Assembly (NCBI RefSeq): GCF_020614375.1
Contig: NZ_CP085327.1
Coordinates: forward strand, 2,778,823 to 2,842,822
Source: Haladaptatus salinisoli
GTDB taxonomy: Archaea; Halobacteriota; Halobacteria; Halobacteriales; Haladaptataceae
Direction of reading: 5' to 3'
Length of the DNA stretch: 64,000 nt
Shown in pieces: positions 1-64,000 of this stretch. Under the pieces are notes generated by a model, which was not told where the DNA came from, ran no database searches, and was given only the letters and a program-made list of their open reading frames with translations. The stretch's first letter is position 1. Each line of letters begins with the position of its first letter. A program made the translations under genes and the position numbers.

Positions 1-1796
1 CGTACGCACACCGGCTGGAGAAAGGCGCGCTCGTCGTTGGATTCTGCTCGCTCGCCGTGGCCGTCCTCGCTGCGCACCAGTCGCCGGCGCACGGGTACGA
101 ACTGTCGATCTACCGGGCGACACCGACGCTCTTCTGGGCCGGTGCCGCCGTCGCGCTCCTCGCCGGCATCGCCGTCGCGGTGTCGGCGCCCGACTGGTAT
201 CGCTCGCTCGGCCTCGTCCTCGGCGGAGCGACGACGCTCTCCATCGCGTCGCTACCGATCCTCCGAAGCTACCACTTCTACGGACCGGGCGACTCGCTGA
301 CGCACCTCGGTTGGACGAAGGACATCGTCGCGGGGGAGATGGCCGCTTACGACCTGCTCTACCCCGGAACCCACACCGTCGCAATCGTCATCAGGGAGGT
401 GACCGGGCTGTCGCTCCGTCGGTCGCTGTTGCTGATGGTCGCCGCGTTCGTTCTCGTCTACCTGCTGTTCGTCCCGTTCGCGGTGCGGGTCGTGGTGGAC
501 GACGACCGGGCGGTGACGTTCGCGGCGATTTCGGCCTACCTGTTGCTCCCCATCAACGCAATCAGCGTCTTCGTCATGCCGCACCCGACCTCGCAGGCCA
601 TCATGTTCCTCCCGCTGGTCATCTACCTCGTGGCGAAGTACGTCACGGCGAGCGACCGGCGGCGGTTACCGCTGCTCGGCACCGCGTCGGGGGCGCTGCT
701 CGCGCTGGCGTCCGTGTCGATGGTGCTCGTCCACCCGCAGCAGGCCGCAAACGTCATCCTGCTGTTCGGCGGTATCGTCGTCGTCCAGTTCGTCTACCGG
801 CTGTTCCGCGACGGTCACGCCATCGCCCGCCACCGGGCGATGTACGCGCAGACGATGTTCCTCATGGCGATCTTCCTGCTGTGGACGCCCTTCCACGAGC
901 GGTCGGGCGGCGCGGTGAGCGCGCTGGTCACGAGCCTGCTCAGCGACCCGGCCGCCGCGGCCGACGCGACCCACGCCGCCGCGAGCCTCTCGCAACTCGG
1001 CGGGAGCATCCGACTGCTGTTCGCTAAACTCTTCCTGGTGAGCCTGCTCTTCAGCGTCGTCGCCGGACTGTTCATGCTCGGCGGGCTGTTCGACCGCGTT
1101 CGGGGGACCGACACCAGCGCCTTCGCGAAGTACGTCGCCGTCGGAATGATACCGCTGTTCGGCCTCTTCTGTCTCTTCCTCGTCGCGAGCTTCGGCCAAT
1201 TTCACTTCCGCGTGCTCGGATTCATGATGGTCCCGGTGACGATGCTCGGCGGAATCGCGCTCGCGAGAGGATTCGACGCCGTCGGGCGTCGACTCCCGAA
1301 CGCCGACCCCGTTCCGGGGTTCGCCGCGGGCGTCCTCGTTCTGCTGCTCGTGCTCTCGGTGCCGACCCTGTTTCACTCGCCGTACATGTACCAGCCGTCC
1401 GGGCACGTCGCCGAGAGCCAGATGGCGGGGTACGAGACGGCGTTCGACCACCGCGGCGACGCCCTGTTCACCGGACTTCGGTCGCCCGGTGAGCGATACG
1501 CCGACGCGATTCTGGGCTACGAGGACAGCAGGCGAAGCGATTTCCGAGGGGCGCCGATTTACGGTAGCGAGTACAACGCGACCGGCAAGAACTTCACCGC
1601 GTCCCGGCTCACCTCCGCCTTCGACGGACCCCGTTACCTGCCGATAACGGAGGCCGGGGTGCAACGCGAGACCGAGGTTTACAACGGTCTGCGATTCCCG
1701 GAGCGCGGATTCCGAACGCTCGAGAGTCACCCCGGCGTCGCGCGAGTGCAGTCGGGCGGCGGCTTTCGACTCTACTACGTGAACTCGACCGCGTAG
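1..1796 (+). CDS. Large multi-pass membrane protein (GT-C-like), 5' end cut off by the window
   Basis: The frame is open from the first bases, reading YAHRLEKGALVVG before the first in-window start (GTG at 57), so the real start lies upstream. About ten or more hydrophobic segments fill roughly the first 430 residues. A hydrophilic Tyr/Arg-rich tail of about 150 residues follows. An early loop (GDSLTHLGWTKD) places acidic and aromatic residues where GT-C glycosyltransferases carry their catalytic loop; this is only a resemblance. The gene stops 4 nt before a flippase gene, so the two probably form an operon. A role in assembling a lipid-linked surface glycan is inferred from that context; the family itself was not recognised. 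Confidence 0.75.
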   Translation, partial: YAHRLEKGALVVGFCSLAVAVLAAHQSPAHGYELSIYRATPTLFWAGAAVALLAGIAVAVSAPDWYRSLGLVLGGATTLSIASLPILRSYHFYGPGDSLTHLGWTKDIVAGEMAAYDLLYPGTHTVAIVIREVTGLSLRRSLLLMVAAFVLVYLLFVPFAVRVVVDDDRAVTFAAISAYLLLPINAISVFVMPHPTSQAIMFLPLVIYLVAKYVTASDRRRLPLLGTASGALLALASVSMVLVHPQQAANVILLFGGIVVVQFVYRLFRDGHAIARHRAMYAQTMFLMAIFLLWTPFHERSGGAVSALVTSLLSDPAAAADATHAAASLSQLGGSIRLLFAKLFLVSLLFSVVAGLFMLGGLFDRVRGTDTSAFAKYVAVGMIPLFGLFCLFLVASFGQFHFRVLGFMMVPVTMLGGIALARGFDAVGRRLPNADPVPGFAAGVLVLLLVLSVPTLFHSPYMYQPSGHVAESQMAGYETAFDHRGDALFTGLRSPGERYADAILGYEDSRRSDFRGAPIYGSEYNATGKNFTASRLTSAFDGPRYLPITEAGVQRETEVYNGLRFPERGFRTLESHPGVARVQSGGGFRLYYVNSTA

Positions 1797-1800
1797 AACG

Positions 1801-3264
1801 ATGGACTCGAAAACCTTCTCACAGGGATTCAAGGCGACGATGAGCGCGCGAGTGCTCCACGTCGTTTCGAGCGGGCTGCTCGTCGTCCTGCTCACGCGAT
1901 ACCTGCTCACGCCGACGGAGTACGGCCGCCTCGGAAGCGCCCTCGCGGTGCTCGGCGTCGCCGGCCTGTTCGCCGACCTCGGCACGGCGAAGTCGGCGGC
2001 CCGGTACGTCACCGAGTACCGAGAGCGCGACTCGGGGCAGGTTCCGCACGTCCTGCGGGTCGCGCTCGGCTCTCGAGTCGCCGCCACCGTCGTCGTCGCC
2101 GGCGCGTTCGCGCTCTTCGCTGGCGAGATAGGGCGACTCATCAACCAGCCCGAACTCGCGCCGCTGCTGGCGTTCGGCGGGGCCTACATCGCCGTCCACT
2201 CGCTCTCGACGTTCGCCGTGGTCGTCTTCCAGGGGTTCAATCGCGTGACGTGGAGCGCGGTGACGCGGGCGACGGGGAGCGCGAGTCTGCTCGTCTTCGT
2301 CGCGGTCGGGGCGTTCGTCGTCGGCGGTGCTGTCGGGGCGCTCGCCGGTTACGTCGCGAGCTACGCACTGGCGACCGCGGTCGGGTTGGGCGTGCTCTAC
2401 CGAAAGTTCTACTCGACCCACGAGCCGGGCGACCGCGAGGCCGGGCTCCCCGGGCGCGTGCTCCGGTACAGCGTTCCGCTCGCGGCGACCAAGGGCGCGA
2501 ACGTCGTCGACAAGAAGATAGACACCATCCTCGTCGGCGCGCTCGTCGGACCGCTCGCGGTGAGCTACTACTTCCTCGCCAAGAGCATCTCGACGTTCGT
2601 GCAGGCGCCGGCGGCCTCGCTCGGGTTCACCGTCTCGCCGACCTACGGGGAGCGGAAGGCGGGCGACGAGCGGGAGTCGGCGGCCCGCCTTTACGAGACG
2701 ACGCTCCGCCACACGCTCCTGCTCTACGTCCCCGCGGGGGCCGGACTGGTGCTCGTGGCCGACCCCGCCGTGACGCAGGTGTTCGGCGCGAAGTACGCCG
2801 GGGCGGTTCCCGTGGTGCAAGTGTTCGCGGGGTACATCGTCCTGCAGGCGGTGATGTTCATCACGAGCGACGCGCTGGACTACCTCGGGTGCGCGCGCGA
2901 GCGCGCGTGGGCCAAGGGCGCGACCTCCGCGGCGAACTTCCTGCTCAACCTCCTGCTCATCCCGACCTTCGGCGCGGTCGGCGCGGCGTGGGCCACGGTC
3001 GCCACGTTCTCGGTCTACTCGCTGGTCAACCTCGCCGTGGTGCACCACGAACTGCCGCTGTCGCTCCCGCGCACGCTCCGCCACGTGGCGTTCGTCTGCG
3101 CCATCACGCTGGTCATGTCGAGCGTCGTGTTCGTCGCGCTCTCGTTCGTCTCCGGCCTGCTCTCGCTGGTCGCGGTCGTGGTGCTCGGCGTCGCCGTCTG
3201 GGGCGGACTGGCGAGCGCGAGCGGACTGCTCGACGTGCGGCGGGTGATGCGGGTGCTGGCCTAG
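1801..3264 (+). CDS. Oligosaccharide flippase (Wzx/MATE-type polysaccharide transporter)
   Basis: A 487-residue protein with about 12-14 membrane helices and a short cytoplasmic N-terminus. The helix pattern and the region around RYLLTPTEYGRLGSAL followed by LFADLGTAKSAARYV match the polysaccharide-biosynthesis/flippase family, which turns lipid-linked saccharides across the membrane. The charged loop KGANVVDKKIDTILVG in the middle is typical of archaeal flippases of this family. It starts 4 nt after the upstream membrane-protein stop, so it is probably co-transcribed with it. The likely substrate is a dolichol-linked glycan for S-layer N-glycosylation or a capsule-like polymer; the sequence does not fix which. 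Confidence 0.88.
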   Translation: MDSKTFSQGFKATMSARVLHVVSSGLLVVLLTRYLLTPTEYGRLGSALAVLGVAGLFADLGTAKSAARYVTEYRERDSGQVPHVLRVALGSRVAATVVVAGAFALFAGEIGRLINQPELAPLLAFGGAYIAVHSLSTFAVVVFQGFNRVTWSAVTRATGSASLLVFVAVGAFVVGGAVGALAGYVASYALATAVGLGVLYRKFYSTHEPGDREAGLPGRVLRYSVPLAATKGANVVDKKIDTILVGALVGPLAVSYYFLAKSISTFVQAPAASLGFTVSPTYGERKAGDERESAARLYETTLRHTLLLYVPAGAGLVLVADPAVTQVFGAKYAGAVPVVQVFAGYIVLQAVMFITSDALDYLGCARERAWAKGATSAANFLLNLLLIPTFGAVGAAWATVATFSVYSLVNLAVVHHELPLSLPRTLRHVAFVCAITLVMSSVVFVALSFVSGLLSLVAVVVLGVAVWGGLASASGLLDVRRVMRVLA

Positions 3265-3329
3265 CCGACGAGCACGAAGGGGGTCATCCTCAATCGGAAA
3301 CGTCGATTCGCGTCGTGAGCGTCGGACGC

Positions 3330-3965
3330 TCAGAGCAGATCCCTGAGTTGGTTGGCGAACTCGTTCGAGTTATCCATGTTCTGCATAACGATCTCCAGCG
3401 ACCGACCGCCGCCGGTCGCGACTCGAACGTTTCCGAGACCGACGAGCGCCTCCGTTATCGACTTGCGCTCTTCGACGCCGCGAACCTTGTTCAGCGGAAC
3501 TTCCCGTCGAACGCGGGAGACGAACTGATACTCCTTGAGAATACGGTCGGACGTGATGAAATACGTCGTGAGCGAGTTCGTCCAGTAGGTGTGGACGCCG
3601 GTAGAGAACAGGTACAGTCCAATCACGAGCGCGACCGTCGGGTAAACGTAGGGGAGAAACGTGAAAAAGAGGAGGTACATGGTTGCAAACAGGCAAGGGT
3701 AGCTGAGCGCGATTTTCACCGCGGCAACTCGCTGCGTCGGGTGGCGGTAGTCGACGAGCTCCTCGCCGTCGCGGAGATGTGGCCGATTCGGGCTCGACTG
3801 CCACTGGACGTACGCACCGGTGCCGATAACGAACAGACCGAAGAGGACGAACGGAAGGCCGAAAGTCGTCGGTAGCCGGGTCGTATCCAACAGCAGCAGT
3901 CCGCCGGCGAGGACGAAGGGGAGGCCGAGCATCGAACTCCAGACGATAGTTTTTCCGCGCGCCAT
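3330..3965 (-). CDS. PH-domain (bPH2/DUF304-like) membrane protein
   Basis: A 211-residue protein with two pairs of hydrophobic helices (about residues 8-55 and 82-120). A C-terminal segment follows with the bacterial PH-like pattern: NSLTTYFITSDRILKEYQ, then RREVPLNKVRGVEERKS, then VRVATGGGRSLEI and a final helix. Such proteins are membrane-associated and of unknown biochemical role. The start codon lies 2 nt from the stop of the upstream Thr-rich secreted protein gene on the same strand, so the pair is probably one transcript. The adjacent flippase gene is convergent with it, about 65 nt away. Confidence 0.75.
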   Translation of the reverse strand: MARGKTIVWSSMLGLPFVLAGGLLLLDTTRLPTTFGLPFVLFGLFVIGTGAYVQWQSSPNRPHLRDGEELVDYRHPTQRVAAVKIALSYPCLFATMYLLFFTFLPYVYPTVALVIGLYLFSTGVHTYWTNSLTTYFITSDRILKEYQFVSRVRREVPLNKVRGVEERKSITEALVGLGNVRVATGGGRSLEIVMQNMDNSNEFANQLRDLL

Positions 3966-3966
3966 C

Positions 3967-4941
3967 TCACTTCCCCCTCACGAGTTGATGGAGGATCCCC
4001 CCAACCGAAAGCGCGAAGCCGCCGACGGTCAGAAAGTACGGGTCTTCGAGGACCCCCGCCGACGCGTCACCGTTCCCGTTCGAAAAGAATCCTCGTCGGC
4101 GGTTTCGCGTCGAGTTCGGCGCTGTCGCGGTGGGACCCGATTTTCGGACGGTCGTGGCGGCCGTTCCACCGGTCGTACTTCTCGAAGTCGTCGGCGTTTC
4201 GGCCGATGCGGTCGTTCCCGGTTCTTTCGTCGTCGCGGGAGATGTCGATTCGGTCGTAGTGGTCGACGCCTCGCGGAACCCTTTCCCCGCCTGTACCGCG
4301 AGGTCGGTCGGCTCGGTGACGTTGAACGACTTCTCGTACTTCGCACCGGTCTCCGCGAACTCGGCGCTCAGGAGAACCGCCCCACCGAGTTCCACACCGG
4401 TGTAATCGGTATCGGTGAGCTTCAGATAGCCGTCGCGGGTCACGCGGACTTTCGACGGGCCCGCGCCGAACCAGTGGCCGCCGCTCTTCGCCGCGATGTC
4501 GGGTTCCGCGCTCGGTGCCGGTTCGCCGTCGGCGTGAAGCACTCGGAGCGTCACGCGGTGCGTCTCCGGGAGCCTGAGCGTGCCGAGGTTCGCGTCACTC
4601 TTTCCGACCGACCGTTCGCCGAAGTCGTACACGAACGGGACTCCGTCTCGCTTCGGCGGACTCCCGTCGGTTTTGTACTCGTACATCCCCAGATAGAAGC
4701 CGGCGTCCGCGGGGACGTCGAGCGAGAAGTAACCGTCACCGTCGGTCGTCGTTCTGGGGTGCGAGTTCGTGTTCGCCTCCATCGTTACGTCACCGGCCGG
4801 TTCCCCGTCGGCGCACACGACTCGTCCCGAGACCGACACGGTCGTCGAAGCGCGCGCCGACCCCACGAGTCCGGCCGCGGTGGCGACCGCGAGTCCTCGG
4901 GTCGCCGATCGTAGAAACGTCCGTCTGTAGCGTCCTCTCAT
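3967..4941 (-). CDS. Tat-exported surface protein with carboxypeptidase-regulatory-like domain and C-terminal anchor
   Basis: A 324-residue protein. It begins with a twin-arginine signal (RRTFLRSATRG plus a hydrophobic stretch ending SARAS). The next segment (VSGRVVCADGEPAGDVTM ... TTTDGDGYFSLDVPADAGFY) resembles carboxypeptidase-regulatory-like beta-sandwich domains. A Thr/Ser/Pro-rich stalk follows at about residues 210-280, a likely O-glycosylated spacer. A hydrophobic helix (VGGFALSVGGILHQL) with a basic end closes the protein. This is the layout of a haloarchaeal cell-surface protein anchored at its C-terminus. It is the first gene of a two-gene unit with the PH-domain gene. Its ligand is unknown. 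Confidence 0.72.
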   Translation of the reverse strand: MRGRYRRTFLRSATRGLAVATAAGLVGSARASTTVSVSGRVVCADGEPAGDVTMEANTNSHPRTTTDGDGYFSLDVPADAGFYLGMYEYKTDGSPPKRDGVPFVYDFGERSVGKSDANLGTLRLPETHRVTLRVLHADGEPAPSAEPDIAAKSGGHWFGAGPSKVRVTRDGYLKLTDTDYTGVELGGAVLLSAEFAETGAKYEKSFNVTEPTDLAVQAGKGFREASTTTTESTSPATTKEPGTTASAETPTTSRSTTGGTAATTVRKSGPTATAPNSTRNRRRGFFSNGNGDASAGVLEDPYFLTVGGFALSVGGILHQLVRGK

Positions 4942-4962
4942 TACATCTCGAATTCCGCTCGG

Positions 4963-4972
4963 ATATAATAAA
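4963..4972 (-). promoter_or_regulatory. TATA box for the Thr-rich surface protein gene
   Basis: The minus strand reads TTTATTATAT here, 22-31 nt before the ATG at 4941. This fits a leaderless haloarchaeal promoter and supports the chosen start. Confidence 0.6.
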
Positions 4973-5116
4973 GGTCACTTTTTCGATAGTAGCTGCTGCC
5001 TCGTTCCTCGTCGCGCGGTCGACCACGCCGACGAACTCCACTCCGAGTGGACGAACGGAGGTCGGGAAAATCGACGTCGTTTCGTCGCACCGACGAACGG
5101 ACGCGAGGAGCGAAAA

Positions 5117-5201
5117 CGGAAGGGGCGGGATTCGAACCACGCGAAGCCTGTGAGGCTCCCACCGACGAAGCGGTGGTGCTCTACCACTGAGCCACCCTTC
5201 C
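5117..5201 (-). tRNA. Atypical type-II-like tRNA, isotype undetermined
   Basis: On the minus strand GGAAGGG (5') pairs perfectly with CCCTTCC (3') as a 7-bp acceptor stem. It is followed by TG and a good D-arm (GCTC, loop AGTGGTA, GAGC). The T-loop is TTCGAAT. Between them lie two hairpins, CCACC with loop GCTTCGTC and GGTGG, then AGCCT-CAC-AGGCT, which would be the anticodon arm and a long variable arm. Total length (85 nt with discriminator) fits Ser/Leu-class tRNAs. Two things are odd: the anticodon loop would have 8 nt, and the T-stem (GCGTGG against CCCGC) pairs only if one T is bulged. The isotype therefore cannot be assigned by eye. Confidence 0.6.
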
Positions 5202-5227
5202 TCGTTTCCACGGATGGCGGGGAGTAC

Positions 5228-5236
5228 CTTTGTTAT
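5228..5236 (-). promoter_or_regulatory. TATA-like element upstream of the atypical tRNA
   Basis: The minus strand reads ATAACAAAG, 27-35 nt before the tRNA 5' end. The same nonamer occurs at 7904-7912 and 11146-11154 upstream of other minus-strand genes, so it is probably a working TATA variant here. Confidence 0.45.
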
Positions 5237-5301
5237 GGACTCCCTGAAGCGTCGTCATCGGTCACTTCGTGGGACTCCGTGTCAACCGTAATCGTTCGAT
5301 T

Positions 5302-6258
5302 TTAGGCCGTGATTTCGCCGACGAGCGAAGCGAGTCCCTCGGACAGCGAGACGGCGGGTTCGTAGCCCAGCGCCTCCCGCGCCCGGCTCACGTCCGCCCT
5401 ACTGTGGTCGATGTCGCCGGGGCGGGGGTCGGTGTGGACGATGTCGGAGTCGGAGTCGGTCACCTCGCGCACCGTCTCCGCCAGTTCGCGGATCGTGACG
5501 CTCTCGCCGGTGCCGACGTTGAACGCCTCCCCGGTCCGGTCGGTCGTCGCGGCGCGGAGGTTCGCCCGCACCACGTCCGAGACGTGGACGAAATCCCGCG
5601 TCTGCGTCCCGTCCCCTTCGACCGTGATGGGGTCGCCCTGTCGGGCCTGGTCGAGAAACACCCGGACGACGGCGCTGTACTCGGGGTTCTGGCGCGGCCC
5701 GTAGACGTTGAAGTATCGGAGGACGACCGTCTCCAGCCCGTAGAGGTCGCAGAATCGCCGGGCGTAGAGGTCCGCGGTTAGTTTATCGATACCGTAGGGG
5801 GAGGTCGGCCGCTTGCGCTCCGACTCCGAGACAGGCACGGAATCGGGGTGACCGTACACCGCGGCGCTGGACGCGAGGACGACCCGGGCGTCCTCCCGTC
5901 GCGCGCGGTCGAGCACGACGAGCGACCCGTCGCCCGTGACGGCGTGACTCCGAAGCGGACGTTCGACCGAGCGCTCGACGCTGACCATGGCGGCCTCGTG
6001 GAAGACGACGTCGACCCCGTCCATCGCCTCCCGGACCGCCTCGGGGTCGCGAATGTCGCCCTCCACGAGCGTCGTCGCCTCCGGAACGTTTCCCCGCTTT
6101 CCGGACGAGAGGTCGTCGAGGACGCGAACGTCGTTCTCCTCGGCAAGCGCCTCGGCGAGGTGGCTTCCGACGAACCCCGCGCCGCCGGTCACGAGCACGG
6201 TCTCGCCGGTCGGCCCGAAGGTCGTTCCGGCGCTCCGCACGCTGGTCGCCGGGGTCAT
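5302..6258 (-). CDS. NAD-dependent nucleotide-sugar epimerase (GalE-like extended SDR)
   Basis: A 318-residue protein. The N-terminal Rossmann motif is VLVTGGAGFVGSHLAEAL (GxxGxxG) and the acidic residue at the end of beta-2 is in VRVLDDLSSG. The catalytic region has ASSAAVYG followed by SPYGIDK (YxxxK, here Y-G-I-D-K). LRYFNVYGPRQ and NVGTGESVTI are typical of UDP-glucose/UDP-GlcNAc 4-epimerases. The ATG at 6258 overlaps the TGA of the upstream phosphatase-superfamily gene (ATGA), so translation is probably coupled. It should supply or interconvert NDP-sugars for the glycan region; the exact sugar is not fixed by sequence. Confidence 0.88.
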   Translation of the reverse strand: MTPATSVRSAGTTFGPTGETVLVTGGAGFVGSHLAEALAEENDVRVLDDLSSGKRGNVPEATTLVEGDIRDPEAVREAMDGVDVVFHEAAMVSVERSVERPLRSHAVTGDGSLVVLDRARREDARVVLASSAAVYGHPDSVPVSESERKRPTSPYGIDKLTADLYARRFCDLYGLETVVLRYFNVYGPRQNPEYSAVVRVFLDQARQGDPITVEGDGTQTRDFVHVSDVVRANLRAATTDRTGEAFNVGTGESVTIRELAETVREVTDSDSDIVHTDPRPGDIDHSRADVSRAREALGYEPAVSLSEGLASLVGEITA

Positions 6259-7841
6259 TCCATGTACCCCAGTCCGCGGAGTCGGTCTTCCACGTCGTCG
6301 AAGTCGGCCTCGACCGACGCGCCGCTCCCCGACTCGCCGTACTCGCGCTGGGAGACGGCCCGTCGCCCCGGTCTCGACCCGTCGTGGAATATCTCCTTCA
6401 ACACCCGTCCGTCGGCGTCGGACGGTACGGCCTCGTCCAGCGCGTGGAGAACCGTCGGGGTCACGTCGGCGACGCTCGCGTCGGTCGGCACCGTCTCGGC
6501 CTCGATGCTCGGTCCCCACGCGAGGAAGATGCCCTCGGGGCGGTGACTGGCGACCTTGCTCCCGCTGTCGGCGAACACGTTCCGCGTCAGTGCGTTCGCC
6601 GTCTCGTACTCGCCGCGACCCTTGACGACGAGGTCGGGTGACCGAGGGTCGGTCGGGAACAGTTCGTCGCCGTCGTACACGTGGAGGGCGCGGTCTCCGG
6701 TGTCGGGGTCGGTCACTCCCTCGAACAGCGACCGGAGGTCGCTCTTGAGCGCGGGCACGTCTTCGGGCGCGACGACGCCGGGGTCGAACCGCAGCGTGTC
6801 GTTCACGTAGACGCTCCCCTCGCCGTGGACGAACGCCACCGTCTCCTCGAAATCCACGTCGTAGAGGCTGTGGTCGCCGGGAACCTGAGCGGCGACGGAG
6901 TCGACGACGGAGCGAGGGAGGTGTTCGACGAGGGACTGCTCGCTCACGCCGAACCGGGAGAGGGCGGCCTGAATGCGATCCTTCGTCAGTCCGAACCGAG
7001 CGAGCGCGCCTCGCGCGCCGTCCCCCCGCTTTCGGTGCAGGAGTCCCTCGCGTTCGAGCAAACTGTTGACGAAGACGAACGTCGAGATGGGGCCGAAGCC
7101 GTGGTCGGAGACGACGAAAAGGGTGGCGTCGCGGGACTCGACGTACTCCAACACCTCGCCGAGCATGTCGTCCAGTTCGCGGTAGTGGTCGAGGAGCGCG
7201 TCGTCCTCCCAGATGAGGTGTTGGAGGCGGTCGGGGGCGGTGTAGACGAAGAAGAAGAGCCGCCAGTCCTCGGCCATCAGACGGCGCATCAGTTTCCGGC
7301 GGCTCGCGAGCAGGGAGGACAGTTCCTCGCGGAACTCGTCGGGTCTGTCCCGGAACTCGTCCCACGACAGACCGATTCGATAGTCGGGGATCTCCTCGGC
7401 TATCTCCGCGGCGAACTCGGGCGGGTGGGTGAAGTGGTCGTTCGTCTCCGGCGTCATCATCCCGGTGACGAGCGTCCCGTCGATGTCGTCGGCGGGGTAG
7501 GTCATCGGAACGTTGCCGACCACGGCGGGCGAGACGATGTCCCAGAGTTCGGGTCTGCGAACGTCGGCGCTGGTGTTCATCCGGTGAGTGTAGCCGGATT
7601 CGAGGTGCTGGAAGCCGTACAGTCCGTGCTTGTCGGGCCAGACTCCCGTAGCTATCGTCGGCCACGCCAGCGGCGTGGCGTCCGGGGTAGTGCTCGAAAG
7701 CGGCCCGGCGGCCCCCTCTTCGACCAACCGAGCGAAGTTCGGCAACTGTTCCTCCCCCGTCCACCGTCGGATCAAATTCCACGGAACGCCGTCCAATCCG
7801 AGGACGAACGCCCGCTCCGGACTCGAAGTTTCCATCGACAT
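6255..7841 (-). CDS. Alkaline-phosphatase-superfamily protein (type I phosphodiesterase/nucleotide pyrophosphatase)
   Basis: A 528-residue protein. The metal site is recognisable in FVLGLDGVPWNL (first Asp), in the nucleophile region TTPDATPLAWPTIATG (Thr/Ser), in an internal FTHPPEFAAE segment, and in LFVVSDHGFGPI (Asp-His pair). Proteins of this type are frequent in archaeal surface-polysaccharide clusters and may cleave or transfer phosphodiester-linked groups; the substrate is unknown. No signal peptide is visible, so it is probably cytoplasmic. It lies first in a coupled pair with the epimerase gene. Confidence 0.82.
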   Translation of the reverse strand: MSMETSSPERAFVLGLDGVPWNLIRRWTGEEQLPNFARLVEEGAAGPLSSTTPDATPLAWPTIATGVWPDKHGLYGFQHLESGYTHRMNTSADVRRPELWDIVSPAVVGNVPMTYPADDIDGTLVTGMMTPETNDHFTHPPEFAAEIAEEIPDYRIGLSWDEFRDRPDEFREELSSLLASRRKLMRRLMAEDWRLFFFVYTAPDRLQHLIWEDDALLDHYRELDDMLGEVLEYVESRDATLFVVSDHGFGPISTFVFVNSLLEREGLLHRKRGDGARGALARFGLTKDRIQAALSRFGVSEQSLVEHLPRSVVDSVAAQVPGDHSLYDVDFEETVAFVHGEGSVYVNDTLRFDPGVVAPEDVPALKSDLRSLFEGVTDPDTGDRALHVYDGDELFPTDPRSPDLVVKGRGEYETANALTRNVFADSGSKVASHRPEGIFLAWGPSIEAETVPTDASVADVTPTVLHALDEAVPSDADGRVLKEIFHDGSRPGRRAVSQREYGESGSGASVEADFDDVEDRLRGLGYME

Positions 7842-7903
7842 AGTTAGCTCGCCTGGGCAGGCCGCCTGCCCGTGGCTCTGTCCCGTCCCACCACCGGGAT
7901 TCG

Positions 7904-7912
7904 CTTTGTTAT
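7904..7912 (-). promoter_or_regulatory. Candidate TATA element for the phosphatase/epimerase operon
   Basis: The minus strand reads ATAACAAAG, about 65 nt before the ATG at 7841, implying a leader of roughly 40 nt. It is assigned because the same nonamer lies at promoter distance from the tRNA at 5117-5201. Confidence 0.3.
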
Positions 7913-8075
7913 GGGCTGATTGCGAGGCGTTTGGCTGGAGTTACCGTTCGTAGCCCGAGGCTGGCGCAGCGACGCACGTCGTTCGACTCGCTCGCGTCCG
8001 AAACGGCGGAAAAACGGGAGAATCCCTCCTTCGCCGTCGCTGGCCACTCGCGGGCTTCTGGGCGAAAACGTTCGC

Positions 8076-9035
8076 TTATCTCGGTCCGATGGGCGTTCGT
8101 TTCGTCGCGGGATCTGTCCCCTTGATTTCGGCGGCCACCGAACCCATCGTTCGAACCTGTAATCGGGCTTCGTCCCGTCGTTTGGCGATGTGTTCGAGCA
8201 CGGCCCGAAGTCGCTCGAAGTCGCGTTCCTCGGTGAAGTTGTTCGGGTGCATCCAGAGGTGGAAGATGCCGTCGTCGGCGTCGGCGGCGCGGTCGATGCC
8301 GCGCTTCGCCGCCCGGATGAGGGGGTCGTCCCAGACGCTCTCGGTTATCGTCCGCACCCGACCTTCGTAGCCGAACAGGAACATGGAAGCCGGGACGTTC
8401 ACCAGTCCGTACTCGTCCACCTCGGGTTCGACCAGCGGCGGCCCCGTCTTGCTCACGGTCAGGTCGACGACCTTCGCCAGCGACTCGAACCGTCCCCCGT
8501 CGTACCAGAGTTCCGGGCGCGTTCCGCGGTAACAGGTGAAGCCGTAGGCGGCGAGCACGTCACGGTGGCCGACGTTGTTCCGCGGGAAGACAAACGATTC
8601 GAGGGAGTACCCGGCGTCGTCCGCGATTTCGAGGCTGGCGCGGGTCTCGTCCACCGCCACTTCGCGGCTCGTCCGCTCGTCCCCGAACTCGACGTGCGAG
8701 AAGGTGTGACAGCCGATCTCGTGGTTCGCCTTCGCGTCGGCGATGGCGTCGACTATCCCGTCGCTGAACCAGAGCGGCGAGCGCTCCGCGACGCCGCCGG
8801 GGTCGCGGGAGAACCAGTCCTCGGCCGGGGTCGCGTGACCCGCGTGTTCACCGTCGCACGAGTCCAAGAGGAGGTGGCCGACGACGGCCCACGTGGCTGG
8901 AATGTTGTACTCGTCGAAGAGCGCGAGCAGCCGTGACCACGAGGTGCGGGCGCTCTCCACGTGGTCGGGCACCGTCGGTAGGTCGTGGTACCCCCAAGCG
9001 AGCTCGGCGTCCAGCGAGAGTACGACGGCGTTCAT
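8076..9035 (-). CDS. Polysaccharide deacetylase family protein (NodB-type)
   Basis: A 319-residue protein. The NodB fold is shown by the first metal motif LSLDAELAWGYHD near the N-terminus and by the zinc-binding motif EIGCHTFSHVEF (H-x3-H) at about residues 110-122. A later segment (LWMHPNNFTEERDFERL) supplies the usual C-terminal active-site His. No signal peptide is visible, so it probably acts in the cytoplasm on a nucleotide- or lipid-linked saccharide. It lies among glycan genes on the same strand as the epimerase, phosphatase and glmS, but with 230-nt gaps, so it may have its own promoter. Confidence 0.85.
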   Translation of the reverse strand: MNAVVLSLDAELAWGYHDLPTVPDHVESARTSWSRLLALFDEYNIPATWAVVGHLLLDSCDGEHAGHATPAEDWFSRDPGGVAERSPLWFSDGIVDAIADAKANHEIGCHTFSHVEFGDERTSREVAVDETRASLEIADDAGYSLESFVFPRNNVGHRDVLAAYGFTCYRGTRPELWYDGGRFESLAKVVDLTVSKTGPPLVEPEVDEYGLVNVPASMFLFGYEGRVRTITESVWDDPLIRAAKRGIDRAADADDGIFHLWMHPNNFTEERDFERLRAVLEHIAKRRDEARLQVRTMGSVAAEIKGTDPATKRTPIGPR

Positions 9036-9121
9036 CTATCGGAACTGGTAGCGGAGTGCGATTAAACCGCGCCGACCGTTCAGGCCGATTCGGGTGGGTA
9101 ATCGTGGCTTACCCACCCGGT

Positions 9122-10942
9122 TCATTCGACGGTCACGCTCTTCGCCAAGTTTCGCGGCTTGTCGATGGGTCGGTCGAGCAGTTCCGCGGCGTGGTACGAG
9201 AGTAACTGGAGTTGGACGTTGGCAAGGACGCCCGCGGCGTCGGGGTGGGTGTCCGGAATCGTCAGGACGTCGTCGGCGTACTGGGCGGCCGCTTCGTTCT
9301 CGTCGCTCGCCACCGCGACGACCGGCGCACCGCGGGCCTCCACTTCCTTGACGTTGCTCAACGTCTTCTCGTCGTTGCGACCGTCGAACACGGCGAACAC
9401 CGGGGTCGCGGGGGTTACCAGCGCCAGCGGACCGTGTTTCAGCTCGCCCGCCGCGAAGCCCTCGGCGTGCTCGTAGGATATCTCCTTGAACTTGAGCGCG
9501 CCCTCCAGCGCGACCGGGAAGGCCGAGCCGCGACCGATGAAGAAGTACGCTTCGCTGTCGCCGTAGCGTTTGGCGATTCGGTGGGCCTTCGTGTAGTCCA
9601 GTATCTGCTGGACGTGATCCGGAAGGTCGGAGAGGGCGGCCAGCACCGACTCGGCGTCGTCGCTCCTGCGGTCGGTCGCGTCCCGGACGACTCGCTCGCC
9701 GAGCAGGGAGAGCGAGACGACCTGCGAGGAGAACGTCTTGGTGGCGGCGACGCCGATTTCGGGCCCGGCCCGGATGAACAGCGCGTCGTCGCACTCCCTC
9801 GCCGCGGTCGAACCGACGACGTTCGTCACCGCGAGCGTCCGCGCTCCGGCGGCGTTCGCCCGTCTGAGGGCAGAGAGCGTGTCCGCCGTCTCGCCGCTCT
9901 GCGTGACGCCGACGACGAGCGTGCCGTCGTCGACCGGCGGCGGCGACACCGCGTACTCGCTCGCGAGGAACGTCTGCGCGGGAACGCCGCGGCTCCCGAG
10001 GAACTGATTTCCGACGAGTCCGGCGTGGTACGACGTTCCGCAGGCGACGAGTTGCACGCGGCGGACGTCGTCGAACGTCCCCGCCGGGAAATCTTCGAGG
10101 GTGATGTCGCCCGTCACCGGGTCCGCGCGACCGCGAAGCGTCTGGCGGAGGGCGGTCGGCTGTTCGTGGATCTCCTTCAACATGTAGTGGTCGTAGCCCC
10201 CCTTCCCCGCGTCCTCCGGGTTCCAATCGACCGTCTCCGTCTGGCGCTCGACCGTCCGACCGTCGAGTTTCGTTATCTCGTGTCCCTCCGGTCTGACGAC
10301 GACCACGTCGCCGTCGTCGAGATAGATGACCTCGTCGGTGAAATCCAAGAAGGCGGGCACGTCGCTGGCGAGGAAGTACTTGCCGTCTCGAACGCCGACG
10401 ACGAGCGGCGACCCGGAACGCGTCGCGTAAATGGCGTCGCTCTCGTCGACCAGCATCGCCACGGCGTAGCTCCCCGAGAGGCGACGAACCGTCAGGCGGA
10501 AGGCTTCCTCCGGCGTCGCGCCGCCGGAGAGGTGCTCTTCCACCAGGTGCGGGATGACCTCGGTGTCGGTGTCGCTCTCGAACTCGTGTCCGCGCTGGCG
10601 AAGCTCCGTCCGGAGCGATTCGTAGTTCTCGATGATACCGTTGTGAACGACTGCGACTCGCTCCGAACAGTCCGTGTGCGGGTGGGCGTTCTCGTCGGTC
10701 GGCGGCCCGTGCGTGCTCCAACGGGTGTGCCCGATTCCGAGCTCCCCGGCGGGAACTTCGTCCGCGAGCATATCTTTGAGGCGCGAAATCTGTCCTTCGC
10801 GCTTGAACACCGCCGGGCCGCTTCCGTTCTTCACCGCGAGTCCGGCCGAATCGTAACCGCGGTACTCGAGGTTCTCGAGCCCGACGAGCAGCTCTTCGAC
10901 GGCGTCGTCCGTCTCACCGACTCGGGCGATGATGCCACACAT
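9122..10942 (-). CDS. glmS: Glutamine--fructose-6-phosphate aminotransferase (isomerizing)
   Basis: A 606-residue protein of normal family length that makes glucosamine-6-phosphate from fructose-6-phosphate and glutamine. It begins MCGIIARVG, so Cys2 is the N-terminal nucleophile of the class II glutaminase domain (about residues 1-225; GHTRWSTHG and HNGIIENY are present). Two SIS sugar-isomerase domains follow (VACGTSYHAGLV, VGVTQSGETADTL, FIGRGSAFPVALEGALKFKE). The start at 10942 is chosen because Cys2 must be exposed and a GGAGGT Shine-Dalgarno sequence lies about 10 nt upstream; an upstream in-frame ATG at 11026 would bury the nucleophile. It feeds UDP-GlcNAc synthesis for the surrounding glycan genes. 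Confidence 0.95.
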   Translation of the reverse strand: MCGIIARVGETDDAVEELLVGLENLEYRGYDSAGLAVKNGSGPAVFKREGQISRLKDMLADEVPAGELGIGHTRWSTHGPPTDENAHPHTDCSERVAVVHNGIIENYESLRTELRQRGHEFESDTDTEVIPHLVEEHLSGGATPEEAFRLTVRRLSGSYAVAMLVDESDAIYATRSGSPLVVGVRDGKYFLASDVPAFLDFTDEVIYLDDGDVVVVRPEGHEITKLDGRTVERQTETVDWNPEDAGKGGYDHYMLKEIHEQPTALRQTLRGRADPVTGDITLEDFPAGTFDDVRRVQLVACGTSYHAGLVGNQFLGSRGVPAQTFLASEYAVSPPPVDDGTLVVGVTQSGETADTLSALRRANAAGARTLAVTNVVGSTAARECDDALFIRAGPEIGVAATKTFSSQVVSLSLLGERVVRDATDRRSDDAESVLAALSDLPDHVQQILDYTKAHRIAKRYGDSEAYFFIGRGSAFPVALEGALKFKEISYEHAEGFAAGELKHGPLALVTPATPVFAVFDGRNDEKTLSNVKEVEARGAPVVAVASDENEAAAQYADDVLTIPDTHPDAAGVLANVQLQLLSYHAAELLDRPIDKPRNLAKSVTVE

Positions 10943-11471
10943 TAGCCGGATACCTCCGAGATGATGTTGGCATTCATTGCCACGAGAGGGATAGATGGCG
11001 TTCGTTCTGATGCGCGTTGCAACCACCGTCGACTGTTCGCCTAGCGTTCGGTAATCTCATAGGTAACTCGCCTCCACCGTGTCCTGAGCACCTCGACCGG
11101 TCGTTATCGAGGGCTGAACTGTATCTACGAATCCCCCGATTCCCTCTTTGTTATACACTCGCTGAACGAGGCGAAAGGCTATCCTAGGGCCGGCTATGGA
11201 TTACATACCCGTCCCCTACCGCGAAAAGCCCGTTTCACCCGCTCAGCCGCCGCGTTTCGTCAATCTCCGTTAGTCGACTCGTACGAAGCGGTTACTTTCG
11301 AATCGAGGAGTCGGAAAGAGAACAAGCGTCCGTCTCGGCGTCGTATCGTCGATTATACCCGTCCTTCGTCTCGCGTTTCTGCGCCGCGACTGCGACGGCG
11401 CGATGGGGCGGTCGCGGCGAGTCGCTCGCCGGCGTTCTCGAGTCCGCCGTCCGCGTCGCGCCGGCGCGACG
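10943..11471. other. Gene-free stretch containing the glmS leader
   Basis: No convincing coding frame on either strand. On the minus strand an ATAACAAAG element (11146-11154) lies about 205 nt before glmS. The glmS Shine-Dalgarno sequence (GGAGGT) lies just before 10942. If the element is the promoter, glmS has an unusually long leader of about 175 nt. The rest appears to be plain intergenic sequence. Confidence 0.45.
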
Positions 11472-11882
11472 TCAGACGTTGATGGCCGACGGCTTGACCC
11501 AGATGACGAACTCGTCGTCCTGTCGAACGACGCCGTGAACCGACTCGCTCTCGACGGACTCGTCCACGTCGGTTTCGTCCAGGGCGACGACCTGGTTCAC
11601 TTCGTCGATGAGCCAACCGATGCTCCGTCGGTCTTCCGTCTCGAAGACGATGACGCGGTTGCCAGTCTCCGAATCGTCCAACCCGAGCACCGTCTTCGGG
11701 TTGACGATGGTCGTCGTCGTCCCGCGGAGGTCCATCACGCCTTCGACGTGCGGTTTCGAGTCGGGCAGTTTCGTCAGTTCGCCGCGGTCGACGATCTCGT
11801 CGATGTGCGCGATATCGACGCAGTACCGTTTGCTCTCGAGTCGGAAGACCAGCACCTGCAGTTCCGAAACGCTTTTTGACAT
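11472..11882 (-). CDS. cheW: Chemotaxis adaptor CheW
   Basis: A 136-residue protein spanning a single CheW domain: LQVLVFRLESKRYCVDIAHI, then the conserved VEGVMDLRGTTTTIVNPK, then IGWLIDEVNQVV and a C-terminal IWVKPSAI strand. CheW bridges Htr transducers to the CheA kinase in haloarchaeal taxis signalling. It lies on the same strand as a second cheW at 13073, but the genes normally between them (cheA, cheB, cheR) are absent. An HTH/membrane-protein pair on the other strand and a cheY remnant occupy that space instead. Whether it still functions depends on a cheA elsewhere in the genome. Confidence 0.9.
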   Translation of the reverse strand: MSKSVSELQVLVFRLESKRYCVDIAHIDEIVDRGELTKLPDSKPHVEGVMDLRGTTTTIVNPKTVLGLDDSETGNRVIVFETEDRRSIGWLIDEVNQVVALDETDVDESVESESVHGVVRQDDEFVIWVKPSAINV

Positions 11883-12018
11883 TATCCCCTCTCTCCCGGG
11901 AATCCACTTTACTGTTCCGCCGGGCGCTCTACTGCCTTCGCCGCTCGCTCCCCCTTCGGGTCTTCTCTATGATTCTAATTTTTCCGCCGTAAGTTCTGCG
12001 GGGCGCGGGTACGATATC

Positions 12019-12025
12019 TTTTTAT
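12019..12025 (+). promoter_or_regulatory. TATA box of the HTH/DUF7521-like operon
   Basis: TTTTTAT lies 27-33 nt before the ATG at 12052, the spacing of a leaderless haloarchaeal promoter. Confidence 0.55.
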
Positions 12026-12051
12026 GGTCGTGTTATCAAAGTCGATAACCG

Positions 12052-12393
12052 ATGGGGTCCGTGGAACTGCTCCGGGTGCTTGGGAACAAGTACAACGCCG
12101 AGATACTCGACGCGACGCACGAGCCGAAGTCCGCCCAAGAGCTGAGCGACGAACTCGGCATCCCGATAGCGACCAGCTATCGGAGGATAGAGGAACTGAC
12201 GGAGGCGAATCTGCTCGAACTGACCGGCCGCGAGTTCTCCAACGAGGGGCGCCGAACCAAAGTGTACCGACGCGACATCGACGGCGTCGCGATAACGTTC
12301 CGGAACGACGGTCTGGAGGTGTCGCTCGAAGAGCGCCCCGAAGCCGAGAACTCGCTGGTCGACGTTTGGCGCGACCTGAAGGATACGCGGTGA
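12052..12393 (+). CDS. Winged-helix transcriptional regulator (ArsR/TrmB-like)
   Basis: A 113-residue protein. Residues about 5-60 form a winged helix: LLRVLGNKYNAEILDATH, then SAQELSDELGIPIATSYRR as the helix-turn-helix, then LTEANLLELTG and a basic wing (GRRTKVYRRDIDG). The last 30 residues are acidic with no clear ligand-binding domain. The stop codon is directly followed by a small membrane-protein gene starting at 12395. The same gene order recurs at 57622-58322, so the regulator and membrane protein look like a functional pair. The regulator probably controls its own operon; this is inferred. Confidence 0.8.
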   Translation: MGSVELLRVLGNKYNAEILDATHEPKSAQELSDELGIPIATSYRRIEELTEANLLELTGREFSNEGRRTKVYRRDIDGVAITFRNDGLEVSLEERPEAENSLVDVWRDLKDTR

Positions 12394-12394
12394 C

Positions 12395-12673
12395 ATGCGG
12401 CCGACGGAACTTCTTTACGTCGTGTTCAGTCTCTCCCTTACGGTGGCCGGGCTTTCGATGGTGGCGTTCGCCGTGCGCGCCTATCGTCGAACCGCCCGCT
12501 CGGCCCTCTTTCATCTCTCGGTCGGATTCACGCTCGTCGTCGCGGCGTCGCTCGGGACGACCGTCAGCGCCTTCTTGCTCGATTTCGAGGGCATTCGATT
12601 CTTGCTCTCCGTCAACTATCTGCTCTCGACGATCGGCTATCTGTTCGTGATCTACTCGATTATATACAATTAG
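12395..12673 (+). CDS. Small three-helix membrane protein (DUF7521-like)
   Basis: A 92-residue protein of almost pure membrane character. Helices lie at about residues 7-28, 36-60 and 68-90, joined by short basic loops (RAYRRTARSALFH). The pattern resembles the haloarchaeal DUF7521 family, which is commonly found beside small HTH regulators; the family name is from memory. It starts 1 nt after the stop of the HTH gene, so it is translated from the same message. A second, longer copy of this family lies at 57622-57930 with its own HTH gene. Function unknown; a membrane sensor for the regulator is one possibility. Confidence 0.72.
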   Translation: MRPTELLYVVFSLSLTVAGLSMVAFAVRAYRRTARSALFHLSVGFTLVVAASLGTTVSAFLLDFEGIRFLLSVNYLLSTIGYLFVIYSIIYN

Positions 12674-12870
12674 AAAAATCAGACAGTTTCGGCGTCGTCG
12701 AACCGTCGAGGTTATCGATGTGGCGGAAAGGACCTCCGTGGACCGATATCACGGCTGATAATTGGATACGTAGTTTTAATACAGTCCTTCGATTCGTTCC
12801 CGATAACGTCCGAGTCATGATACGTAACGATTCGGACATGATGTGAGAAATCATGAAAGACGCACTCAAA

Positions 12871-12987
12871 GAACGCCTCGACGCCGTTTTCCGCTTCGTC
12901 CGCTATCTCGAAGTTCTCCTCCAGAATCTCGCGCAGCAGATTCCGCATAAACTCCGAATCGTCGACAATTAGTACGTCATTAGCCAT
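12871..12987 (-). pseudogene. cheY: Truncated cheY (N-terminal 39 residues only)
   Basis: The minus strand starts with a perfect CheY receiver N-terminus: VLIVDDSEFMRNLL with the acidic pocket (DD), then EADEAENGVEAF-like sequence to residue 39. The family resemblance then stops abruptly. The frame continues to 12712 with unrelated sequence, without the phosphorylated Asp57 region, the Thr/Ser switch or the Lys109 loop. A Shine-Dalgarno-like GGTGA precedes the ATG, so the regulatory front end is still intact. The remnant lies between the two cheW genes, as expected for a decayed chemotaxis operon. It cannot encode a working response regulator. Confidence 0.85.
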
Positions 12988-13072
12988 TCATATTTCACCT
13001 GATAGGGGTTTTGAAAGGGGGTGAAATAAATGCTCCCCCGCGATTATCACAGTTGATGATTGTTCGGTGACG

Positions 13073-13561
13073 CTAGTGCAAGCTGTCGATCATCATGTCG
13101 ACGTCGACCCAGATGACGAGGTCGAGTCCGTCGTCGCCGGGTTTCCGGATGATACCGCGGGCGACTCTGTCGCGGATACTCCGCGTATCGAGGTTGTCCA
13201 ATCGGTCGCCCGAATCGACCTGCGCTTCCGTGTGCGCGGTCACGTCGAGCACCTCGTCCACGCGGATGCCGATCTTCTGTTTATCGTCGGGTCTGTCCAA
13301 CACGAGGACGCTCTCGCCCCCGTCGCCCGACGCGACCGAGAGGAACTCCTTCGGGTCGATGATGGCCGTCGTCTCTCCGCGGAGGTCCATCACGCCCTCG
13401 ATGGAGTCGGGCGTGCGCGGAATCCGCGTGACCTTCCTCACCTCGACGATGCTGTCCACCTGGTCGATGTCGATGGCGCACACGTCGTCGCCGAGTCGGA
13501 ACTCCACGACTTGCGTCTCCTCGCCCCCTTCTTCGGCCGATTCCTGTTTCTGAACGCTCAT
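13073..13561 (-). CDS. cheW: Chemotaxis adaptor CheW (second copy, with C-terminal extension)
   Basis: A 162-residue CheW protein. An acidic N-terminal tail of about 18 residues leads into the domain: VVEFRLGDDVCAIDIDQVDSIV, then SIEGVMDLRGETTAIIDP, then IGIRVDEVLDVT. The end reads RGIIRKPGDDGLDLVIWVDVD, typical of the haloarchaeal CheW encoded beside cheY. It should couple transducers to CheA. It lies 85 nt upstream of the cheY remnant on the same strand and downstream of an acidic protein gene, so it belongs to the remains of a che operon. It differs clearly from the copy at 11472 and so is not a recent duplicate. Confidence 0.9.
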   Translation of the reverse strand: MSVQKQESAEEGGEETQVVEFRLGDDVCAIDIDQVDSIVEVRKVTRIPRTPDSIEGVMDLRGETTAIIDPKEFLSVASGDGGESVLVLDRPDDKQKIGIRVDEVLDVTAHTEAQVDSGDRLDNLDTRSIRDRVARGIIRKPGDDGLDLVIWVDVDMMIDSLH

Positions 13562-13654
13562 GGTCAGCTATCGGATACATCGACTCACGGAACATAAAAC
13601 CCCACTCTCGCCTATCGCGACGGATAATTCGCGGCGGCTACGGGGTGGGAGGAC

Positions 13655-14239
13655 TCACCGGTCGGTCTCAGGCGGAAAGACCAGTCCGTTCGCGCCTCGC
13701 ATCGCCTCGAAGAGGTCGGCGATGGAGTCGTCGGGAGAGAGGTCGTGGGTTTCGAGGACGCCGCGGAAGCAGCGCGGCGAGTAGCGCACGCGGACGTTCG
13801 ACTCCATCAGGAGGATTCCGAGCACGTCCTCGACGGGCGTGCTCCCGTCGACCTGCTGGGCGTACCACATGAGCAGGCCGTCGAAGACGGTTCCCACGTC
13901 GTCGGAGAACAACCGCTGGTGGCCGACGGCGTCTTCGGACTTCGCGGAGATGTGAAAGCCGTACCGGGACTCCACGTCGTCGAGATCGTCTTCGAGCCAT
14001 CGGCGAACGTCCTCGGAGTCGATTCGGGGTCGCTCGTCGGTCGAATCCGACCCCTCGCTCGTCTCGTCGGCCGTCGATGCGAGGGCCGGTTCCTTCGGAA
14101 CCGACGGTTTCTCCCCGGCACCGATGACGTACCGCCCTTCGTCCAGCGGAACGACGCTGTCGCTGTCCTCGATGTCGAGTTCGTCGGGCGAGAGGACCGT
14201 TCCGGTCTCCGCCTCGGAGTCGTCCCGCGCTGGGCTCAT
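13655..14239 (-). CDS. Acidic chemotaxis-locus protein (possibly DUF7500 family)
   Basis: A 194-residue, very acidic protein. The first 75 residues are low-complexity (Asp/Glu/Ser/Thr) around a conserved-looking GRYVIGAGEKPSVP patch. The C-terminal 110 residues look folded: SEDVRRWLEDDLDDVESRYGF, then DDVGTVFDGLLMWYAQQV, then PVEDVLGILLMESNVRVRY. No enzyme motif or membrane helix is visible. Proteins like this sit beside cheW in haloarchaeal taxis loci, and I recall the label DUF7500, which needs checking. It is 93 nt upstream of the second cheW on the same strand. A role as an accessory chemotaxis factor is inferred from position only. Confidence 0.6.
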   Translation of the reverse strand: MSPARDDSEAETGTVLSPDELDIEDSDSVVPLDEGRYVIGAGEKPSVPKEPALASTADETSEGSDSTDERPRIDSEDVRRWLEDDLDDVESRYGFHISAKSEDAVGHQRLFSDDVGTVFDGLLMWYAQQVDGSTPVEDVLGILLMESNVRVRYSPRCFRGVLETHDLSPDDSIADLFEAMRGANGLVFPPETDR

Positions 14240-14353
14240 AACCGACCGCTACCACGGGTCGTCACATAAAATCTCCGGCGATTCACCTCGGTGAGAACAC
14301 GTCTCTAGAAAACTACCCATCCGCGCAATCTTCGACAATCGTCGTTAGGTGGA

Positions 14354-14360
14354 TTTATTA
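14354..14360 (+). promoter_or_regulatory. TATA box of the small HTH gene
   Basis: TTTATTA lies 30-36 nt before the ATG at 14390. Confidence 0.5.
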
Positions 14361-14389
14361 TCGTCGAATGTCTGGGTCGGAGCACCGAC

Positions 14390-14611
14390 ATGAGTATCAG
14401 AACTACGTCCGTTTCGTCGCTTCCCGACGAACTGGTTTCGCCGCGCGCCAAACTCGTTTACCTCTACCTCGCGACCGCACAAGGCGCGACGCTCGACGAA
14501 CTACAGGCCGGTCTCGACCTGCCGAAGATAGCGCTCTACACCATCGTTCGCACGCTCAGGGAGCGCGGACTCGTCGAAAAAGAGGGGAACGCGCTGACGG
14601 TAACCGGCTAA
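14390..14611 (+). CDS. Small winged-helix DNA-binding protein
   Basis: A 73-residue protein that is essentially one winged helix: SPRAKLVYLYLATAQGATL, then LQAGLDLPKIALYTIVRTL as the recognition helix-turn-helix, then RERGLVEKEGNALTVTG as the wing. It has no ligand-binding domain. Such mini-regulators are common next to haloarchaeal motility and chemotaxis loci, which fits its place after the cheW/cheY remnants. It has its own TATA box and is divergent from the acidic protein gene. Its target is unknown. Confidence 0.75.
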   Translation: MSIRTTSVSSLPDELVSPRAKLVYLYLATAQGATLDELQAGLDLPKIALYTIVRTLRERGLVEKEGNALTVTG

Positions 14612-14966
14612 TCGGATTCCTCGTCCTCGGAGGGACAGAGCTGGTCTGGAGTACGTTTGTATCGCGGCGTGTTCGCAAACCGTTTTATTCGCTCGCGGTC
14701 GTCACTGGATAACTTGCCACCCATGAAAAGTCGCTACGACCTCGACAGTAAAAAAACAGCGGTTAAGGGTCTTCAGGCTGGTACTACCACAATTCGGTCA
14801 TCTTCTGGAGTCGATTACCGGCCGTTCGAGAACTCCCTACGCCGATTCGGTCGGCGGTACGCTCACCCTCGAAACGAGGTGGAGCGCTTCTCGTCCCCGC
14901 TGTCGGCCACTTTCACTTTCACCCCGCTAGGATCGGATTCATTATCTGACGGGACAACGTTCGAAC
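14612..14966. other. Gene-poor stretch with a promoter-like motif
   Basis: No convincing protein. A TTTTATT motif (about 14691-14697) stands 27-33 nt before an ATG at 14724, and the following 100 bases are unusually A-rich (a run of seven A). The frame from that ATG, however, soon turns into Arg/Ser/Pro-rich out-of-frame-type sequence. A small RNA gene or a decayed small gene would explain this equally well. Confidence 0.35.
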
Positions 14967-15137
14967 ATGAACGTCGAGATAGCCCCGGAGCGCGCCGAAT
15001 CGCGGTCGTGGAACTCTGCGGACGTATCTCGCCTGTCAGCGAGCGAAGTCGCGGATTTCGTCCGAAGTTCCGCCGAGGACGGCGAGGTTCACCTGGAACG
15101 GAAGGGCGGACGAACGTTCGTCGTGGCGGGCGACTGA
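14967..15137 (+). CDS. 56-residue haloarchaeal protein, function unknown
   Basis: A short frame from ATG 14967 to TGA 15137. The product begins MNVEIAPERAESRSWNSADV, has a charged amphipathic middle (SASEVADFVRSSAEDGEVHL) and ends ERKGGRTFVVAGD. Composition is normal for a haloarchaeal cytoplasmic protein: balanced hydrophobics, many Glu/Asp and strong third-position GC. It therefore looks like a real gene rather than a shadow. It ends 34 nt before the peroxiredoxin gene on the same strand and may be co-transcribed with it. No motif is recognised. Confidence 0.6.
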   Translation: MNVEIAPERAESRSWNSADVSRLSASEVADFVRSSAEDGEVHLERKGGRTFVVAGD

Positions 15138-15171
15138 CTCCGTAACGCAGTTCGTCGCGCGATGCGAAGCG

Positions 15172-15630
15172 ATGGACATGCTCGAACCCGGCCGACAGGC
15201 ACCATCGTTCGAACTCCCGAATCACGCGGGCGAAACCGTCTCGCTCGAAGATTTCGAGGGTCGAGTCGTCGTCTACTTCTACCCGCGCGCCGACACCCCC
15301 GGCTGTACCGCCGAAGCGTGCGGCTTCCGCGATTCGTGGGACGAGTTCGCGGCGCGCGGCGTACCCGTCCTCGGAATCAGCGACGATTCGGTCTCCGACC
15401 TCGCCGACTTCCGCGAGAAGCACGACCTCCCGTTCGAACTGCTGAGCGACGAGTCCGGCGAGGTCGCCGCCTCCTACGACTCCTACGGCGAGAAGAAGAT
15501 GTTCGGTCGAACCTTCGACGGCGTCTTCAGGAACACGTTCGTCGTCGCTCCCGACGGCACCGTCGAACGCGTCTTCGAGAACGTCTCGCCGGACGGTCAC
15601 GCCGCGGAGGTGCTCTCGGCGCTCGAATGA
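15172..15630 (+). CDS. bcp: Thioredoxin-dependent thiol peroxidase (peroxiredoxin Bcp/PrxQ)
   Basis: A 152-residue protein of typical Bcp length that reduces H2O2 and organic peroxides. The signature YPRADTPGCTAEACGFRD carries the peroxidatic Cys, with a second Cys five residues later as in atypical 2-Cys PrxQ. The upstream Thr and later Arg (FGRTFDGVFRNTFVV) of the active site are present. The start could also be ATG 15178, two codons later. Its stop overlaps the ATG of the next gene (ATGA at 15627-15630), so the two are translationally coupled. Cytoplasmic. Confidence 0.93.
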   Translation: MDMLEPGRQAPSFELPNHAGETVSLEDFEGRVVVYFYPRADTPGCTAEACGFRDSWDEFAARGVPVLGISDDSVSDLADFREKHDLPFELLSDESGEVAASYDSYGEKKMFGRTFDGVFRNTFVVAPDGTVERVFENVSPDGHAAEVLSALE

Positions 15631-15917
15631 CGTACGTCTCGCGTCCGGTTCGCGCGATCCGGGACGAACCCGACCCGGGCGAGTCGGTGACCCTTCTGCT
15701 TCGACTCGCCGACGCGGACGCCGAGCGGGTCGGCGCGAGCGTCGAATCGCTCGGCGGCGAAGTGGACGCGGAACTGGCGTTCGAGACGCTCCGAGCGATC
15801 GTCCCCGAGGAGTCCGTCGCCGACCTCTGCGAACTCGACGGGCTCGACGCCGTCGAAACCGCCGGCACGCTCGATGCGGGCGACGCGGGCGAGGACGTGG
15901 AGTTAAACGACTCCTAA
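15627..15917 (+). CDS. Conserved-looking small acidic protein, function unknown
   Basis: A 96-residue protein. The ATG overlaps the bcp stop. Residues 15-75 read like a compact alpha/beta fold: SVTLLLRLADADAERVGASV, then LGGEVDAELAFETLRAIVP, then VADLCELDGLDAVETAGTL. This resembles the inhibitor-I9/propeptide-like pattern in which a small domain tests an 'Lxx-xxLxxLdgVxxVE' motif. The last 15 residues are acidic and disordered. The coupling to bcp suggests a linked expression need, but no function can be assigned. Confidence 0.68.
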   Translation: MTYVSRPVRAIRDEPDPGESVTLLLRLADADAERVGASVESLGGEVDAELAFETLRAIVPEESVADLCELDGLDAVETAGTLDAGDAGEDVELNDS

Positions 15918-16314
15918 GGCCGGCGATAGTCCGCCTCCGCCGACGGTCTTCGGAATCGGTCGTCGGTTCTTTCGGGCGGTCGGTTCTTTCGCACGGAGAG
16001 TTGGACGAAGTAGCCGGTGCTACGGTTTCTTCATTCGATTTCGGCGGCTGTGTTGAGACCCTCAATCGGTGGTAGGTTCCAACGACCGTGGCGAATAGAC
16101 GGCGCGTAGCTACCGTGCGTTCTGCATCAGTTGTCGCGGTCACGGGATTTTGGAGCCGTGATAAGTGTGGAAACCGTCCGCGGTAGAACTCCCGAACGTC
16201 CCGGACTCTCCCCGAAAATCGAATTTGTAGCGCAGTACGGGAATTTCGGTGTGTAAAATGCCAAATATCGCTCCCTGTGTTGAGTTAATAAATGTTTGGA
16301 CCGTGGGATGCCGG
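15918..16314. other. Gene-free stretch of about 400 bases
   Basis: No coding frame on either strand is convincing. A 13-bp direct repeat (GTCGGTTCTTTCG at 15962-15974 and 15979-15991) lies near the left end. The right part is markedly AT-richer than its surroundings (for example GAGTTAATAAATG). It marks the left edge of the accessory stretch that follows. No transposase remnant was identified. Confidence 0.4.
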
Positions 16315-16542
16315 TTAACCCATCACGATTTGGAACACGACGAACCCGGTGACGAAGAAGAGGACGATGCCGACGAGCGCGTGCAGCGATGGGTGCATAT
16401 CGATATTGGCCAGCAACAGGTAGTGTGCTCCGGTGGCCAGAACGATCGAGATGAGAACGGCGAGGCCGATCTTTCCCCATTCTGCGTCCTCGCCCGTCGT
16501 GGATTCGGTGGGTGCTTCTCCGCTAGCGGTGTTAGCTGACAT
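16315..16542 (-). CDS. Small two-helix membrane protein
   Basis: A 75-residue protein. The first 22 residues are hydrophilic and acidic, then two membrane helices follow (about residues 24-43, GKIGLAVLISIVLATGAHYL, and 52-74, LHALVGIVLFFVTGFVVFQI), joined by NIDMHPS. It lies 2 nt downstream of the SRPBCC gene stop on the same strand, so it is the third gene of the ArsR-SRPBCC unit. No family was recognised. The operon arrangement suggests it shares the signal sensed by the ArsR regulator. Confidence 0.7.
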   Translation of the reverse strand: MSANTASGEAPTESTTGEDAEWGKIGLAVLISIVLATGAHYLLLANIDMHPSLHALVGIVLFFVTGFVVFQIVMG

Positions 16543-16544
16543 GA

Positions 16545-17036
16545 TCAGTCCTCCACCTGACCGGCGAGTTTTTCGAGGGAGTCTTCCCAGGCCTCCGCGA
16601 CCCCGTATTTCTCGGCGACGTCCTCGGGGATCCCTTCTAAGCGGAGAGTGACCTCGGTCCCGTCGGCGATCGTATCTAAGGTGACCGTTACGGTACTGTG
16701 GTCATCACCTTCCCCGGACTCGTCGGTCCAGACTATCTTCTCGCCGCGTTTCAGTTCCTGGTAGGTGCCTTGGAACGTGTGGGAGTATTGTTCCGTCTCC
16801 TCAGTTTCACCAATGTTCTCGATTCGGAAGGACCCGCCCTCTTCGGACTCGACCTCCTGAACATCAGCGCGGAATCCTTCCGGGGGAGCCCACACCGCGA
16901 TATCAGCAGGATTGAGAAACGCCTCGTAAACTCGCTCGGGCGGCGCTTCGACCACGCGAGTTACTGTTACGCTCCGCTCCTTGTCAGCCGTTTTCTCTGC
17001 CGTTGACGCATCGCCTTCGTTGGGTTTGTCGCTCAT
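16545..17036 (-). CDS. SRPBCC-domain protein (AHSA1/CalC-type)
   Basis: A 163-residue protein. After a 22-residue polar N-terminus comes VTVTRVVEAPPERVYEAFLNP with the conserved Trp (AVWAPPEGF), then GGSFRIENIG, GTYQELKRGEKIVWT and a final helix WEDSLEKLAGQV. This is the AHSA1-like START/SRPBCC fold that binds hydrophobic ligands. The ATG at 17036 overlaps the TGA of the upstream ArsR gene, which fixes the start; a longer frame to 17111 would run inside that gene. ArsR plus AHSA1-type proteins is a common coupled pair. The ligand is unknown. Confidence 0.87.
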   Translation of the reverse strand: MSDKPNEGDASTAEKTADKERSVTVTRVVEAPPERVYEAFLNPADIAVWAPPEGFRADVQEVESEEGGSFRIENIGETEETEQYSHTFQGTYQELKRGEKIVWTDESGEGDDHSTVTVTLDTIADGTEVTLRLEGIPEDVAEKYGVAEAWEDSLEKLAGQVED

Positions 17037-17371
17037 TGGTCTTCGTTCTCCAGATGGTTGGCCAGCGCCGCTAACCGGTCCTCCCAGAAGACGCGGTACT
17101 GGGTCAGCCATCCGAACGCCGCGGAAAGCGGTACGGCGTCGAGGTGGCAGCGGCGAACGAGACCGTCCTTCTCGACGTTGATTAAACCGGCATCCTCCAG
17201 CACGCGCAGGTGCTTGGATACGGCCGGCAGGGAAACGTCGTGGGGTTCGGCCAGTTCGCTCACACTCTCCGGACCGTCGGTCAACTGTTCGAGGAGCGAC
17301 CGGCGTATCGGGTGAGAGAGCGCCTGGAAGACTGCGTCGAGGTCCAGGTCGTCCGGCTTCTGTTCAACCAT
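17033..17371 (-). CDS. ArsR-family transcriptional regulator
   Basis: A 112-residue winged-helix repressor. It has FQALSHPIRRSLLEQLTDG at the N-terminus, SVSELAEPHDVSLPAVSKHL as the helix-turn-helix, and LRVLEDAGLINVEKDGLVRR as the wing. The classic metal-binding ELCVCDL motif is absent, so it is probably not a metal sensor. It belongs to the ArsR group paired with SRPBCC proteins. It is first in a three-gene operon and its promoter is covered by a perfect inverted repeat (17394-17419), the likely autoregulatory operator. Confidence 0.9.
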   Translation of the reverse strand: MVEQKPDDLDLDAVFQALSHPIRRSLLEQLTDGPESVSELAEPHDVSLPAVSKHLRVLEDAGLINVEKDGLVRRCHLDAVPLSAAFGWLTQYRVFWEDRLAALANHLENEDQ

Positions 17372-17393
17372 CCGACTGAGTATACGCTCCCCT

Positions 17394-17419
17394 ACTATTT
17401 AACCTTCTAGTTAAATAGT
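17394..17419 (-). promoter_or_regulatory. Operator/promoter of the ArsR operon: perfect 10-bp inverted repeat
   Basis: ACTATTTAAC (17394-17403), a 6-nt spacer, then GTTAAATAGT (17410-17419), a perfect inverted repeat. The arm nearest the gene contains the TATA-like TTAAATAG, about 25-32 nt before the ATG at 17371. A dimeric ArsR bound here would block TBP/TFB access. Confidence 0.7.
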
Positions 17420-17572
17420 CGTTCGAGGCCTTGTAAGGCGGGTGTGACGACAGAATTTCGAGGGAGCGACCGTGTTCACCCTCGGGGCGGTTAGGTATCG
17501 GAGGTTCACATTCGGATACTTTTCCCGTGAATACCATCGACGGTGGCTGAAACCGGCGTTCTACGAACCGCG

Positions 17573-17580
17573 AAAATATT
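17573..17580 (+). promoter_or_regulatory. TATA box of the DUF1801-like gene
   Basis: AAAATATT lies 29-36 nt before the ATG at 17609, which supports that start over the in-frame GTG at 17543 and ATG at 17582. Confidence 0.5.
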
Positions 17581-17608
17581 GATGTTCCTACACCACGTCT
17601 TAGCGGGT

Positions 17609-18415
17609 ATGAGCGTGTCCACCCCGATTACGACCCGGCAGGTCTCCGAACTCGTGATGGCGAATCGAGCGATCAGAGCGCCCTACTATCGCGCCGACCA
17701 CGACGAGGGGGTTCGTTTCACGGATGAGGAAAGGGGGCTCCAGTGGGGCGCCGACGTCATTCCAGCCTTGGCGGGTCTGTTCCGGGTTGAGCGAGACGCC
17801 CGGGACGACCATCCCGACGGCTGGGTGGGCTTTGCCCGCCACTGGCGAGGAGGGACGTTGCGGCTGGATTTCGACCTGTTTTCCGAATCCGAAGAGCCGG
17901 ATTCGGTCTTGGTCGTGACCGCGATATCGGGCCGAGAAGGGGAGGATACTATCGCGGACGAAGACTTCGGAGAAATCGAGCTACCGGATCGGGTTCCGAC
18001 GCGGGAGGAATGGGAGGAACGGAGTAAGCGATACCAGGCGGCGCGGAGGAACGACGATACCGATGGATCGGCAGCGGTGAAGGCGTACATTGCAGCGCTG
18101 CCGGGTTGGAAGAGCGAGGTTGCGACACGATTCGACAAGATCATTCGAGACGAAGTGCCCCACGTGCGCCGCGCCGTGAGGTATCACCAACCGTTCTACG
18201 GCGTCGAGGACCGAGGATGGTTCGCATCATTCAGCGCGTTCTCGAAGCACGTGAAACTGAGCTTCGTGTGCGAAACGTACCTCGATCCGGAGCCGCCGAG
18301 CGCGACGGCTCCGGAGAGACAGGCCCTGGACCTGAAGGAGACGGACGCGCTGGACGAGGAGCAGGTCGCTTCCTGGGTCCGACAAGCCGCCGACGATCCG
18401 GGGATGAACTGGTGA
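17609..18415 (+). CDS. DUF1801 (YdhG-like) domain protein with a separate N-terminal domain
   Basis: A 268-residue protein from the chosen start. The C-terminal part (about residues 150-260) matches the DUF1801/YdhG pattern: AVKAYIAALPGWKSEVATRF, then VPHVRRAVRYHQPFYGVEDRGWFASF with a Lys-rich strand (SKHVKLSF). The N-terminal 140 residues do not match a family I know. They include repeated charged/aromatic patches (RADHDEGVRFTDEERGLQWG, VGFARHWRGGTLRLDFDLF). DUF1801 proteins are usually about 110-140 residues, so this is a two-domain version. It is divergent from the ArsR operon. Function unknown. Confidence 0.68.
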   Translation: MSVSTPITTRQVSELVMANRAIRAPYYRADHDEGVRFTDEERGLQWGADVIPALAGLFRVERDARDDHPDGWVGFARHWRGGTLRLDFDLFSESEEPDSVLVVTAISGREGEDTIADEDFGEIELPDRVPTREEWEERSKRYQAARRNDDTDGSAAVKAYIAALPGWKSEVATRFDKIIRDEVPHVRRAVRYHQPFYGVEDRGWFASFSAFSKHVKLSFVCETYLDPEPPSATAPERQALDLKETDALDEEQVASWVRQAADDPGMNW

Positions 18416-18719
18416 GGAAGCCCGCGCACGTGTGGTGGCCGTGAGGCGGCTAAGCAACCCTCACCGCGGGATCGTCTGATAGCCGTCAACTCTGTCGTCA
18501 GCAGTCCGTTCATCTGAGAATCTTGACGCTATCCACTCATCGTGTGGAATAGCGAAGCTTCGTTCCAGGTCGCGAACGACGCACTTGCTGACGAGTTCGC
18601 GGAACGCTCCCTCCACCGGCGTGACCGCGCGAACACGCCGATATAGCGACGCGCGTATCGGTCGAAGTCGGGTTTGAGCCTCCGGAAAGTGTTTAACGTC
18701 CTCCACCTTGGGGAGAGCT
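18416..18719. other. Intergenic stretch with a possible decayed coding fragment
   Basis: About 300 bases without a confident gene. On the minus strand, 18461 to about 18640 reads VEGAFRELVSKCVVRDLERS followed by FAIPHDEWIASRF and a stop. This is unusually protein-like for a non-coding frame, but it has no credible start or family. It may be a gene remnant or chance. The right end holds the promoter of the 18720 gene. Confidence 0.35.
18692..18697 (+). promoter_or_regulatory. TATA box of the 18720 membrane-protein gene
   Basis: TTTAAC lies 23-28 nt before the GTG at 18720. This makes the GTG the better start than the in-frame TTG at 18708. Confidence 0.45.
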
Positions 18720-19067
18720 GTGACCGCTGAATCGCGCCGCGGCAGGATTCTGGTCGGAGGTGGTGCGATAGCCGTTTCGGTCGGGACGTACCTCTCGTGG
18801 TTGAGGACGAACCCGAACCTCCCTCCGGACGCGGAGATACCGACGATCCTCCTCCCCGGGATGAACGCGGGATTCGAGGCGTTCGACTTCGCCCTACTGG
18901 GCTCGGTCGGACTCGTCCTGCTCCTCCGCGGGGTCGGTTCGCGGAAGCGGTTACGGTCCCTAGCAACGCTCCTGACGGGTGCTGGAATCGTGATGTTCTG
19001 CGTGTCGTATCTCTCTCGCTCGTCGCTCGCCGGATTCGGCGCCACGTTCGTTCCCGCGCTCGGCTGA
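18720..19067 (+). CDS. Small membrane protein, apparently shortened by an in-frame TGA
   Basis: A 115-residue product from GTG 18720. Helices lie at about residues 10-27, 50-70 and 80-100, separated by loops that include RTNPNLPPDAEIP and GSRKRLRSL. After the TGA at 19065-19067 the same frame stays open to 19169 and encodes a fourth helix (YLTVLGGVLLSIAGG) plus a basic tail. The ancestral protein was therefore probably 149 residues with four helices. Either the gene is inactivated, the truncated form works, or the TGA is a sequencing error (TGG would give Trp). No family assigned. Confidence 0.6.
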   Translation: MTAESRRGRILVGGGAIAVSVGTYLSWLRTNPNLPPDAEIPTILLPGMNAGFEAFDFALLGSVGLVLLLRGVGSRKRLRSLATLLTGAGIVMFCVSYLSRSSLAGFGATFVPALG

Positions 19068-19358
19068 TATCTCACCGTTCTCGGCGGAGTCCTGCTATCT
19101 ATCGCCGGGGGACTTCGACCACCGTCGACGGTTCGGCGGTCCGAAACGACGGTGGTTCCGAAAGACTAACCCTCTGTCTCGGCCGGTTCAGGGCTCGTTA
19201 CGGGGTGAATAAATCGTATCACCGAGTACCGATAACCCGCCGACGCGGTCCGCCCGCGCGTTCGTGAAACCGCGGACCGCCGGTAATTCATCGCGCTCGT
19301 CGGCCTCGTTTTTCGAACGAACCTGACTGCCGCTGGGACAATTAGACAATCAGCCAAC

Positions 19359-19367
19359 ATTTTTATT
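19359..19367 (+). promoter_or_regulatory. TATA box of the 19395 gene
   Basis: ATTTTTATT lies 28-36 nt before the ATG at 19395. Confidence 0.5.
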
Positions 19368-19394
19368 GCGAATTCAGTCGCGCCTACAGTCGCA

Positions 19395-19682
19395 ATGTCC
19401 AGCCAACGACAGCAGCGAATGACCGGTGAATCGACGATGGAAGCCTCCGACGAGGCGATGATGAATCCGGCGGTGCTCGCCGCGGCCGCCTCGGTCGGAC
19501 TCTCGTGGTACCAGTTCTTCATCCGCGGGGAGAAAGAGCGGGGTATCTTCATCGGCCTGTGGCCTCCGACCTTCCTCGCGTTCGCGAGCTACTTCAACCA
19601 GAAGCGGATGGAAGAGCGGATGAACTCGATGCTCCCCGGCGGATTGATGAAGTCGGTGAACCGGATGATGCCGAGCCGATAG
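19395..19682 (+). CDS. Small haloarchaeal membrane-associated protein, function unknown
   Basis: A 95-residue protein. The polar, Gln/Met-rich first 25 residues are followed by two weak membrane segments (AVLAAAASVGLSWYQFFI and GIFIGLWPPTFLAFASYF). The tail is amphipathic and Met-rich (MEERMNSMLPGGLMKSVNRM). Clean promoter spacing, strong third-position GC and a normal stop support a real gene. No family with known function was recognised. It stands alone, with the macro-domain gene convergent after it. Confidence 0.7.
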   Translation: MSSQRQQRMTGESTMEASDEAMMNPAVLAAAASVGLSWYQFFIRGEKERGIFIGLWPPTFLAFASYFNQKRMEERMNSMLPGGLMKSVNRMMPSR

Positions 19683-19716
19683 GGGTCGATGGGACGACCT
19701 CGAACCGGTTTTCGAC

Positions 19717-20226
19717 TCACGCTTTTCGAACGTCCTCGGCCGCGTCGCGGACGGTCTCGTACTCCTCGTCGTCGTAGGCGATGACCCGAACGTCGGCGAG
19801 CGATTCGGCGTCGTACCGCGCCACCTCTCCGCAGACGATTCGCGCACCCTCGCGCAGGTCGAATCCCGCGACGCCGCAGCCCAACGCCGGAATCACCATC
19901 GACTCCGCGCCCAACTCGTCGGCCCGTCGGAGCGCGCTCCGCGTGGCGTCGCGGATGCTCTTCCGCGTCGCCCGCCCGTCCCCGGAGTGGGGCATGGCCG
20001 CGGCGTGGACGACGTACTCGGCGTCGAGTTCGTAGGCGTCCGTCACGGCGACCCCGCCGAGTTCGACCGGCCCCTTCGATATCGCGTCGTCGTTTATCGG
20101 ACCGTTCGCCCCGCGGCGGAGCGCGCCAGCGACGCCGCTGCCCATCCGAAGGCTCGTTCCCGCGGCGTTGACGAGCACGTCCGCTCGCTGCGCTGCGATG
20201 TCGCCCCGTACGACGGTGAACTCCAT
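19717..20226 (-). CDS. Macro-domain protein (putative ADP-ribose hydrolase/reader)
   Basis: A 169-residue protein covering one macro domain. It has MEFTVVRGDIAAQRADVLVN, then NAAGTSLRMGSGVAGAL (the ADP-ribose-binding NAA...G-G-VAGAL loop), then YVVHAAAMPHSGDGRAT, and the phosphate-loop strand VIPALGCGVAGFDL. Macro domains of this size bind or hydrolyse ADP-ribose, O-acetyl-ADP-ribose or ADP-ribosylated proteins. The start at 20226 places the first beta strand at the N-terminus as usual; a longer frame adds only nine residues. It is not in an obvious operon. Confidence 0.88.
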   Translation of the reverse strand: MEFTVVRGDIAAQRADVLVNAAGTSLRMGSGVAGALRRGANGPINDDAISKGPVELGGVAVTDAYELDAEYVVHAAAMPHSGDGRATRKSIRDATRSALRRADELGAESMVIPALGCGVAGFDLREGARIVCGEVARYDAESLADVRVIAYDDEEYETVRDAAEDVRKA

Positions 20227-20292
20227 GTCCGACGCCACGGCGCCGGGGAACAAAACTCTCGGGTTGAAGCGCGTTCGACCGGGGATTTCGGC

Positions 20293-20685
20293 TCAGTCGC
20301 CCCGTTTCTCCAGTTGCGTCACCTCGACCATCAGGTCGGGGTGGTCGGCGTCGGGGTACCGGAAGGTCCACGAGCGGTCGAACTCGATACCCCGTCGGTA
20401 CCCCTTCAACAGGAGGTCGCCGAGCACGTCGCGGAAATCGTCGACCACGGCTTTTTCCGGCGGTTTCGTCGGGCGGGGAGGGTTCAGCAGTTCTTCGGTC
20501 CCACCTTTTTCGAGATGGGTTATCTCGACCATTAGGTCGGGTACATCTTCGTCTGGATAGCGAAACGTCCACGAGCGGTCGAATCGGCGGTCGTTTTTGT
20601 ACGCCGTACTCAGCACCATCTTGAGGGTGCTTCGAAACTCCTCGGGCGCGGCCATCCAGAGGGGGACGCTCTGGGCGCGGCTCAT
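20293..20685 (-). CDS. Protein with an internal tandem duplication, function unknown
   Basis: A 130-residue protein. The block FDRSWTFRYPDEDVPDLMVE (about residues 35-60) recurs nearly unchanged at about residues 101-126 as FDRSWTFRYPDADHPDLMVE. Each copy is preceded by a helix (EEFRSTLKMVLSTAYKND; DDFRDVLGDLLLKGYRRG) and followed by a LEK motif. The protein is thus two copies of a unit of about 65 residues, helix then Trp/Tyr-rich strand pair. No catalytic motif, membrane helix or signal peptide is seen. It lies between the macro-domain gene and a tRNA and has its own short upstream region. Confidence 0.68.
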   Translation of the reverse strand: MSRAQSVPLWMAAPEEFRSTLKMVLSTAYKNDRRFDRSWTFRYPDEDVPDLMVEITHLEKGGTEELLNPPRPTKPPEKAVVDDFRDVLGDLLLKGYRRGIEFDRSWTFRYPDADHPDLMVEVTQLEKRGD

Positions 20686-20993
20686 GAAAGACGGACAGGG
20701 GCGGAATTAGTATAAAACCGAACGATAGTTGTCCTCGTTCGGAGGCCGAGCAACAGTTTACAACACGGAACCCAGCGTTAGGGGGCGATTAATCCTGTCT
20801 CCGGGCGGTCGTGTTCGCGGGTGTTGTTTTTCGGACGTCAGAAGCGGCGTCGGACGAGGACGACCGCTCGTGACCGACGTTCGACTGCGCCAAAAAACGT
20901 CGAGGGTGGGGTTTGGGCAACGCTCGGAAGGTTTCGCTCGCGAACTGCGCCCGGTCTACTTCGAAACCCGACGCGTACGACGAAAAAACGCTA

Positions 20994-21067
20994 AGCCAAG
21001 GGTGGGATTTGAACCCACGAATTCTCGATTACAAATCGAGTGCTTGAACCACCCAAGCTCCCTTGGC
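20994..21067 (-). tRNA. tRNA-Thr (anticodon TGT)
   Basis: Full cloverleaf on the minus strand: acceptor GCCAAGG/CCTTGGC, anticodon stem CTCGA/TCGAG around loop TTTGTAA (anticodon TGT, Thr), and T-arm GTGGG-TTCAAAT-CCCAC. No intron and no encoded CCA. Confidence 0.93.
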
Positions 21068-21084
21068 GCATCCCTCGGTAATCG

Positions 21085-21561
21085 CTACTCCTTTGAGTGG
21101 TTATCGTTTTCGACCGATTTTTCCAGCTCGATTCGGTACGGTTCGTACCCCCGTTCCCGGTACAGCCGCCGGGCGTCCTCGTTCGCCGCCAGCACCTCCA
21201 GCGCCAGCACCTCCGCACCGCGTTCGACGAGCGCGCTCTCGGCGGCGTCGAGGAGTTCCGATCCGATTCCCTCGCCCCGGCGCTCGGGTTCGACGTAGAC
21301 GTTCTGGACGATTCCGCGGGTCGCCGACTGCTCGTAGACCCCCGACTGGAGTTCGAACATCACGAAGCCGACGATACCCTCGTCGCGGGCGACGAGCAGG
21401 CTCCCCTCGACGACGTGCCGGGCGACGGCCTCGCGGACGTTCGCGCGATTCTCGTCGGCGAGGAGGTGCGACCCGTGAGCGCGCTGACCGCGGGCGAGTT
21501 CCACCCAGCGGTCCGCGACGCGGTCGATGTCCGCGCTGGTCGCCGCCTCGACGGAGACCAT
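21085..21561 (-). CDS. GNAT-family N-acetyltransferase
   Basis: A 158-residue protein covering one GNAT fold. Motif A with the acetyl-CoA pyrophosphate loop is NVYVEPERRGEGIGSELLDA (Q/R-x-x-G-x-G/A as RRGEGIG). Motif B is LEVLAANEDARRLYRERGY, with the Tyr often used as general acid. The substrate cannot be inferred. The gene begins directly where pgk ends on the same strand (pgk stop at 21562-21564), so it is probably a downstream member of the pgk transcript. Confidence 0.88.
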   Translation of the reverse strand: MVSVEAATSADIDRVADRWVELARGQRAHGSHLLADENRANVREAVARHVVEGSLLVARDEGIVGFVMFELQSGVYEQSATRGIVQNVYVEPERRGEGIGSELLDAAESALVERGAEVLALEVLAANEDARRLYRERGYEPYRIELEKSVENDNHSKE

Positions 21562-22761
21562 CTACCGGGAGAGCGCCTCCACCGCCGGGAGTGATTCGCC
21601 GGTGAGCATCCGCAGGCAAGCACCGCCGCCGGTGCTCACGTGGTCGAATCCGGCGAGGTCGAACTTTCGAATCGCGGCGGCCGTGTCGCCGCCGCCGACG
21701 ATGCTGTACTCCGCGTCCGCCGCTTCGGAGTAGAGTTCCCGGGTTCCCTCGGCGAAGGCGTCGTCCTCGAACACGCCCGCCGGTCCGTTGAGGATGACCG
21801 TCCCGGCCTCTCGGAGCATCTCGGAGTAGGCGTCGATGGTGGCGCTCCCGACGTCCATCGCGGGTTCGTCCTCCCCGGGCGGGAACTCGTCGCGTGCGAG
21901 TTCGGCCCGGTCCCCGTCGCGCTCGACCGCCGCGTCCTTCGGCAAGTAGATTCGGTCGCGGTAGGTTTCGAGCAGGGCCACGGCGTCGTCGATGTAGTCC
22001 CAGTACCCCTGCTCGTGGATGAAGTCCGCGCTGGCGTCGCCGAGGTCCGCGCCGTCGGCGAACAGGAAGACGTTGCCGACGACGCCCGCCGTCAGCACGT
22101 AGTCCGCGAGGTCCCGCTCCAGCACGTTCTTTGCGACCGCGATGGAGTCGGAGACCTTCGCGCCGCCGAGCACGTACACGCGCGGGCGCGGCGTCCCCTC
22201 GATATCGCCGAGCACGTCGAGTTCGCGCTCCATGACGCGCCCCGCGTAGCCGGGGAGTCGGGTCGGAAACCCGACGAGGGAGGGTTGCGAGCGGTGGGCC
22301 GCCGCGAAGGCGTCGTTGACGTAGGCGTCGAGTTCGGGCACCAGACGGTCGACGAGGTGCGTTCGGGCGGCTTTCTCCGCCGGGAACTCCATGTACTCCT
22401 CGCTGTAGAAGCGCGTGTTCTCCAGCACGACCGCCTCCCCGTCGCGGAGATTCCTGACCGCCGTTCGCGCGTCCTCCGAGAACGTGGCGTCGCAGTGCGA
22501 GACGGGGAACGAGAGCAGTTCGTTCAACCGCTCCGCGTGCGGGGAGAGCCCCGAAAAGTCGTCGCCGCCGGGGCGACCCTGGTGAGCGAGGACGGCGACC
22601 TTCCCGCCTCGCTCCAACAGTTCCGACACCGTATCGACGTGCGCCCGCAGTCGCGCGTCGTCGGCGAGGTCACCCGACTCGGTCAACGGACTGTTGATGT
22701 CGATACGCACGCCGAGGGTCGTCCCTTGGACGGCGAGGTCGTCCAGGGTCTGGATAGACAT
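21562..22761 (-). CDS. pgk: Phosphoglycerate kinase
   Basis: A 399-residue protein of normal length that interconverts 1,3-bisphosphoglycerate/ADP and 3-phosphoglycerate/ATP in glycolysis and gluconeogenesis. The N-terminal substrate-binding motifs GVRIDINSPLT and VAVLAHQGRPGGDD are present. So are VYVLGGAKVSDSI and the C-terminal nucleotide-binding motifs LNGPAGVFEDDAF and VGGGDTAAAIRKF with STGGGACLRML. The start at 22761 gives the usual archaeal N-terminus; the longer frame upstream covers promoter DNA. It is divergent from livH across about 210 nt. Confidence 0.95.
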   Translation of the reverse strand: MSIQTLDDLAVQGTTLGVRIDINSPLTESGDLADDARLRAHVDTVSELLERGGKVAVLAHQGRPGGDDFSGLSPHAERLNELLSFPVSHCDATFSEDARTAVRNLRDGEAVVLENTRFYSEEYMEFPAEKAARTHLVDRLVPELDAYVNDAFAAAHRSQPSLVGFPTRLPGYAGRVMERELDVLGDIEGTPRPRVYVLGGAKVSDSIAVAKNVLERDLADYVLTAGVVGNVFLFADGADLGDASADFIHEQGYWDYIDDAVALLETYRDRIYLPKDAAVERDGDRAELARDEFPPGEDEPAMDVGSATIDAYSEMLREAGTVILNGPAGVFEDDAFAEGTRELYSEAADAEYSIVGGGDTAAAIRKFDLAGFDHVSTGGGACLRMLTGESLPAVEALSR

Positions 22762-22927
22762 ACGTGTGCCTGCAACATCGCCCGGCATATGTGTGTCGGT
22801 AATCCTCACTCGAAATAAACCCGCGATCGAGTAAACAACCAAAGAACACGTTTTCCCGACACGTCTCTCGAAAACCCGCGAGTATACCGCCAGTATTGAA
22901 ATTCGACCGACGGGTCTCTCGGAAAGG

Positions 22928-22935
22928 TTTAATAC
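22928..22935 (+). promoter_or_regulatory. TATA box of the livHMGF operon
   Basis: TTTAATAC lies 36-43 nt before the ATG at 22971, implying a leader of about 10 nt. Confidence 0.5.
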
Positions 22936-22970
22936 TGTGACGGGAACCGATATCGTGTGGAGAGTTATCA

Positions 22971-24086
22971 ATGGACGGCGTAACTGAAACCTACTCACGA
23001 GGGCGACGCCTCGTAGTCGAACGACCCTTCCTCGTTGTCGTCGGCTTCTTCGCGGCGCTCTTGGTCGTAGATTTCCTCAACCGCCTGCTGTTCGGTGACC
23101 TACTCGTGTCCAACGTGGGGTCGCTCGTCTGGAGCGGCCTCATGCGAGGACTCGTAATCGGTCTCGCCGGAATCGGGCTTTCGATGACGTACAGCATTCT
23201 GAATTTCGCTAACTTCTCGCACGGCGACTACATCACGAGCGGGGCGTTCACGGGGTGGGCGGTCACGTACCTCGTCGCCGGACTCGGGCAAGGAAATCTC
23301 GCCGGACTGCTGTTAGTCGGCGCCGGCGGAACGGTGTACGCGAGTTCCCTCGGCATCACGATAGCGACGACGCCGATCGCCGTCGTCGCCGGACTGGTGC
23401 TCGCCGGGGCGGGAACGATAGCGCTCGCCCTGTTCATCGACCGAGTCGTCTACCGGCCGATGCGCGACGCGGGCGGTATCACCCTGCTCATCACGAGCGT
23501 CGGCGTCGCGTTCGCGCTCCGGTATCTCATCGTGTTCGTCTTCTCGACGGCGAACCGCGGAACCACGGCGTCGCAGGAGATTCCGACGTGGGACCTCCTG
23601 CTCTGGGACGGAACCGTTCCCGTGACGGCCCACGACCTGACGCTCCTCGTCTCGACGGCGGGGCTGATGCTCGGCGTTCACCTCCTGCTCCAGCGGACGA
23701 AGCTGGGGAAGGCGATGCGCGCGATGTCCGACAACGAAGACCTCGCGCGTATCACGGGGATACCGACCGAGCGCGTCATCCGCTGGACGTGGATAATCGG
23801 CGGCGGGCTAACCGGCGTCGCGGGCTACCTGATGGTGCTCTGGACGGGCACCATCGACTTCCAGTTCGGCTGGCTCCTCCTGCTTCCCATCTTCGCCGCG
23901 GTCATCCTCGGCGGCATCGGCTCGATATACGGCGCGATTCTCGGCGGTCTGGTCATCGGGCTGACGTGGGACCTCGCCATCATCTGGATTCCGGGCGAGT
24001 TCGGCAGGGCCGCCGCGTTCGCCATGATGATCCTCATCCTGCTGTTCAAACCGCAGGGGCTGTTCGCGGGGAGGACGACCGCATGA
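22971..24086 (+). CDS. livH: Branched-chain amino acid ABC transporter permease LivH
   Basis: A 371-residue permease with about eight to nine membrane helices. It shows the LivH pattern: GLAGIGLSMTYSILNFANFS near the first third, then the cytoplasmic coupling loop GKAMRAMSDNEDLARITGI before a helix. The end GGIGSIYGAILGGLVIG leads to a final LFKPQGLF. It is longer than the roughly 300 residues usual for LivH because of an N-terminal extension and an extra helix pair around residues 105-150. Its TGA overlaps the livM ATG. It forms the membrane channel with LivM for amino acids or amide-like substrates. Confidence 0.9.
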   Translation: MDGVTETYSRGRRLVVERPFLVVVGFFAALLVVDFLNRLLFGDLLVSNVGSLVWSGLMRGLVIGLAGIGLSMTYSILNFANFSHGDYITSGAFTGWAVTYLVAGLGQGNLAGLLLVGAGGTVYASSLGITIATTPIAVVAGLVLAGAGTIALALFIDRVVYRPMRDAGGITLLITSVGVAFALRYLIVFVFSTANRGTTASQEIPTWDLLLWDGTVPVTAHDLTLLVSTAGLMLGVHLLLQRTKLGKAMRAMSDNEDLARITGIPTERVIRWTWIIGGGLTGVAGYLMVLWTGTIDFQFGWLLLLPIFAAVILGGIGSIYGAILGGLVIGLTWDLAIIWIPGEFGRAAAFAMMILILLFKPQGLFAGRTTA

Positions 24087-25390
24087 GCGCGAAGATGCGC
24101 GACTTCGAGGTGAACGACACCGTGCTCATCCTCGCCGCGCTCGTCGGAATCTACGCGCTGTACCTCATCGCGGGGTCGGCGCTCGGCTACTCGTTCCGCG
24201 GCCAGTTGAACTCGCTCGCGCGCCTCACGTTCCTCATCGGCGTCTACGGGATGTTGGCGCTCGCGCTGAACCTCCACTGGGGGTACACCGGGCTGTTCAA
24301 CATCGGCATCGCGGGGTTCATGGCGGTCGGCCTCTACACGATGGCCATCGTCTCGAAACCCGCCGCGAGCGCCTCCGCGGGAGCCGCGACCGTCTCCGGC
24401 CTCGGGCTTCCGCTCTGGGTCGGCGTCATCGCCGGGATGCTCGCGGCGGCGCTCCTCGGGTTGCTCGTGGCGCTTCCGGCGCTTCGGTTGCGGGCCGACT
24501 ACCTCGCCATCGTGACCATCGCGATGTCCGAAATCGTCCGGTTCACCGTGATGTCGAACAAGTTCCAGGAGGTCAACGTGTTCGGCAAGAACCTCGGCAC
24601 CGGCGGCGGTCGGGGTCTGCTGTTGAACTACGAGGACCCACTCCAACCGGTGTTCGACAGCGCGCCGTACGGCGCGCTCGAAGACGCGCTGAACCCGCTC
24701 GTCGGGGGCTCCATCGGGCCGGTGCTCGATTCGATCACCTACGCGGTCGTCCTGCTCGGTTTCGTGGCGGCGTTCTACTGGCTCCTGAAGCGAACCGGCG
24801 AGTCGCCCTTCGGTCGGGTGCTCAAAGCCATCCGCGAGGACGAACAGATGGCGAACTCGCTCGGGAAGGACACCGACCGCTTCAAGATCAAATCGTTCAT
24901 GCTCGGCTGCGCGCTGATGGGACTGGCCGGTATCCTCTGGCAACTCCGACAGGGCGCCATCACCCCGACGTCGTTCAGACCGCAGGTGACGTTCTTCGTG
25001 TGGCTGGCGCTCATCATCGGCGGCGCGGGCTCGAACACCGGGAGCGTCCTCGGCGCGGCGGTGTTCGCCGGCCTGCTGTTCCAGGGGCCGCTGTACCTGA
25101 AGAACATCATCAGGCAGGTGTACGACGTCTCCGGAGCGCCGAACACGTTCGCCGACGCGATCGGCCCGCTGTTCGCCGGCCAGATACAGCCGTTCGTCGC
25201 CTACGCAATAAACAACATCAATGCCTTGCAGTTGGTCACCATGGGCGTCGTGCTCATCTGGATAATGCAGCACAGGCCGGAGGGCGTGCTCGGCCACCGC
25301 AAGGAGGAGGCCGCGAGCATAGCGCTCTCGCGGCCGCGCGGCCGCGAGAGCGCGCCGCGAGCCGCGGCGGACGGAGGTGAGCGGGAATGA
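24083..25390 (+). CDS. livM: Branched-chain amino acid ABC transporter permease LivM
   Basis: A 435-residue permease. The start ATG overlaps the livH stop (ATGA). Typical LivM features are LALNLHWGYTGLFNIGIAGF, ALRLRADYLAIVTIAMSEIV, the coupling loop SPFGRVLKAIREDEQMANSL and LIIGGAGSNTGSVLGAAVF. The final 30 residues are a hydrophilic Ser/Arg/Glu tail. This tail is encoded by DNA that contains a perfect 32-bp palindrome (25322-25353) and looks like an addition to the normal C-terminus (HRPEGVLGHRKEE). The stop overlaps the livG ATG. Confidence 0.92.
   Translation: MSAKMRDFEVNDTVLILAALVGIYALYLIAGSALGYSFRGQLNSLARLTFLIGVYGMLALALNLHWGYTGLFNIGIAGFMAVGLYTMAIVSKPAASASAGAATVSGLGLPLWVGVIAGMLAAALLGLLVALPALRLRADYLAIVTIAMSEIVRFTVMSNKFQEVNVFGKNLGTGGGRGLLLNYEDPLQPVFDSAPYGALEDALNPLVGGSIGPVLDSITYAVVLLGFVAAFYWLLKRTGESPFGRVLKAIREDEQMANSLGKDTDRFKIKSFMLGCALMGLAGILWQLRQGAITPTSFRPQVTFFVWLALIIGGAGSNTGSVLGAAVFAGLLFQGPLYLKNIIRQVYDVSGAPNTFADAIGPLFAGQIQPFVAYAINNINALQLVTMGVVLIWIMQHRPEGVLGHRKEEAASIALSRPRGRESAPRAAADGGERE
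25322..25353. repeat. Perfect 32-bp palindrome inside the 3' end of livM
   Basis: GCGCTCTCGCGGCCGC is followed immediately by its exact reverse complement with no spacer. In frame it encodes part of the extra LivM tail. It could form a cruciform in DNA or a stable hairpin in the polycistronic mRNA just before livG. Confidence 0.9.
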
Positions 25391-26238
25391 CCGCCAGCGA
25401 GAGCGAGACGACCCGGACGGAGTCGATCGGCGTCGAAAGCGAGGGGACCGTCTCGGAGACCGACCCGAGCGACACTCCCCTTCGCGTCGATGACCTCCGG
25501 AAGACGTTCGGCGGAATCACCGCGGTGGACGGGGCGACGTTCTCCGTGGAACAGGGGTCGCTCACGGGACTCATCGGTCCGAACGGGGCCGGCAAATCGA
25601 CGACGTTCAACCTCATCACCGGCGTCCACACCCCCGACGGCGGTTCCGTGCGCTTCGACGGCGAAGATATCACGGGGCTGCGTCCCTATCAGATCGCCAA
25701 CCGCGGGCTGGTTCGAACGTTCCAGATCGCCCGCGAACTGTCGGAGATGACGGTGTTGGAGAACATGATGCTCGCGCCGGCCGGCCAGAGCGGCGAGAAA
25801 CTCTGGCGGTCGGTGACCCCCGGCTTCCGGGGCGACGTGCGGCGGGAGGAGGAGGCCGTCCTCGAACGCGCGTGGGAGATGCTGGAGTTCTTCGAGATCG
25901 ACCACCTCGCCGAAGAGTACTCGGGCAACCTCTCCGGCGGCCAGCGAAAACTGCTGGAGATGGCGCGGGCGCTCATGACCGACCCGAAGATGGTGTTGCT
26001 GGACGAACCGCTGGCGGGCGTCAACCCGTCGCTGGAGAAGAAGCTCCTCGCGCACGTCCACGAACTCCGCGAGAACGGCTACACGTTCCTGCTCGTGGAA
26101 CACGACATGGACGTGATAATGAACAACTGCGAGCGCGTCATCGTCATGCACCAGGGCAAAGTGCTCGCGGAGGGACGACCCGAGGCGATTCGCGCGAACG
26201 ACCGGGTCATCGACGCCTACCTGGGGGAGGAGATTTAA
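25387..26238 (+). CDS. livG: Branched-chain amino acid ABC transporter ATP-binding protein LivG
   Basis: A 283-residue ATPase. An acidic N-terminal extension of about 30 residues precedes the domain. Walker A is GPNGAGKSTTFN, the Q-loop region is NRGLVRTFQIARELSEMTV, the ABC signature is NLSGGQRKLLEMARAL, Walker B is MVLLDEPLAGVNP and the H-loop is LLVEHDMDVI. The end AEGRPEAIRANDRVIDAYLG is diagnostic of LivG. The ATG overlaps the livM stop and the TAA shares its last base with the livF ATG, so the operon is tightly coupled. Confidence 0.94.
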   Translation: MTASESETTRTESIGVESEGTVSETDPSDTPLRVDDLRKTFGGITAVDGATFSVEQGSLTGLIGPNGAGKSTTFNLITGVHTPDGGSVRFDGEDITGLRPYQIANRGLVRTFQIARELSEMTVLENMMLAPAGQSGEKLWRSVTPGFRGDVRREEEAVLERAWEMLEFFEIDHLAEEYSGNLSGGQRKLLEMARALMTDPKMVLLDEPLAGVNPSLEKKLLAHVHELRENGYTFLLVEHDMDVIMNNCERVIVMHQGKVLAEGRPEAIRANDRVIDAYLGEEI

Positions 26239-26945
26239 TGGCGCTCCTCGAAATCGACTCCCTCGACGCGGGCTACGGCGACGACCTCCAGATTCTCGAC
26301 GACGTGGACATGAACGTCGAAGAAGGGGAGTACGTCACCATCGTCGGCCCGAACGGGGCGGGGAAATCGACCGTGATGAAATCCGTCTTCGGGCTGACGA
26401 CCTACATGGGCGGGACGGTCACCTACGACGGGGCGGAGATACACGGGAAGAAGCCGGAGGACATCATCCACCTCGGCCTCGGTTACGTCCCGCAGAACGA
26501 CAACGTGTTCGGGATGCTCTCCGTCGAGGAGAACCTGGAGATGGGCGCGTACATCCTCGACGAAGTGCCGGCGGACGCGCTCGCGGAGGTGTACGAACGC
26601 TTCCCGATTCTGGACGAGCGCAGGGACCAGAAGGCGGAGACGATGTCCGGCGGGCAACGGCAGATGCTCGCCATGGGCCGGGCGCTCATGTTGGACCCCG
26701 ACCTGCTGATGTTGGACGAACCCAGCGCGGGCCTCGCGCCCGACCTCGTGGACGAGATGTTCGACAAGGTGGACGAGATAAACGACAGCGGGACGGCCAT
26801 CCTGATGGTCGAACAGAACGCGAAGGAGGCGCTGCGGCGCTGCGACCGCGGCTACGTCCTCGTGCAGGGGCAGAACCGGTTCGTGGACTCCGGCGACGCG
26901 CTGCTGGCCGACGAGGAGGTCAGACAGGAGTTCCTCGGCGGATAG
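26238..26945 (+). CDS. livF: Branched-chain amino acid ABC transporter ATP-binding protein LivF
   Basis: A 235-residue ATPase, normal for LivF. It starts LLEIDSLDAGYGDDLQILDD. Walker A is GPNGAGKSTVMK, then GLGYVPQNDNVFGMLSVEEN (Q-loop), signature MSGGQRQMLAMGRAL, Walker B LLMLDEPSAGLAP and H-loop-type MVEQNAKEALRRCDRG, where Gln replaces His as usual in LivF. The TAATG junction with livG shows coupling. It ends the transporter operon; the substrate-binding proteins are encoded downstream on the opposite strand. Confidence 0.94.
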   Translation: MALLEIDSLDAGYGDDLQILDDVDMNVEEGEYVTIVGPNGAGKSTVMKSVFGLTTYMGGTVTYDGAEIHGKKPEDIIHLGLGYVPQNDNVFGMLSVEENLEMGAYILDEVPADALAEVYERFPILDERRDQKAETMSGGQRQMLAMGRALMLDPDLLMLDEPSAGLAPDLVDEMFDKVDEINDSGTAILMVEQNAKEALRRCDRGYVLVQGQNRFVDSGDALLADEEVRQEFLGG

Positions 26946-26996
26946 CCCCCTCCTTTCGGCAGTAATCCACAAGCGATTGGCGACCGTGGCTCGTCC

Positions 26997-27884
26997 ATGG
27001 CGCTCGCTCGCTGGGCCGCGGTCGTTCTCGCGGTCGCTGTCGTCTGTTCGGCCACTTCCGCGGTCGACGGCGGGAAACCGCTCGCCACCGACGCCGCGGA
27101 ACCGCCATCGTCCCTCGCCGAACCGATCCGTCTCGACTCCTGCACGACCATCTCCGAACCGGGGCGGTACGTTCTCGCGAGCGATATCGAATCCCGCGCG
27201 GAAACCTGCATCCGAATCGCGGCGGACGACGCGATTCTCGACGGCGCCGGTCGAGCCGTCGACGGCGGTACGGTGCGGGAGAACGCGACCGGTGTTGCGG
27301 TGACGGGCGCGAACGTCACGGTGCGGAACCTCTCGCTCTCCCGGTGGACGTTCGGCATTCGGTACGAGAACGCGCCGGACGGCGTCGTCCGGAACGTGAC
27401 CGTGCGGCGAACCGTCGACGGCGTGACCCTCGCGTCGTCGCCCCGTTCGAGGGTAGATGGAGCGACCGTGACGAGCGGTTTCACGGGCGTTTCGGTCGTC
27501 GAGTCGGACGCGAGCGCCGTGACGGACAGCGTGACGAGTCGTTTGCTCTCCTCCGGCGTCCTGGTCGCCGACTCCCGGCGCGTCGTCGCGTCGAACGTCA
27601 CGGTCGTCCGGAGCGAGACGGGTATCGCGCTCCTCGGCAGTCGTCGGGGGCGGGTGGAGGACGCGGTCGTCCGTTCGACCCGAACGGCCCTCCTGCTCGT
27701 CGACTCGCGCGCCAACTCGGTCGCGAACGTCTCGCTCTCGAATCCGGGCGGGACGGCGACGGTAGCGCTCTCGAACGCCACCGAGAATCGAATCGTCGCT
27801 ACGAACGGTGACTGGACTCTGCTCCGCGAAAGATCGCGCGAAAATCGGGTGACGAACGCGACTACCCGAGCGCCCGGTCGATGA
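26997..27884 (+). CDS. Secreted right-handed parallel beta-helix protein (NosD-like)
   Basis: A 295-residue protein. A Sec-type signal (LARWAAVVLAVAVVCSATSA) leads to a cap region with DSCTTISEPGRYVLASDI and ILDGAGRAVDG. About eight PbH1-like coils of 22-24 residues follow, visible as repeated V/I-x-N/D turns (NVTVRNLSLSRWTFGI, SRVDGATVTSGFTGVSVV, RVVASNVTVVRSETGIALL). It is probably extracellular and binds or processes carbohydrate, as many NosD/pectin-lyase-fold proteins do; no catalytic set is evident. Its last 23 bases overlap the 3' end of the convergent binding-protein gene. Confidence 0.8.
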   Translation: MALARWAAVVLAVAVVCSATSAVDGGKPLATDAAEPPSSLAEPIRLDSCTTISEPGRYVLASDIESRAETCIRIAADDAILDGAGRAVDGGTVRENATGVAVTGANVTVRNLSLSRWTFGIRYENAPDGVVRNVTVRRTVDGVTLASSPRSRVDGATVTSGFTGVSVVESDASAVTDSVTSRLLSSGVLVADSRRVVASNVTVVRSETGIALLGSRRGRVEDAVVRSTRTALLLVDSRANSVANVSLSNPGGTATVALSNATENRIVATNGDWTLLRERSRENRVTNATTRAPGR

Positions 27885-29133
27885 CCGACGTGTACGACGA
27901 TTCGCCGTTGTTGAACGCGATTTGGTTAATGACCCGCCGGTCGTGGTCCTGCCGGAACGCCTGCGAGAACTGATTCGACAGCTGTTGCCCGTAGTCGTTG
28001 TTCACGAACAGCGTCGAGGCGGACCGCGCGCCGATTCGCTCGGCGGCGACCTGCGCCATCACCTCGCCTTGCAGGAGGTCGCTCGGGGCCGTCCGGAAGA
28101 CGTAGTCGTCGTCCTGTAGGCGCGAGACGGTGATCGCGGTGCTCGACGGCGAACAGCCGACGACTTCGTTCGGGATGAACACCTCGGTGCAGACCGGAAT
28201 GTTGTTCCCCGAGGACGCGGGGCCGGAGACGGCGGGGTATCCCGCGTTGACGAGCGCGTTCGCCCCGCTAATCGCCGCTTGTCGAGCGGTTCGAGTGTCT
28301 TCGACCTGCGTTGCGACGGTCAGGTTCAGATCGCTCTCGTTCACCTGCTGAATCGGGATTCTGGAGGCCTGAACCATCGGGCCGCCGACCGACCCGAGAT
28401 CGCCGGTCTGCGGAAGCAGGATGCCGACCCTGACGGTTCGTTCCGTTCCGCCGGGAGCGTCGTTCGCGCTCGGACCACCCGCGTCGCCGGTGAACCGCCG
28501 GGTGTTGACGGTTTCGATTCCGTCCCGCGTCTGCGGCGCGAACTTCCACACGTCGTAGGCCGCGGACGCGGGGCCTCCCCGTCGGTCGAAGTTGGTCGCG
28601 CTGGACGCACCCTGATAGTTGACGTCTCCGCCGTTCGCGGCGGCTTTGACCGCCTCGACGAAGTTCTCCGGTCCGTACTCCCGCCCCGGCGGATTGGCGA
28701 CTCGGCGCATCTGCCGCCGGATGGCCGAACCGGTGTTCTCGCCGGCGGCGGCGTTCGCCAGGACGAGGATGGCGACCGAGTCGTAGGAGTGCGACGTGAA
28801 CACGCCCGGCGATTGGTTGTAGCGGTTTCGGAACAGTCGAACGAACGCCCGTCGGTTCGGACCGGCGGCGGCCGGCGCCGTCCCGGTGACGTTCTGCATG
28901 TCGTTGCCGACCTGCCGTGGCAGGGAGGAGTCCTGTAAGCCGTCCGGCACGAGCACGTCGATGTTTCGGCCGGTCGCGTAGAGGTCGCGGAACAACTGAA
29001 TACCGCTCTGCGGATATCCGATGACGGTGAGCATATCCGGCCCGCCGTCCTGTCGGAGGGTTCCCATCAGCCCCACGGTCGTCGCTCCCCCCACTCCCCG
29101 AAGGTAGTCGCGACGGTCGATTTTTGAACTCAT
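27862..29133 (-). CDS. Substrate-binding protein of ABC importer, circularly permuted, without lipobox
   Basis: A 423-residue periplasmic-binding-protein type I (LivJ-like) homologue. A twin-arginine motif (DRRDYLRG) and a short hydrophobic stretch are followed by no Cys, unlike the lipoprotein paralogue at 29451. The halves are in swapped order. The segment normally C-terminal (TVIGYPQSGIQLFRDLY ... SYDSVAILVLANAAAG ... YDVWKF) comes first. The segment normally N-terminal (VRVGILLPQTGDLGSVGGPM ... GPASSGNNIPVC ... FRTAPSDLLQGEVMAQ ... VNNDYGQQLSNQF) comes last, joined by a Gly/Ser/Asp-rich linker. It presumably delivers substrate to LivHMGF encoded next to it. Confidence 0.85.
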   Translation of the reverse strand: MSSKIDRRDYLRGVGGATTVGLMGTLRQDGGPDMLTVIGYPQSGIQLFRDLYATGRNIDVLVPDGLQDSSLPRQVGNDMQNVTGTAPAAAGPNRRAFVRLFRNRYNQSPGVFTSHSYDSVAILVLANAAAGENTGSAIRRQMRRVANPPGREYGPENFVEAVKAAANGGDVNYQGASSATNFDRRGGPASAAYDVWKFAPQTRDGIETVNTRRFTGDAGGPSANDAPGGTERTVRVGILLPQTGDLGSVGGPMVQASRIPIQQVNESDLNLTVATQVEDTRTARQAAISGANALVNAGYPAVSGPASSGNNIPVCTEVFIPNEVVGCSPSSTAITVSRLQDDDYVFRTAPSDLLQGEVMAQVAAERIGARSASTLFVNNDYGQQLSNQFSQAFRQDHDRRVINQIAFNNGESSYTSVIDRALG

Positions 29134-29450
29134 ACCCGGGGAAATCGTCGCCGTTCTGTAAGAAAAGTCTATTCCAAACTATAGTTATATATTCGAATCG
29201 GTTAATCGCGTCGGCGTCGATACACCAGTCGCCGAAACTGTTGATGTATCCGAAGCATCACGTCGCACGGCGTTACGGCGCGGGCCGCGCGGTGGACGGC
29301 CGGACGCGGCGCGCGACGCGAACCTCTCGTCGTCGGTATCCCTTCAATCGCCAGTATCGTCGCCGGTGGCGCACCCGGCGCGTCGCCGATGGAAACCTCC
29401 CTCGTTTTCGTCCCTTCGCGGAGAAAAACGCGTTCGAACGGCGCTCCGCC
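29134..29450. other. Intergenic stretch between the two binding-protein genes
   Basis: About 320 bases with no gene. An AT-rich TTATATAT (29185-29192) is the likely TATA box of the 27862 gene on the minus strand, giving a leader of about 25 nt. The rest is GC-rich; no terminator-like structure was verified. Confidence 0.45.
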
Positions 29451-30785
29451 CTACTTCGAACTCGTCGCTTTGCCGATGACGGACGTGTACGACGATTCGC
29501 CCTTGTTGAACGAGACCGTCTGTAGGACCTCGCCGCCGTGCGAATCCGTGAAGGCGCTCGCGAACTTGTCCGATAGCTGTTGCCCGTAGCTGTTGTTCAC
29601 GTAGAGCGTGGATGCCGTCTTGCCGCCGAGTCGTTTGGCGGCGACCTGCGCCATCACCTTGCCTTGCAGGAGGTCGCTCGGGGCCGTCCGGAAGACGTAG
29701 TCGTCGTCCTGCAGCTGCGTGACCGTGAGCGCCGTGCTCGACGGCGAACAGCCGACGATGCCCTGTTTCATGTACACCTGCTTGCTCACGGGCAGATTGT
29801 TACCGGACGAAGCCGGTCCGCAGATGGCCGGGTAACCGGCGTTGACGAGCGCGTTCGCACCGGAGAGCGACGCCTGCTTCGCGGTCTGGGTGTCCTCCAC
29901 TTGGGAGTCCACCGTCACGTTGATTCCCGCGTCGTTCACCTGTTTGATGGGGAGTTTCCCCGCCTGAATCATCGCGCTTCCGGTGGAGCCGAGGTCGCCG
30001 GTCTGCGGAAGCAGGATGCCGACCTTGATGGTTCGTCCCGTCCCGCCGGGCGAACTATCGGCCATGCTCCCGCCGGAACTGCCCTCGAAGTTGATCGTAT
30101 CGACGGTCTTTATCCCGCCGTCCGCGCTCTTGTCGAACTTCCACACGTCGTAAGCCGCGGACGCCGGGTCGCCCTTCTTGTCGAAGTCGACGACGCTCGA
30201 CGCGCCCTGATAGTTGACGTCTTCGCCGCGCGCGGCGGCTTTGACCGCCTCGACGAAGTTCTCCGGTCCGTACTTCTGCCCGCCGGGGTTGGCGACCCGG
30301 CGCATCTGGTCGCGAATCTTCGTCCCGTCGTTCGCACCGGCCGCCGCGTTGGCGAGGATGAGGATGGCCACCGCGTCGTAGGTGTGTGAGGTGAACACGC
30401 CGGGTTCCTCGCCGTACTCGTCTTTGAACATCTGCGTGAACGCCTCCTGGTTCGGGCCGGACGCCGCCGGGGCCGTCCCGGTGACGTTCTTCATATCGTT
30501 TCCGACGTCCTTCGGCAGATTCGCGTCGCGCAACCCGTCGGGAACGATAATCTCGTGGTTCCCGTCGGTGCTCCCGTAGTAGTCCCGAAAGAGCTGCGTA
30601 CCGGTCTGCGGGTAGCCGATGACGTTGATAACGTCCGGTCCGCCGCTCCCGCCCTTGTCGCCGTTACCGTCGCCGTTGCCGTTACCGTTTCCGGCGCCGC
30701 CACCGCCGATACAGCCGGCGAGACCTGCGATTCCGGTCGCTCCGAGTCCCTTCAGTACGTCACGTCGGTCGATATCATATCCCAT
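29451..30785 (-). CDS. Substrate-binding lipoprotein of ABC importer, circularly permuted
   Basis: A 444-residue paralogue of the 27862 product. The Tat/lipobox signal is DRRDVLKGLGATGIAGLAGC (lipidated Cys at about 25), then a Gly/Asn/Asp linker. The order is INVIGYPQTGTQLFRDYY, HTYDAVAILILANAAAG and YDVWKF in the first half, a Ser/Gly linker at about 220-240, then IKVGILLPQTGDLGSTGSAM, GPASSGNNLPVSK, FRTAPSDLLQGKVMAQVA and LYVNNSYGQQLSDKF. In LivJ-type proteins the second set normally precedes the first. ATG 30785 is preferred over GTG 30791 because of the TATA spacing. Confidence 0.88.
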   Translation of the reverse strand: MGYDIDRRDVLKGLGATGIAGLAGCIGGGGAGNGNGNGDGNGDKGGSGGPDVINVIGYPQTGTQLFRDYYGSTDGNHEIIVPDGLRDANLPKDVGNDMKNVTGTAPAASGPNQEAFTQMFKDEYGEEPGVFTSHTYDAVAILILANAAAGANDGTKIRDQMRRVANPGGQKYGPENFVEAVKAAARGEDVNYQGASSVVDFDKKGDPASAAYDVWKFDKSADGGIKTVDTINFEGSSGGSMADSSPGGTGRTIKVGILLPQTGDLGSTGSAMIQAGKLPIKQVNDAGINVTVDSQVEDTQTAKQASLSGANALVNAGYPAICGPASSGNNLPVSKQVYMKQGIVGCSPSSTALTVTQLQDDDYVFRTAPSDLLQGKVMAQVAAKRLGGKTASTLYVNNSYGQQLSDKFASAFTDSHGGEVLQTVSFNKGESSYTSVIGKATSSK

Positions 30786-30813
30786 GGACACGGATGGGTA
30801 TCGACCGAGTGAC

Positions 30814-30820
30814 TATAAAT
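30814..30820 (-). promoter_or_regulatory. TATA box of the binding lipoprotein gene
   Basis: The minus strand reads ATTTATA, 29-35 nt before the ATG at 30785. Confidence 0.6.
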
Positions 30821-30886
30821 CTACCTTTCGGGTGGCTTAGAATTCGGGCGCTACGCGCCAATTTCCGAATCGCGTACCGATTCTAT

Positions 30887-31453
30887 CTAAAAGTCCCGAC
30901 AGTCGGCACAAACGAGCTGACCGTTGACGTTCGTGAGGTCGCGGGTGAGGGTACCACAGACTTCGCAGATGCTCTGCCCCGCGTACTCGGCGTCGCCGCT
31001 GCCGTTCGCCTCGACCGTCCCGCTCAGTTCGGTCTCGTCGGGTTCCCGTTCGCGCCCGCGGACGATGCTCGACGGCGACGCGGAGGCCGAGATGACGTCG
31101 CGTTCGGTGAGGATTCCGGCCAGTTCGCCGCCGCGGGTGACGACGATTCGGCGGATGTCTTGCCGGGCCATCGTCCCCGCCGCGTCCGCGAGACTGCGGT
31201 CGGCGTTCATCGAGACGACGGGACTCGTCATCACCTCCGAGACGGCCGTGTCTGCGGGGTCGCCCTCCTCCGCGACGAGGTTGAGAACGTCGGACTCGGT
31301 CATGATTCCGACGGGGTCGCTCCCCCGGAGGACGACCACGCTTCCCACCCCTTCGGAGCGCATGAGTTGTACCGCACCCAGCACCGAATCGGACTCGCTA
31401 ACCCCCACGTATTCCCGGGTCATCACATCCCGGATAGTGACTTCGGCTTCCAT
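30887..31453 (-). CDS. Tandem CBS-domain protein with C-terminal zinc ribbon
   Basis: A 188-residue protein. Two CBS motifs occupy about residues 1-125 (TIRDVMTREYVGVSESDSVL ... VGIMTESDVLNLV; AVSEVMTSPVVSMNADRSL ... LAGILTERDVI). A Ser/Glu/Asp linker leads to a zinc ribbon at the end with two Cys pairs (ICEVCGTLTRDL and LVCADCRDF). CBS pairs bind adenine nucleotides such as AMP, ATP or SAM. The zinc ribbon may mediate contact with nucleic acid or protein. It stands alone between the binding-lipoprotein gene and the GTP cyclohydrolase gene, so the regulated target is unknown. Confidence 0.85.
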   Translation of the reverse strand: MEAEVTIRDVMTREYVGVSESDSVLGAVQLMRSEGVGSVVVLRGSDPVGIMTESDVLNLVAEEGDPADTAVSEVMTSPVVSMNADRSLADAAGTMARQDIRRIVVTRGGELAGILTERDVISASASPSSIVRGREREPDETELSGTVEANGSGDAEYAGQSICEVCGTLTRDLTNVNGQLVCADCRDF

Positions 31454-31532
31454 GTGTCATGGTTTGGCACAGCTGTCCTAAAAGCTATCCCCGGCACCTT
31501 TATTCCCGCTTCCCTCCAACGTAGCTAGTCGG

Positions 31533-32291
31533 TTACTGGAACTCGACTCTGCTTCCCGTCGCCCGACACGTCTCCAGCGCGTGTTTGGCGGCCATCCCTG
31601 CGTCCTGCGCGACCCTGCCGCGACCGACGCCGACCTTCAGCTCGACTTCCGTCGCCTCCTCGACGTGTCGAATCGCGTCCTCGTACGCCGCCTCGTCCAG
31701 TTCCGGGCAGACCGCGATGACGTTGTCGCCGCCGACGAAAAAGGAGAGCGAGTCGTGCGCCGTCCGCATGTACTTCATCAGTTCTGCGTACCCCTGCTCG
31801 ATGTGAATGAACGAGTCGAACGCGTTCACCTCGTCGGTGTAGTTGCCGGTCATGTCGTTCACGTCGAAGTGCGCTATCTGCACGTCGTCGTCCGTCCGGA
31901 ACTCCTCGTCGACGACTCGCCCGCGGAGAATCGCTCGGCGCGAGCGGTCCTGTGCGCTCCCTGCGTCCTGCAACTGCTCGGTGGCGTCTTCGAGCGCCTT
32001 CACCGGGCTCGTCCCGGTGGCGACGCTGAGACTGACGGTCACCGGATAGCGGTTTCCGACCGACTCCTGGACGAGCGCGTGGTCGTCCATCGAGAGCCCG
32101 TTCGTGACCGCGATCATGTTGTCGAAGCGGGTGAAAAAGACGTAGCCCTCGCGGTTGCCGACGAGTTGGGAGAGGTCGGCGTACAGCCGCGACTGGAGCG
32201 TCTGGAGATCTACTTCTCGGCGCGGTTCCGGCGTCACGGTCCACGGACCGTAGTTGTCGATCTGTATCAGCGTTATCTGGGCGTTCGTCAC
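31533..32291 (-). CDS. gch3: GTP cyclohydrolase III (archaeal type, GTP cyclohydrolase IIa)
   Basis: A 252-residue protein of normal length that opens and hydrolyses GTP to FAPy-GMP, the first step of archaeal flavin/F420 deazaflavin synthesis. Characteristic segments are QITLIQIDNYGPWTVTPEPR, the palm-like first half VFFTRFDNMIAVTNGLS and the second half SFFVGGDNVIAVCPEL with GVGRGRVAQDAGMAAKHAL. The Asp residues in FTRFDNM and FVGGDNV are the expected metal ligands of the two cyclase-like subdomains. It is divergent from udk. Confidence 0.93.
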   Translation of the reverse strand: MTNAQITLIQIDNYGPWTVTPEPRREVDLQTLQSRLYADLSQLVGNREGYVFFTRFDNMIAVTNGLSMDDHALVQESVGNRYPVTVSLSVATGTSPVKALEDATEQLQDAGSAQDRSRRAILRGRVVDEEFRTDDDVQIAHFDVNDMTGNYTDEVNAFDSFIHIEQGYAELMKYMRTAHDSLSFFVGGDNVIAVCPELDEAAYEDAIRHVEEATEVELKVGVGRGRVAQDAGMAAKHALETCRATGSRVEFQ

Positions 32292-32343
32292 TGTTAGCCG
32301 AGCGTTTGCGCTTCTGGTGCATAAGTTGCCCTAATCGTGATTC

Positions 32344-32430
32344 GCGTCTCAAAAATGAGACGCCGGGCGGGCGGTCGGCGGTCCCTTCGCGGCGCTTCGC
32401 GCCGTTTCGGGAGATTGAAGCGCCCGCCCG
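32344..32430 (+). promoter_or_regulatory. Structured region (nested inverted repeats) upstream of udk
   Basis: Three inverted repeats lie within 87 bases. GCGTCTCA-AAAA-TGAGACGC (32344-32363) is a perfect 8-bp hairpin. CGGGCGGGCG (32364-32373) pairs perfectly with CGCCCGCCCG (32421-32430). Inside that long stem, GGCGC-TTC-GCGCC (32391-32403) forms another. The set ends 15 nt before the udk start, so it could be an mRNA leader structure, an operator cluster, or a terminator for the opposite strand. Confidence 0.5.
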
Positions 32431-32445
32431 AGAGTGACACCGACG

Positions 32446-33180
32446 ATGACCATCCCGTCGTTCGTCATCGGAATCGCCGGGGGTACCGGCGCGGGGAAGA
32501 CGACGGTCGCCCGCGAGATAACCGCGGACGTGAGCGACTCCGTCACCCGAATCCCGATGGACAACTACTACGAAGACCTGTCGCACCTCGATTTCGAGGA
32601 GCGCGCGGAGGTCAACTACGACCACCCGTCGGCGTTCGAGTGGGAACTGCTCCGCGACCACCTCGACTCGCTGCTCTCCGGACAGGCCATCGAGATGCCC
32701 CAGTACGATTTCTCGATACACAACCGGAAAGACGAGTTCGTGACCGTCGAACCCACGGACGTGGTCATCGTCGAAGGAATCTTCGCCCTCTACGACGCCG
32801 AGGTCAACGAGATGCTCGACCTGCAGGTGTACGTCGAGACGGACGCCGACGTTCGCATCCTCCGGCGTATCGAGCGCGACGTGGTGAACCGGGGTCGGGG
32901 CCTCGAAGGCGTCATGGAGCAGTACCTCTCGACGGTGAAGCCGATGCACGAACAGTTCGTCGAACCGACGAAGAAACACGCCGACATCATCATCCCCGAG
33001 GGTGCGAACCGAGTCGCGGTCGGTCTCCTCGAGGAGAAGGTTCGGGCGGAAATTCGAGCGCACTCGATGCGGGAGGCGGACGAGGAACTCCGTCTCGCCC
33101 CGCGCGAGCGGAGCGACCCGCCGACCGCGACGCCGGGCGCTGGCGACGACCGGTGGCGCTCGACGGAGAAACGGGAGTGA
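32446..33180 (+). CDS. udk: Uridine kinase
   Basis: A 244-residue protein that phosphorylates uridine/cytidine for pyrimidine salvage. The P-loop is IGIAGGTGAGKTTVAREI. The uridine-binding region follows (DNYYEDLSHLDFEERAEVNY with DHPSAFEW), then VVIVEGIFALYD (Walker B-like) and the LID-type RRIERDVVNRGRGLEGVMEQ, then KPMHEQFVEPTKKHADIIIP. About 30 extra residues at the C-terminus are charged and disordered. ATG 32446 is chosen; an in-frame GTG at 32434 would add four residues. The leader contains strong inverted repeats. Confidence 0.93.
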   Translation: MTIPSFVIGIAGGTGAGKTTVAREITADVSDSVTRIPMDNYYEDLSHLDFEERAEVNYDHPSAFEWELLRDHLDSLLSGQAIEMPQYDFSIHNRKDEFVTVEPTDVVIVEGIFALYDAEVNEMLDLQVYVETDADVRILRRIERDVVNRGRGLEGVMEQYLSTVKPMHEQFVEPTKKHADIIIPEGANRVAVGLLEEKVRAEIRAHSMREADEELRLAPRERSDPPTATPGAGDDRWRSTEKRE

Positions 33181-33501
33181 TCAGGCGCGCTTCGTCTCGG
33201 GGTTCGCCCCGACCGGGTGGTAGTCCCAAAAACCGCCCGACCGCATCGCCTCGCCGACGGCGCGGTGGAAGTCCAAGATGGTCTCGAACTCCGCGGGTTC
33301 GACGTGTTCGAAGATATCGTCCACGCTGACCACTCGTTCGTAGTTAATGCGTATCGGTTCGTCGCCGTGTTCCGCGACGAACTCGTCGCGCGAGAGCGGG
33401 AAGTCCTCCTCTTCGTCCAGTTTTTTCGCCAGAATGGCGAGACCGTACTTCCGCCCGCCCTCGCTTCCTTCCTCGCCGTCGGGGTCGTGAGGCCAGTCCA
33501 T
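33181..33501 (-). CDS. Small haloarchaeal protein (DUF5785-like)
   Basis: A 106-residue acidic cytoplasmic protein starting MDWPHDPDGEEGSEGGRKYG. It continues with AILAKKLDEEEDFPLSRDEF, RINYERVVSVDDIFEHVEP and the aromatic end GGFWDYHPVG. The conserved N-terminus matches what I remember as DUF5785, a haloarchaeal family of unknown function. ATG 33501 is chosen because the conserved start begins there, although the frame is open further upstream. The gene is convergent with udk (stops adjacent) and downstream of the Bat-type regulator on the same strand. Confidence 0.75.
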   Translation of the reverse strand: MDWPHDPDGEEGSEGGRKYGLAILAKKLDEEEDFPLSRDEFVAEHGDEPIRINYERVVSVDDIFEHVEPAEFETILDFHRAVGEAMRSGGFWDYHPVGANPETKRA

Positions 33502-33533
33502 GCCCGCACGTCGGTTCGGGGGGACGAAAAGGA

Positions 33534-34211
33534 TTACCTTCCGCGGACGTTCCCCCCTCCGTCGCGGGCCGGAGACGCGAGGGTGCGCTCGACCAGATTT
33601 CGGTGTCCGCGCCGGAGGCGTTCGGAGACGGCCTGATGCGAGATTCCCAGTTCGTCGGCGATGTCCTCGGTCGTCGCCCCCCGCGGAACGTCGTAGTACC
33701 CTCGCTCGGCGGCGAAGCAGAGCGTCTCGTACTGTCGATGCGTCGGTTTCCGCGCGGTGCTTCGTGGCGTCTTCCGCTCGTTGATGGTTCGAACGTCGGC
33801 GGAGAGGTCGGCGTCGCGGCACGACTCGTACACGTCCGCGAGGCGCTTTCGATCCGCGAACCGGACGCGAAAACGCCACTCGTCGTTCACCGCGTTCGCG
33901 GTGAGGACGGTGGCGTCTCCTTTCACGAGCAGGGAGACCGCTTCGCGGACGCCGTCTTCCCACACCATCTCGAACAGCTCTCGGTCGCCGAAGTCGGTGA
34001 GCAGACGGGCGTCGGTGACGGTCGGATCGTCGGCCAACGTCGACCGCAGCGAACCGACCGCCGGCGCCGTCGCTCGCATCTGCGGCATCGTGCGGTGGTC
34101 CTCGTGCGCGACGACCCCGACGATCTCGAATCGGGTTTCGGGGGCCCGTAGAAACGTCTCCCCGAGCGCGAACTCGCGGGCCGGAAGAACGATCTCGGCG
34201 ATCGTGGTCAC
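33534..34211 (-). CDS. Bacterio-opsin-activator-type HTH regulator (Bat-like)
   Basis: A 225-residue protein. The N-terminal 155 residues show the Bat-type sensor fold (TIAEIVLPAREFALGETF ... FEIVGVVAHEDH ... GDATVLTANAVNDEWRFRVR). The C-terminal 60 residues carry HTH_10: RKPTHRQYETLCFAAERGYYDVPR, then TTEDIADELGISHQAVSERL. These are haloarchaeal transcription regulators. The start is a GTG at 34211 at the beginning of the conserved strand. A TATA-like TATTTAAAA lies at about 34265-34273, giving a leader near 30 nt. A longer frame to 34370 runs through that promoter and is rejected. Target genes unknown. Confidence 0.82.
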   Translation of the reverse strand: MTTIAEIVLPAREFALGETFLRAPETRFEIVGVVAHEDHRTMPQMRATAPAVGSLRSTLADDPTVTDARLLTDFGDRELFEMVWEDGVREAVSLLVKGDATVLTANAVNDEWRFRVRFADRKRLADVYESCRDADLSADVRTINERKTPRSTARKPTHRQYETLCFAAERGYYDVPRGATTEDIADELGISHQAVSERLRRGHRNLVERTLASPARDGGGNVRGR

Positions 34212-34389
34212 CCGTGTGAAAAGCGACCGCGGTTCGTTTCTCCTTTCGCTTGTTATCTCCGGGCGTTTTAAATACGGACGTCGACCGGGGAGGTACGTTT
34301 CGCCCGGATTGCAGTTTAGCCACTCTATAATTAACTCCGTGGGGTGGCGAAGCCGGACATAATGCTGCACGCGCGGGGTCTATAGAGAA

Positions 34390-35433
34390 ATGTCGGGAAC
34401 GTCATCCACAGCGTCCAGCGGTTTCGTCCAAGGGATACTCATCGGCGGTGGCGTCGTCTTCTTCGTCGCCGGGATGGTGATCCTCGGCGGGATACCCGGC
34501 GGCATCTTCGGCCCGTCGGCCGGCGGCGTGGACAACCGGACGACCACGGTGTCGACCACGACGCAGTCGATGCAGACCAGCACGTCGGCGGCGCCGACGT
34601 CCGAGGCCACGACGTCGAAGCAACGGACGACCGAACCGTCGAAGACGACTCGAACGACCGCAACGACCACGACGACCACGACGACTTCGCAGTCGCGGAA
34701 AACCGTGCTGTACCGCGTCAACGTCGGCGGACCGAGGCTGTCGATGGTGGGCGGACCCGACTGGACGCGCGACACGGAGAACCGCCCGTCCCGGTTCGGC
34801 AACGCGCGCCGGAGCGGAAGTCACACGAACAGTACGAACGACGCCATCTCGATGACCAACGCCGTCCCGGCGGGCACGCCGGAGCGAGTCTTCCAGAGCC
34901 GTCGGTACGACGCCGACAATCCCGGGACCGCGAGCGACGACACCGAGATGCAGTACCGGTTCCCCGTCGAGCAGGGGACGTACGAGGTTCGAATCTACCT
35001 CGCCGAGACGTACTTCGACCACTCCGGATGGAACGACTACCAGGAAAACGGTCCGCGGACGTTCGACATTCAAGTCGAGGGGCGGGTCGTCCTCAACGAC
35101 TACGACATGTACGCCGAACTCGGTCCCGACAGAGGAACCGTGAAGTCGTACACCGTGACCGTCCGCGACGGCGCCCTTAACGTGCGCTTCCTCCACGAGC
35201 AGGAAGACCCGATGATATCGGGTATCGAGGTGGTCCGCGTCGACGGCAACCGGCAGAACGACCGAAGCGAGAACGGCTGGCTAGGCGCGGGGAACGGCGA
35301 GAAGAACGGGAAGGAAGAGCGCGACGAAAAGGGCGGAAACGACGAGCGTGACGACTCGCGTCGGGGCGACGTCCTGTTCGGTTCGACGCCCGCCGACCTG
35401 CTCGCGCCGAGCGGCGGCCGGAACGGGATTTGA
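34390..35433 (+). CDS. Membrane-anchored malectin-like surface protein
   Basis: A 347-residue protein. One N-terminal membrane helix (GILIGGGVVFFVAGMVILGG) is followed by a Thr/Ser-rich stalk (about residues 50-105) that includes a run of eight Thr. A beta-sandwich at about 110-300 follows: VLYRVNVGGPRL, then YRFPVEQGTYEVRIYLAETY, RTFDIQVEGRVVLNDYDMYA and VRFLHEQEDPMISGIEVVRV, the malectin/di-glucose-binding pattern. The tail is Asn/Glu/Lys-rich. The last codons and the stop lie inside a tRNA-T-arm-like repeat (35419-35455). It is probably a cell-surface carbohydrate-binding protein. Confidence 0.78.
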   Translation: MSGTSSTASSGFVQGILIGGGVVFFVAGMVILGGIPGGIFGPSAGGVDNRTTTVSTTTQSMQTSTSAAPTSEATTSKQRTTEPSKTTRTTATTTTTTTTSQSRKTVLYRVNVGGPRLSMVGGPDWTRDTENRPSRFGNARRSGSHTNSTNDAISMTNAVPAGTPERVFQSRRYDADNPGTASDDTEMQYRFPVEQGTYEVRIYLAETYFDHSGWNDYQENGPRTFDIQVEGRVVLNDYDMYAELGPDRGTVKSYTVTVRDGALNVRFLHEQEDPMISGIEVVRVDGNRQNDRSENGWLGAGNGEKNGKEERDEKGGNDERDDSRRGDVLFGSTPADLLAPSGGRNGI

Positions 35434-35455
35434 ACTCCGCCCGGGTTCTCACACG
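35419..35455 (-). repeat. tRNA T-arm-like dispersed repeat, copy 1
   Basis: Shares the consensus GGARCGGGATTTGAAC, then two variable bases and CGCCCRGG, with 37359-37400. The minus strand reads GTTCAAATCCCG as in a tRNA T-arm, but no cloverleaf is present. It overlaps the stop codon of the malectin-like gene. Confidence 0.6.
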
Positions 35456-35606
35456 TCGAGCGAGAGCCGACCCGTCCGCTCTCCGGCGTCGCCGTCGTTC
35501 CCCTCTTCGGTGCAACGCCTTTCGCTCTCGGTGGCTGGTTGATACGGTATCTCGGATAAATCAGGCCGCGAACTCCGTACTGGACTCAAAAAGAACGGAG
35601 CGCGTT

Positions 35607-36995
35607 TTACCGCGACTCCACCGATTCGACGGGACGTGCGCGCGTCGTTTCGTCCACGTAGCAGACGCCGTCGAAGGCCTCGGCGTAGACGTACTCGGTG
35701 AGGTACTCCTCGGGATTCTCGGGGTCGTACGTCGCCCCGACGGAGAAGTGACGTTGGGGGTCGGCGAGCCACTCCGCCGCCCTGTCGTCCTCCATCGCCG
35801 ACTCGATGTCCACGATGGCGAGCGGATGACCGAGGTCGGCCAGGGTCGCATCGATGGTGTCGGGCAACGGCGACTCGACGGTCCGCTCTCGGAGCGAGTA
35901 CGCCGGTTCGTCGCCCTCGGCGTCCGGGACTTCGCTGATCGCCTGGAAGGAGCCGCGACCGAACGAGAAGCCGAGCGCGTAGTAGTCGTCCCCGTGACGC
36001 GCGGCGAGGTGCCCCCCGAGCGAGGTCGCGGACACGCCGGTCTTCCGCACCGTCTGCTCGACGCGATTGAGGTGGGCGTCGTGGGCCCAGATGACCATGC
36101 GGTCGGCGTTCTCGTGCGCCAGAATCCAGTCGACGTTGTCCGCCATCGCGCGGTCGCGGATGCGAAGGCATCGTTCCGTGGCGGTGTCCTCGTCGACCGT
36201 ACCTTCCTGACGGTCGTGCACAGCGCGTTTGTGCTCGCAGGCCTGCTCGACGATGCGGACGTGCTGAAGCGCCAGTTCCCACGCCGATTCGGAACGCCGT
36301 TCGACGTAGAATTCCCGGTTCTCGTGCAGGCGGTCTCTGAGCTTCGGAATCACGCGCTCGGCCGCCTCGAAATGAGCCTTCCGGGCTTCGTCCTGATGGG
36401 GTGGGGTTCCCTCGTCGTCGGCCGCGTTCAAATCGTCGCGAACCGTCGAGAGGTACTCGGCGTCCGCGCTCTCGAAGAATTCGACGAGTTCGTCGACCGC
36501 ACCGTGACTGTACTGCGCGTCGAAGCCGTAGAACCGGACGCGGTCGTCCACGGGACGGTCGGCGTTGAACGACCGGAGCCAGTCGACCATCTCCAGGATC
36601 GAATCGACGTTCCACGTCCAGAAGTAGATACCGTCGAGGGCGCTGCGGGGATCGCCTTCTCCGTAGACCACGTAATCGTCGAGCGCCAGCGTTTCCGAGA
36701 AGTTCGCTTCGAGTCCGAACACCCGGACGTCGTGTTCGGTGACGAGGTATCGGAGGAGGCGATGTTTCAGCCGGAAGAACTCGCGGGTTCCGTGGGTGGC
36801 CTCCCCGAGACCGACGATGCGGTCGTCCGCGAGGACGTCGGAGAGCGGAGCGAGGTCGTCGAAATCGGCCGTCGGGTCGACCGCGTCGAGCGGAATCGCG
36901 TGGTCGTCGAGGGCGTCGACGACGGTTCGGTCTATCGGGTTCGTTTTTCGTCTCGTGTCCGTGCTGTCGTCCGTCGATGATGCGTCGTTCGTCAT
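35607..36995 (-). CDS. Erythromycin esterase family protein
   Basis: A 462-residue protein. The family core is clear: VGLGEATHGTREFFRLKHRL with the catalytic Glu-His motif near residue 60, VFGLEANFSETLALDDYV, the central DAQYSHGAVDELVEFF and VIWAHDAHLNRVEQ with the second His. A long helical middle fits the family. Members hydrolyse macrolide lactones or act on unknown cellular esters. In archaea, which lack macrolide-sensitive ribosomes of the bacterial type, the natural substrate is unclear. No signal peptide is seen. The gene stands alone. Confidence 0.88.
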   Translation of the reverse strand: MTNDASSTDDSTDTRRKTNPIDRTVVDALDDHAIPLDAVDPTADFDDLAPLSDVLADDRIVGLGEATHGTREFFRLKHRLLRYLVTEHDVRVFGLEANFSETLALDDYVVYGEGDPRSALDGIYFWTWNVDSILEMVDWLRSFNADRPVDDRVRFYGFDAQYSHGAVDELVEFFESADAEYLSTVRDDLNAADDEGTPPHQDEARKAHFEAAERVIPKLRDRLHENREFYVERRSESAWELALQHVRIVEQACEHKRAVHDRQEGTVDEDTATERCLRIRDRAMADNVDWILAHENADRMVIWAHDAHLNRVEQTVRKTGVSATSLGGHLAARHGDDYYALGFSFGRGSFQAISEVPDAEGDEPAYSLRERTVESPLPDTIDATLADLGHPLAIVDIESAMEDDRAAEWLADPQRHFSVGATYDPENPEEYLTEYVYAEAFDGVCYVDETTRARPVESVESR

Positions 36996-37493
36996 TGGTT
37001 GCTGCGTTTGAGGGATAGTTCGCGAGCGATGGCGGCTCCGTCACGCCAGCCGTGCGATAGCCGTCGCTGAAGGAGGCGGAAACGCGGGACTACGTCGAGA
37101 TGCGGAGACGGGAGGCGCTAGTCGCTACCGACGGTCGTGCCACCGCTCGGCAACGGCCAACGCCGCCAAACTCTCAGGAGACGAGTCCCGAAACTAGAAA
37201 CGAAGCGCTTTCATCGCCGTTTCAATCAAATGACCGATAGAAAAGTCCTTCGGTCGCGGTTGGAAGTTAGTTCCCACCACGCCCGATGACCGCTGGGGAC
37301 CATCCGATAGTAGACGAACGCACGCGATGCCTGCCACATGGTCGTCGGAAGAGCGGTAGGAGCGGGATTTGAACGACGCCCAGGCATTCTCGCTCGCTTC
37401 CTCGCGATCACTCGGTCGCTGTGCGGGCCGTGACCGGTTTACTTCGAATCCGGTCGCCTTACTCGACGCTCACGGGATCGTTCGCGTCGAGAA
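36996..37493. other. Gene-free stretch of about 500 bases upstream of the esterase
   Basis: No credible gene on either strand. The left part holds the esterase upstream region. 37359-37400 carries copy 2 of a tRNA T-arm-like repeat, followed by an alternating CTCGCT/TCGC-rich run. tRNA-Ser follows at 37494. The mix of tRNA-like pieces beside a tRNA is what an old integration site can look like, but no integrase or direct att repeat was found. Confidence 0.45.
37359..37400 (-). repeat. tRNA T-arm-like dispersed repeat, copy 2
   Basis: GGAGCGGGATTTGAAC, GA, CGCCCAGG, then a TTCTCGCTCG tail; copy 1 at 35419-35455 has the same order of blocks. The minus strand resembles a tRNA T-arm and 3' acceptor, but there is no matching 5' half. 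It lies about 95 nt from the real tRNA-Ser. Confidence 0.6.
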
Positions 37494-37576
37494 CGGTGGG
37501 AATGGGATTTGAACCCATGAGGCTTGACGCCACCTGCTTTCAAGGCAGGCGCAATAGGCCGCTCTGCCATCCCACC
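37494..37576 (-). tRNA. tRNA-Ser (anticodon TGA)
   Basis: Full type II cloverleaf on the minus strand: acceptor GGTGGGA/TCCCACC, anticodon stem CCTGC/GCAGG around loop CTTGAAA (anticodon TGA, Ser), a long variable arm, T-arm ATGGG-TTCAAAT-CCCAT and discriminator G. No intron and no encoded CCA. Confidence 0.93.
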
Positions 37577-37691
37577 TCGCCCGGAACTTCTCGACAGCGG
37601 GCCTAAGAACTGTCGGTCTCGGATCGGCGACGTGTCCGTCAGAATAGATTGGACCGCCGAGATATTACCTAAGAGCATGAAATCATAACCG

Positions 37692-37698
37692 TTTAATT
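37692..37698 (+). promoter_or_regulatory. TATA box of nhaC
   Basis: TTTAATT lies 26-32 nt before the ATG at 37724, leaderless spacing. Confidence 0.55.
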
Positions 37699-37723
37699 CC
37701 CGAAGTGCATTTCCCGTCGTACG

Positions 37724-39169
37724 ATGCCAACGCTGGATTTCGAACCGCTCACGTACGACGAACTACCGCCGAACCGGCGGCCGTCGCTTGGACTGGCGCT
37801 GCTGCCGGTTATCGCGACGGTCGTCTTCCTCGGAGTCGGATCGGCGTGGCTGAAGATGGATCCCCACATCCCGCTGCTGTGGGCCATCGCGTTCACGGGA
37901 CTGGTCGGCTACTACGGCCTCGACCTCTCGTGGGACGACCTCTACGACGGAATCGCCGACAGCCTGCTGATGGGGTTGCAGGCCATCCTCATCCTGTTCA
38001 CCATCTACGCCCTCATCGCCACGTGGGTCAGTTCCGGGACGATTCCGGGACTGATGTACTACGGGCTGAAACTGCTCTCGCCGACCGTCTTCCTCCCCGT
38101 GACCGCGGCGCTGGCCGGCCTCGTCGCGTTCTCCATCGGGTCGTCGTGGACGACCGTCGGGACGCTCGGCGTGGCGTTCATCGGTATCGGCTCCGGTCTC
38201 GGCGTCCCCGCGCCGATGACCGCGGGCGCGGTCCTCTCTGGCGCGTACGCAGGTGACAAGCAGTCGCCGCTCTCCGACACCACGAATCTCGCCGCGGCGG
38301 TGACCAACACCGACCTCTACGACCACATCCGCGGCATGCGCGCCGGGACGCTCCTCGCGTTCGGTCTCGCGCTCGTCGGCTACGCCGTCCTCGGTTTGCG
38401 AGCGACGGGGTCGATTCCGACGAACCGCGTCGCCGACATCCAGGCAGCGCTGGTGAACACGTACCACATCTCGTCGCTGGTGTTCCTCCCGCTCGTCGTC
38501 ACGTTCGGACTCGCGCTCTGGGGGTATCCCGCGCTTCCCTCGCTCATCGCCGGCGTCTTCTCCGGCGTCGGGACGACGCTGCTGGTGCAGGGACGGTCGT
38601 TCACCGCCGCGTGGCAGGTGTTCCTGAGCGGAACGAGTCCGAAGACGGGGATGCAGATGGTCAACAGTCTCCTCCAGAGCAGCGGCGTCGAGGGCTCCGC
38701 GTGGACCGTCAGCATCGTCGTCGCGGCGCTCACCCTCGGCGGACTGTTGGAGACGACCGGCGTCCTCGCGGTGCTCGCGCGCGAACTCTCCCGACCGATC
38801 GGCAGCGCGGGCGGTCTCGTCGCCGGAACCGGCGCGTCCGCCATACTCACGAACGTGCTCACCGCTCAGCAGTACATGAGTATCGTCGTCCCCGGCATGA
38901 CGCTCCGAAACCTCTACGAGGAGTACGGCCTCGACAGCCGCGACCTCTCGCGGGCCGTCGAGGCCGCCGGAACGCCCACCGGCGCGCTCATCCCGTGGCA
39001 CGCGGGGGCCGTCTACATGGCGACCGCGCTCGGGGTTCCGACGCTCGAGTACGCGCCGTTCTACTTCTTCGGCGTGCTCTCGCCGGCCATCCTCTTCGTC
39101 ATCGCGGCGACCGGCTGGCAACTGGACACCGAATCGACGAAAAAGCAGTCCGTCTCGCCCGCCGACTAG
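37724..39169 (+). CDS. nhaC: Na+/H+ antiporter NhaC family protein
   Basis: A 481-residue membrane protein with about 11-12 helices. Family motifs are SIGSSWTTVGTLGVAFIGIG, GAVLSGAYAGDKQSPLSDTT (the conserved GAxxGDxxSPxSDT segment lining the ion site) and GTGASAILTNVLTAQQYMSI. A short polar N-terminus and a polar tail (TESTKKQSVSPAD) flank the core. It exchanges cytoplasmic Na+ for H+ and is relevant to salt and pH homeostasis; some NhaC homologues exchange organic acids instead. The 3' end overlaps the convergent DUF2064-like gene by 4 nt. Confidence 0.92.
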   Translation: MPTLDFEPLTYDELPPNRRPSLGLALLPVIATVVFLGVGSAWLKMDPHIPLLWAIAFTGLVGYYGLDLSWDDLYDGIADSLLMGLQAILILFTIYALIATWVSSGTIPGLMYYGLKLLSPTVFLPVTAALAGLVAFSIGSSWTTVGTLGVAFIGIGSGLGVPAPMTAGAVLSGAYAGDKQSPLSDTTNLAAAVTNTDLYDHIRGMRAGTLLAFGLALVGYAVLGLRATGSIPTNRVADIQAALVNTYHISSLVFLPLVVTFGLALWGYPALPSLIAGVFSGVGTTLLVQGRSFTAAWQVFLSGTSPKTGMQMVNSLLQSSGVEGSAWTVSIVVAALTLGGLLETTGVLAVLARELSRPIGSAGGLVAGTGASAILTNVLTAQQYMSIVVPGMTLRNLYEEYGLDSRDLSRAVEAAGTPTGALIPWHAGAVYMATALGVPTLEYAPFYFFGVLSPAILFVIAATGWQLDTESTKKQSVSPAD

Positions 39170-39918
39170 CGCACCAACTCGCGCTCGCCGTCCCGCTCTT
39201 CGACGCGCAGGCCGAGTTCGTGGAGGTACGTCGCGGTGTGAACCGGCACGATTCGTCCCGCCTCGATTCGCGCGTTCAGTAGGGGGACGAGCGATCGCAG
39301 GTCAGCCCCCGTCTCGACCGCCGTCATCGCGGGTAGGAAGTCCACGTCGTACCCGGCGTCGGTCGCTTTCCGCGTCACCGTCTCCACCTCCGGCGGGGTG
39401 TAAACGTCCGTGAAGTCGATGGCGTCGGTCAGTCCGAGGTAGTAAATTCGCCCGTCGTCCGCGGGGCCGACGACCGTCTCGCTCCGCCGGAGCTTCATCG
39501 CCGCGCTGTCTATCTCCGTGCGCGTCAGCATCGGCGCGGTTCCGTCCACGACGGCGACCGAGTTCGTGCCTTCCGCGTCGAGGAGGTGCGTCGCCGTGTT
39601 TCCGGCGCGCGCGGAGAACGTCGAGCCGACCTGCACCTCGAACCGCACGTCCTCGGTGTCGTCCAACGCTTCGTCGGCGAGCGCCCGCAGTTCGTCCTCC
39701 GAACTCTCGCCGCCGCGGAGCTCGTCCGGGAGGTCGTCGTCGGCCCGGTAGTTGACGAGCAGGTCGCCGCCGCTGTTCGCGGCGGCGACGAACGTGTCCT
39801 TCAGCATCTCCGCGTACAGCTCGGTCGCCTCGGTCTCGGAGAGCGGCGACGTCGCCGCGAGTTCCGGAAGAACGAGTCCCTCGCGCGGCGGGTCGGCCAG
39901 CACGGCGATGGTGGTCAT
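39166..39918 (-). CDS. DUF2064-like glycosyltransferase-A-fold protein
   Basis: A 250-residue protein. It starts TIAVLADPPREGLVLPELAA and contains LYAEMLKDTFVAAANSGGDL, a nucleotidyltransferase-like strand (TNSVAVVDGTAPMLTRTEID) and DGRIYYLGLTDAIDFTDVY. This is the DUF2064/TIGR04282-like pattern of small GT-A-type proteins. The usual DxD motif is not obvious, so activity is uncertain. ATG 39918 is chosen because it begins the first beta strand; the longer frame to 39993 crosses the promoter of the divergent small gene. Confidence 0.68.
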   Translation of the reverse strand: MTTIAVLADPPREGLVLPELAATSPLSETEATELYAEMLKDTFVAAANSGGDLLVNYRADDDLPDELRGGESSEDELRALADEALDDTEDVRFEVQVGSTFSARAGNTATHLLDAEGTNSVAVVDGTAPMLTRTEIDSAAMKLRRSETVVGPADDGRIYYLGLTDAIDFTDVYTPPEVETVTRKATDAGYDVDFLPAMTAVETGADLRSLVPLLNARIEAGRIVPVHTATYLHELGLRVEERDGERELVR

Positions 39919-39955
39919 ACTCGCCCATGGGTCCGGAAGCGCCTTGAAGGCCATC

Positions 39956-39962
39956 ATTTTAT
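39956..39962 (+). promoter_or_regulatory. TATA box of the 39988 small membrane-protein gene
   Basis: ATTTTAT lies 26-32 nt before the ATG at 39988. Confidence 0.55.
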
Positions 39963-39987
39963 GCCCGTCCCCCGCTTCGATTCGGGT

Positions 39988-40203
39988 ATGCACTGGACGA
40001 AACCGCTCGCGCTGCTCGGCGTCGTCCTCCTCGCGCTGCTGGCGCTCGGAGGGTTCGCACTGCTCGCGACGACGACGTTCTCGACGGCGGCGCTCTCGCC
40101 GCTGGCGGTCGTCGTCGCGCTGGCGGTCGTCGTCGTTCTCGTCGCGGGGATGACCGCGCTCGGCGCGAAATCGAGGCGGTGGCGCGCGAACCCCTACTGG
40201 TGA
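39988..40203 (+). CDS. Small two-helix membrane protein
   Basis: A 71-residue protein. Helices lie at about residues 5-26 (LALLGVVLLALLALGGFALL) and 34-56 (LSPLAVVVALAVVVVLVAGM), with a basic C-terminus (KSRRWRANPYW). Good leaderless promoter spacing supports it as a real gene. It is divergent from the DUF2064-like gene and convergent with the uracil-DNA glycosylase gene. No family recognised. Confidence 0.68.
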   Translation: MHWTKPLALLGVVLLALLALGGFALLATTTFSTAALSPLAVVVALAVVVVLVAGMTALGAKSRRWRANPYW

Positions 40204-40251
40204 ACCGGTCGAAAAGTCGCGGCTCGTTCTCGGATATCGGTTCGTCTCCGA

Positions 40252-40881
40252 TTACCGCCCCTGCCGGCCCTTCGTCTGGCGGTAATCCTTCCCCATCAGG
40301 TCGGAGAAGTGTCGGACGAACGCCTCGGTCTGTTCTTCGGTCTGCTCCGCTGGGTGCACCATCGGGACGAGTTCGAACCCCCGCCCGCGAACCGTCGTCG
40401 CGTGGTCGGCCGCCGCGTCGAACTCCCCGGCGGGCGTCGTGGTGTACTCCCCCGCGATTTCGGCGAGCGCACGCTGGCCGACGGGTACCAGAATCTCGGG
40501 GTTTATCATCCGAATCTCGGCGTTCAGATACGGTTCGCAGGTCCCCACCTCCTCGTCGGCGGGCGGGCGCTCCGGGTGGCGACACCGGGTCAGGTAGGTG
40601 AGGAAGGCGTTGTCGAGTTCGGGTTCGGCGGCGTCGGGCGGCGATTCGCTCAGTTCGAGTCGCCCGAGCACGTCCTGTAGGCGCTCCCCCGCGGCGTCGC
40701 CGGTGAACGGAACGCCGGTCTCCTCGGCCCCCGCGCTCGGCATCTCGCCGACGAACAGGAAGTCCGCGCCGACGTCGCCGTAGCCGTGGACGACCCGCTC
40801 TCGGGGTTCGCACAGCGCGCAGTTCGTACACGTTTCGTCCATCCCGAAGGGGTTCGAGAGTTCGTCCTGATTCGCGTCCAT
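40252..40881 (-). CDS. Uracil-DNA glycosylase, iron-sulfur type (family 4-like)
   Basis: A 209-residue protein. The four iron-sulfur Cys are visible as the N-terminal pair CTNCALC and a later pair in TRCRHPERPPADEEVGTC. The active-site motif 1 is GEMPSAGAEETGVPFTG (the GExPGxxExxxGxPF type) and motif 3 is VPMVHPAEQTEEQ (HPxxx loop). It removes uracil from DNA to start base excision repair. ATG 40881 is chosen because the Cys motif usually begins about 15-20 residues in; the longer frame to 40950 adds an Arg-rich tail unlike the family. Monocistronic. Confidence 0.9.
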   Translation of the reverse strand: MDANQDELSNPFGMDETCTNCALCEPRERVVHGYGDVGADFLFVGEMPSAGAEETGVPFTGDAAGERLQDVLGRLELSESPPDAAEPELDNAFLTYLTRCRHPERPPADEEVGTCEPYLNAEIRMINPEILVPVGQRALAEIAGEYTTTPAGEFDAAADHATTVRGRGFELVPMVHPAEQTEEQTEAFVRHFSDLMGKDYRQTKGRQGR

Positions 40882-40913
40882 GCCTGCCGGTAGCCGCGCG
40901 AGAGTAAAAGGGG

Positions 40914-41831
40914 CTACTCCTCGGAGAGGGCGAGAAACGGTTCGACCCACCGCGCCGCCTCGCAGGCCGAGACCTGACGCTTCGTTTCGTCGTGTCGGAC
41001 GAGCCCCGCGTCGACCAGTTTCGGCAGGTGGAGCTGGTACAGCGCCGTGTAGTAGCGGCGATGTCGGTTCCGCGTCGCCTCGCCGTCATCGGACCCTAGA
41101 CGGGCGACGACGGACGCCAGTTCGTCCACGTCCACCGGTTCGGCGGAGCGGAGCAGGTATCGCAGCGCGTCCCGCCGGAGCCGTACGCGGAGCGAGTCGA
41201 ACAGGACGTCGAGCGACGGGCAGTCGCCGGTTCGGTTCGCCAGCGAACGCGTGCACCACTCGACCCCGTCGTTGATGAGTTCGAGGGTGCCGTCGGCGAG
41301 CACTCGAAGCGTCGCTACCGTCGGCGGGTCGTGCGCGCGGGTTTCGAGGTAGAAGTATCCCGTCGCGTCGGCGTCCGCGAGGCGGGCCGAGACGCCGTCG
41401 AGGAACGCCACCATCTCGGCGAGCGAGGCGTGTTCGAACGGCGCGGTCAGCGAGTCGAAGACCAACACCGTCTCGTCGGTCGCCTCCGCTAACGCCGACG
41501 TGATCGCGTCCCGTACCGCGGTCAGGTCGTCCGGCCGCTGGACGGTTCGAACGACGTTTCGAACGCCGGACCCTCGCGCCGGTGCGCTCGCCGCCGAACG
41601 CATCGTCTGGTGGACGTCGACGATTCGAACGTACTCCGGAACCGTCCCGACGCGGGAGCGCCACGTTCGAAGGAACGAGTCGGCCGACTGGTCGTACGTG
41701 ACCGCGATGACGGAGTCCGCTTCGTCGACGGGGAGGAGGTCGAGACCCGCTTCTCGCACCTCGGCGTGGAGCGACCGAACCGTGACGAGGAAGCTGCTTC
41801 CGGAATCGGTGGAAAGACCTCGGTCACTCAT
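40914..41831 (-). CDS. Degenerate RecA/KaiC-fold protein with C-terminal HTH (DUF7504/DUF7344-like)
   Basis: A 305-residue protein. The first 190 residues have the strand order of a RecA/KaiC fold (SVIAVTYDQSADSFLRTWRS; ETVLVFDSLTAPFEHASLAE as Walker B; ATGYFYLETRAHD) but no Walker A GxxxxGK, so ATP binding is doubtful. The last 95 residues form a haloarchaeal HTH domain (LRRDALRYLLRSAEPVDVDE ... YYTALYQLHLPKLVDAGLV), as in DUF7344. The family numbers are from memory. It lies downstream of the HalOD1 gene on the same strand, 75 nt apart. A signalling or transcription role is inferred. Confidence 0.75.
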   Translation of the reverse strand: MSDRGLSTDSGSSFLVTVRSLHAEVREAGLDLLPVDEADSVIAVTYDQSADSFLRTWRSRVGTVPEYVRIVDVHQTMRSAASAPARGSGVRNVVRTVQRPDDLTAVRDAITSALAEATDETVLVFDSLTAPFEHASLAEMVAFLDGVSARLADADATGYFYLETRAHDPPTVATLRVLADGTLELINDGVEWCTRSLANRTGDCPSLDVLFDSLRVRLRRDALRYLLRSAEPVDVDELASVVARLGSDDGEATRNRHRRYYTALYQLHLPKLVDAGLVRHDETKRQVSACEAARWVEPFLALSEE

Positions 41832-41906
41832 AGTTGTCCGTCGGTTCTCCTGCCCGTCGAGCGGATTTCGTGCATCTTGTCGAGTTCGGGGTTCTCATTG
41901 TTTCAC

Positions 41907-42254
41907 CTATCGTGTGTCCGTTGATCCGATTCGTTCGCGGATGAAGATGTGACCGTTCGCGTGGGCGAACACCTCGAGACCGACGACGGTGAACACGACG
42001 TACCCTTCGCTTCGCTCCTTCCCGCCGTGGGTGTCGGCGAAGAGCAGGTCGAGCGAGTCCGGGTCGATCGCGTCGGCCAGCGGTATCGACTCCACCGTCG
42101 GGTCGATGTTTCGGATGACGGCGAGAGCGGTGATGAGGGTTTCACTCAGTGGGCGAGGGCTCGTCGCGTCGTGATAGACGTGGTATCCGGCTTCGTCGGC
42201 GACGGGGGTCGGCACCGGTTCACCTCCGTCAGACCCCATGTTCGCTCCACTCAT
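41907..42254 (-). CDS. HalOD1 output-domain protein
   Basis: A 115-residue protein. After a polar start comes YHVYHDATSPRPLSETLITA, then VIRNIDPTVESIPLADAIDP and LDLLFADTHGG, then a final strand pair VVFTVVGLEVFAHANGHIFI. This is the halobacterial output domain 1 layout, normally attached to or encoded beside sensor proteins. ATG 42254 is preferred: a TATA-like CTTTATTA lies at about 42287-42294 on the minus strand, which would fall inside a longer frame. It is first in a probable two-gene unit with the RecA-like/HTH gene and divergent from the 45-residue peptide gene. Confidence 0.82.
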   Translation of the reverse strand: MSGANMGSDGGEPVPTPVADEAGYHVYHDATSPRPLSETLITALAVIRNIDPTVESIPLADAIDPDSLDLLFADTHGGKERSEGYVVFTVVGLEVFAHANGHIFIRERIGSTDTR

Positions 42255-42475
42255 CTGCGGACTGTAACTCCTACGTCGGGGTGGTTCGTAATAAAGATGC
42301 ATCCGACCGAAAACGGGATTACGAGTTCATCGACGGCCGGGTAACCGACCGTTGACGTGCTCGAACGACGCGTTTCTCGGAGCAGGCCGCCCTTACGAGT
42401 CGCGTAGGACTCGTTTACGCCGATTCAAGCGGCTCATATCGAAGTAACCGATGCTCGTTACGGTTCTCCGTACCG

Positions 42476-42613
42476 ATGACAGACGACACGTTCCAATCGT
42501 ACCTCGCAGAGAACCCGAGAATGATCGGCGTCCTGTTCGTGACGATGCTCCTGCTCTCTCAGGCGGGCACGGCCGCGGCGGGTGTCGGAACGATAGCGGT
42601 GTACGGTCCGTAA
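42476..42613 (+). CDS. 45-residue single-helix peptide (DUF7503-like)
   Basis: A frame from ATG 42476 to TAA 42613. The product starts MTDDTFQSYLAENPRMIGV, enters one hydrophobic helix (GVLFVTMLLLSQAGTAAAG) and ends GVGTIAVYGP. The 'AENPRM' then helix then 'SQAGTAAAG' pattern matches a haloarchaeal mini-protein family that I remember as DUF7503. The helix could be a membrane span or an uncleaved signal. It stops 17 nt from the stop of the convergent CHAT gene. Function unknown. Confidence 0.72.
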   Translation: MTDDTFQSYLAENPRMIGVLFVTMLLLSQAGTAAAGVGTIAVYGP

Positions 42614-42630
42614 CGAGGACCATCGAGGGG

Positions 42631-44646
42631 TTAGAGCGGATCTTCGTCCCACACCAACTCGCCGTCTTTTCTCACAGGGGATTGGTGCCAGACGAGATAC
42701 TGCCGAAGCTCGGCTTCCGAGAGTCGAAACGTTCGAAGCGCGCCCGGAACGAGATAGTGGTGCTCGTTGGATTCCACCAGCGGGAAGGCCATCGTCCCTA
42801 TCTTCCCCTCGCGCGACGGGTGGGTGACGGGCGTCACGTCGTAGCCCTCGTCGCGGGTGCGGACGTCACAGAGCGTCGGCACGCCGTCCTCGACCTGCAC
42901 CGCGTCCGCGCTCCCGTCGCCGACGACCAGGTAGTGCCCGCCGACGATGCTCTCGGTGCGGGCGAGGCCGAGCGCCGAACCGAGGGGGAATCCGAGGTTC
43001 AGGAGGCGCGCCATCGCGTACCCCATGCGCGCCGCTCCGTCGCTCACCACGTCGCTGAAGGTGACGACGCCGCCGACCGAACCCCCCTCGACGAGAGCCA
43101 ACCCCTGTTCGTAGGACTGGCACGCGTTGAGCAGGAAGGTGGGGACGCCGACGTCCGTCACCGTCGTCGCGTCGAGCGACCCGTCTCGGCACCGGAACCC
43201 CGCGTCGTCGATGTGCCCGACGTAGTGGAGGAAGTCCACGTCGGATTCGAGGACGGTTCGTAACTCGGCCGTCGAGAGGTCGGCGTGTATCGTCACGTCG
43301 AACGAAAGTTCGTCGCGGCAGCCGTACACGTCCTTGACGCCCTCGTCCGTCGCCATCTTCGGCTCGTTGCAGACGACGGCGATGTCGATGAAACCGGACT
43401 TCGGTTCGCATTCGAGTTTGTTTCGGAACGCCTGCGGAATCGCCTTGGTGGCGCGGAGCGGCAGGTCGTCGGCGAACCACGCCTGTTCGAGCGAGGCGCC
43501 CGGTTCCGGTCGGACGAACGCGTAGTCGCCTTCCGACTCCCCCCTGACGTCGTCGAGAAACGACTCCACCACGGTCGAGCGAACGTCGTCCGCCGACACG
43601 GGGGTCGCGCTGGGCGTGCGCACGACGCCGAGGTCGTTGACGACGAACGGAATCGCGCCGACGTGCTCCGGCGTGGGCGCGACGTGCGCGGTGAGCGGCC
43701 ACCGCGGCACGTGCGGCGCTAATCGGTCGAACGGAACGGAGAAGTACGCCGGCAGTTGCTCCGCGATCGGGAGGTCGTACAGCGCCGAGAAATCGACGTC
43801 CAAGTCGGCCCGCTCGCGTTCGTAGAGGTCGACTCGATAGTACCCTTCCGTGCGGGTGAGGCAATCGAGGAAGAACACCCGCTTCAGCGCGCGTTCGACC
43901 CCGCGCTCGAACCGCGCGCTCGGAAGCGAGTGCTCGAAGTCCCCGGCGACCAGGCGCGCTTCGTCGCCGGGAACCATCTCCGCCCCGAGGTAGTACGCGA
44001 GCGGCGCGGCGACGTACGCCGCGTCGAGCGTCGGCGGGAGTTCGAGACGAACGCCGGTCTCCGGGCGCTCCAGTTCGGCGGGGACGCGCAGTTCGTCGCC
44101 GAGTTCGACCGTCGGCGGGTGCCCCCGAAGCGTCGGGTACGACCGTTCGCACGTCGTCGTCTTCAGGGCGGACGAGAGCGCGGACAGCGCCGTCAGCACG
44201 TCCTCGGGGTCGTCGGTCGTCGTCACCGTCGCTTGGGGGTGGTGGTGGTAGGAGCGCGCCCCGACGAGGATCTCCGCGGGGTCGAACCGGAAGCCGATGC
44301 GGTTCACGCTCGCTCGAACCGACAGCGCCCCGTCGACGCGGAGGTACACCTTGACGGGTGCGTTCAGTTCGACGCAGTACTCCCCCGGCGGCAGTTTCTC
44401 GGCGGTGTCCGAACCCACCTCGAAGAGCAGTTCGCCGGTCGCGCCGCGGACGAACGCGTCGACGCGCTGGTCGAGGGTCAGTTCGTCGGTCGAAATGCGG
44501 ACGGCGCGGTCGACTGGGAAGTAGAACCGGTCGGCGCTCGCCGGTTCGGGAGCGACCGACTTCGGCGTGCCGAGCGTGTATCGGCGGCGTTCGATGGGGT
44601 CGACGACGGCGAGGCCGGAATCGGGGAGTGGTTCGAACGAGAGCAC
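42631..44646 (-). CDS. CHAT-domain (caspase-like) protein
   Basis: A 671-residue protein. Residues 1-450 are a haloarchaeal N-terminal region starting VLSFEPLPDSGLAVVDPIER with beta-rich segments (RSYPTLRGHPPTVELGDEL). The C-terminal third is the CHAT peptidase domain. The catalytic His lies in VDFLHYVGHIDDAGFRC and the catalytic Cys in PTFLLNACQSYEQGLALVEG, followed by GSVGGVVTFSDVVSDGAARM. Both dyad residues are intact, so it may be an active Cys protease. GTG 44646 begins the conserved region; an in-frame GTG at 44736 overlapping the aroC stop would add 30 residues. No signal peptide. Confidence 0.78.
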   Translation of the reverse strand: MLSFEPLPDSGLAVVDPIERRRYTLGTPKSVAPEPASADRFYFPVDRAVRISTDELTLDQRVDAFVRGATGELLFEVGSDTAEKLPPGEYCVELNAPVKVYLRVDGALSVRASVNRIGFRFDPAEILVGARSYHHHPQATVTTTDDPEDVLTALSALSSALKTTTCERSYPTLRGHPPTVELGDELRVPAELERPETGVRLELPPTLDAAYVAAPLAYYLGAEMVPGDEARLVAGDFEHSLPSARFERGVERALKRVFFLDCLTRTEGYYRVDLYERERADLDVDFSALYDLPIAEQLPAYFSVPFDRLAPHVPRWPLTAHVAPTPEHVGAIPFVVNDLGVVRTPSATPVSADDVRSTVVESFLDDVRGESEGDYAFVRPEPGASLEQAWFADDLPLRATKAIPQAFRNKLECEPKSGFIDIAVVCNEPKMATDEGVKDVYGCRDELSFDVTIHADLSTAELRTVLESDVDFLHYVGHIDDAGFRCRDGSLDATTVTDVGVPTFLLNACQSYEQGLALVEGGSVGGVVTFSDVVSDGAARMGYAMARLLNLGFPLGSALGLARTESIVGGHYLVVGDGSADAVQVEDGVPTLCDVRTRDEGYDVTPVTHPSREGKIGTMAFPLVESNEHHYLVPGALRTFRLSEAELRQYLVWHQSPVRKDGELVWDEDPL

Positions 44647-44710
44647 GGGGAGACACGACCCGGGTAGCGGATCTCGGTATTCGATAGCGTTCGAATCACC
44701 GTGGAGCGAC

Positions 44711-44724
44711 GGTAAATATTTACC
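44711..44724 (-). promoter_or_regulatory. AT-rich perfect palindrome upstream of the CHAT gene
   Basis: GGTAAATATTTACC is its own reverse complement and contains TAAATATTTA. It could be a TATA box and operator for the CHAT gene, giving a start near 44690 and a leader of about 45 nt before GTG 44646. Confidence 0.45.
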
Positions 44725-44732
44725 GCGAGCTA

Positions 44733-45926
44733 TCACTCGTCGGGGGCCGTCGGGTGATACTCGGTGTCGTACTTCCCCGGCCTACCGTCGAGTCGGTCGG
44801 GGTTGATGCGCCCGCCGAGGAGCATGAAGTCCACGAGCGTCAGCGCCAGCACGGCTTCGACCACCGGCACGCCGCGCGGCGGAAGGACGGGGTCGTGTCG
44901 CCCGATGACCTGCACCTCCTTCTCCTCGCCCGTCTCCCAGTCGACCGTGGTCTGGGTCTTCGGAATCGAGGTGGGAGCGTGGAGCGTGACCTCGCCGTAT
45001 ATCGGTTCGCCCGTGGTGATGCCGCCCTGCAGTCCGCCGTGGCGGTTCGAGGCGGGTTTCGGGTCGCCGCGTCCTCGCGGTTCGTCACCGCTCGCTTCCG
45101 AGTCGCCACGCGACTCGCCGTCGAACTCCCACTCATCGTTCCTGTCGGACCCCGCCCACTCGCGGGCCTCCCTTCCGAGTCCGAACTCGAAGGCGGTCGT
45201 CGCCGGAATCGCCATCATCGCCTGTCCGAGGCGCGCTTCGACCGAGTCGAACCGGGGTGCGCCGAGTCCGCGCGGGACGCCGCGCGCTTCGAAGTATATC
45301 GACCCGCCGATGGAGTCGCCCTCGCGCTGGTACTCGTCTATCGACGCCAGCATTTCGTCAGCGGCGTCGGGGTCGGCGCAGCGGACTTCGTTCTCCTCGC
45401 TCCGCTCGACCAGCTCCTCGAAGCTCACCTCGTCGGCCCGCACGTCGCCGATCTGATTGACGTGGGCTTTCAGTTCGACCCCTTCTTCCGCGAGGATCTT
45501 CTTGGCGATGGCTCCGGCGGCGACCCAGTTCACGGTCTCGCGGGCGGACGACCGCCCGCCGCCGCCCCAGTTTCGCGTTCCGAACTTCGCGGAGTAGGTG
45601 AAATCGCCGTGGCTCGGGCGCGGCGCGGTGACGAACGGCTCGTACTTTCCGGAGCGGGCGTCCTTGTTCTGGATGACCATCCCGATGGGCGTTCCGGTCG
45701 TGTAGCCGTCCTGTATCCCGCTGTTGATGGCGACCGCGTCGGGTTCGTTCCGGCTCGTCGTTATCATCGACTGGCCGGGCTTTCGCCGGTCTAAGTCGCG
45801 CTGTACGTCCTCCTCCGAGAGCTCCAGTCCCGCCGGACAGCCGCTCACGGTGACGCCCATCGCCTCGCCGTGGCTCTCGCCGTAGGTCGTCACCTGAAAG
45901 AGCCGTCCGAACCGATTTCCGTTCAT
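44733..45926 (-). CDS. aroC: Chorismate synthase
   Basis: A 397-residue protein that converts EPSP to chorismate using reduced FMN, the last step of the shikimate pathway. Signatures are FQVTTYGESHGEAMGVTV, the RKPGQSMITTSRNEPD region, HGDFTYSAKFGTRNWGGGGR and SSARETVNWVAAGAIAKKIL. An acidic, Gly/Glu/Asp-rich insert of about 35 residues before SNRHGGLQGGITTGEPI is a haloarchaeal feature. It ends at the front of the CHAT gene. aroA and tyrA lie nearby, so several shikimate genes share this part of the chromosome without forming one operon. Confidence 0.95.
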   Translation of the reverse strand: MNGNRFGRLFQVTTYGESHGEAMGVTVSGCPAGLELSEEDVQRDLDRRKPGQSMITTSRNEPDAVAINSGIQDGYTTGTPIGMVIQNKDARSGKYEPFVTAPRPSHGDFTYSAKFGTRNWGGGGRSSARETVNWVAAGAIAKKILAEEGVELKAHVNQIGDVRADEVSFEELVERSEENEVRCADPDAADEMLASIDEYQREGDSIGGSIYFEARGVPRGLGAPRFDSVEARLGQAMMAIPATTAFEFGLGREAREWAGSDRNDEWEFDGESRGDSEASGDEPRGRGDPKPASNRHGGLQGGITTGEPIYGEVTLHAPTSIPKTQTTVDWETGEEKEVQVIGRHDPVLPPRGVPVVEAVLALTLVDFMLLGGRINPDRLDGRPGKYDTEYHPTAPDE

Positions 45927-45999
45927 TACCCGTCACTGTGGGTGCAGACCATTTAGATGTTGTAGGAGGCGGAACGTTTCGCCGACCCGCTGAAAGCAC

Positions 46000-46006
46000 A
46001 TAAATA
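46000..46006 (+). promoter_or_regulatory. TATA box of the small lipoprotein gene
   Basis: ATAAATA lies 24-30 nt before the ATG at 46030. Confidence 0.6.
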
Positions 46007-46029
46007 CCTCGACCGAGAACGTCGATTCG

Positions 46030-46443
46030 ATGAATCGGCGCCGCTTCGCCGCCCTGCTGGGTCTCGGGGGTTTCGGGGTCCTCGGAGGGTGCGTCGACCG
46101 ACTCCCGCTCGACGACGGAGGGACGCCCGCCAAACCGGTGAGCGTGCGCGTCCGCAGTTACTTCGACGAGCGGCGCGTCGTCTCGGTCGACGTCGAGGGG
46201 ACGAGGGCGGAGGAGGGCTTCGAGGACGTGTTTCACCTCTGGCCGGGGCGCGTCGTCACCCAGGAGAACGTCCTCGAAGCGGGAACGTACCACGTCCGGG
46301 TCGAGGTGGACAACGACATGTGGCGGGCGGCGGAGTGGCGGATGTACGGCTGTCCGACGAACACGATTCTGGTCGACGTCGGCAAGGACGGCGTGGGAAT
46401 CGCCGCGACCTGTCGGGGTACGGACGGAGGGTCGACGGCTTAG
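46030..46443 (+). CDS. Small Tat lipoprotein, function unknown
   Basis: A 137-residue protein. A very short signal (MNRRRFAALLGLGGFGVLGGC) has twin Arg and a lipobox Cys at residue 21. The mature part is a single beta-rich domain: PVSVRVRSYFDERRVVSVDV, VVTQENVLEAGTYHVRVEVD and RMYGCPTNTILVDVGKDGVG. Two further Cys could form a disulfide. Similar haloarchaeal lipoproteins bear a small Ig-like domain; no ligand is known. Its stop overlaps the convergent phosphatase-superfamily gene by 4 nt. Confidence 0.75.
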   Translation: MNRRRFAALLGLGGFGVLGGCVDRLPLDDGGTPAKPVSVRVRSYFDERRVVSVDVEGTRAEEGFEDVFHLWPGRVVTQENVLEAGTYHVRVEVDNDMWRAAEWRMYGCPTNTILVDVGKDGVGIAATCRGTDGGSTA

Positions 46444-47705
46444 CGCAGGTCGGCCGCGCGCGCCGCCGCGAACGGGACGAGCATCTCCTCGCGCGCGAGC
46501 CCGCCGTGCATCCCGACGAGGTCGAGTTCCGACCGGTCCCACCACATCCCCTTCTCGCGGTGGACGACCACGAGGTCGGGACACTGGCGTTCGAAACGCT
46601 CGCTCGGCGCGCCGGGGCCGAACAGGTTCCGGGACAGCGCCTCCTCGCGCGTGAACGTCCTCGCGTCGAACGACGCTTCGACCGCGTTCGCGACGCGCTC
46701 GACGGTGCCGGGTCGCAGGTGAAGTTGGAGATTTCGCGGACTGCCGACGGGCGGAATCGGCTCCCCGTCGGCGTCTCGCCGGAGAGCGTCCCGAATAGGG
46801 CCGAACTCGCCGACGTCGACGTTGTCGCTCGTGTCGACGTGGCCGTGGTCCGCCGTGACGAGCAGGAGCGTCTCCTCGGCCACGGCGGGGTCGAGTTTCT
46901 CGATCATCTCCCGGCGCACGCACTCGGTGACCATCGCCAACTGCGTCCGGTACGCTTCGGACTCGGTTCCGGCGGCGTGCGAGACGGAGTCGATGGTGGG
47001 GACGTAGGCGTAGACGTAGCTCGGACCGTCGGCGGCTTCGAGCGCCTCTCTGACCCTCAATCCCATCTCCGCGACGTTGCGGTACGGAAGCGGCTCCGCG
47101 TCCCCGACCGTCGCTCGGGAGTAGTCCGAGTCGAGCGACCCGGCGGGTTGCGCGGCGTAGGTGTCGATTCCGGCGTCTTCGGCCCGGCGGTAGAGCGGTT
47201 CGCCCTCGAACAGCAGGTCGGGGTCGGCCGACTCGCCGAACGCCTCCTCGGCGGGGACGTCGTCCAGCGACGCGAACGGGAGCGTCTGGACGACGCCGTC
47301 GAACTCGCGGTAGCGCTGGAACCAGCCGAGCAGTCCGTGTTCGACCGGCGTGCGACCGGTGTGAACCGTCGTGATGGCGGCCGCCGTCTCGGAGGGGTAG
47401 ACGGAGGTCAGCGGCGTGACGGCTCCGCGCTCGGTCAGCGTCGAGAGGAGCGGATGGGCGTCGCGCTCGCGCTTCCAGTGCTCGTAGCCGAAGCCGTCCA
47501 CGAGCAGGACGACGACGTTCTCCGCGTCGCCGCGCTCGACCCCCGCGAACGCGTCGTCAGGGAGTCGCCGGTCGAACGACGAGTCGAGCACCGAAAGGGC
47601 GGTTTCGGGGACGTTGGCGAAGCAGTAATCGTCGTAGGCGGGGAAGACGTACCCTCCCTCGCGGTGCGCTTCGAGCAGTTCGCGCTCGACTCGTCTCCGT
47701 AGCAT
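46440..47705 (-). CDS. Alkaline-phosphatase-superfamily protein (nucleotide pyrophosphatase type)
   Basis: A 421-residue protein. The metal centre is recognisable: VVVLLVDGFGYEHW (first Asp), SVYPSETAAAITTVHTGRTP (nucleophile Thr/Ser), YAYVPTIDSVSHAAG (Asp and His), LLLVTADHGHVDTS (Asp-His) and DLVGMHGGLAREEMLVP (last His). This is the full type I phosphodiesterase/nucleotide pyrophosphatase set. No signal peptide is visible. It lies between the lipoprotein and aroA genes, probably transcribed alone. It differs strongly from the glycan-region homologue at 6255, so it likely has another substrate. Confidence 0.87.
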   Translation of the reverse strand: MLRRRVERELLEAHREGGYVFPAYDDYCFANVPETALSVLDSSFDRRLPDDAFAGVERGDAENVVVLLVDGFGYEHWKRERDAHPLLSTLTERGAVTPLTSVYPSETAAAITTVHTGRTPVEHGLLGWFQRYREFDGVVQTLPFASLDDVPAEEAFGESADPDLLFEGEPLYRRAEDAGIDTYAAQPAGSLDSDYSRATVGDAEPLPYRNVAEMGLRVREALEAADGPSYVYAYVPTIDSVSHAAGTESEAYRTQLAMVTECVRREMIEKLDPAVAEETLLLVTADHGHVDTSDNVDVGEFGPIRDALRRDADGEPIPPVGSPRNLQLHLRPGTVERVANAVEASFDARTFTREEALSRNLFGPGAPSERFERQCPDLVVVHREKGMWWDRSELDLVGMHGGLAREEMLVPFAAARAADLR

Positions 47706-47741
47706 ACCCGAGAATCGGCGGTTCGTGATAAATAGCTGACG

Positions 47742-49031
47742 CTACCGCTGCACCTCCGCCCCGAGGTCGTAGAGCACCTCGAAGAAGTCCGGGAACGACA
47801 CGTCCACGTGTTCCGCGCCGGTTATCGTCGTCGTCCCGTCGGCGGCGAGCCCGGCGACGGCGAGCGCCATCACGATTCGGTGATCGCCGTGGCCGCCCAC
47901 GACCGTCCCCCGGAGATTCGACTCCCCGCCGCGAACCGTGAGGGCGTCTTCTTCCTCCTCGACCTCCGCGCCGAGGTTCGAGAGTTCGTCCGCCATCACC
48001 GCCACGCGGTCGGTCTCCTTGTACCGGACGTGCTCGCAGTTGACGATTCGCGTCTCGCCGTCCGCGGCCGCGCCGAGCGCCGCGACGGTCGGGAGCAGGT
48101 CGGGGGTGTCGCCCACGTCGACCTCGACGCCCGAGAGCGACGACTTCTCCACGACGAGCGCGCCGTCCTTCCGGTTCCAGTCCACGTCCGCGCCCATCCG
48201 CGAGAGCACGTCGACGATGCGGGTGTCGCCCTGCGCGCCGGGGTACGCGCCCTCGATCCGCACGTTCTCGCCCCCTTTCGCGGCGAGCGCGCCCGCGGCG
48301 AGCAGGTAGGAGATGGAGGAGAAGTCGCCGGGAACGTGGTACTCGCCGTCGGTCGGTTCGTAGAACTGCCCGCCCGCGACGCGGCAGGTCCGTCCGTCGC
48401 GCTCGGCCTCGACGCCGAAATCGGCCAGCAGTTCCAGCGTGATATCGACGTAGGGGGCCGACTTGAGCTCCGTTTCGAGTTCCACGGCGACGCCGTCCTC
48501 CGTCAGCGCGCCCGCCATCAGCAGCGAGGAGACGTACTGCGAGGAGACGTCGCCCGGAATCGACACCGTTCCGCCCGCGATGGGACCTTTCAGGACGAGC
48601 GGAGCTTTGCCGTTTCCGCGGGTGCTCTCCGCCCGCCCGCCCAACTGCTCGACGGCGTCGAGCATCGGCCCCTGCGGGCGCGAGCGAAGCGAGGAGTCCC
48701 CCGTCAGGACGCTGATGCCGTCCGCGAGCGCCGCCGCGCCGGAGACGAGTCGCATGGTCGTCCCGCTGTTCGCGCAGTCGATGACGTCCCCCGGAGCCTG
48801 CGGTTCGCCGTCGAAGCCGTCGATTTCGATGGCCTCGCCGGTATCGATGACGTCGCCGCCGAAGGCGTCCACCGCCCGCATCGTGGCTTTCGTGTCGGCG
48901 CTGACGAGCGGGTCGTACACCAGCGCGCCGCCCGAGTAGCCGGCGGCGAGGACGGCGCGGTGAGTGTAGCTCTTCGACGGCGGTGCCCGCGCCGTTCCCG
49001 AGAGTTCGGAGCGCGATATCTCTACGTCCAT
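47742..49031 (-). CDS. aroA: 3-Phosphoshikimate 1-carboxyvinyltransferase (EPSP synthase)
   Basis: A 429-residue protein of normal length that joins PEP and shikimate-3-phosphate. It starts [20 protein letters not shown], with the conserved [13 protein letters not shown]. It contains [19 protein letters not shown] (the NSGTTxR motif), [17 protein letters not shown], a [18 protein letters not shown] region with the catalytic Asp and [19 protein letters not shown], and ends [20 protein letters not shown] 49031 begins the first beta strand; an upstream in-frame start adds a short non-conserved tail. It feeds chorismate synthase encoded 3 kb away. Confidence 0.95.
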
Positions 49032-49121
49032 GCGCGACCCGTCGTAACGGAGAACCAATAGAATACCGCCTACCGGCCGATACTGCCTAGCGGACGACGC
49101 TATCTCGCGCGGGTCGCTCTC

Positions 49122-49574
49122 CTACCGGACGACCGTGACGGGAATCGTCGCCCGCCCGGCGATCTCCTTCGCGGTGCTCCCGAACAGCCCCTGGTACCGC
49201 TCCGAGGTTCCGCGGTGACCGACGAAGATGGCGTCGAAGTCGTTCTCCTCGGCGAACTCCGTGACTCGCTCGACCGGTTCGCCGTACAGCAAGCCCGTCT
49301 CGATGGACGTCCCCTCGTCGTCCGCGGCGGCGCTCGCTTCGTCCAGTAGCTCCTGTCCGCGGGTTTCGGCGTCCTCGATGCTCGACATGACGAGTTCCCT
49401 GTCGGCGTCCGCGAAGTTCACCGGCGGCACGTCGCCCCCCGTGAAGAACTGTTCGGGAACGACGACGTGAACCGCGGTGACCGACGTGCCGGTGTCCTCC
49501 GCGAGGTCGATGGCGTACTTCAGCGCGTCTCTGCTCGCGGGCGACCCGTCTATCGCGACCAAGTATCCTCCCAT
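49122..49574 (-). CDS. Universal stress protein (UspA family)
   Basis: A 150-residue protein covering one Usp domain. It starts YLVAIDGSPASRDALKYAID. The end VGHRGTSERYQGLFGSTAKE carries the ATP-binding G2xG9xG(S/T) motif (G-HR-G-TSERYQGLF-GST), followed by TIPVTVVR. It is therefore of the nucleotide-binding subgroup. Usp proteins are dimeric cytoplasmic proteins linked to stress responses. It stands alone, divergent from the NUDIX gene. A longer frame upstream adds Arg-rich sequence and is rejected. Confidence 0.92.
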   Translation of the reverse strand: MGGYLVAIDGSPASRDALKYAIDLAEDTGTSVTAVHVVVPEQFFTGGDVPPVNFADADRELVMSSIEDAETRGQELLDEASAAADDEGTSIETGLLYGEPVERVTEFAEENDFDAIFVGHRGTSERYQGLFGSTAKEIAGRATIPVTVVR

Positions 49575-49709
49575 GACTCGTCCTCGTACGCCGCGAGGCG
49601 GGATGTGGATTTCGGCTGTGGGACGAACCGGCGGCGCTCGGCGACGAGGCGCCTGTGAAATAGTAGTGACACAGGAACGCTTTCGTCACCGGGGGTGATA
49701 CTCCCTCGC

Positions 49710-50255
49710 ATGATCGACCCCGAGTCCGTCGACATCGACTCCGTCGCCGTCGACCCCGACCACTGTCACCGGTGCGGAGCCGAGTTAGGGACCCGAACGT
49801 TCGAGGGGCGCGAGTACCCGTGGTGCGCGGGGTGCGAACTCGTGCTCTCCCGAAACCCGGTTCCGGGCGTCCACGTCGTCGTCCACGACGACGACAGCGT
49901 CCTCCTGCTCGACGAGCCGATCCCCCAGCACGAGGGCGTTTGGAGCCTCCCCGGCGGCCACGCCAAGTACGACGAGGGGCCGAAACGGGCGGTCGTCCGG
50001 GAACTCGAAGAGGAGACCGGTCTCCGCGCGGACCCTTCGAACCTTCGATTCCTCACCATCCTCCACGCGGAGTTTCCGCGCGTCGCGCTCTGCCTCATCA
50101 CGTACGCGCTGGAACGCTCCGAGGTCTCGGGCGAGCTAACCCCGGAAGCCGAGGGATTCGAAGCCGCGTTCCGGCCGCTCCGGGAGGTACGAGCGTCGCC
50201 CGACCGGATACGGGAGTCGGACCTGGAGCGCATCGAGATGGCGTTCGAGGGGTAG
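49710..50255 (+). CDS. NUDIX hydrolase with N-terminal zinc ribbon
   Basis: A 181-residue protein. A Cys4 zinc ribbon comes first (DHCHRCGAELGTRTFEGREY then CAGCE). The NUDIX domain follows, with the box GGHAKYDEGPKRAVVRELEE continuing ETGL (G-x5-E-x7-REUxEExGU), preceded by GVWSLPGG. This layout is that of NudC-like/ADP-ribose-type hydrolases in haloarchaea. The substrate (NADH, ADP-ribose or another nucleoside diphosphate derivative) is not defined. ATG 49710 is chosen over an in-frame GTG at 49695. It precedes the M24 peptidase gene by about 105 nt on the same strand. Confidence 0.88.
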   Translation: MIDPESVDIDSVAVDPDHCHRCGAELGTRTFEGREYPWCAGCELVLSRNPVPGVHVVVHDDDSVLLLDEPIPQHEGVWSLPGGHAKYDEGPKRAVVRELEEETGLRADPSNLRFLTILHAEFPRVALCLITYALERSEVSGELTPEAEGFEAAFRPLREVRASPDRIRESDLERIEMAFEG

Positions 50256-50360
50256 GCGCTCGACACCGGCGGTTCCGTTCGAGACTTCTCGGGGGACGAC
50301 CCTCCGCTCGCCGGTCGCCTCTCCGACATCGTTTTGTCGCTCGCATCTGTCGGGGAGCAC

Positions 50361-51533
50361 ATGGCGAAAGACCTCTCCGCGCTGGATTCCGCGCTCGATT
50401 CGATGGCGGTGGACGGCTACCTCATCGATGCGGCCTCGACCGACTCCGACCAACTGTACCTCTCCGGATTCGACGCGCCCGACCCCTTCGTCACGCTGTA
50501 CGCCGACGGCGTGCACCTGCTCGTCTCCGGTCTCGAGTACGGTCGCGCGAAAAAGGAGAGCGGCGCGGCGAGCGTCGCCCGGAAGTCGGAGTACGACTTC
50601 CACGAGAAGGTGGCGGAGTACGGGCTGGATGCGGCGGACAATCGCGTCGTCGCCGAGTTCCTCGACGACCGCGGGATCGAGTCCGTGGCGGTGCCCGCGC
50701 GCTTCCCGGTCGGAACCGCGGACGGACTGCGCGAGCGGGGCGTGACGGTGAAACCCGACCGAAGCTCGGTCGTCACCGACATCCGGGCGACGAAGACCGC
50801 CGAGGAGATAGACCACGTCCGGACGGCGCAGGAGGCCAACGAGGCGGCGATGCGGGCCGCCGAGAACCTGCTCTCGGCGGCGACCGTCGAGGACGGCCTG
50901 CTCCGCTACGAGGGCGAGGCGCTGACGAGCGAGCGCGTGAAAGAGGAGATAGAGGTGACGCTGCTGCGCCACGGGACCGCGCTGGACGAGACCATCGTGG
51001 CCTGCGGTGCCGACGCGGCGGACCCCCACGACCGCGGCAGCGGTCCGCTCGTCGCCGGCGAGGCCATCATCATCGACATCTTCCCCCGCGACAAGGCGTC
51101 GAAGTACCACGCCGACATGACTCGCACCTTCGTCCGCGGCGAACCGTCGGAGGAGATACGCGCCCGCCACGACCTGACGCGCGAGGCGTTCGAGGCGGCG
51201 CTCGATGCCCTCGAACCGGGCGCGACCGGCGAGGAGGTCCACGACGCGGTCTGCGACGTGTACGAGGGGGCGGGCTACGCCACCCTCCGGAGCGACCCGG
51301 ACACCGAGACGGGCTTCATCCACAGCACCGGTCACGGCGTCGGCCTCGACGTGCACGAACTCCCGCGCATCAGCCCCGACGGCGGGGAACTGAAGCCCGG
51401 CCACGTCGTCACGATAGAGCCCGGCCTGTACGACCCCGCGGTCGGCGGCGTCCGCATCGAGGACCTCGTGGTCGTGACGGAAGACGGGTACGAGAATCTC
51501 ACCGACTACCCGATAGAACTCGTGGTGGACTGA
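50361..51533 (+). CDS. M24-family aminopeptidase (Xaa-Pro-peptidase-like)
   Basis: A 390-residue protein. The N-terminal 150 residues form the creatinase-like domain (DGYLIDAASTDSDQLYLSGF; VTDIRATKTAEEIDHVRTAQ). The C-terminal pita-bread domain has all five metal ligands: Asp in AIIIDIFPRDKASKY, Asp in YHADMTRTFV, His in STGHGVGLDVHELPR, Glu in VTIEPGLYD and Glu in GVRIEDLVVV. It should cleave N-terminal residues before Pro. ATG 50361 is used, as the earlier in-frame start adds only nine residues. No operon is evident. Confidence 0.9.
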   Translation: MAKDLSALDSALDSMAVDGYLIDAASTDSDQLYLSGFDAPDPFVTLYADGVHLLVSGLEYGRAKKESGAASVARKSEYDFHEKVAEYGLDAADNRVVAEFLDDRGIESVAVPARFPVGTADGLRERGVTVKPDRSSVVTDIRATKTAEEIDHVRTAQEANEAAMRAAENLLSAATVEDGLLRYEGEALTSERVKEEIEVTLLRHGTALDETIVACGADAADPHDRGSGPLVAGEAIIIDIFPRDKASKYHADMTRTFVRGEPSEEIRARHDLTREAFEAALDALEPGATGEEVHDAVCDVYEGAGYATLRSDPDTETGFIHSTGHGVGLDVHELPRISPDGGELKPGHVVTIEPGLYDPAVGGVRIEDLVVVTEDGYENLTDYPIELVVD

Positions 51534-51574
51534 CCGCCACAACCGAAAAGTAACCCTCGGGCGAACTGAGCGCC

Positions 51575-52852
51575 ATGGCCGACCAGAAAACGAACGACGA
51601 GGAGTCACGAGTGGAGGAGACGGCGCGAGGGGGGAAGACGGGGAAACGTTCGAATCGCCTCCTGCGCGCGCTCGCCGCGGGGACGGCCTTCGCGGTCGGA
51701 TTTCTGCTCGGTAAGCGCTCGGAGAAGGGCGGGCTATCGCTCGGAACGGGCGACGACGAAACCGAGGTTCGGCCGACGCCCGGCACCCCCGAACGGGGCG
51801 GCCCGTCCGACCGAGAGGCGGAGCGCGGCGACACCGCCGACGAGGGCGCGACGGCCGCCGAACAACCGAGTTCGATGGGCAGCGTCGCGGGCGAGGAGGA
51901 GCGAGAACGCGAGCGCGAAGGAGAAGCCGCCGGTACCGGGGGAGCGGAAAGCGAGGGTGAGGCCGAGGACGTCGGTGAAGGCGAGGGCGAGGAAACGGCC
52001 GAGGCGACCGAATCCGACGAGGACGTGGCCGCGCTCTCGGCGCCGACGACGCGCGGGATGCCGATGTTCGGTCTCGGCACCTACCGGATGGACGACCACG
52101 ACGAGTGCGTGGAGAGCGTCAAAACTGCGCTGGAGATGGGTTATCGACACGTCGACACCGCCGAGATGTACGAGAACGAGTCGGCGGTGGGCGACGCCAT
52201 CGCCGAGTCGGACGTGCCCCGCGATGACCTCTTCGTGGCGACGAAGGTCAGCCCCGACAACCTCGACTACGACCACGTCCTCACGAGCGCCGAGGAGAGC
52301 CTCGACCGACTCGGACTCGACTACGTCGACCTGCTCTACGTCCACTGGCCGACCGGCGAGTACGAGGCCTCGGACACCCTCCAAGCGTTCGCGGAACTGC
52401 GCGAGGAGGGACTGATCGAGGAGATCGGCGTGAGCAACTTCACGGTCGACCTGCTGGAGGAGGCGATAGACGTCGCCGAGGAACCCATCTTCGCCAATCA
52501 GGTGGAGATGCACCCCCTGCTCCCGCAGGAGGAACTCCGCGAGTTCTGCGCGCAGGAGGACGTCGACGTGGAACTCGTCGCCTACTCGCCGATAGCGCGC
52601 GGCGACGTGGACGACGTGGACGAACTTCGGGAGGTCGCCGAGAAGCACGACGCGACGCCCGCGCAGGTCAGCCTCGCGTGGTGCCGCGAGAAGGGCGTGA
52701 CCGCCATCCCGAAGGCCACCGACCGAGACCACCTCCGGGAGAACTGGCTGAGCCTCGGCGTCGAACTCGACGACGAAGACGTGGCGAAGATAGACGACAT
52801 CGACCGGAAGGAGCGGTTGGTCGACCCCGACCGCGCCCCGTGGAACGGGTGA
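51575..52852 (+). CDS. Aldo/keto reductase with N-terminal hydrophobic helix and acidic linker
   Basis: A 425-residue protein. Residues 1-30 are polar, 31-48 form a hydrophobic helix (LLRALAAGTAFAVGFLLGK), and about 50-152 are a low-complexity Glu/Gly/Ala/Asp linker. Residues 155-425 are a complete aldo/keto reductase: MFGLGTYRMDDHDECVESVK, the tetrad Asp and Tyr in HVDTAEMYENE, Lys in FVATKVSPD and His in DLLYVHWPTGEY, then IGVSNFTVDLLEEA and the NADP-binding end VTAIPKATDRDHLRENW. Most such reductases are about 270 residues without a front domain. The helix may tether the enzyme to the membrane; this is inferred. Confidence 0.88.
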   Translation: MADQKTNDEESRVEETARGGKTGKRSNRLLRALAAGTAFAVGFLLGKRSEKGGLSLGTGDDETEVRPTPGTPERGGPSDREAERGDTADEGATAAEQPSSMGSVAGEEEREREREGEAAGTGGAESEGEAEDVGEGEGEETAEATESDEDVAALSAPTTRGMPMFGLGTYRMDDHDECVESVKTALEMGYRHVDTAEMYENESAVGDAIAESDVPRDDLFVATKVSPDNLDYDHVLTSAEESLDRLGLDYVDLLYVHWPTGEYEASDTLQAFAELREEGLIEEIGVSNFTVDLLEEAIDVAEEPIFANQVEMHPLLPQEELREFCAQEDVDVELVAYSPIARGDVDDVDELREVAEKHDATPAQVSLAWCREKGVTAIPKATDRDHLRENWLSLGVELDDEDVAKIDDIDRKERLVDPDRAPWNG

Positions 52853-52900
52853 CGGCCGACGAACGCCGACCGTCGCCGTATCGAGCCGCATCGGGTCCCG

Positions 52901-53845
52901 CTACCGCGAATTTCGGAGGGCGTCGGCCAGCGCCCGCCGCTTCACTAGCGCGAATCCGGCGACGATGACGACGAACCCCGCGACCGTGCTCCCGGCGACC
53001 GATTCTCCGAGAACGACCCACCCCGAGAGCGCGGCGAAGACGGGGGCGACGTAGCCGACGAGGTTGATTTCGACGGGGCCGAGTCGGTCGAGGAGGTCGA
53101 AGTAGAGCAGGTAGCCGACGCCGCCCGCGACGAACGCGAGGTAGCCGAGCGCGAGCAGGGTCTCGGTCGTCCACGCCATCGCCGCCGGCGATTCGCCCGG
53201 CAGCGCGAGGCTGACCGCGTGGAGGAGGAGCGCGCCGACCAGCATCATCCACGCCTGCATCGACGCGGCGGGGAGGTCGGTCCGCAGTCGCCGGGTCAGC
53301 ACCGCGCCGAGCGCGAACGCGGCGGCGGCGAGGAACACCAGGACGACGCCGCGGAAGTCGGCTTCGAGGAGGACTCCCGAATTCGGGTTCGCCACGACGG
53401 CCGTCCCGAGCAGGCCGAGCAGAAGTCCCGCGACGCCGACCGCGGAGAGCCGTTCTTCGGGGAGCAAGAGCGCGGCGAATCCGGCCGCCAGCAGGGGGTC
53501 GAGACCGATGACGACTCCCGCGACCGCGCTCGTGACGTACTGCTCGCCGACGAAGAGGAAGGCGTGGTGGGCGGCGACGAACAGCGCCGCGCCGACCCCG
53601 ACCGATCTCCAGTCCTCGCCGCGCGGTCGCCACCGCGGTTGGGTGACCGCCGCGTACGCCAGCATCGCCGCGCCGGCGAGGTAGAACCGGAGCGCCGCGA
53701 ACAGCACCGGCGGCGCGTCGGCGACGCCGACGCGAATCGCGGCGAACGAACTCCCCCAGAGGGCGGCGAGCAGGAGGAACGCCGCGACGGTGCGAGTTCG
53801 TGACACGGTAACGCGAACGCGGTGGCGGAGCATAACTGCGTTCAT
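52901..53845 (-). CDS. EamA/DMT-family transporter
   Basis: A 314-residue protein with ten membrane helices in two EamA repeats. The first repeat has AAFLLLAALWGSSFAAIRVG and AGVVIGLDPLLAAGFAALLL; the second has FLAAAAFALGAVLTRRLRTD and NLVGYVAPVFAALSGWVVLG. The conserved short signature PLLAA/PVFAA before a Glu (LLPEERL, VLGESVAG) occurs in both halves. It probably exports amino acids or small metabolites. The start could be ATG 53845 or 53833, which differ by four residues. It is divergent from the ATP-grasp gene. Confidence 0.88.
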   Translation of the reverse strand: MNAVMLRHRVRVTVSRTRTVAAFLLLAALWGSSFAAIRVGVADAPPVLFAALRFYLAGAAMLAYAAVTQPRWRPRGEDWRSVGVGAALFVAAHHAFLFVGEQYVTSAVAGVVIGLDPLLAAGFAALLLPEERLSAVGVAGLLLGLLGTAVVANPNSGVLLEADFRGVVLVFLAAAAFALGAVLTRRLRTDLPAASMQAWMMLVGALLLHAVSLALPGESPAAMAWTTETLLALGYLAFVAGGVGYLLYFDLLDRLGPVEINLVGYVAPVFAALSGWVVLGESVAGSTVAGFVVIVAGFALVKRRALADALRNSR

Positions 53846-53940
53846 CGTGTTGACAGTTCTCGACACGATTTCGGCTCCGAGATACCGGAGGTTCTCGCCC
53901 GGTCGGATAGCCTTTAGCCGCGCTTCGAGAAGGGCGATAC

Positions 53941-55173
53941 ATGGCCGACCAATTTCGCTCGTTCGACGGTCTCCGCGAGGCGGTGGCGGAGACGACCTTC
54001 GAGAAGCCGCCGGCGATAGTTTGCAACGCACACGTAACCGGTCTGAGCGTCGCTCGCGCGCTCTCAGCGCACGACGTTCCGGTCATCGCAGTCGACCGCA
54101 ACGGGAAGGGCGTCGGGCCGTACTCCGACGCCGTCGACTTCGCGGGGCGGGTGACCTACCCCTTGGACGACCGCGAGGGGTTCCGCGAGGACGTGGAAGC
54201 GCTCGCGGCCGAACTGGGTCACGAACCGGTCGCGTTCCCCTGCATGGACGAGTGGGTGCACGCCTTCGCCGGAACCGAACCCGAGGGCGTCCGACTCCCC
54301 TTCGCCGGACGGGAGACCGTCGACGCCGTCCTCAACAAGGAGTCGCTGTACGCGAAGGCCGAGGAACTGGGCGTCCCGTACCCCGAGACGTACCGCCTCT
54401 CGGAGACCGACCCGGACGAGGCGGCGGACGCGTTGGGCTTCCCGCTGGTCGTCAAACCCGCGCTCAAGCGGGAGTTCGAGGAGGCGGTCGGGACGAACGT
54501 CATCGAGGTCGAGGACAGGGAGGAGCTCTCGGACGTGGCGGCGATGGCCGAGGACGCCGGCATCGACGTCATGGCGCAGGAGAAGGTGGACATCGCGGTC
54601 GGGCGGGACTGCTCGCTCGCCTCCTACGTCCCGCGGGAGGGGAACCCGGTCACCTTCGTCGGGAACGCCCGGGTCCGGTATCCGCGGGCGTTCGGCACGT
54701 CCTGTCTCGTCCGCGGAACCGACCGGCCGGAGGTGGAAGACCGCGCCCTGTCGATTCTGGAGGAGGCGGGCTACCACGGCATCAGCGAATCCGAGTTCGT
54801 CTACGACGAGTCGCGCGGGGAGTACGTCCTGTTGGACATCAACACCCGCCCGTGGAAGTGGATCAGCCTCCCCGTGCGGGCGGGTGCCGACCTGCCGGGG
54901 GCCGCCTACGCCGAGGCGGTCGGCGAGGCGTTCGAGGCGGGCGACGTCGGCGACGCGACGTGGGTCTACCTCGCGGATTACGTGAAACTCCTCGCAAGCG
55001 ACGCCGGTTTCTCGGACGCGCTCTCGGCGGGGCAGTGGGAGTCGCTGCTGTCCGGCGGATTCGAGGATTCGGACAGCCTGACGACCGGAGTGTATCGGCC
55101 GAGCGATCCGAACCCGACGTACCGACTCATGAAGACCGAGTTCGGGACGAGCGAGTACTACTGCTCCTGCTAG
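53941..55173 (+). CDS. ATP-grasp carboxylate-amine ligase-like protein
   Basis: A 410-residue protein. A Rossmann-like pre-ATP-grasp domain (IVCNAHVTGLSVARALSAHD, PVIAVDRNGKGVGPYS) comes first. The ATP-grasp core follows: DAVLNKESLYAKAEELGVPY, then LGFPLVVKPALKREFEEAVG (ATP Lys) and late metal ligands in LLDINTRPWKWISLPVRAGAD (D-x-N-x-R). Such ligases join a carboxylate to an amine using ATP. Homologues occur in peptide-tailoring, cell-envelope and pyrrolysine-like pathways, so the substrate stays open. The protein ends SEYYCSC. It lies alone before the flavin monooxygenase gene. Confidence 0.83.
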   Translation: MADQFRSFDGLREAVAETTFEKPPAIVCNAHVTGLSVARALSAHDVPVIAVDRNGKGVGPYSDAVDFAGRVTYPLDDREGFREDVEALAAELGHEPVAFPCMDEWVHAFAGTEPEGVRLPFAGRETVDAVLNKESLYAKAEELGVPYPETYRLSETDPDEAADALGFPLVVKPALKREFEEAVGTNVIEVEDREELSDVAAMAEDAGIDVMAQEKVDIAVGRDCSLASYVPREGNPVTFVGNARVRYPRAFGTSCLVRGTDRPEVEDRALSILEEAGYHGISESEFVYDESRGEYVLLDINTRPWKWISLPVRAGADLPGAAYAEAVGEAFEAGDVGDATWVYLADYVKLLASDAGFSDALSAGQWESLLSGGFEDSDSLTTGVYRPSDPNPTYRLMKTEFGTSEYYCSC

Positions 55174-55339
55174 GTCGGAGTTCGGCCTTCGGGTCGTCCG
55201 AAAAGCCCCCGCACTTCCTCCCGACCGCTTCGGCGGCGGCGACCGCTACGGCTTCTGCGACCCGGAGGGATGACGGACAAGCCTGCCGCCTCCGGACCAC
55301 CTTTCCCCGCTCGAACGCGTCTCACGTTCAACGAGCACG

Positions 55340-56692
55340 ATGACCGACGAGACCATTCACTTCAACCTGTTCACGATGAACGCGGTCGAGCACGTGACGG
55401 CGGGCAACTGGCGCACGCCGGGCGACCAGTCCCACCGGTACACCGAACTGGACTACTGGCAGGAGGTCGCCCGCCTCGCGGAGCGCGGGGGGTTCGACGC
55501 CGTGTTCTTCGCCGACGTGCGGGGCATCTACGACGTGTTCGGCGGGAGCCGCGACACCGCCATCGAGAAGGCCGTCCAGACCCCGGCGAACGATCCGGAA
55601 CTGCTCGTTCCGGCGATGGCGAGCGTCACCGACCACCTCGGCTTCGCGGTCACGCGCTCGACCACGTACGTCCACCCCTACCAACTCGCCCGCGAACTCT
55701 CGACGCTCGACCACCTCACCGACGGGCGACTCGCGTTCAACGTCGTCACCTCGTACCTCGAGAGCGCCGCCGAAAATCTGGGATTGGACGAGCGGATGGA
55801 ACACGACGCGCGCTACGACCGCGCCGAGGAGTTCCTGCGGGTCTGCTACCGGCTGTGGGAGGATAGCTGGGAGGACGACGCCGTGGTTCGGGACGCGGAG
55901 GCGGGGCGCTACACCGACCCCGAGAAGGTGCACGCCGTCGACTTCGAGGGCGACCACTTCTCGGTGCCGGGCCCGCACTCCTGCGAACCGTCGCCGCAGC
56001 GCACGCCCGTCCTCTACCAGGCCGGGTCGTCCGACCGCGGGCGGAACTTCGCCGCCCGAAACGCGGAGGCGCTGTTCGTCAGCCAGCCCACGAAGGAGGC
56101 CGTCCGGAGCTACGTCGAGGACGTGCGGGAGCGCGCCGAGGAGCGCGGACGGGACGGCGACGACCTCGCTTTCTTCGCCGGAATCGCGCCCGTCGTCGGC
56201 GAGACGGAGGAAGTCGCGCGGGCGAAGTACGAGACGTACCGCGAGAACGTCGATTACGAGGCGACCCTCGCGCTCCTCGGCGGGTTCATGGATTTGGACT
56301 TCTCGGAACTCGCGCCCGACCAGCGCGTCGAGCACATCGAGACCGAGGCGATACAGGGCGCGGTCAACGCCCTGACGAAGCACGCCCCGGAGCGCGACTG
56401 GACGGTGCGGGACGTGGCGGAGTTCTGCGGCCTCGGCTCCACCTCGCCGGTCGTGGTGGGGTCGCCCGAACAGGTGGCGGACGAACTCGAACGCTGGCAC
56501 GACGAGACGGGAATCGCCGGCTTCAACGTGAAAGAGATCGTCCGCCCCGGAACGCTCCGCGACTTCGTGGACCTGGTGGTGCCTGAACTGCGCGAGCGCG
56601 GTCTCGTGCGCGAGGAGTACGAGGGCGAGACGCTCCGGGAGAATATGCTCGGGCGGCGGTACCTCGCGGACGACCATCCGGCGAAGCGCTGA
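55340..56692 (+). CDS. LLM-class flavin-dependent monooxygenase (NtaA/SnaA/DszA family)
   Basis: A 450-residue protein with a TIM-barrel luciferase-like fold. Family segments are HFNLFTMNAVEHVTAGNWR, LAERGGFDAVFFADVRGIYD, LSTLDHLTDGRLAFNVVTS, YLESAAENLG, VLYQAGSSDRGRNFAARNAE (FMN phosphate loop) and VGSPEQVADELERWHDETGI. It needs FMNH2 from a separate reductase and oxidises a substrate such as a xenobiotic or sulfur/nitrogen compound; the exact one is unknown. The last 81 bases are duplicated at 58695-58775. Its neighbours give no pathway. Confidence 0.9.
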   Translation: MTDETIHFNLFTMNAVEHVTAGNWRTPGDQSHRYTELDYWQEVARLAERGGFDAVFFADVRGIYDVFGGSRDTAIEKAVQTPANDPELLVPAMASVTDHLGFAVTRSTTYVHPYQLARELSTLDHLTDGRLAFNVVTSYLESAAENLGLDERMEHDARYDRAEEFLRVCYRLWEDSWEDDAVVRDAEAGRYTDPEKVHAVDFEGDHFSVPGPHSCEPSPQRTPVLYQAGSSDRGRNFAARNAEALFVSQPTKEAVRSYVEDVRERAEERGRDGDDLAFFAGIAPVVGETEEVARAKYETYRENVDYEATLALLGGFMDLDFSELAPDQRVEHIETEAIQGAVNALTKHAPERDWTVRDVAEFCGLGSTSPVVVGSPEQVADELERWHDETGIAGFNVKEIVRPGTLRDFVDLVVPELRERGLVREEYEGETLRENMLGRRYLADDHPAKR

Positions 56693-56821
56693 AACGCACC
56701 GGAGTTCGACCGAGAGGATGTCGCGCTGTCGGCGGAGGCGTCGCTCCGACGGACTGCGAGACCAGCCACTACGACGAATCGAACTTCGAAAAAAGGCCCG
56801 TTTTCGCGTCCGGCGAGCGCT

Positions 56822-57397
56822 CTACGACGAGGAGTCGTTTCCGCCCGAGGAGTTACCGCCGTTCGTCGCGTTTCCGGACGAGTCGCCTCCGCCGGAACCG
56901 TCTTCGGTCGCCGTTTGTTCGGCTTGGGCGGTCGCCCATATCTCGTACGTTTTGACGTTGTTGAGTATGACGTTCGGGTCGGTGTCCTCGAAGACGAGTT
57001 CACCGTTCCACTTCTCGTTGGGGGCGAGGTCGTCGATGGATTCTTCCTCGGAAAGCGCCGTCTCGAACGTGTCGATCGGTTCTTCGTTCTTGTTCAGTAG
57101 CCGAGCGTGAACCGTCACGTCGCTCAGCGGTGCGCCCGACTTGTTCTTCACCGTGAACGAGACGCCGAAGTTCTCCGACGTTCGGAACAGCGCCGACCGG
57201 GTAATCGTCACTTCCTTCCCCATCTTCTCTTCGAGCACGTTCGAGTCGATGTCGAACCAGCCGGGGTTCTCGGTATCGACGGTTTCGTCCCCCTTGTCTT
57301 GTCCGCCCGACCCGCCGGATAGGTTATCGAGGCATCCGGCCATCGAGAGACTTGCCGCCGCTACGCCCGTCGACTTGAGGAGCTTTCGTCGGTTCAT
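56822..57397 (-). CDS. Tat lipoprotein with a FxLYD-like beta domain
   Basis: A 191-residue protein. The signal is MNRRKLLKSTGVAAASLSM followed by AGC (lipobox Cys at 22), then a Gly/Asp linker. A single beta-sandwich occupies about residues 58-150 (VTITRSALFRTSENFGVSFT, DVTVHARLLNKNEEPIDTF, APNEKWNGELVFEDTD), the FxLYD/DUF3426-like pattern of extracytoplasmic proteins. The tail (after residue 160) is Gly/Ser/Asn-rich and disordered. It stands between the complete flavin monooxygenase gene and its duplicated 3' fragment. Ligand unknown. Confidence 0.78.
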   Translation of the reverse strand: MNRRKLLKSTGVAAASLSMAGCLDNLSGGSGGQDKGDETVDTENPGWFDIDSNVLEEKMGKEVTITRSALFRTSENFGVSFTVKNKSGAPLSDVTVHARLLNKNEEPIDTFETALSEEESIDDLAPNEKWNGELVFEDTDPNVILNNVKTYEIWATAQAEQTATEDGSGGGDSSGNATNGGNSSGGNDSSS

Positions 57398-57621
57398 GCT
57401 ACATCCGAACGAAAGACCCGGAAAAGGATTAACCCATCAGCGCGGCCTCATTCTTTGCAGCCGAAGCCAAGATATAAGTGAGTTCGAAGTCTCCGCCAGC
57501 GGCGCTCCACCGGGCATCTACCCGCGGAAGACGCGTGGCGATGCGAACCGGGTGCGACGGCGAATCCGCCTCGAAATCGCGTTTGCGAACGTCGCGGCGG
57601 CCGCCCGTCGTTCGAACGGCG

Positions 57622-57930
57622 TCAGCGTTTACTTATCGAGTAGAACAGGAGGACGAATCCGACGACGAGAAAGAGACCTTCGATGAGTTGTAGGCGGACG
57701 ACTTCCGCTTCCGTGAGGAAGAAGCTGCCTTTGACACCGATTTCGTACGCGAGTTCGATTATTAGACCGACGGATATCATCCCGAAGCCGAAGATGGCTC
57801 CGAGGAGGGAGCGGGCTCGTTCCCGCCGGTAGGCGAGGTAACTGACGACGGCGAATCCCCCGGCGAGTCCGACCAGGAGGATCCGGATGAGCGTCAGCAC
57901 CCAAATCTCCGACGAGGTTGCGAGGAGCAT
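57622..57930 (-). CDS. Small three-helix membrane protein (DUF7521-like), second copy
   Basis: A 102-residue protein with three membrane helices: about residues 8-31 (LTLIRILLVGLAGGFAVVSY), 40-62 (SLLGAIFGFGMISVGLIIEL) and 78-98 (QLIEGLFLVVGFVLLFYS). A basic loop YRRERARS matches that of the 12395 product, so both belong to one family. ATG 57930 is preferred, being 6 nt after the stop of the upstream HTH gene on the same strand. This repeats the HTH/membrane-protein order of 12052-12673. Function unknown. Confidence 0.72.
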   Translation of the reverse strand: MLLATSSEIWVLTLIRILLVGLAGGFAVVSYLAYRRERARSLLGAIFGFGMISVGLIIELAYEIGVKGSFFLTEAEVVRLQLIEGLFLVVGFVLLFYSISKR

Positions 57931-57935
57931 ACGCG

Positions 57936-58322
57936 TTACCACCGTAGTTCTATCCCGGACCGCTCCAACTCGCTCCAGAAATTACTGAATTTATCGATGA
58001 AGTCCTGGCGAACGTGAATGTCCGCACCGACCAACCCGTCCTCGAACGTGAGACAGACGCGCTCGAGGGTCGTCTCGTACGCCTTCCGATGGTCGCCGGA
58101 CCGGTCGATTCGGATCGTCTCTTCGAGAAACCCGTGTTCTTGCAGGACGTCGACGTGGCGATAGACGGTCGGCGTCGAGACGTCGCATTCGTCGGCGAGT
58201 TCTTCGGCGGTACACGACCGGCCGCTCGCCGCCGCGAGGATACAGCGCGGAGCCTCTCGCGAAACGAGTTCGATGATCTCTTCCGGCTCGACCGATGAAT
58301 CGTCGGGGTCGTCATCGCTCAT
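57936..58322 (-). CDS. HTH transcriptional regulator paired with a DUF7521-like protein
   Basis: A 128-residue protein. An acidic start (DDDPDDSSVEPEEIIELVS) leads to a winged helix: APRCILAAASGRSCTAEELA, DECDVSTPTVYRHVDVLQEH (recognition helix), then GFLEETIRIDRSGDHRKAYE as the wing. The C-terminal 30 residues form a helix (VRQDFIDKFSNFWSELERSG). ATG 58322 starts the conserved part; the longer frame to 58613 is Arg/Ser/Pro-rich and unconvincing. It is followed after 6 nt by the membrane-protein gene. The target may be its own operon. Confidence 0.8.
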   Translation of the reverse strand: MSDDDPDDSSVEPEEIIELVSREAPRCILAAASGRSCTAEELADECDVSTPTVYRHVDVLQEHGFLEETIRIDRSGDHRKAYETTLERVCLTFEDGLVGADIHVRQDFIDKFSNFWSELERSGIELRW

Positions 58323-58694
58323 GTGGGTTTTCGGAGGGTGGCGGAGGGGGGGTAGTCGCCCGTTCGCGCTCGGTCCGACGCCGCCGCGGACGGAGATCCG
58401 CGACGCGCCGTTCTCGCGCCGCTGGGGGGAGGCACCCGGCCGTCGAGAGACGCGACCGCTGAGAACGGTGGTCGATACGGACGGTCGTTCGAAGGTCGCG
58501 TTCGACGCGTCTGGTGAACCGACCGCCGGTTCCGATTGGCGGTCGGTGTTCGATTTCGAACGAGTCGCGGCGCTTCGTAGCGGCGTTTTGTTCGTCTCCC
58601 GAGTGCTAATCACAGTACCGCTCCGACATAGGGGGAACTACTGAAGCGACGTACATAACACCACTGGTGGAACGCTACGCTCGGCCTCGCGCTC
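58323..58694. other. Gene-free stretch between the HTH gene and a duplicated gene fragment
   Basis: About 370 bases, very GC-rich, with no reliable gene on either strand. It holds the upstream region of the HTH operon and ends at the junction with the duplicated end of the flavin monooxygenase gene. Confidence 0.4.
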
Positions 58695-58775
58695 GAGGAG
58701 TACGAGGGCGAGACGCTCCGAGAGAATACGCTCGGACGGCGGTACCTCGCGGACGGCTATCCGGCGAAGCGCTGA
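58695..58775 (+). pseudogene. Duplicated 3' end of the flavin monooxygenase gene
   Basis: These 81 bases match 56612-56692 with about five substitutions and keep the frame to the same stop (EEYEGETLRENTLGRRYLAD then GYPAKR and TGA). There is no start or upstream part, so it is a gene-end remnant left by a duplication or rearrangement. Homology fades quickly to the left of 58695. Confidence 0.88.
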
Positions 58776-59000
58776 CGAGGCGGTAACGAACCGTCCGTCG
58801 CGGCAACGCTCCGTTTCTCGGCGGTCGATACGGTTTCCGTCGGCGCCGTTTCGGACGAACGGCTCGTCGCACCCCGCCGTCCGTTCTCGAGTCGCCCCCC
58901 GTCGCCGATTCCCGTTTCCCCGGTTTCGGTTTCGTTTCTAGGGGTGAACAGTCGTCTTCGTTTATTGCCGCGCTCGGCGTACTTCGTCGCGGGGGATACG

Positions 59001-59453
59001 ATGAGCACAACGACGACGGACAACGAAGCGGTCGTGCGCCGGGACGCAGAAGCAGTGTGGAACAGCGACGGCGACCTCGACGCGATAGACGACCTCGTCG
59101 CCGACGATTTCGTCTACCACAATCCGATGGTGTCCCGAGAAGTTCGGGGGGCGGACGAGTACCGGGCGATGGCGGAACGGCTTCGATCGGCGTTCTCGAA
59201 CCTGGATATGGAGATCGACGAGCTGGTCGCCGAGGGAGACGCGGTGGCGACTCGGTACACGACGCGAGGGACTCACACCGGCGAGATTGTTGGCGTCGAG
59301 CCGACGAACAAGGACATCGAGGTGACGGGGATCCTCATCGACCACTTCGAAGACGGTAAAATAAAAGAACGCCGGGTGAACGACGACGCGCTCGGACTGT
59401 TCACGCAGATCGGCGCGGTCGACCCGCCGGAAGGATCGATGCTTCCGCGCTAA
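59001..59453 (+). CDS. SnoaL-like (ester cyclase/NTF2-fold) protein
   Basis: A 150-residue protein. The NTF2-like cone fold is shown by VVRRDAEAVWNSDGDLDAID, DLVADDFVYHNPMVSREVRG, YRAMAERLRSAFSNLDMEID, GDAVATRYTTRGTHTGEIVG and ILIDHFEDGKIKERRVNDDA. The conserved Asp/His pocket residues of SnoaL ester cyclases (D-x-V-x-H, then late Asp) are in place. The physiological role in archaea is unknown. ATG 59001 is chosen because the fold begins soon after; a longer frame from 58944 adds a basic tail with no homology. Confidence 0.83.
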   Translation: MSTTTTDNEAVVRRDAEAVWNSDGDLDAIDDLVADDFVYHNPMVSREVRGADEYRAMAERLRSAFSNLDMEIDELVAEGDAVATRYTTRGTHTGEIVGVEPTNKDIEVTGILIDHFEDGKIKERRVNDDALGLFTQIGAVDPPEGSMLPR

Positions 59454-59501
59454 CTCGTACAAACGAACCCCTTTTCAGAGAACCCCGAGTAGTTCGACGC
59501 G

Positions 59502-60227
59502 ATGAACGTACTCGTCGTGGGTGCGGGCGCGATGGGTCGCTGGTTCGCCGAGTCGATAGACCGCGACCTCGCGTTCGCCGACGCGGACCCGGCGGTCGCG
59601 GAGGACGCCGCGCGGGAACTCGGCGGGCGAGCGGTCGCGCTGGACACCGAGGACTCCTTCGACGCGGTCTGTCTCGCCGTACCGATGCCCGCCCTCGGGG
59701 CGGCCGTCGAGCGACACGCGCCGAAAGCCGAGCGCGCGCTGCTGGACGTCTCGGGCGTGATGGCGGACGCCGTGGCCGCGATGGCGGAGCACGCCCCCGA
59801 CCGCGAGCGCGCCAGCCTCCACCCCCTGTTCGGCCCGGAGAACGCGCCGGGCAACGTGGCGGTCGTCGCGGACGAACCCGGGCCGGTCACCGACGACCTG
59901 CTCGCCGACCTCGAATCGCGCGGCAACGCGCTGGTCGAGACGACGCCCGAGGAGCACGACGAGGCGATGTCGACCGTGCAGGCGGGTGCGCACGCCGCGG
60001 TGCTCGCGTTCGCGCTGGCGGCCGACCCCGTGCCCGAGGGACTACGGACGCCGGTCTACGACGACCTCGCCGACCTCGTTGCGCAGGTGACCGACGGCGA
60101 CCCCCGAGTCTACGCCGACATTCAGGCGACCTTCGACGGGGCCGAGGGAGTCGCGACCGCGGCGCGACGGCTCGCTGACGCCGACCCGACCGAGTTCGAA
60201 CGACTGTACCGGGAGGCGGGAGAATGA
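59502..60227 (+). CDS. tyrA: Prephenate dehydrogenase
   Basis: A 241-residue protein, short as usual in haloarchaea, that oxidises prephenate with NAD(P)+ toward tyrosine. The Rossmann motif is MNVLVVGAGAMGRWFAESI (GxGxxG). Then come DAVCLAVPMPALGAAVERHA, LLDVSGVMADAVAAMAEHAP, SLHPLFGPENAPGNVAVVAD (conserved HPMFGP-type catalytic His loop) and TTPEEHDEAMSTVQAGAHAA. The TGA overlaps the ATG of the Rsm22-like gene (60224-60227), so translation is coupled to that gene. It uses chorismate-derived prephenate, linking it to aroA and aroC in this window. Confidence 0.9.
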   Translation: MNVLVVGAGAMGRWFAESIDRDLAFADADPAVAEDAARELGGRAVALDTEDSFDAVCLAVPMPALGAAVERHAPKAERALLDVSGVMADAVAAMAEHAPDRERASLHPLFGPENAPGNVAVVADEPGPVTDDLLADLESRGNALVETTPEEHDEAMSTVQAGAHAAVLAFALAADPVPEGLRTPVYDDLADLVAQVTDGDPRVYADIQATFDGAEGVATAARRLADADPTEFERLYREAGE

Positions 60228-61657
60228 ACGCGGAGCGACGCGAGCAGGTGCGCTCGAACGCGCTCTACCTCCGCGGCGTGCGCCCCATCGACCCGGACGA
60301 GGTAGCCGAGTACGTCGAAGGGCGACCGCATCCCGCTGTCGTTCGACAACTGCTCCGGGAGGAGGCGTTCTCGCTCGGCCTCGTCGAGCGCGACGACGGC
60401 ACCTTCGAACCGGTGTCCGAGGAGCCGATAGCGCCCGACTTCCGGGGCGTCGAGTCGTTCCCGGAGGAGTACGGGCGGAAGCTGGAGGACCTGCTCGTCG
60501 CGGAGTTCGGGGCGGGGTGGCCCGACGGCGAGTCGGGCGAGGAGCTGCGCGAGACGATTCGCCGCCTCAAGGAGGACTACTTCGCGCAGAATCCGGTCGA
60601 GTACGACTACGGGGTGGCCCTCGGCTACGCGATCTACCACCTGCCGGACTACTACGCGGTCGTCCAGTACGTGCTGGCGGAAATCGCGGAGCGCGGCCTG
60701 CTCCCCCGAAAACTACGCGTGCTGGACGTGGGTGCCGGGGTCGGCGGCCCCGCCCTCGGCCTCCACGACTTCCTGCCGGACGACGCCCTCGCGGAGTACC
60801 ACGCCGTCGAACCCGGCGACGCCGCGGACGTGCTCGCCGCGATGCTCGAAGAGACGCGGGCGAACTTCCGCGCGACGGTACATCGGGAGACGGCCGAGGC
60901 GTTCGAACCCGAAGGGGAGTACGACCTCGCGCTGTTCGCCAACGTTCTGAACGAACTCGACGACCCGGAAGCGGTGGTCCGAAAGTACCTCGACGCCCTC
61001 GCGCCGGACGGGTCGCTGGTCGCCGTCGCCCCGGCGGACAAGAACGCCAGCATCGGCCTGCGGGAGGTCGAACGGAGCGTCGCGGACCGGACGACGGTGT
61101 ACTCGCCGACCCTCCGACTCTGGCCCGGCGAGGAGCCGAGCGACAGGGGCTGGTCGTTCGACGTGAAACCCGACCTCGACGTTCCGGCGTTCCAGCGCCG
61201 GTTGGACGAGGGCGCTCGACCGGCGGGCGAAGGCGGGGAGGAACGGAATCGAACCGCCGGAGACGGCGAGTTCGTCAACGTCGACGTGCAGTTCTCGCAC
61301 GCCGTCCTCCGAACGGACGGCGTCCGGAGGCGGGAGTTCACCGCCGACCCCGAACGGTCGGCGAAGATGGCGGAGATGGAGCGACACGTCACGGAACGGG
61401 TGAACCTCGTGGCGGTGAAACTCAGTCGCTCGCTGTCGGAGGGCGAGACGCGGAACGACGTGTTCAAGGTCGGCGACGGGAGCGAACAGGTCGGACACTT
61501 CGCGGTGCTGACGAACGAGACGTCGCTCAACCGCGCGCTCCGCGACGCCGAGTACGGGAGCCTCCTGTCGTTCGAGGACGCGCTCGTGCTCTGGAACGAG
61601 GACGAGGGAGCCTACAATCTCGTGGTGGACGAAAAGACGGTGGTCGACCGCCTCTAG
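60224..61657 (+). CDS. Rsm22-like class I SAM-dependent methyltransferase (small ribosomal subunit type)
   Basis: A 477-residue protein. A helical N-terminal domain (about residues 1-160) includes LRETIRRLKEDYFAQNPVEY and YAIYHLPDYYAVVQYVLAEI. A methyltransferase core follows with the SAM loop LRVLDVGAGVGGPALGLHDF, YDLALFANVLNELDDPEAVV and LAPDGSLVAVAPADKNASIG. A C-terminal beta-rich extension follows. This is the Rsm22 pattern, a protein linked to assembly or methylation of the small ribosomal subunit. No Cys cluster is apparent in the C-terminus. Its coupling to tyrA has no known functional reason. Confidence 0.85.
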   Translation: MNAERREQVRSNALYLRGVRPIDPDEVAEYVEGRPHPAVVRQLLREEAFSLGLVERDDGTFEPVSEEPIAPDFRGVESFPEEYGRKLEDLLVAEFGAGWPDGESGEELRETIRRLKEDYFAQNPVEYDYGVALGYAIYHLPDYYAVVQYVLAEIAERGLLPRKLRVLDVGAGVGGPALGLHDFLPDDALAEYHAVEPGDAADVLAAMLEETRANFRATVHRETAEAFEPEGEYDLALFANVLNELDDPEAVVRKYLDALAPDGSLVAVAPADKNASIGLREVERSVADRTTVYSPTLRLWPGEEPSDRGWSFDVKPDLDVPAFQRRLDEGARPAGEGGEERNRTAGDGEFVNVDVQFSHAVLRTDGVRRREFTADPERSAKMAEMERHVTERVNLVAVKLSRSLSEGETRNDVFKVGDGSEQVGHFAVLTNETSLNRALRDAEYGSLLSFEDALVLWNEDEGAYNLVVDEKTVVDRL

Positions 61658-61872
61658 TTCGCCTCGGCGCACTCCCGAATGAACTCGTAGTACGAACCGA
61701 ATTTGCCCGCGTCGTTCGGCGACAGCGGGATGTCGTTCTCCGCCAGCAGTTCGACCGTTCTCCGTGGCTCACACTCGAACCAGATGGATAGCACGTCCAC
61801 GTTACGCTGGGCGTACTCGTAGTTGAGTTCGAGCGTCCGAGCGTCGATGACGTTTCCCTCCGCCATGTCCAT
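61654..61872 (-). CDS. Small haloarchaeal protein, function unknown
   Basis: A 72-residue protein. It reads MAEGNVIDARTLELNYEYAQ, then RNVDVLSIWFECEPRRTVEL and LLAENDIPLSPNDAGKFGSY, ending in a helix FIRECAEAN. It is acidic and soluble, with two Cys. Start codons at 61872 and 61866 are both possible. Composition and third-position GC are those of a real gene. Its stop overlaps the 3' end of the convergent methyltransferase gene by 4 nt. No family recognised. Confidence 0.65.
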   Translation of the reverse strand: MDMAEGNVIDARTLELNYEYAQRNVDVLSIWFECEPRRTVELLAENDIPLSPNDAGKFGSYYEFIRECAEAN

Positions 61873-62072
61873 CTGTATACAACGAACGACGAAGCATAAA
61901 TCCGTGTGATACGTTAATTAACAATCTTGATTTTCAACATAGGTCACAACCGGTGGTACCAACGTCGGACGGATGCAAGACGATTCGTCGCACGGGAGAA
62001 CGATTCGTCGTCCCGCACCGCCCGAAAGCGCAGAACGGAGCACTTTTGCGCCCCCGTTCCGACCCCCCGTGC

Positions 62073-62849
62073 ATGGGTGATTCGCTGGAAATACTCCTGA
62101 CCAACGACGACGGCATCGACAGCCCCGGCATCCGAGCGCTGTACGATGCCCTCCAGGAGGTCGGGAACGTCACCACCGTCGCGCCCGCCACCGACCAGAG
62201 CGCGGTCGGCCGGGCGATGTCCTACGAGGCGGAAGTGGAGGAACACGAACTCGGCTACGCCGTCGCCGGGACGCCGACGGACTGCGTCGTCGCCGGACTC
62301 GCCGAACTCGGCCCGTATCCCGACATCGTCGTCTCGGGGTGTAACAACGGCGCGAACCTCGGCGCGTACGTCCTCGGACGTTCGGGAACCGTCAGCGCCG
62401 CCGTCGAAGCCGCCTTCTTCGAGGTGCCCGCCGTCGCGGTCTCGCTCCACGTCCCGAATCACCTCTGGCCCCACGACACGACGAAAGAGGAGTACGCCGA
62501 GGCGGCGCGCGCGACGAACTACCTCGTCGAGCGCGCCCTCGACGCGGGCGTCTTCGAGCAGGCGGAGTATCTGAACGTCAACGCGCCCATGCCGGGCGAC
62601 GAACCCGCCTCGATGGAGGTGACCCGACCCTCTCGCGTCTACGACATGGACGCGACGAACGAGGGCGGCGTCGTCACCCTCCACGACCTGACGTGGGAGC
62701 AGATGGACGAGGGGACGATTCCCGACCCCGACGGAACCGACCGCCGCGCGGTGCACGAGGGACGAGTCAGCGTCTCCCCGCTCACCGCGCCGCACACCAC
62801 CGAACACCACGAATCGCTGGACGAACTCGTCACGGCGTACCGGGAGTAG
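62073..62849 (+). CDS. surE: 5'/3'-Nucleotidase SurE
   Basis: A 258-residue protein, normal for archaeal SurE, a metal-dependent nucleoside-monophosphate phosphatase used in stress and nucleotide turnover. The Asp-Asp metal site is LEILLTNDDGIDSPGIRALY near the start. The second site is DIVVSGCNNGANLGAYVLGR (SGxNxGxN) with the SGTVSAAVEAAF helix. NVNAPMP is the SurE late motif. ATG 62073 is used, since the longer frame upstream is not conserved in kind and covers an AT-rich promoter region. Confidence 0.93.
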   Translation: MGDSLEILLTNDDGIDSPGIRALYDALQEVGNVTTVAPATDQSAVGRAMSYEAEVEEHELGYAVAGTPTDCVVAGLAELGPYPDIVVSGCNNGANLGAYVLGRSGTVSAAVEAAFFEVPAVAVSLHVPNHLWPHDTTKEEYAEAARATNYLVERALDAGVFEQAEYLNVNAPMPGDEPASMEVTRPSRVYDMDATNEGGVVTLHDLTWEQMDEGTIPDPDGTDRRAVHEGRVSVSPLTAPHTTEHHESLDELVTAYRE

Positions 62850-62886
62850 CGCTACCGTTTTACCCGCTCGAAGCTAATCCGCTTTG

Positions 62887-64000
62887 ATGAGTGGGGGGAA
62901 GGAGGAGAGTCGGAGCCGGAGTGACATCGGACGGTTCGCGCTCGGGGGGTCTCGGATGAACGTCGCCATCCTCGATACGGACGGCACCATCGTGGCGACG
63001 AATCGCGAGTGGGAGGAGTTCGGCCGAGCGAACGGTCTCGCGACCCCGACGCTCGGCGTCAACTACCTCGACGCGTGCGACGGAGCGGACGACCCGGAGG
63101 TGCGACGAACCGCGACCGGACTCCGGGACGTGCTCGCCGGAGAGCGATCGGAGTTCACGCTCGAGTACCCCTGCCACTCGCCCGACGAGCGGCGCTGGTT
63201 CGTGATGCACGCGGTTCGCGCGTCGGGCGCCGAACAGTACGTGGTCGTCACGCACGCGAACGTGACCGACCGCAGGGAACACGAGTTCTACCTCGAACGC
63301 TACCTGACGACCATCAGGAACGTCCCGCTCGTCCTCTTCGCCTTCGACGCGGACGGCACGTTCACGCTCTCCGAGGGTCGCGGACTGGAGGCGCTCGGCC
63401 TGGTCGACGGGGAGGTCGTCGGCGACTCGGTGTTCGACCGCTACGCGGACTACCCCGGCGTCGTCGCCGACTGCCGCCGCGCCCTCTCCGGCGAGCGAGT
63501 TCACGCGACGCGCGAGGTCGACGACGCCATCTTCGAAGTCGTCTATCAGCCGATGGTGGACGGTTCGGACGAGGTCGACCACGTCGTCGGCGTGGCGAGG
63601 GACGTGACGAAGCGCGAGCGACACGAGCGGGTCTTCGCCGCCCTGTCGGACCTGACGCGGGTGCTGATGGAAGCGGAGACGGCGGACGAGGTGTGCGAAC
63701 TCGCGGTCGAAGGGGCCGAGAAGGTGCTCGACCTCCCCGACACGCTCCTCGCGCTGTTCGACGAGTCGTCGGGGACGCTCCTCCCGCGGGCGCGGACGCG
63801 ACGCGCGGACCCGCACCCGAACGAACTGTTGGCCGACGAGGGCGTCGCGTGGGTCTCGTTCACCGAGAACGAACCGCGGTTCGTCGGCGACACCGCCATC
63901 CTGCCGCTCGGCAACCACGGCGTTTTCGTCACCACCGTGACGGACGATACCGCGCTCGACGTCGCGGAACTCTGCACCGCCGCCGTCGAATCCGCGCTCG
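62887..64000 (+). CDS. PAS-PAS-GAF signalling protein (Bat-like), 3' end cut off by the window
   Basis: An open frame from ATG 62887 to the window end with no stop, at least 371 residues. Residues about 24-130 form a PAS domain (MNVAILDTDGTIVATNREWE ... FVMHAVRASGAEQYVVVTHA). About 140-250 form a second PAS (NVPLVLFAFDADGTFTLSEG ... VDHVVGVARDVTKRERHERV). From about 255 comes a GAF-type domain (LTRVLMEAETADEVCELAVE, then GAEKVLDLPDTLLALF). Haloarchaeal proteins of this order usually end in a bacterio-opsin-activator GAF/HTH_10 output, which would lie beyond the window. ATG 62956 is an alternative start. Confidence 0.82.
   Translation, partial: MSGGKEESRSRSDIGRFALGGSRMNVAILDTDGTIVATNREWEEFGRANGLATPTLGVNYLDACDGADDPEVRRTATGLRDVLAGERSEFTLEYPCHSPDERRWFVMHAVRASGAEQYVVVTHANVTDRREHEFYLERYLTTIRNVPLVLFAFDADGTFTLSEGRGLEALGLVDGEVVGDSVFDRYADYPGVVADCRRALSGERVHATREVDDAIFEVVYQPMVDGSDEVDHVVGVARDVTKRERHERVFAALSDLTRVLMEAETADEVCELAVEGAEKVLDLPDTLLALFDESSGTLLPRARTRRADPHPNELLADEGVAWVSFTENEPRFVGDTAILPLGNHGVFVTTVTDDTALDVAELCTAAVESAL

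Follow-up and report, generated by a model that had tools for sequence, protein, structure and literature searches.

Natural circular permutations are mostly encountered as old events between distant pairs of proteins. The closest described system among type I substrate-binding proteins is Tp0684 (TpMglB-2) of Treponema pallidum, which the available text of its report (PMC4990184) presents as a naturally permuted "Type Ic" or "Cluster Bc" protein. According to that text, the first three strands of the N-lobe were relocated to the C-terminal end and the hinge gained a fourth crossing, and the authors demonstrated both the bilobed fold and ligand binding. Multiple orders within one family are also described for DNA methyltransferases and transhydrogenases, for which the accessible part of the source (PMC3320104) gives duplication or fission/fusion models; these are enzymes, and the transhydrogenase case involves the rearrangement of whole domains. 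Among the matches listed in our literature search, whose coverage left out most subscription papers and bioRxiv, Tp0684 was the sole naturally permuted binding protein, which does not prove absence elsewhere; neither a haloarchaeal or LivJ-type natural permutation nor repeated permutation of one binding-protein gene was reported among them.

Two adjacent genes in the window, a stretch of 64,000 nucleotides from Haladaptatus salinisoli, encode proteins that resemble Tp0684, as its available text describes it, in being (here by sequence) natural circular permutations of a type I binding protein, with a predicted membrane tether in P0002. Whereas Tp0684 belongs to the sugar-binding MglB family, the window proteins are LivJ/HAAT-like and are cut in another loop: what follows the back block is not three strands, but the front 186-190 profile positions. 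Also unlike Tp0684, their family keeps canonical relatives in equivalent loci and has changed order several times. It differs from the enzyme families in that a single binding-protein gene, found in one type of locus, appears to have been cut at the same loop in separate lineages and later cut again. Canonical LivJ/HAAT proteins (Peripla_BP_6; e.g. 3td9 and 4gnr) have the same two blocks and motifs, and in haloarchaea they likewise lie beside livHMGF, but they differ from the window proteins in block order, in the position of the chain ends, and in the linker.

Both open reading frames were found on the minus strand where the original prediction had placed them (27862-29133 and 29451-30791). 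P0002 (29451-30791, 446 aa), which we annotate as a circularly permuted type I substrate-binding protein and Tat lipoprotein, begins at a GTG or at an in-frame ATG at 30785. Its signal peptide (30714-30791) has an RR motif and the lipobox LAGC, with the cysteine at residue 27 (30711-30713, a position counted from the sequence); the signal matched TAT_signal under that profile's cut-off and TIGR01409 slightly over its own. There follow the back block, or canonical C-terminal part (residues 53-240, 30072-30635; Peripla_BP_6 about 189-312), the linker GGSMADSSPGGT (30036-30071) that bridges the old C-terminus to the old N-terminus, and the front block, or canonical N-terminal part (residues 253-446, 29454-30035; Peripla_BP_6 1-190). 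P0001 (27862-29133, 423 aa), the second permuted substrate-binding protein, is 65-66% identical to P0002. It has a back block at residues 33-218 (28480-29037, boundaries hand-counted), the linker GGPSANDAPGGT (28444-28479), and a front block at residues 231-423 (27865-28443, from the profile match), all again on the minus strand. P0002 carries both the twin arginine and the lipobox cysteine expected of a Tat-exported lipoprotein, and P0001, whose signal is Tat-like, carries the twin arginine only. The pair adjoins four plus-strand genes that provide the gene context of a HAAT importer, with two permeases and two ABC ATPases: LivH-like (22971-24086, BPD_transp_2), LivM-like (24083-25390, BPD_transp_2), LivG-like (25387-26238, ABC_tran and BCA_ABC_TP_C), and LivF-like (26235-26945, ABC_tran).

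In a Pfam search, Peripla_BP_6 hit each of P0001 and P0002 in two separate stretches, and the two proteins scored 93.1 and 115.7 bits against a cut-off of 31.7. When the genome was searched with this profile, positions 189-312 preceded 1-190 in P0002, and 187-311 preceded 1-186 in P0001; the back block comes before the front block in both, and neither has the normal order of the Peripla_BP_6/LivJ-HAAT class. A profile of 46 permuted proteins aligned to 3td9_A in two complementary pieces that lie two residues apart on the chain (profile positions 243-434 on chain 15-202, and 40-161 on chain 205-329). By blastp, P0002 matched the canonical paralogue of its own genome (G000:C3:406708-407973) in two pieces of swapped order (51% and 44% identity), and it matched the same paralogue doubled head to tail in a single alignment of 396 columns (47.7% identity, E 4e-125). 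Sequence, profiles, and the canonical paralogue thus back the original prediction of a circularly permuted LivJ-like protein. Type I lobes are related through an old duplication, and their internal likeness could favour a mis-assignment of lobes; an assembly artefact is another conceivable source of the swapped order. However, each block is 44-51% identical to its own counterpart in the canonical paralogue, and the permuted order recurs in many independent genomes, which together rule out both and leave them a negligible probability. The swapped order is confirmed to be neither chance nor assembly error, because it is present in all nine Haladaptatus genomes that carry both copies, because the two proteins are under purifying selection (median dN/dS of 0.14 and 0.15 among genus orthologues), and because the 80 named loci examined show it. 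The earlier argument that two paralogues with one arrangement rule out an assembly error also stands.

What had been noticed at one locus is a case of a wider phenomenon, as full-length permuted matches were found in 158 of 392 sampled genomes of the order Halobacteriales. The permuted arrangement was present in all of the best 80 of the 303 loci found with a permuted query, which are the named loci that we examined. The proposed search of haloarchaeal genomes for permuted LivJ homologues beside livHMGF yielded many: in a set of 89 loci, a convergent livHMGF accompanied 42 of 45 permuted genes and 35 of 44 canonical ones, so that the two forms share one genomic place. Some genomes, e.g. G000, hold both forms, and in one genus (g29) canonical, A-permuted, B-permuted, and re-permuted versions are all present. 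In the phylum sample, the matches from beyond the order included no permuted gene. Loci L001-L184 contained 83 canonical-order and 110 permuted-order open reading frames, counts in which one gene is often tallied repeatedly since the loci overlap; at a threshold of 25 bits, no frame exceeded two blocks. Fused or half-trimmed intermediates were not seen in these loci; their three single-block entries were a gene split between frames or pieces (L036) and a distant gene in two loci. A candidate intermediate in genome G169 was rejected, as it is a permuted gene whose B-type linker is interrupted by about 1.4 kb.

Aligned sequences place the cut in the loop between a segment ending SSYTSxLxxAL and a segment starting PDxLxVIGYP, which, from LivJ structures, we take to be a helix and a strand, respectively. 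The seam is identical in the shown members of all four permuted groups (A, B, C, and D, which were named only after the first tree had been inspected). The linker had been described as flexible. It does join the old ends, but it is not simply flexible, because several residues of ADSxPGG are invariant or nearly so in the aligned A clade. In samples of at most 12 linkers per group and 40 pairs, linkers resembled one another inside each of groups A, B, and D (median z 13-15), whereas comparisons across these groups gave no likeness (median z -0.2 to 0.8). The linkers of A and C showed a weak likeness (median z 1.9, best 4.0) and have the motif DSIPG in common, so group C may owe its permuted order to exchange with group A.

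Two independent tree sets both show several changes of order. The binding-protein tree has four order changes, as do the trees of the back block alone and of the front block alone, and a single permuted clade appeared in 0 of 200 bootstraps (AU p 0.0067). The LivHMGF trees have four to five changes, again with one permuted clade in 0 of 200 bootstraps of the careful tree, and AU p values were far below 0.05 for one permuted clade and for A+B, A+C, and A+D. In the binding-protein AU test, A+C (p 0.086) and A+D (p 0.059) as one clade were not rejected. A third block order occurs in three genomes (for example L303:8396-9841, minus strand) and is nested inside the main permuted clade A (support 99/96). 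There, a permuted gene was re-cut near the start of its front block, with a displacement of just 41-42 residues, and the old cut was re-sealed. The simplest reading of these sequences would be at least three independent origins of the permuted order, all at one helix-strand loop. We consider it likely that the gene has been rotated repeatedly, with at least three gains (A, B, and C/D) in the same loop and one permuted lineage that was rotated again at a second loop, with its first cut re-sealed.

If instead the permutation arose once, in a haloarchaeal ancestor of the family, the canonical order must have been restored often, or the permuted order spread by gene conversion between copies in one genome. 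In favour of this, the cut is common to all groups, the third-order gene shows that a cut can be re-sealed, A and C have a short linker motif in common, the binding-protein data alone leave A+C and A+D unrejected, and genomes with both forms exist. We nevertheless regard a single origin as improbable: counted by us on the careful trees, about 7-8 restorations would be required as against 4-5 gains, the linkers sampled from A, B, and D show no relationship, and the phylum sample has no permuted gene among its matches beyond the order. Moreover, group B adjoins the canonical L166 in both the binding-protein and the LivHMGF trees, an agreement not expected if only the binding-protein gene had been exchanged.

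A separate question is whether the move of the anchor is itself the advantage, a tether on the other lobe altering reach or orientation on LivH/LivM and being selected repeatedly. Recurrent gain at one site, broad retention in the sampled genomes, and purifying selection would fit this, and the authors of the Tp0684 study suggested anchoring as a possible cause of that permutation (available text of PMC4990184). In the 89-locus set, whose genes are related and hence not independent counts, all 45 permuted proteins had a lipobox, compared with 36 of the 44 canonical ones, and the median tether was 23 against 17.5 residues, which is why anchoring may not be indifferent. A broader count (lipobox in 37/46 vs 48/59, medians 21 and 21.5) was discarded because it contained duplicate entries and copies truncated by the ends of their loci. 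The original prediction that the membrane anchor moves to another face would apply to P0002 but not to P0001, since the latter has no lipobox cysteine. Against selection on the anchor, P0001 keeps the permuted order all the same, as do its genus orthologues, which likewise lack the cysteine in seven of nine genomes, those with a visible signal; some permuted proteins outside the set lack it too (L017, L018, and L035). Selection on the anchor is a tentative possibility, somewhat less probable than its absence. That the permuted proteins serve outside transport, as decoys or surface proteins whose order is free to vary, could be proposed from their unusual block order and from a fold known here from sequence alone. 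This is very unlikely given the conserved place beside livHMGF, the dN/dS of about 0.14, the motifs kept by both blocks in most alignment rows, and the concordance of the binding-protein and LivHMGF trees.

Both genes very probably encode circularly permuted LivJ/HAAT-like binding proteins of the LivHMGF importer, with a predicted Tat-exported role. The mature chain would have been opened in one loop and its old ends bridged by the linker, with a Tat signal before the new start and, in P0002, a lipid anchor in addition. The permuted chain is expected to fold as the usual two-lobed trap, bind a predicted amino-acid-like ligand, and deliver it to LivHM, with P0002 tethered via its other end and P0001 untethered. 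A plausible route is that the mature part was duplicated in tandem and fused, and the product then trimmed at both ends. Recurrence might reflect a long Gly/Asp-rich tether, such that the position of the chain end matters little for docking, and a cut loop that is among the few places tolerating an opening of the chain. If the gene has indeed been rotated repeatedly, chain order is an easily altered trait in this class of tethered binding proteins exported by Tat, and nature has run an experiment in fold rotation at this locus. Related organisms carry the canonical, the permuted, and the re-permuted version next to the same transporter genes, in groups that can be placed on two independent tree sets. 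Questions otherwise put to engineered proteins thereby become open to study in natural ones: which loops tolerate opening, in what way the old ends become joined, whether the route is duplication or fission, and whether tether position matters to an ABC importer. Domain tools that assume a fixed order split the permuted proteins into two fragments.

The two binding-protein genes, P0002 (29451-30791) and P0001 (27862-29133), lie on the minus strand, convergent with a plus-strand livHMGF set (22971-26945). A plus-strand NosD/right-handed beta-helix gene (26997-27884) separates livF from the pair, its 3' end overlapping that of P0001; this haloarchaeal window also encodes, at 35607-36995, a member of the erythromycin-esterase family (PF05139). 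The original prediction was that both proteins, which are 65-66% identical, are LivJ-type proteins with reversed order, and it was borne out by swapped profile matches and by a one-piece alignment to a doubled paralogue. Peripla_BP_6, the Pfam profile of LivJ/HAAT-like proteins, covers each protein as two separate stretches. A profile search of the genome placed the canonical C-terminal part (the back block) first and the canonical N-terminal part (the front block) second, with profile positions 189-312 preceding 1-190 in P0002 and 187-311 preceding 1-186 in P0001. By blastp, P0002 aligns to a canonical paralogue, encoded in the same genome beside another livHMGF set (L057), as two swapped pieces (51% and 44% identity), and to that paralogue doubled as a single piece (396 columns, 47.7%, E 4e-125). 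A profile built from 46 permuted proteins gave the same picture against 3td9_A: the later part of the permuted profile (positions 243-434) fell on chain 15-202 and the earlier part (positions 40-161) on chain 205-329, leaving 2 residues between these complementary pieces. The window's genome has 10 Peripla_BP_6 genes at E 1e-5, of which 8 are canonical and the remainder are P0001 and P0002.

The permuted order is old and has been kept. All nine genomes of the genus carry it in two copies each; over 36 pairs per copy, the median dN/dS was 0.14 (copy 1) and 0.15 (copy 2). Full-length permuted matches were found in 15 of 28 genomes of the family. In a sample of the order, the best match was below 1e-100 in 158 of 392 genomes, intermediate in G169 and G309, and 1e-66 or weaker in the remaining ones; among the matches listed below 1e-100, one piece spans both blocks, save in one cut copy. 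Named carriers include Haladaptatus, Halorubrum, Haloferax (9 named), Halobellus, Haloquadratum, Natrialba, Natronorubrum and Haloarcula, among others. All 80 named loci fetched had a permuted gene, as expected, since these were the top 80 of the 303 that a permuted query retrieved; four of them, all Haladaptatus, had two within the fetched stretch. Outside the order, 26 of 294 genomes sampled from the phylum matched, and among the matches listed none was one stretch over both blocks. Ten plasmid records match over 80% or more of the query, in two pieces in every case.

Canonical and permuted genes occupy the same kind of locus. We compared 89 loci (45 permuted, 44 canonical; L057-L065 and L105-L184), hand-chosen to cover genera, and every gene had one front and one back block. 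Of the 45 permuted genes, 42 are convergent with livHMGF, all having four liv genes; of the 44 canonical ones, 35 are, 31 of them with the complete set. At 3 permuted and 7 canonical loci, liv genes within reach were absent or too few. The other two canonical genes (L179 and L180, in g21 genomes G164 and G046) share the strand of livHMGF; G046 also has a permuted D-type gene elsewhere (L138).

Did the permuted order arise once? In a quick tree built from 113 binding proteins (54 permuted, 59 canonical), with blocks aligned separately and most permuted genes of L001-L056 omitted, the permuted form splits into four groups: A, which includes the window proteins; B (L130, L131, L065, L139, L132); C (L135, L064); and D (L134, L133, L138, L063). 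A careful tree of 81 rows (38 permuted, 43 canonical), left after 32 had been removed (near-duplicates and some close relatives, plus one long branch and three distant outgroup members), required 4 changes of order, and a single permuted clade appeared in 0 of 200 bootstraps. AU tests rejected one clade (p 0.0067) and A+B (0.011), and did not reject A+C (0.086) or A+D (0.059), values that are generous because the group labels were assigned once the first tree had been inspected. The front block alone and the back block alone each gave 4 changes, of which well-supported branches force only 2 and 1, respectively. A separate data set, the transporter proteins, points the same way. A LivHMGF tree of the 79 loci (out of 89) with enough liv genes, the other ten having an insufficient number or none, gave 4 changes, and a careful tree of 41 chosen loci gave 5, with one clade in 0 of 200 bootstraps. 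With the same group labels applied to these different proteins, AU rejected one permuted clade (p 1.7e-74, meaning merely far below 0.05), A+B (2.8e-6), A+C (8.9e-23) and A+D (5.0e-8), and did not reject C+D (0.11) or A alone (0.47). Group B adjoins canonical L166 in both the binding-protein and LivHMGF trees. Within groups A, B and D, sampled linkers, which join the old C-terminus to the old N-terminus, resemble one another (median z 13.4 in A, 15.1 in B, 14.1 in D; the value for the two C linkers is 3.5). Linkers of A, B and D are unrelated to each other, and resemblance is weak for A-C (median 1.9, best 4.0) and C-D (median 1.8, best 4.6). We conclude that the order arose three times, in A, B and C/D, C being the least certain.

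The cut falls at the same place each time, and the seam loses or doubles hardly anything. Across it, canonical proteins read ...SSYTSxLxxALxxDP-DxLxVIGYPxSG...; permuted proteins end with SSYTS...AL and a few residues (SYSSQW... in group B); downstream of signal and tether they start with P-D, followed by the same strand as in canonical proteins. The predicted linker does join the old ends in both window proteins. It is more than the plain flexible joint proposed, as a conserved ADSxPGG stretch, shared by clade A linkers (P0002: 30036-30071), exceeds what a spacer needs. Some canonical relatives (L057:7706-8974, L146) have a Gly-rich tail at their end (GGGGGGQG and similar), possibly the remnant of an earlier linker, possibly just low complexity.

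The permuted chain would fold as the usual two-lobed trap. Motifs from both blocks are retained in most rows (e.g. [GA][YF]P.[SD]G in 51/54 permuted and 50/59 canonical; [CM]SP[SA]ST in 47/54 and 29/59). Going by LivJ structures, the new start would lie in the second lobe, so P0002, whose signal has a twin-arginine motif and the lipobox LAGC, would hang from the other lobe, presumably on a tether of 25 residues rich in Gly, Asn and Asp. The twin-arginine signal of P0001 has no lipobox cysteine, nor do those of its genus orthologues where the signal is visible (7 of 9 genomes, the window's included), so P0001 would lack a lipid anchor; a few other permuted proteins are also without the cysteine. 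The tandem pair may thus comprise one anchored and one free binding protein. Relocation of the anchor may be neutral or useful. Across the 89 loci, a lipobox was found in 45/45 permuted versus 36/44 canonical proteins, and the median tether was 23 versus 17.5 residues, counts that ignore kinship.

The permuted genes probably arose when the mature part was duplicated, fused and then trimmed, a model of circular permutation described in PMC3320104; no fused or half-trimmed intermediate was found in loci L001-L184. Tp0684 of Treponema pallidum is likewise a permuted type I binding protein but is cut elsewhere (PMC4990184). Among the papers listed by our literature search, none describes a permuted LivJ-type protein, permutation of any haloarchaeal binding protein, or a binding-protein family permuted more than once.

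One permuted gene has been rotated again. At the livHMGF-convergent place in G309 (L303:8396-9841), a gene encodes a signal, a tether, the front block from its second strand, SGDP, the back block, an A-type linker and, last, the front block's initial 41-42 residues. It is the sole full-length match of this third order among the matches listed for the 392 genomes of the order. Among the 20 genomes of its genus (g29), two more, G637 (L307; 98% identical) and G641 (L308; 90%), carry full-length copies without stops, which excludes an assembly error. Restored to canonical order, the three proteins form one group within clade A (99/96 support), and this nesting indicates that an A-type permuted gene was rotated again, with its old cut re-sealed. 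The same genus also has genes with A-type linkers (G335, G075, G297), with B-type linkers (G157, G067, G089) and in canonical order (e.g. G243, G258, G288). In G169, a permuted gene with a B-type linker (L304:7067-8170 and 9551-9871) is split by an intervening stretch of ~1.4 kb that may be a mobile element.
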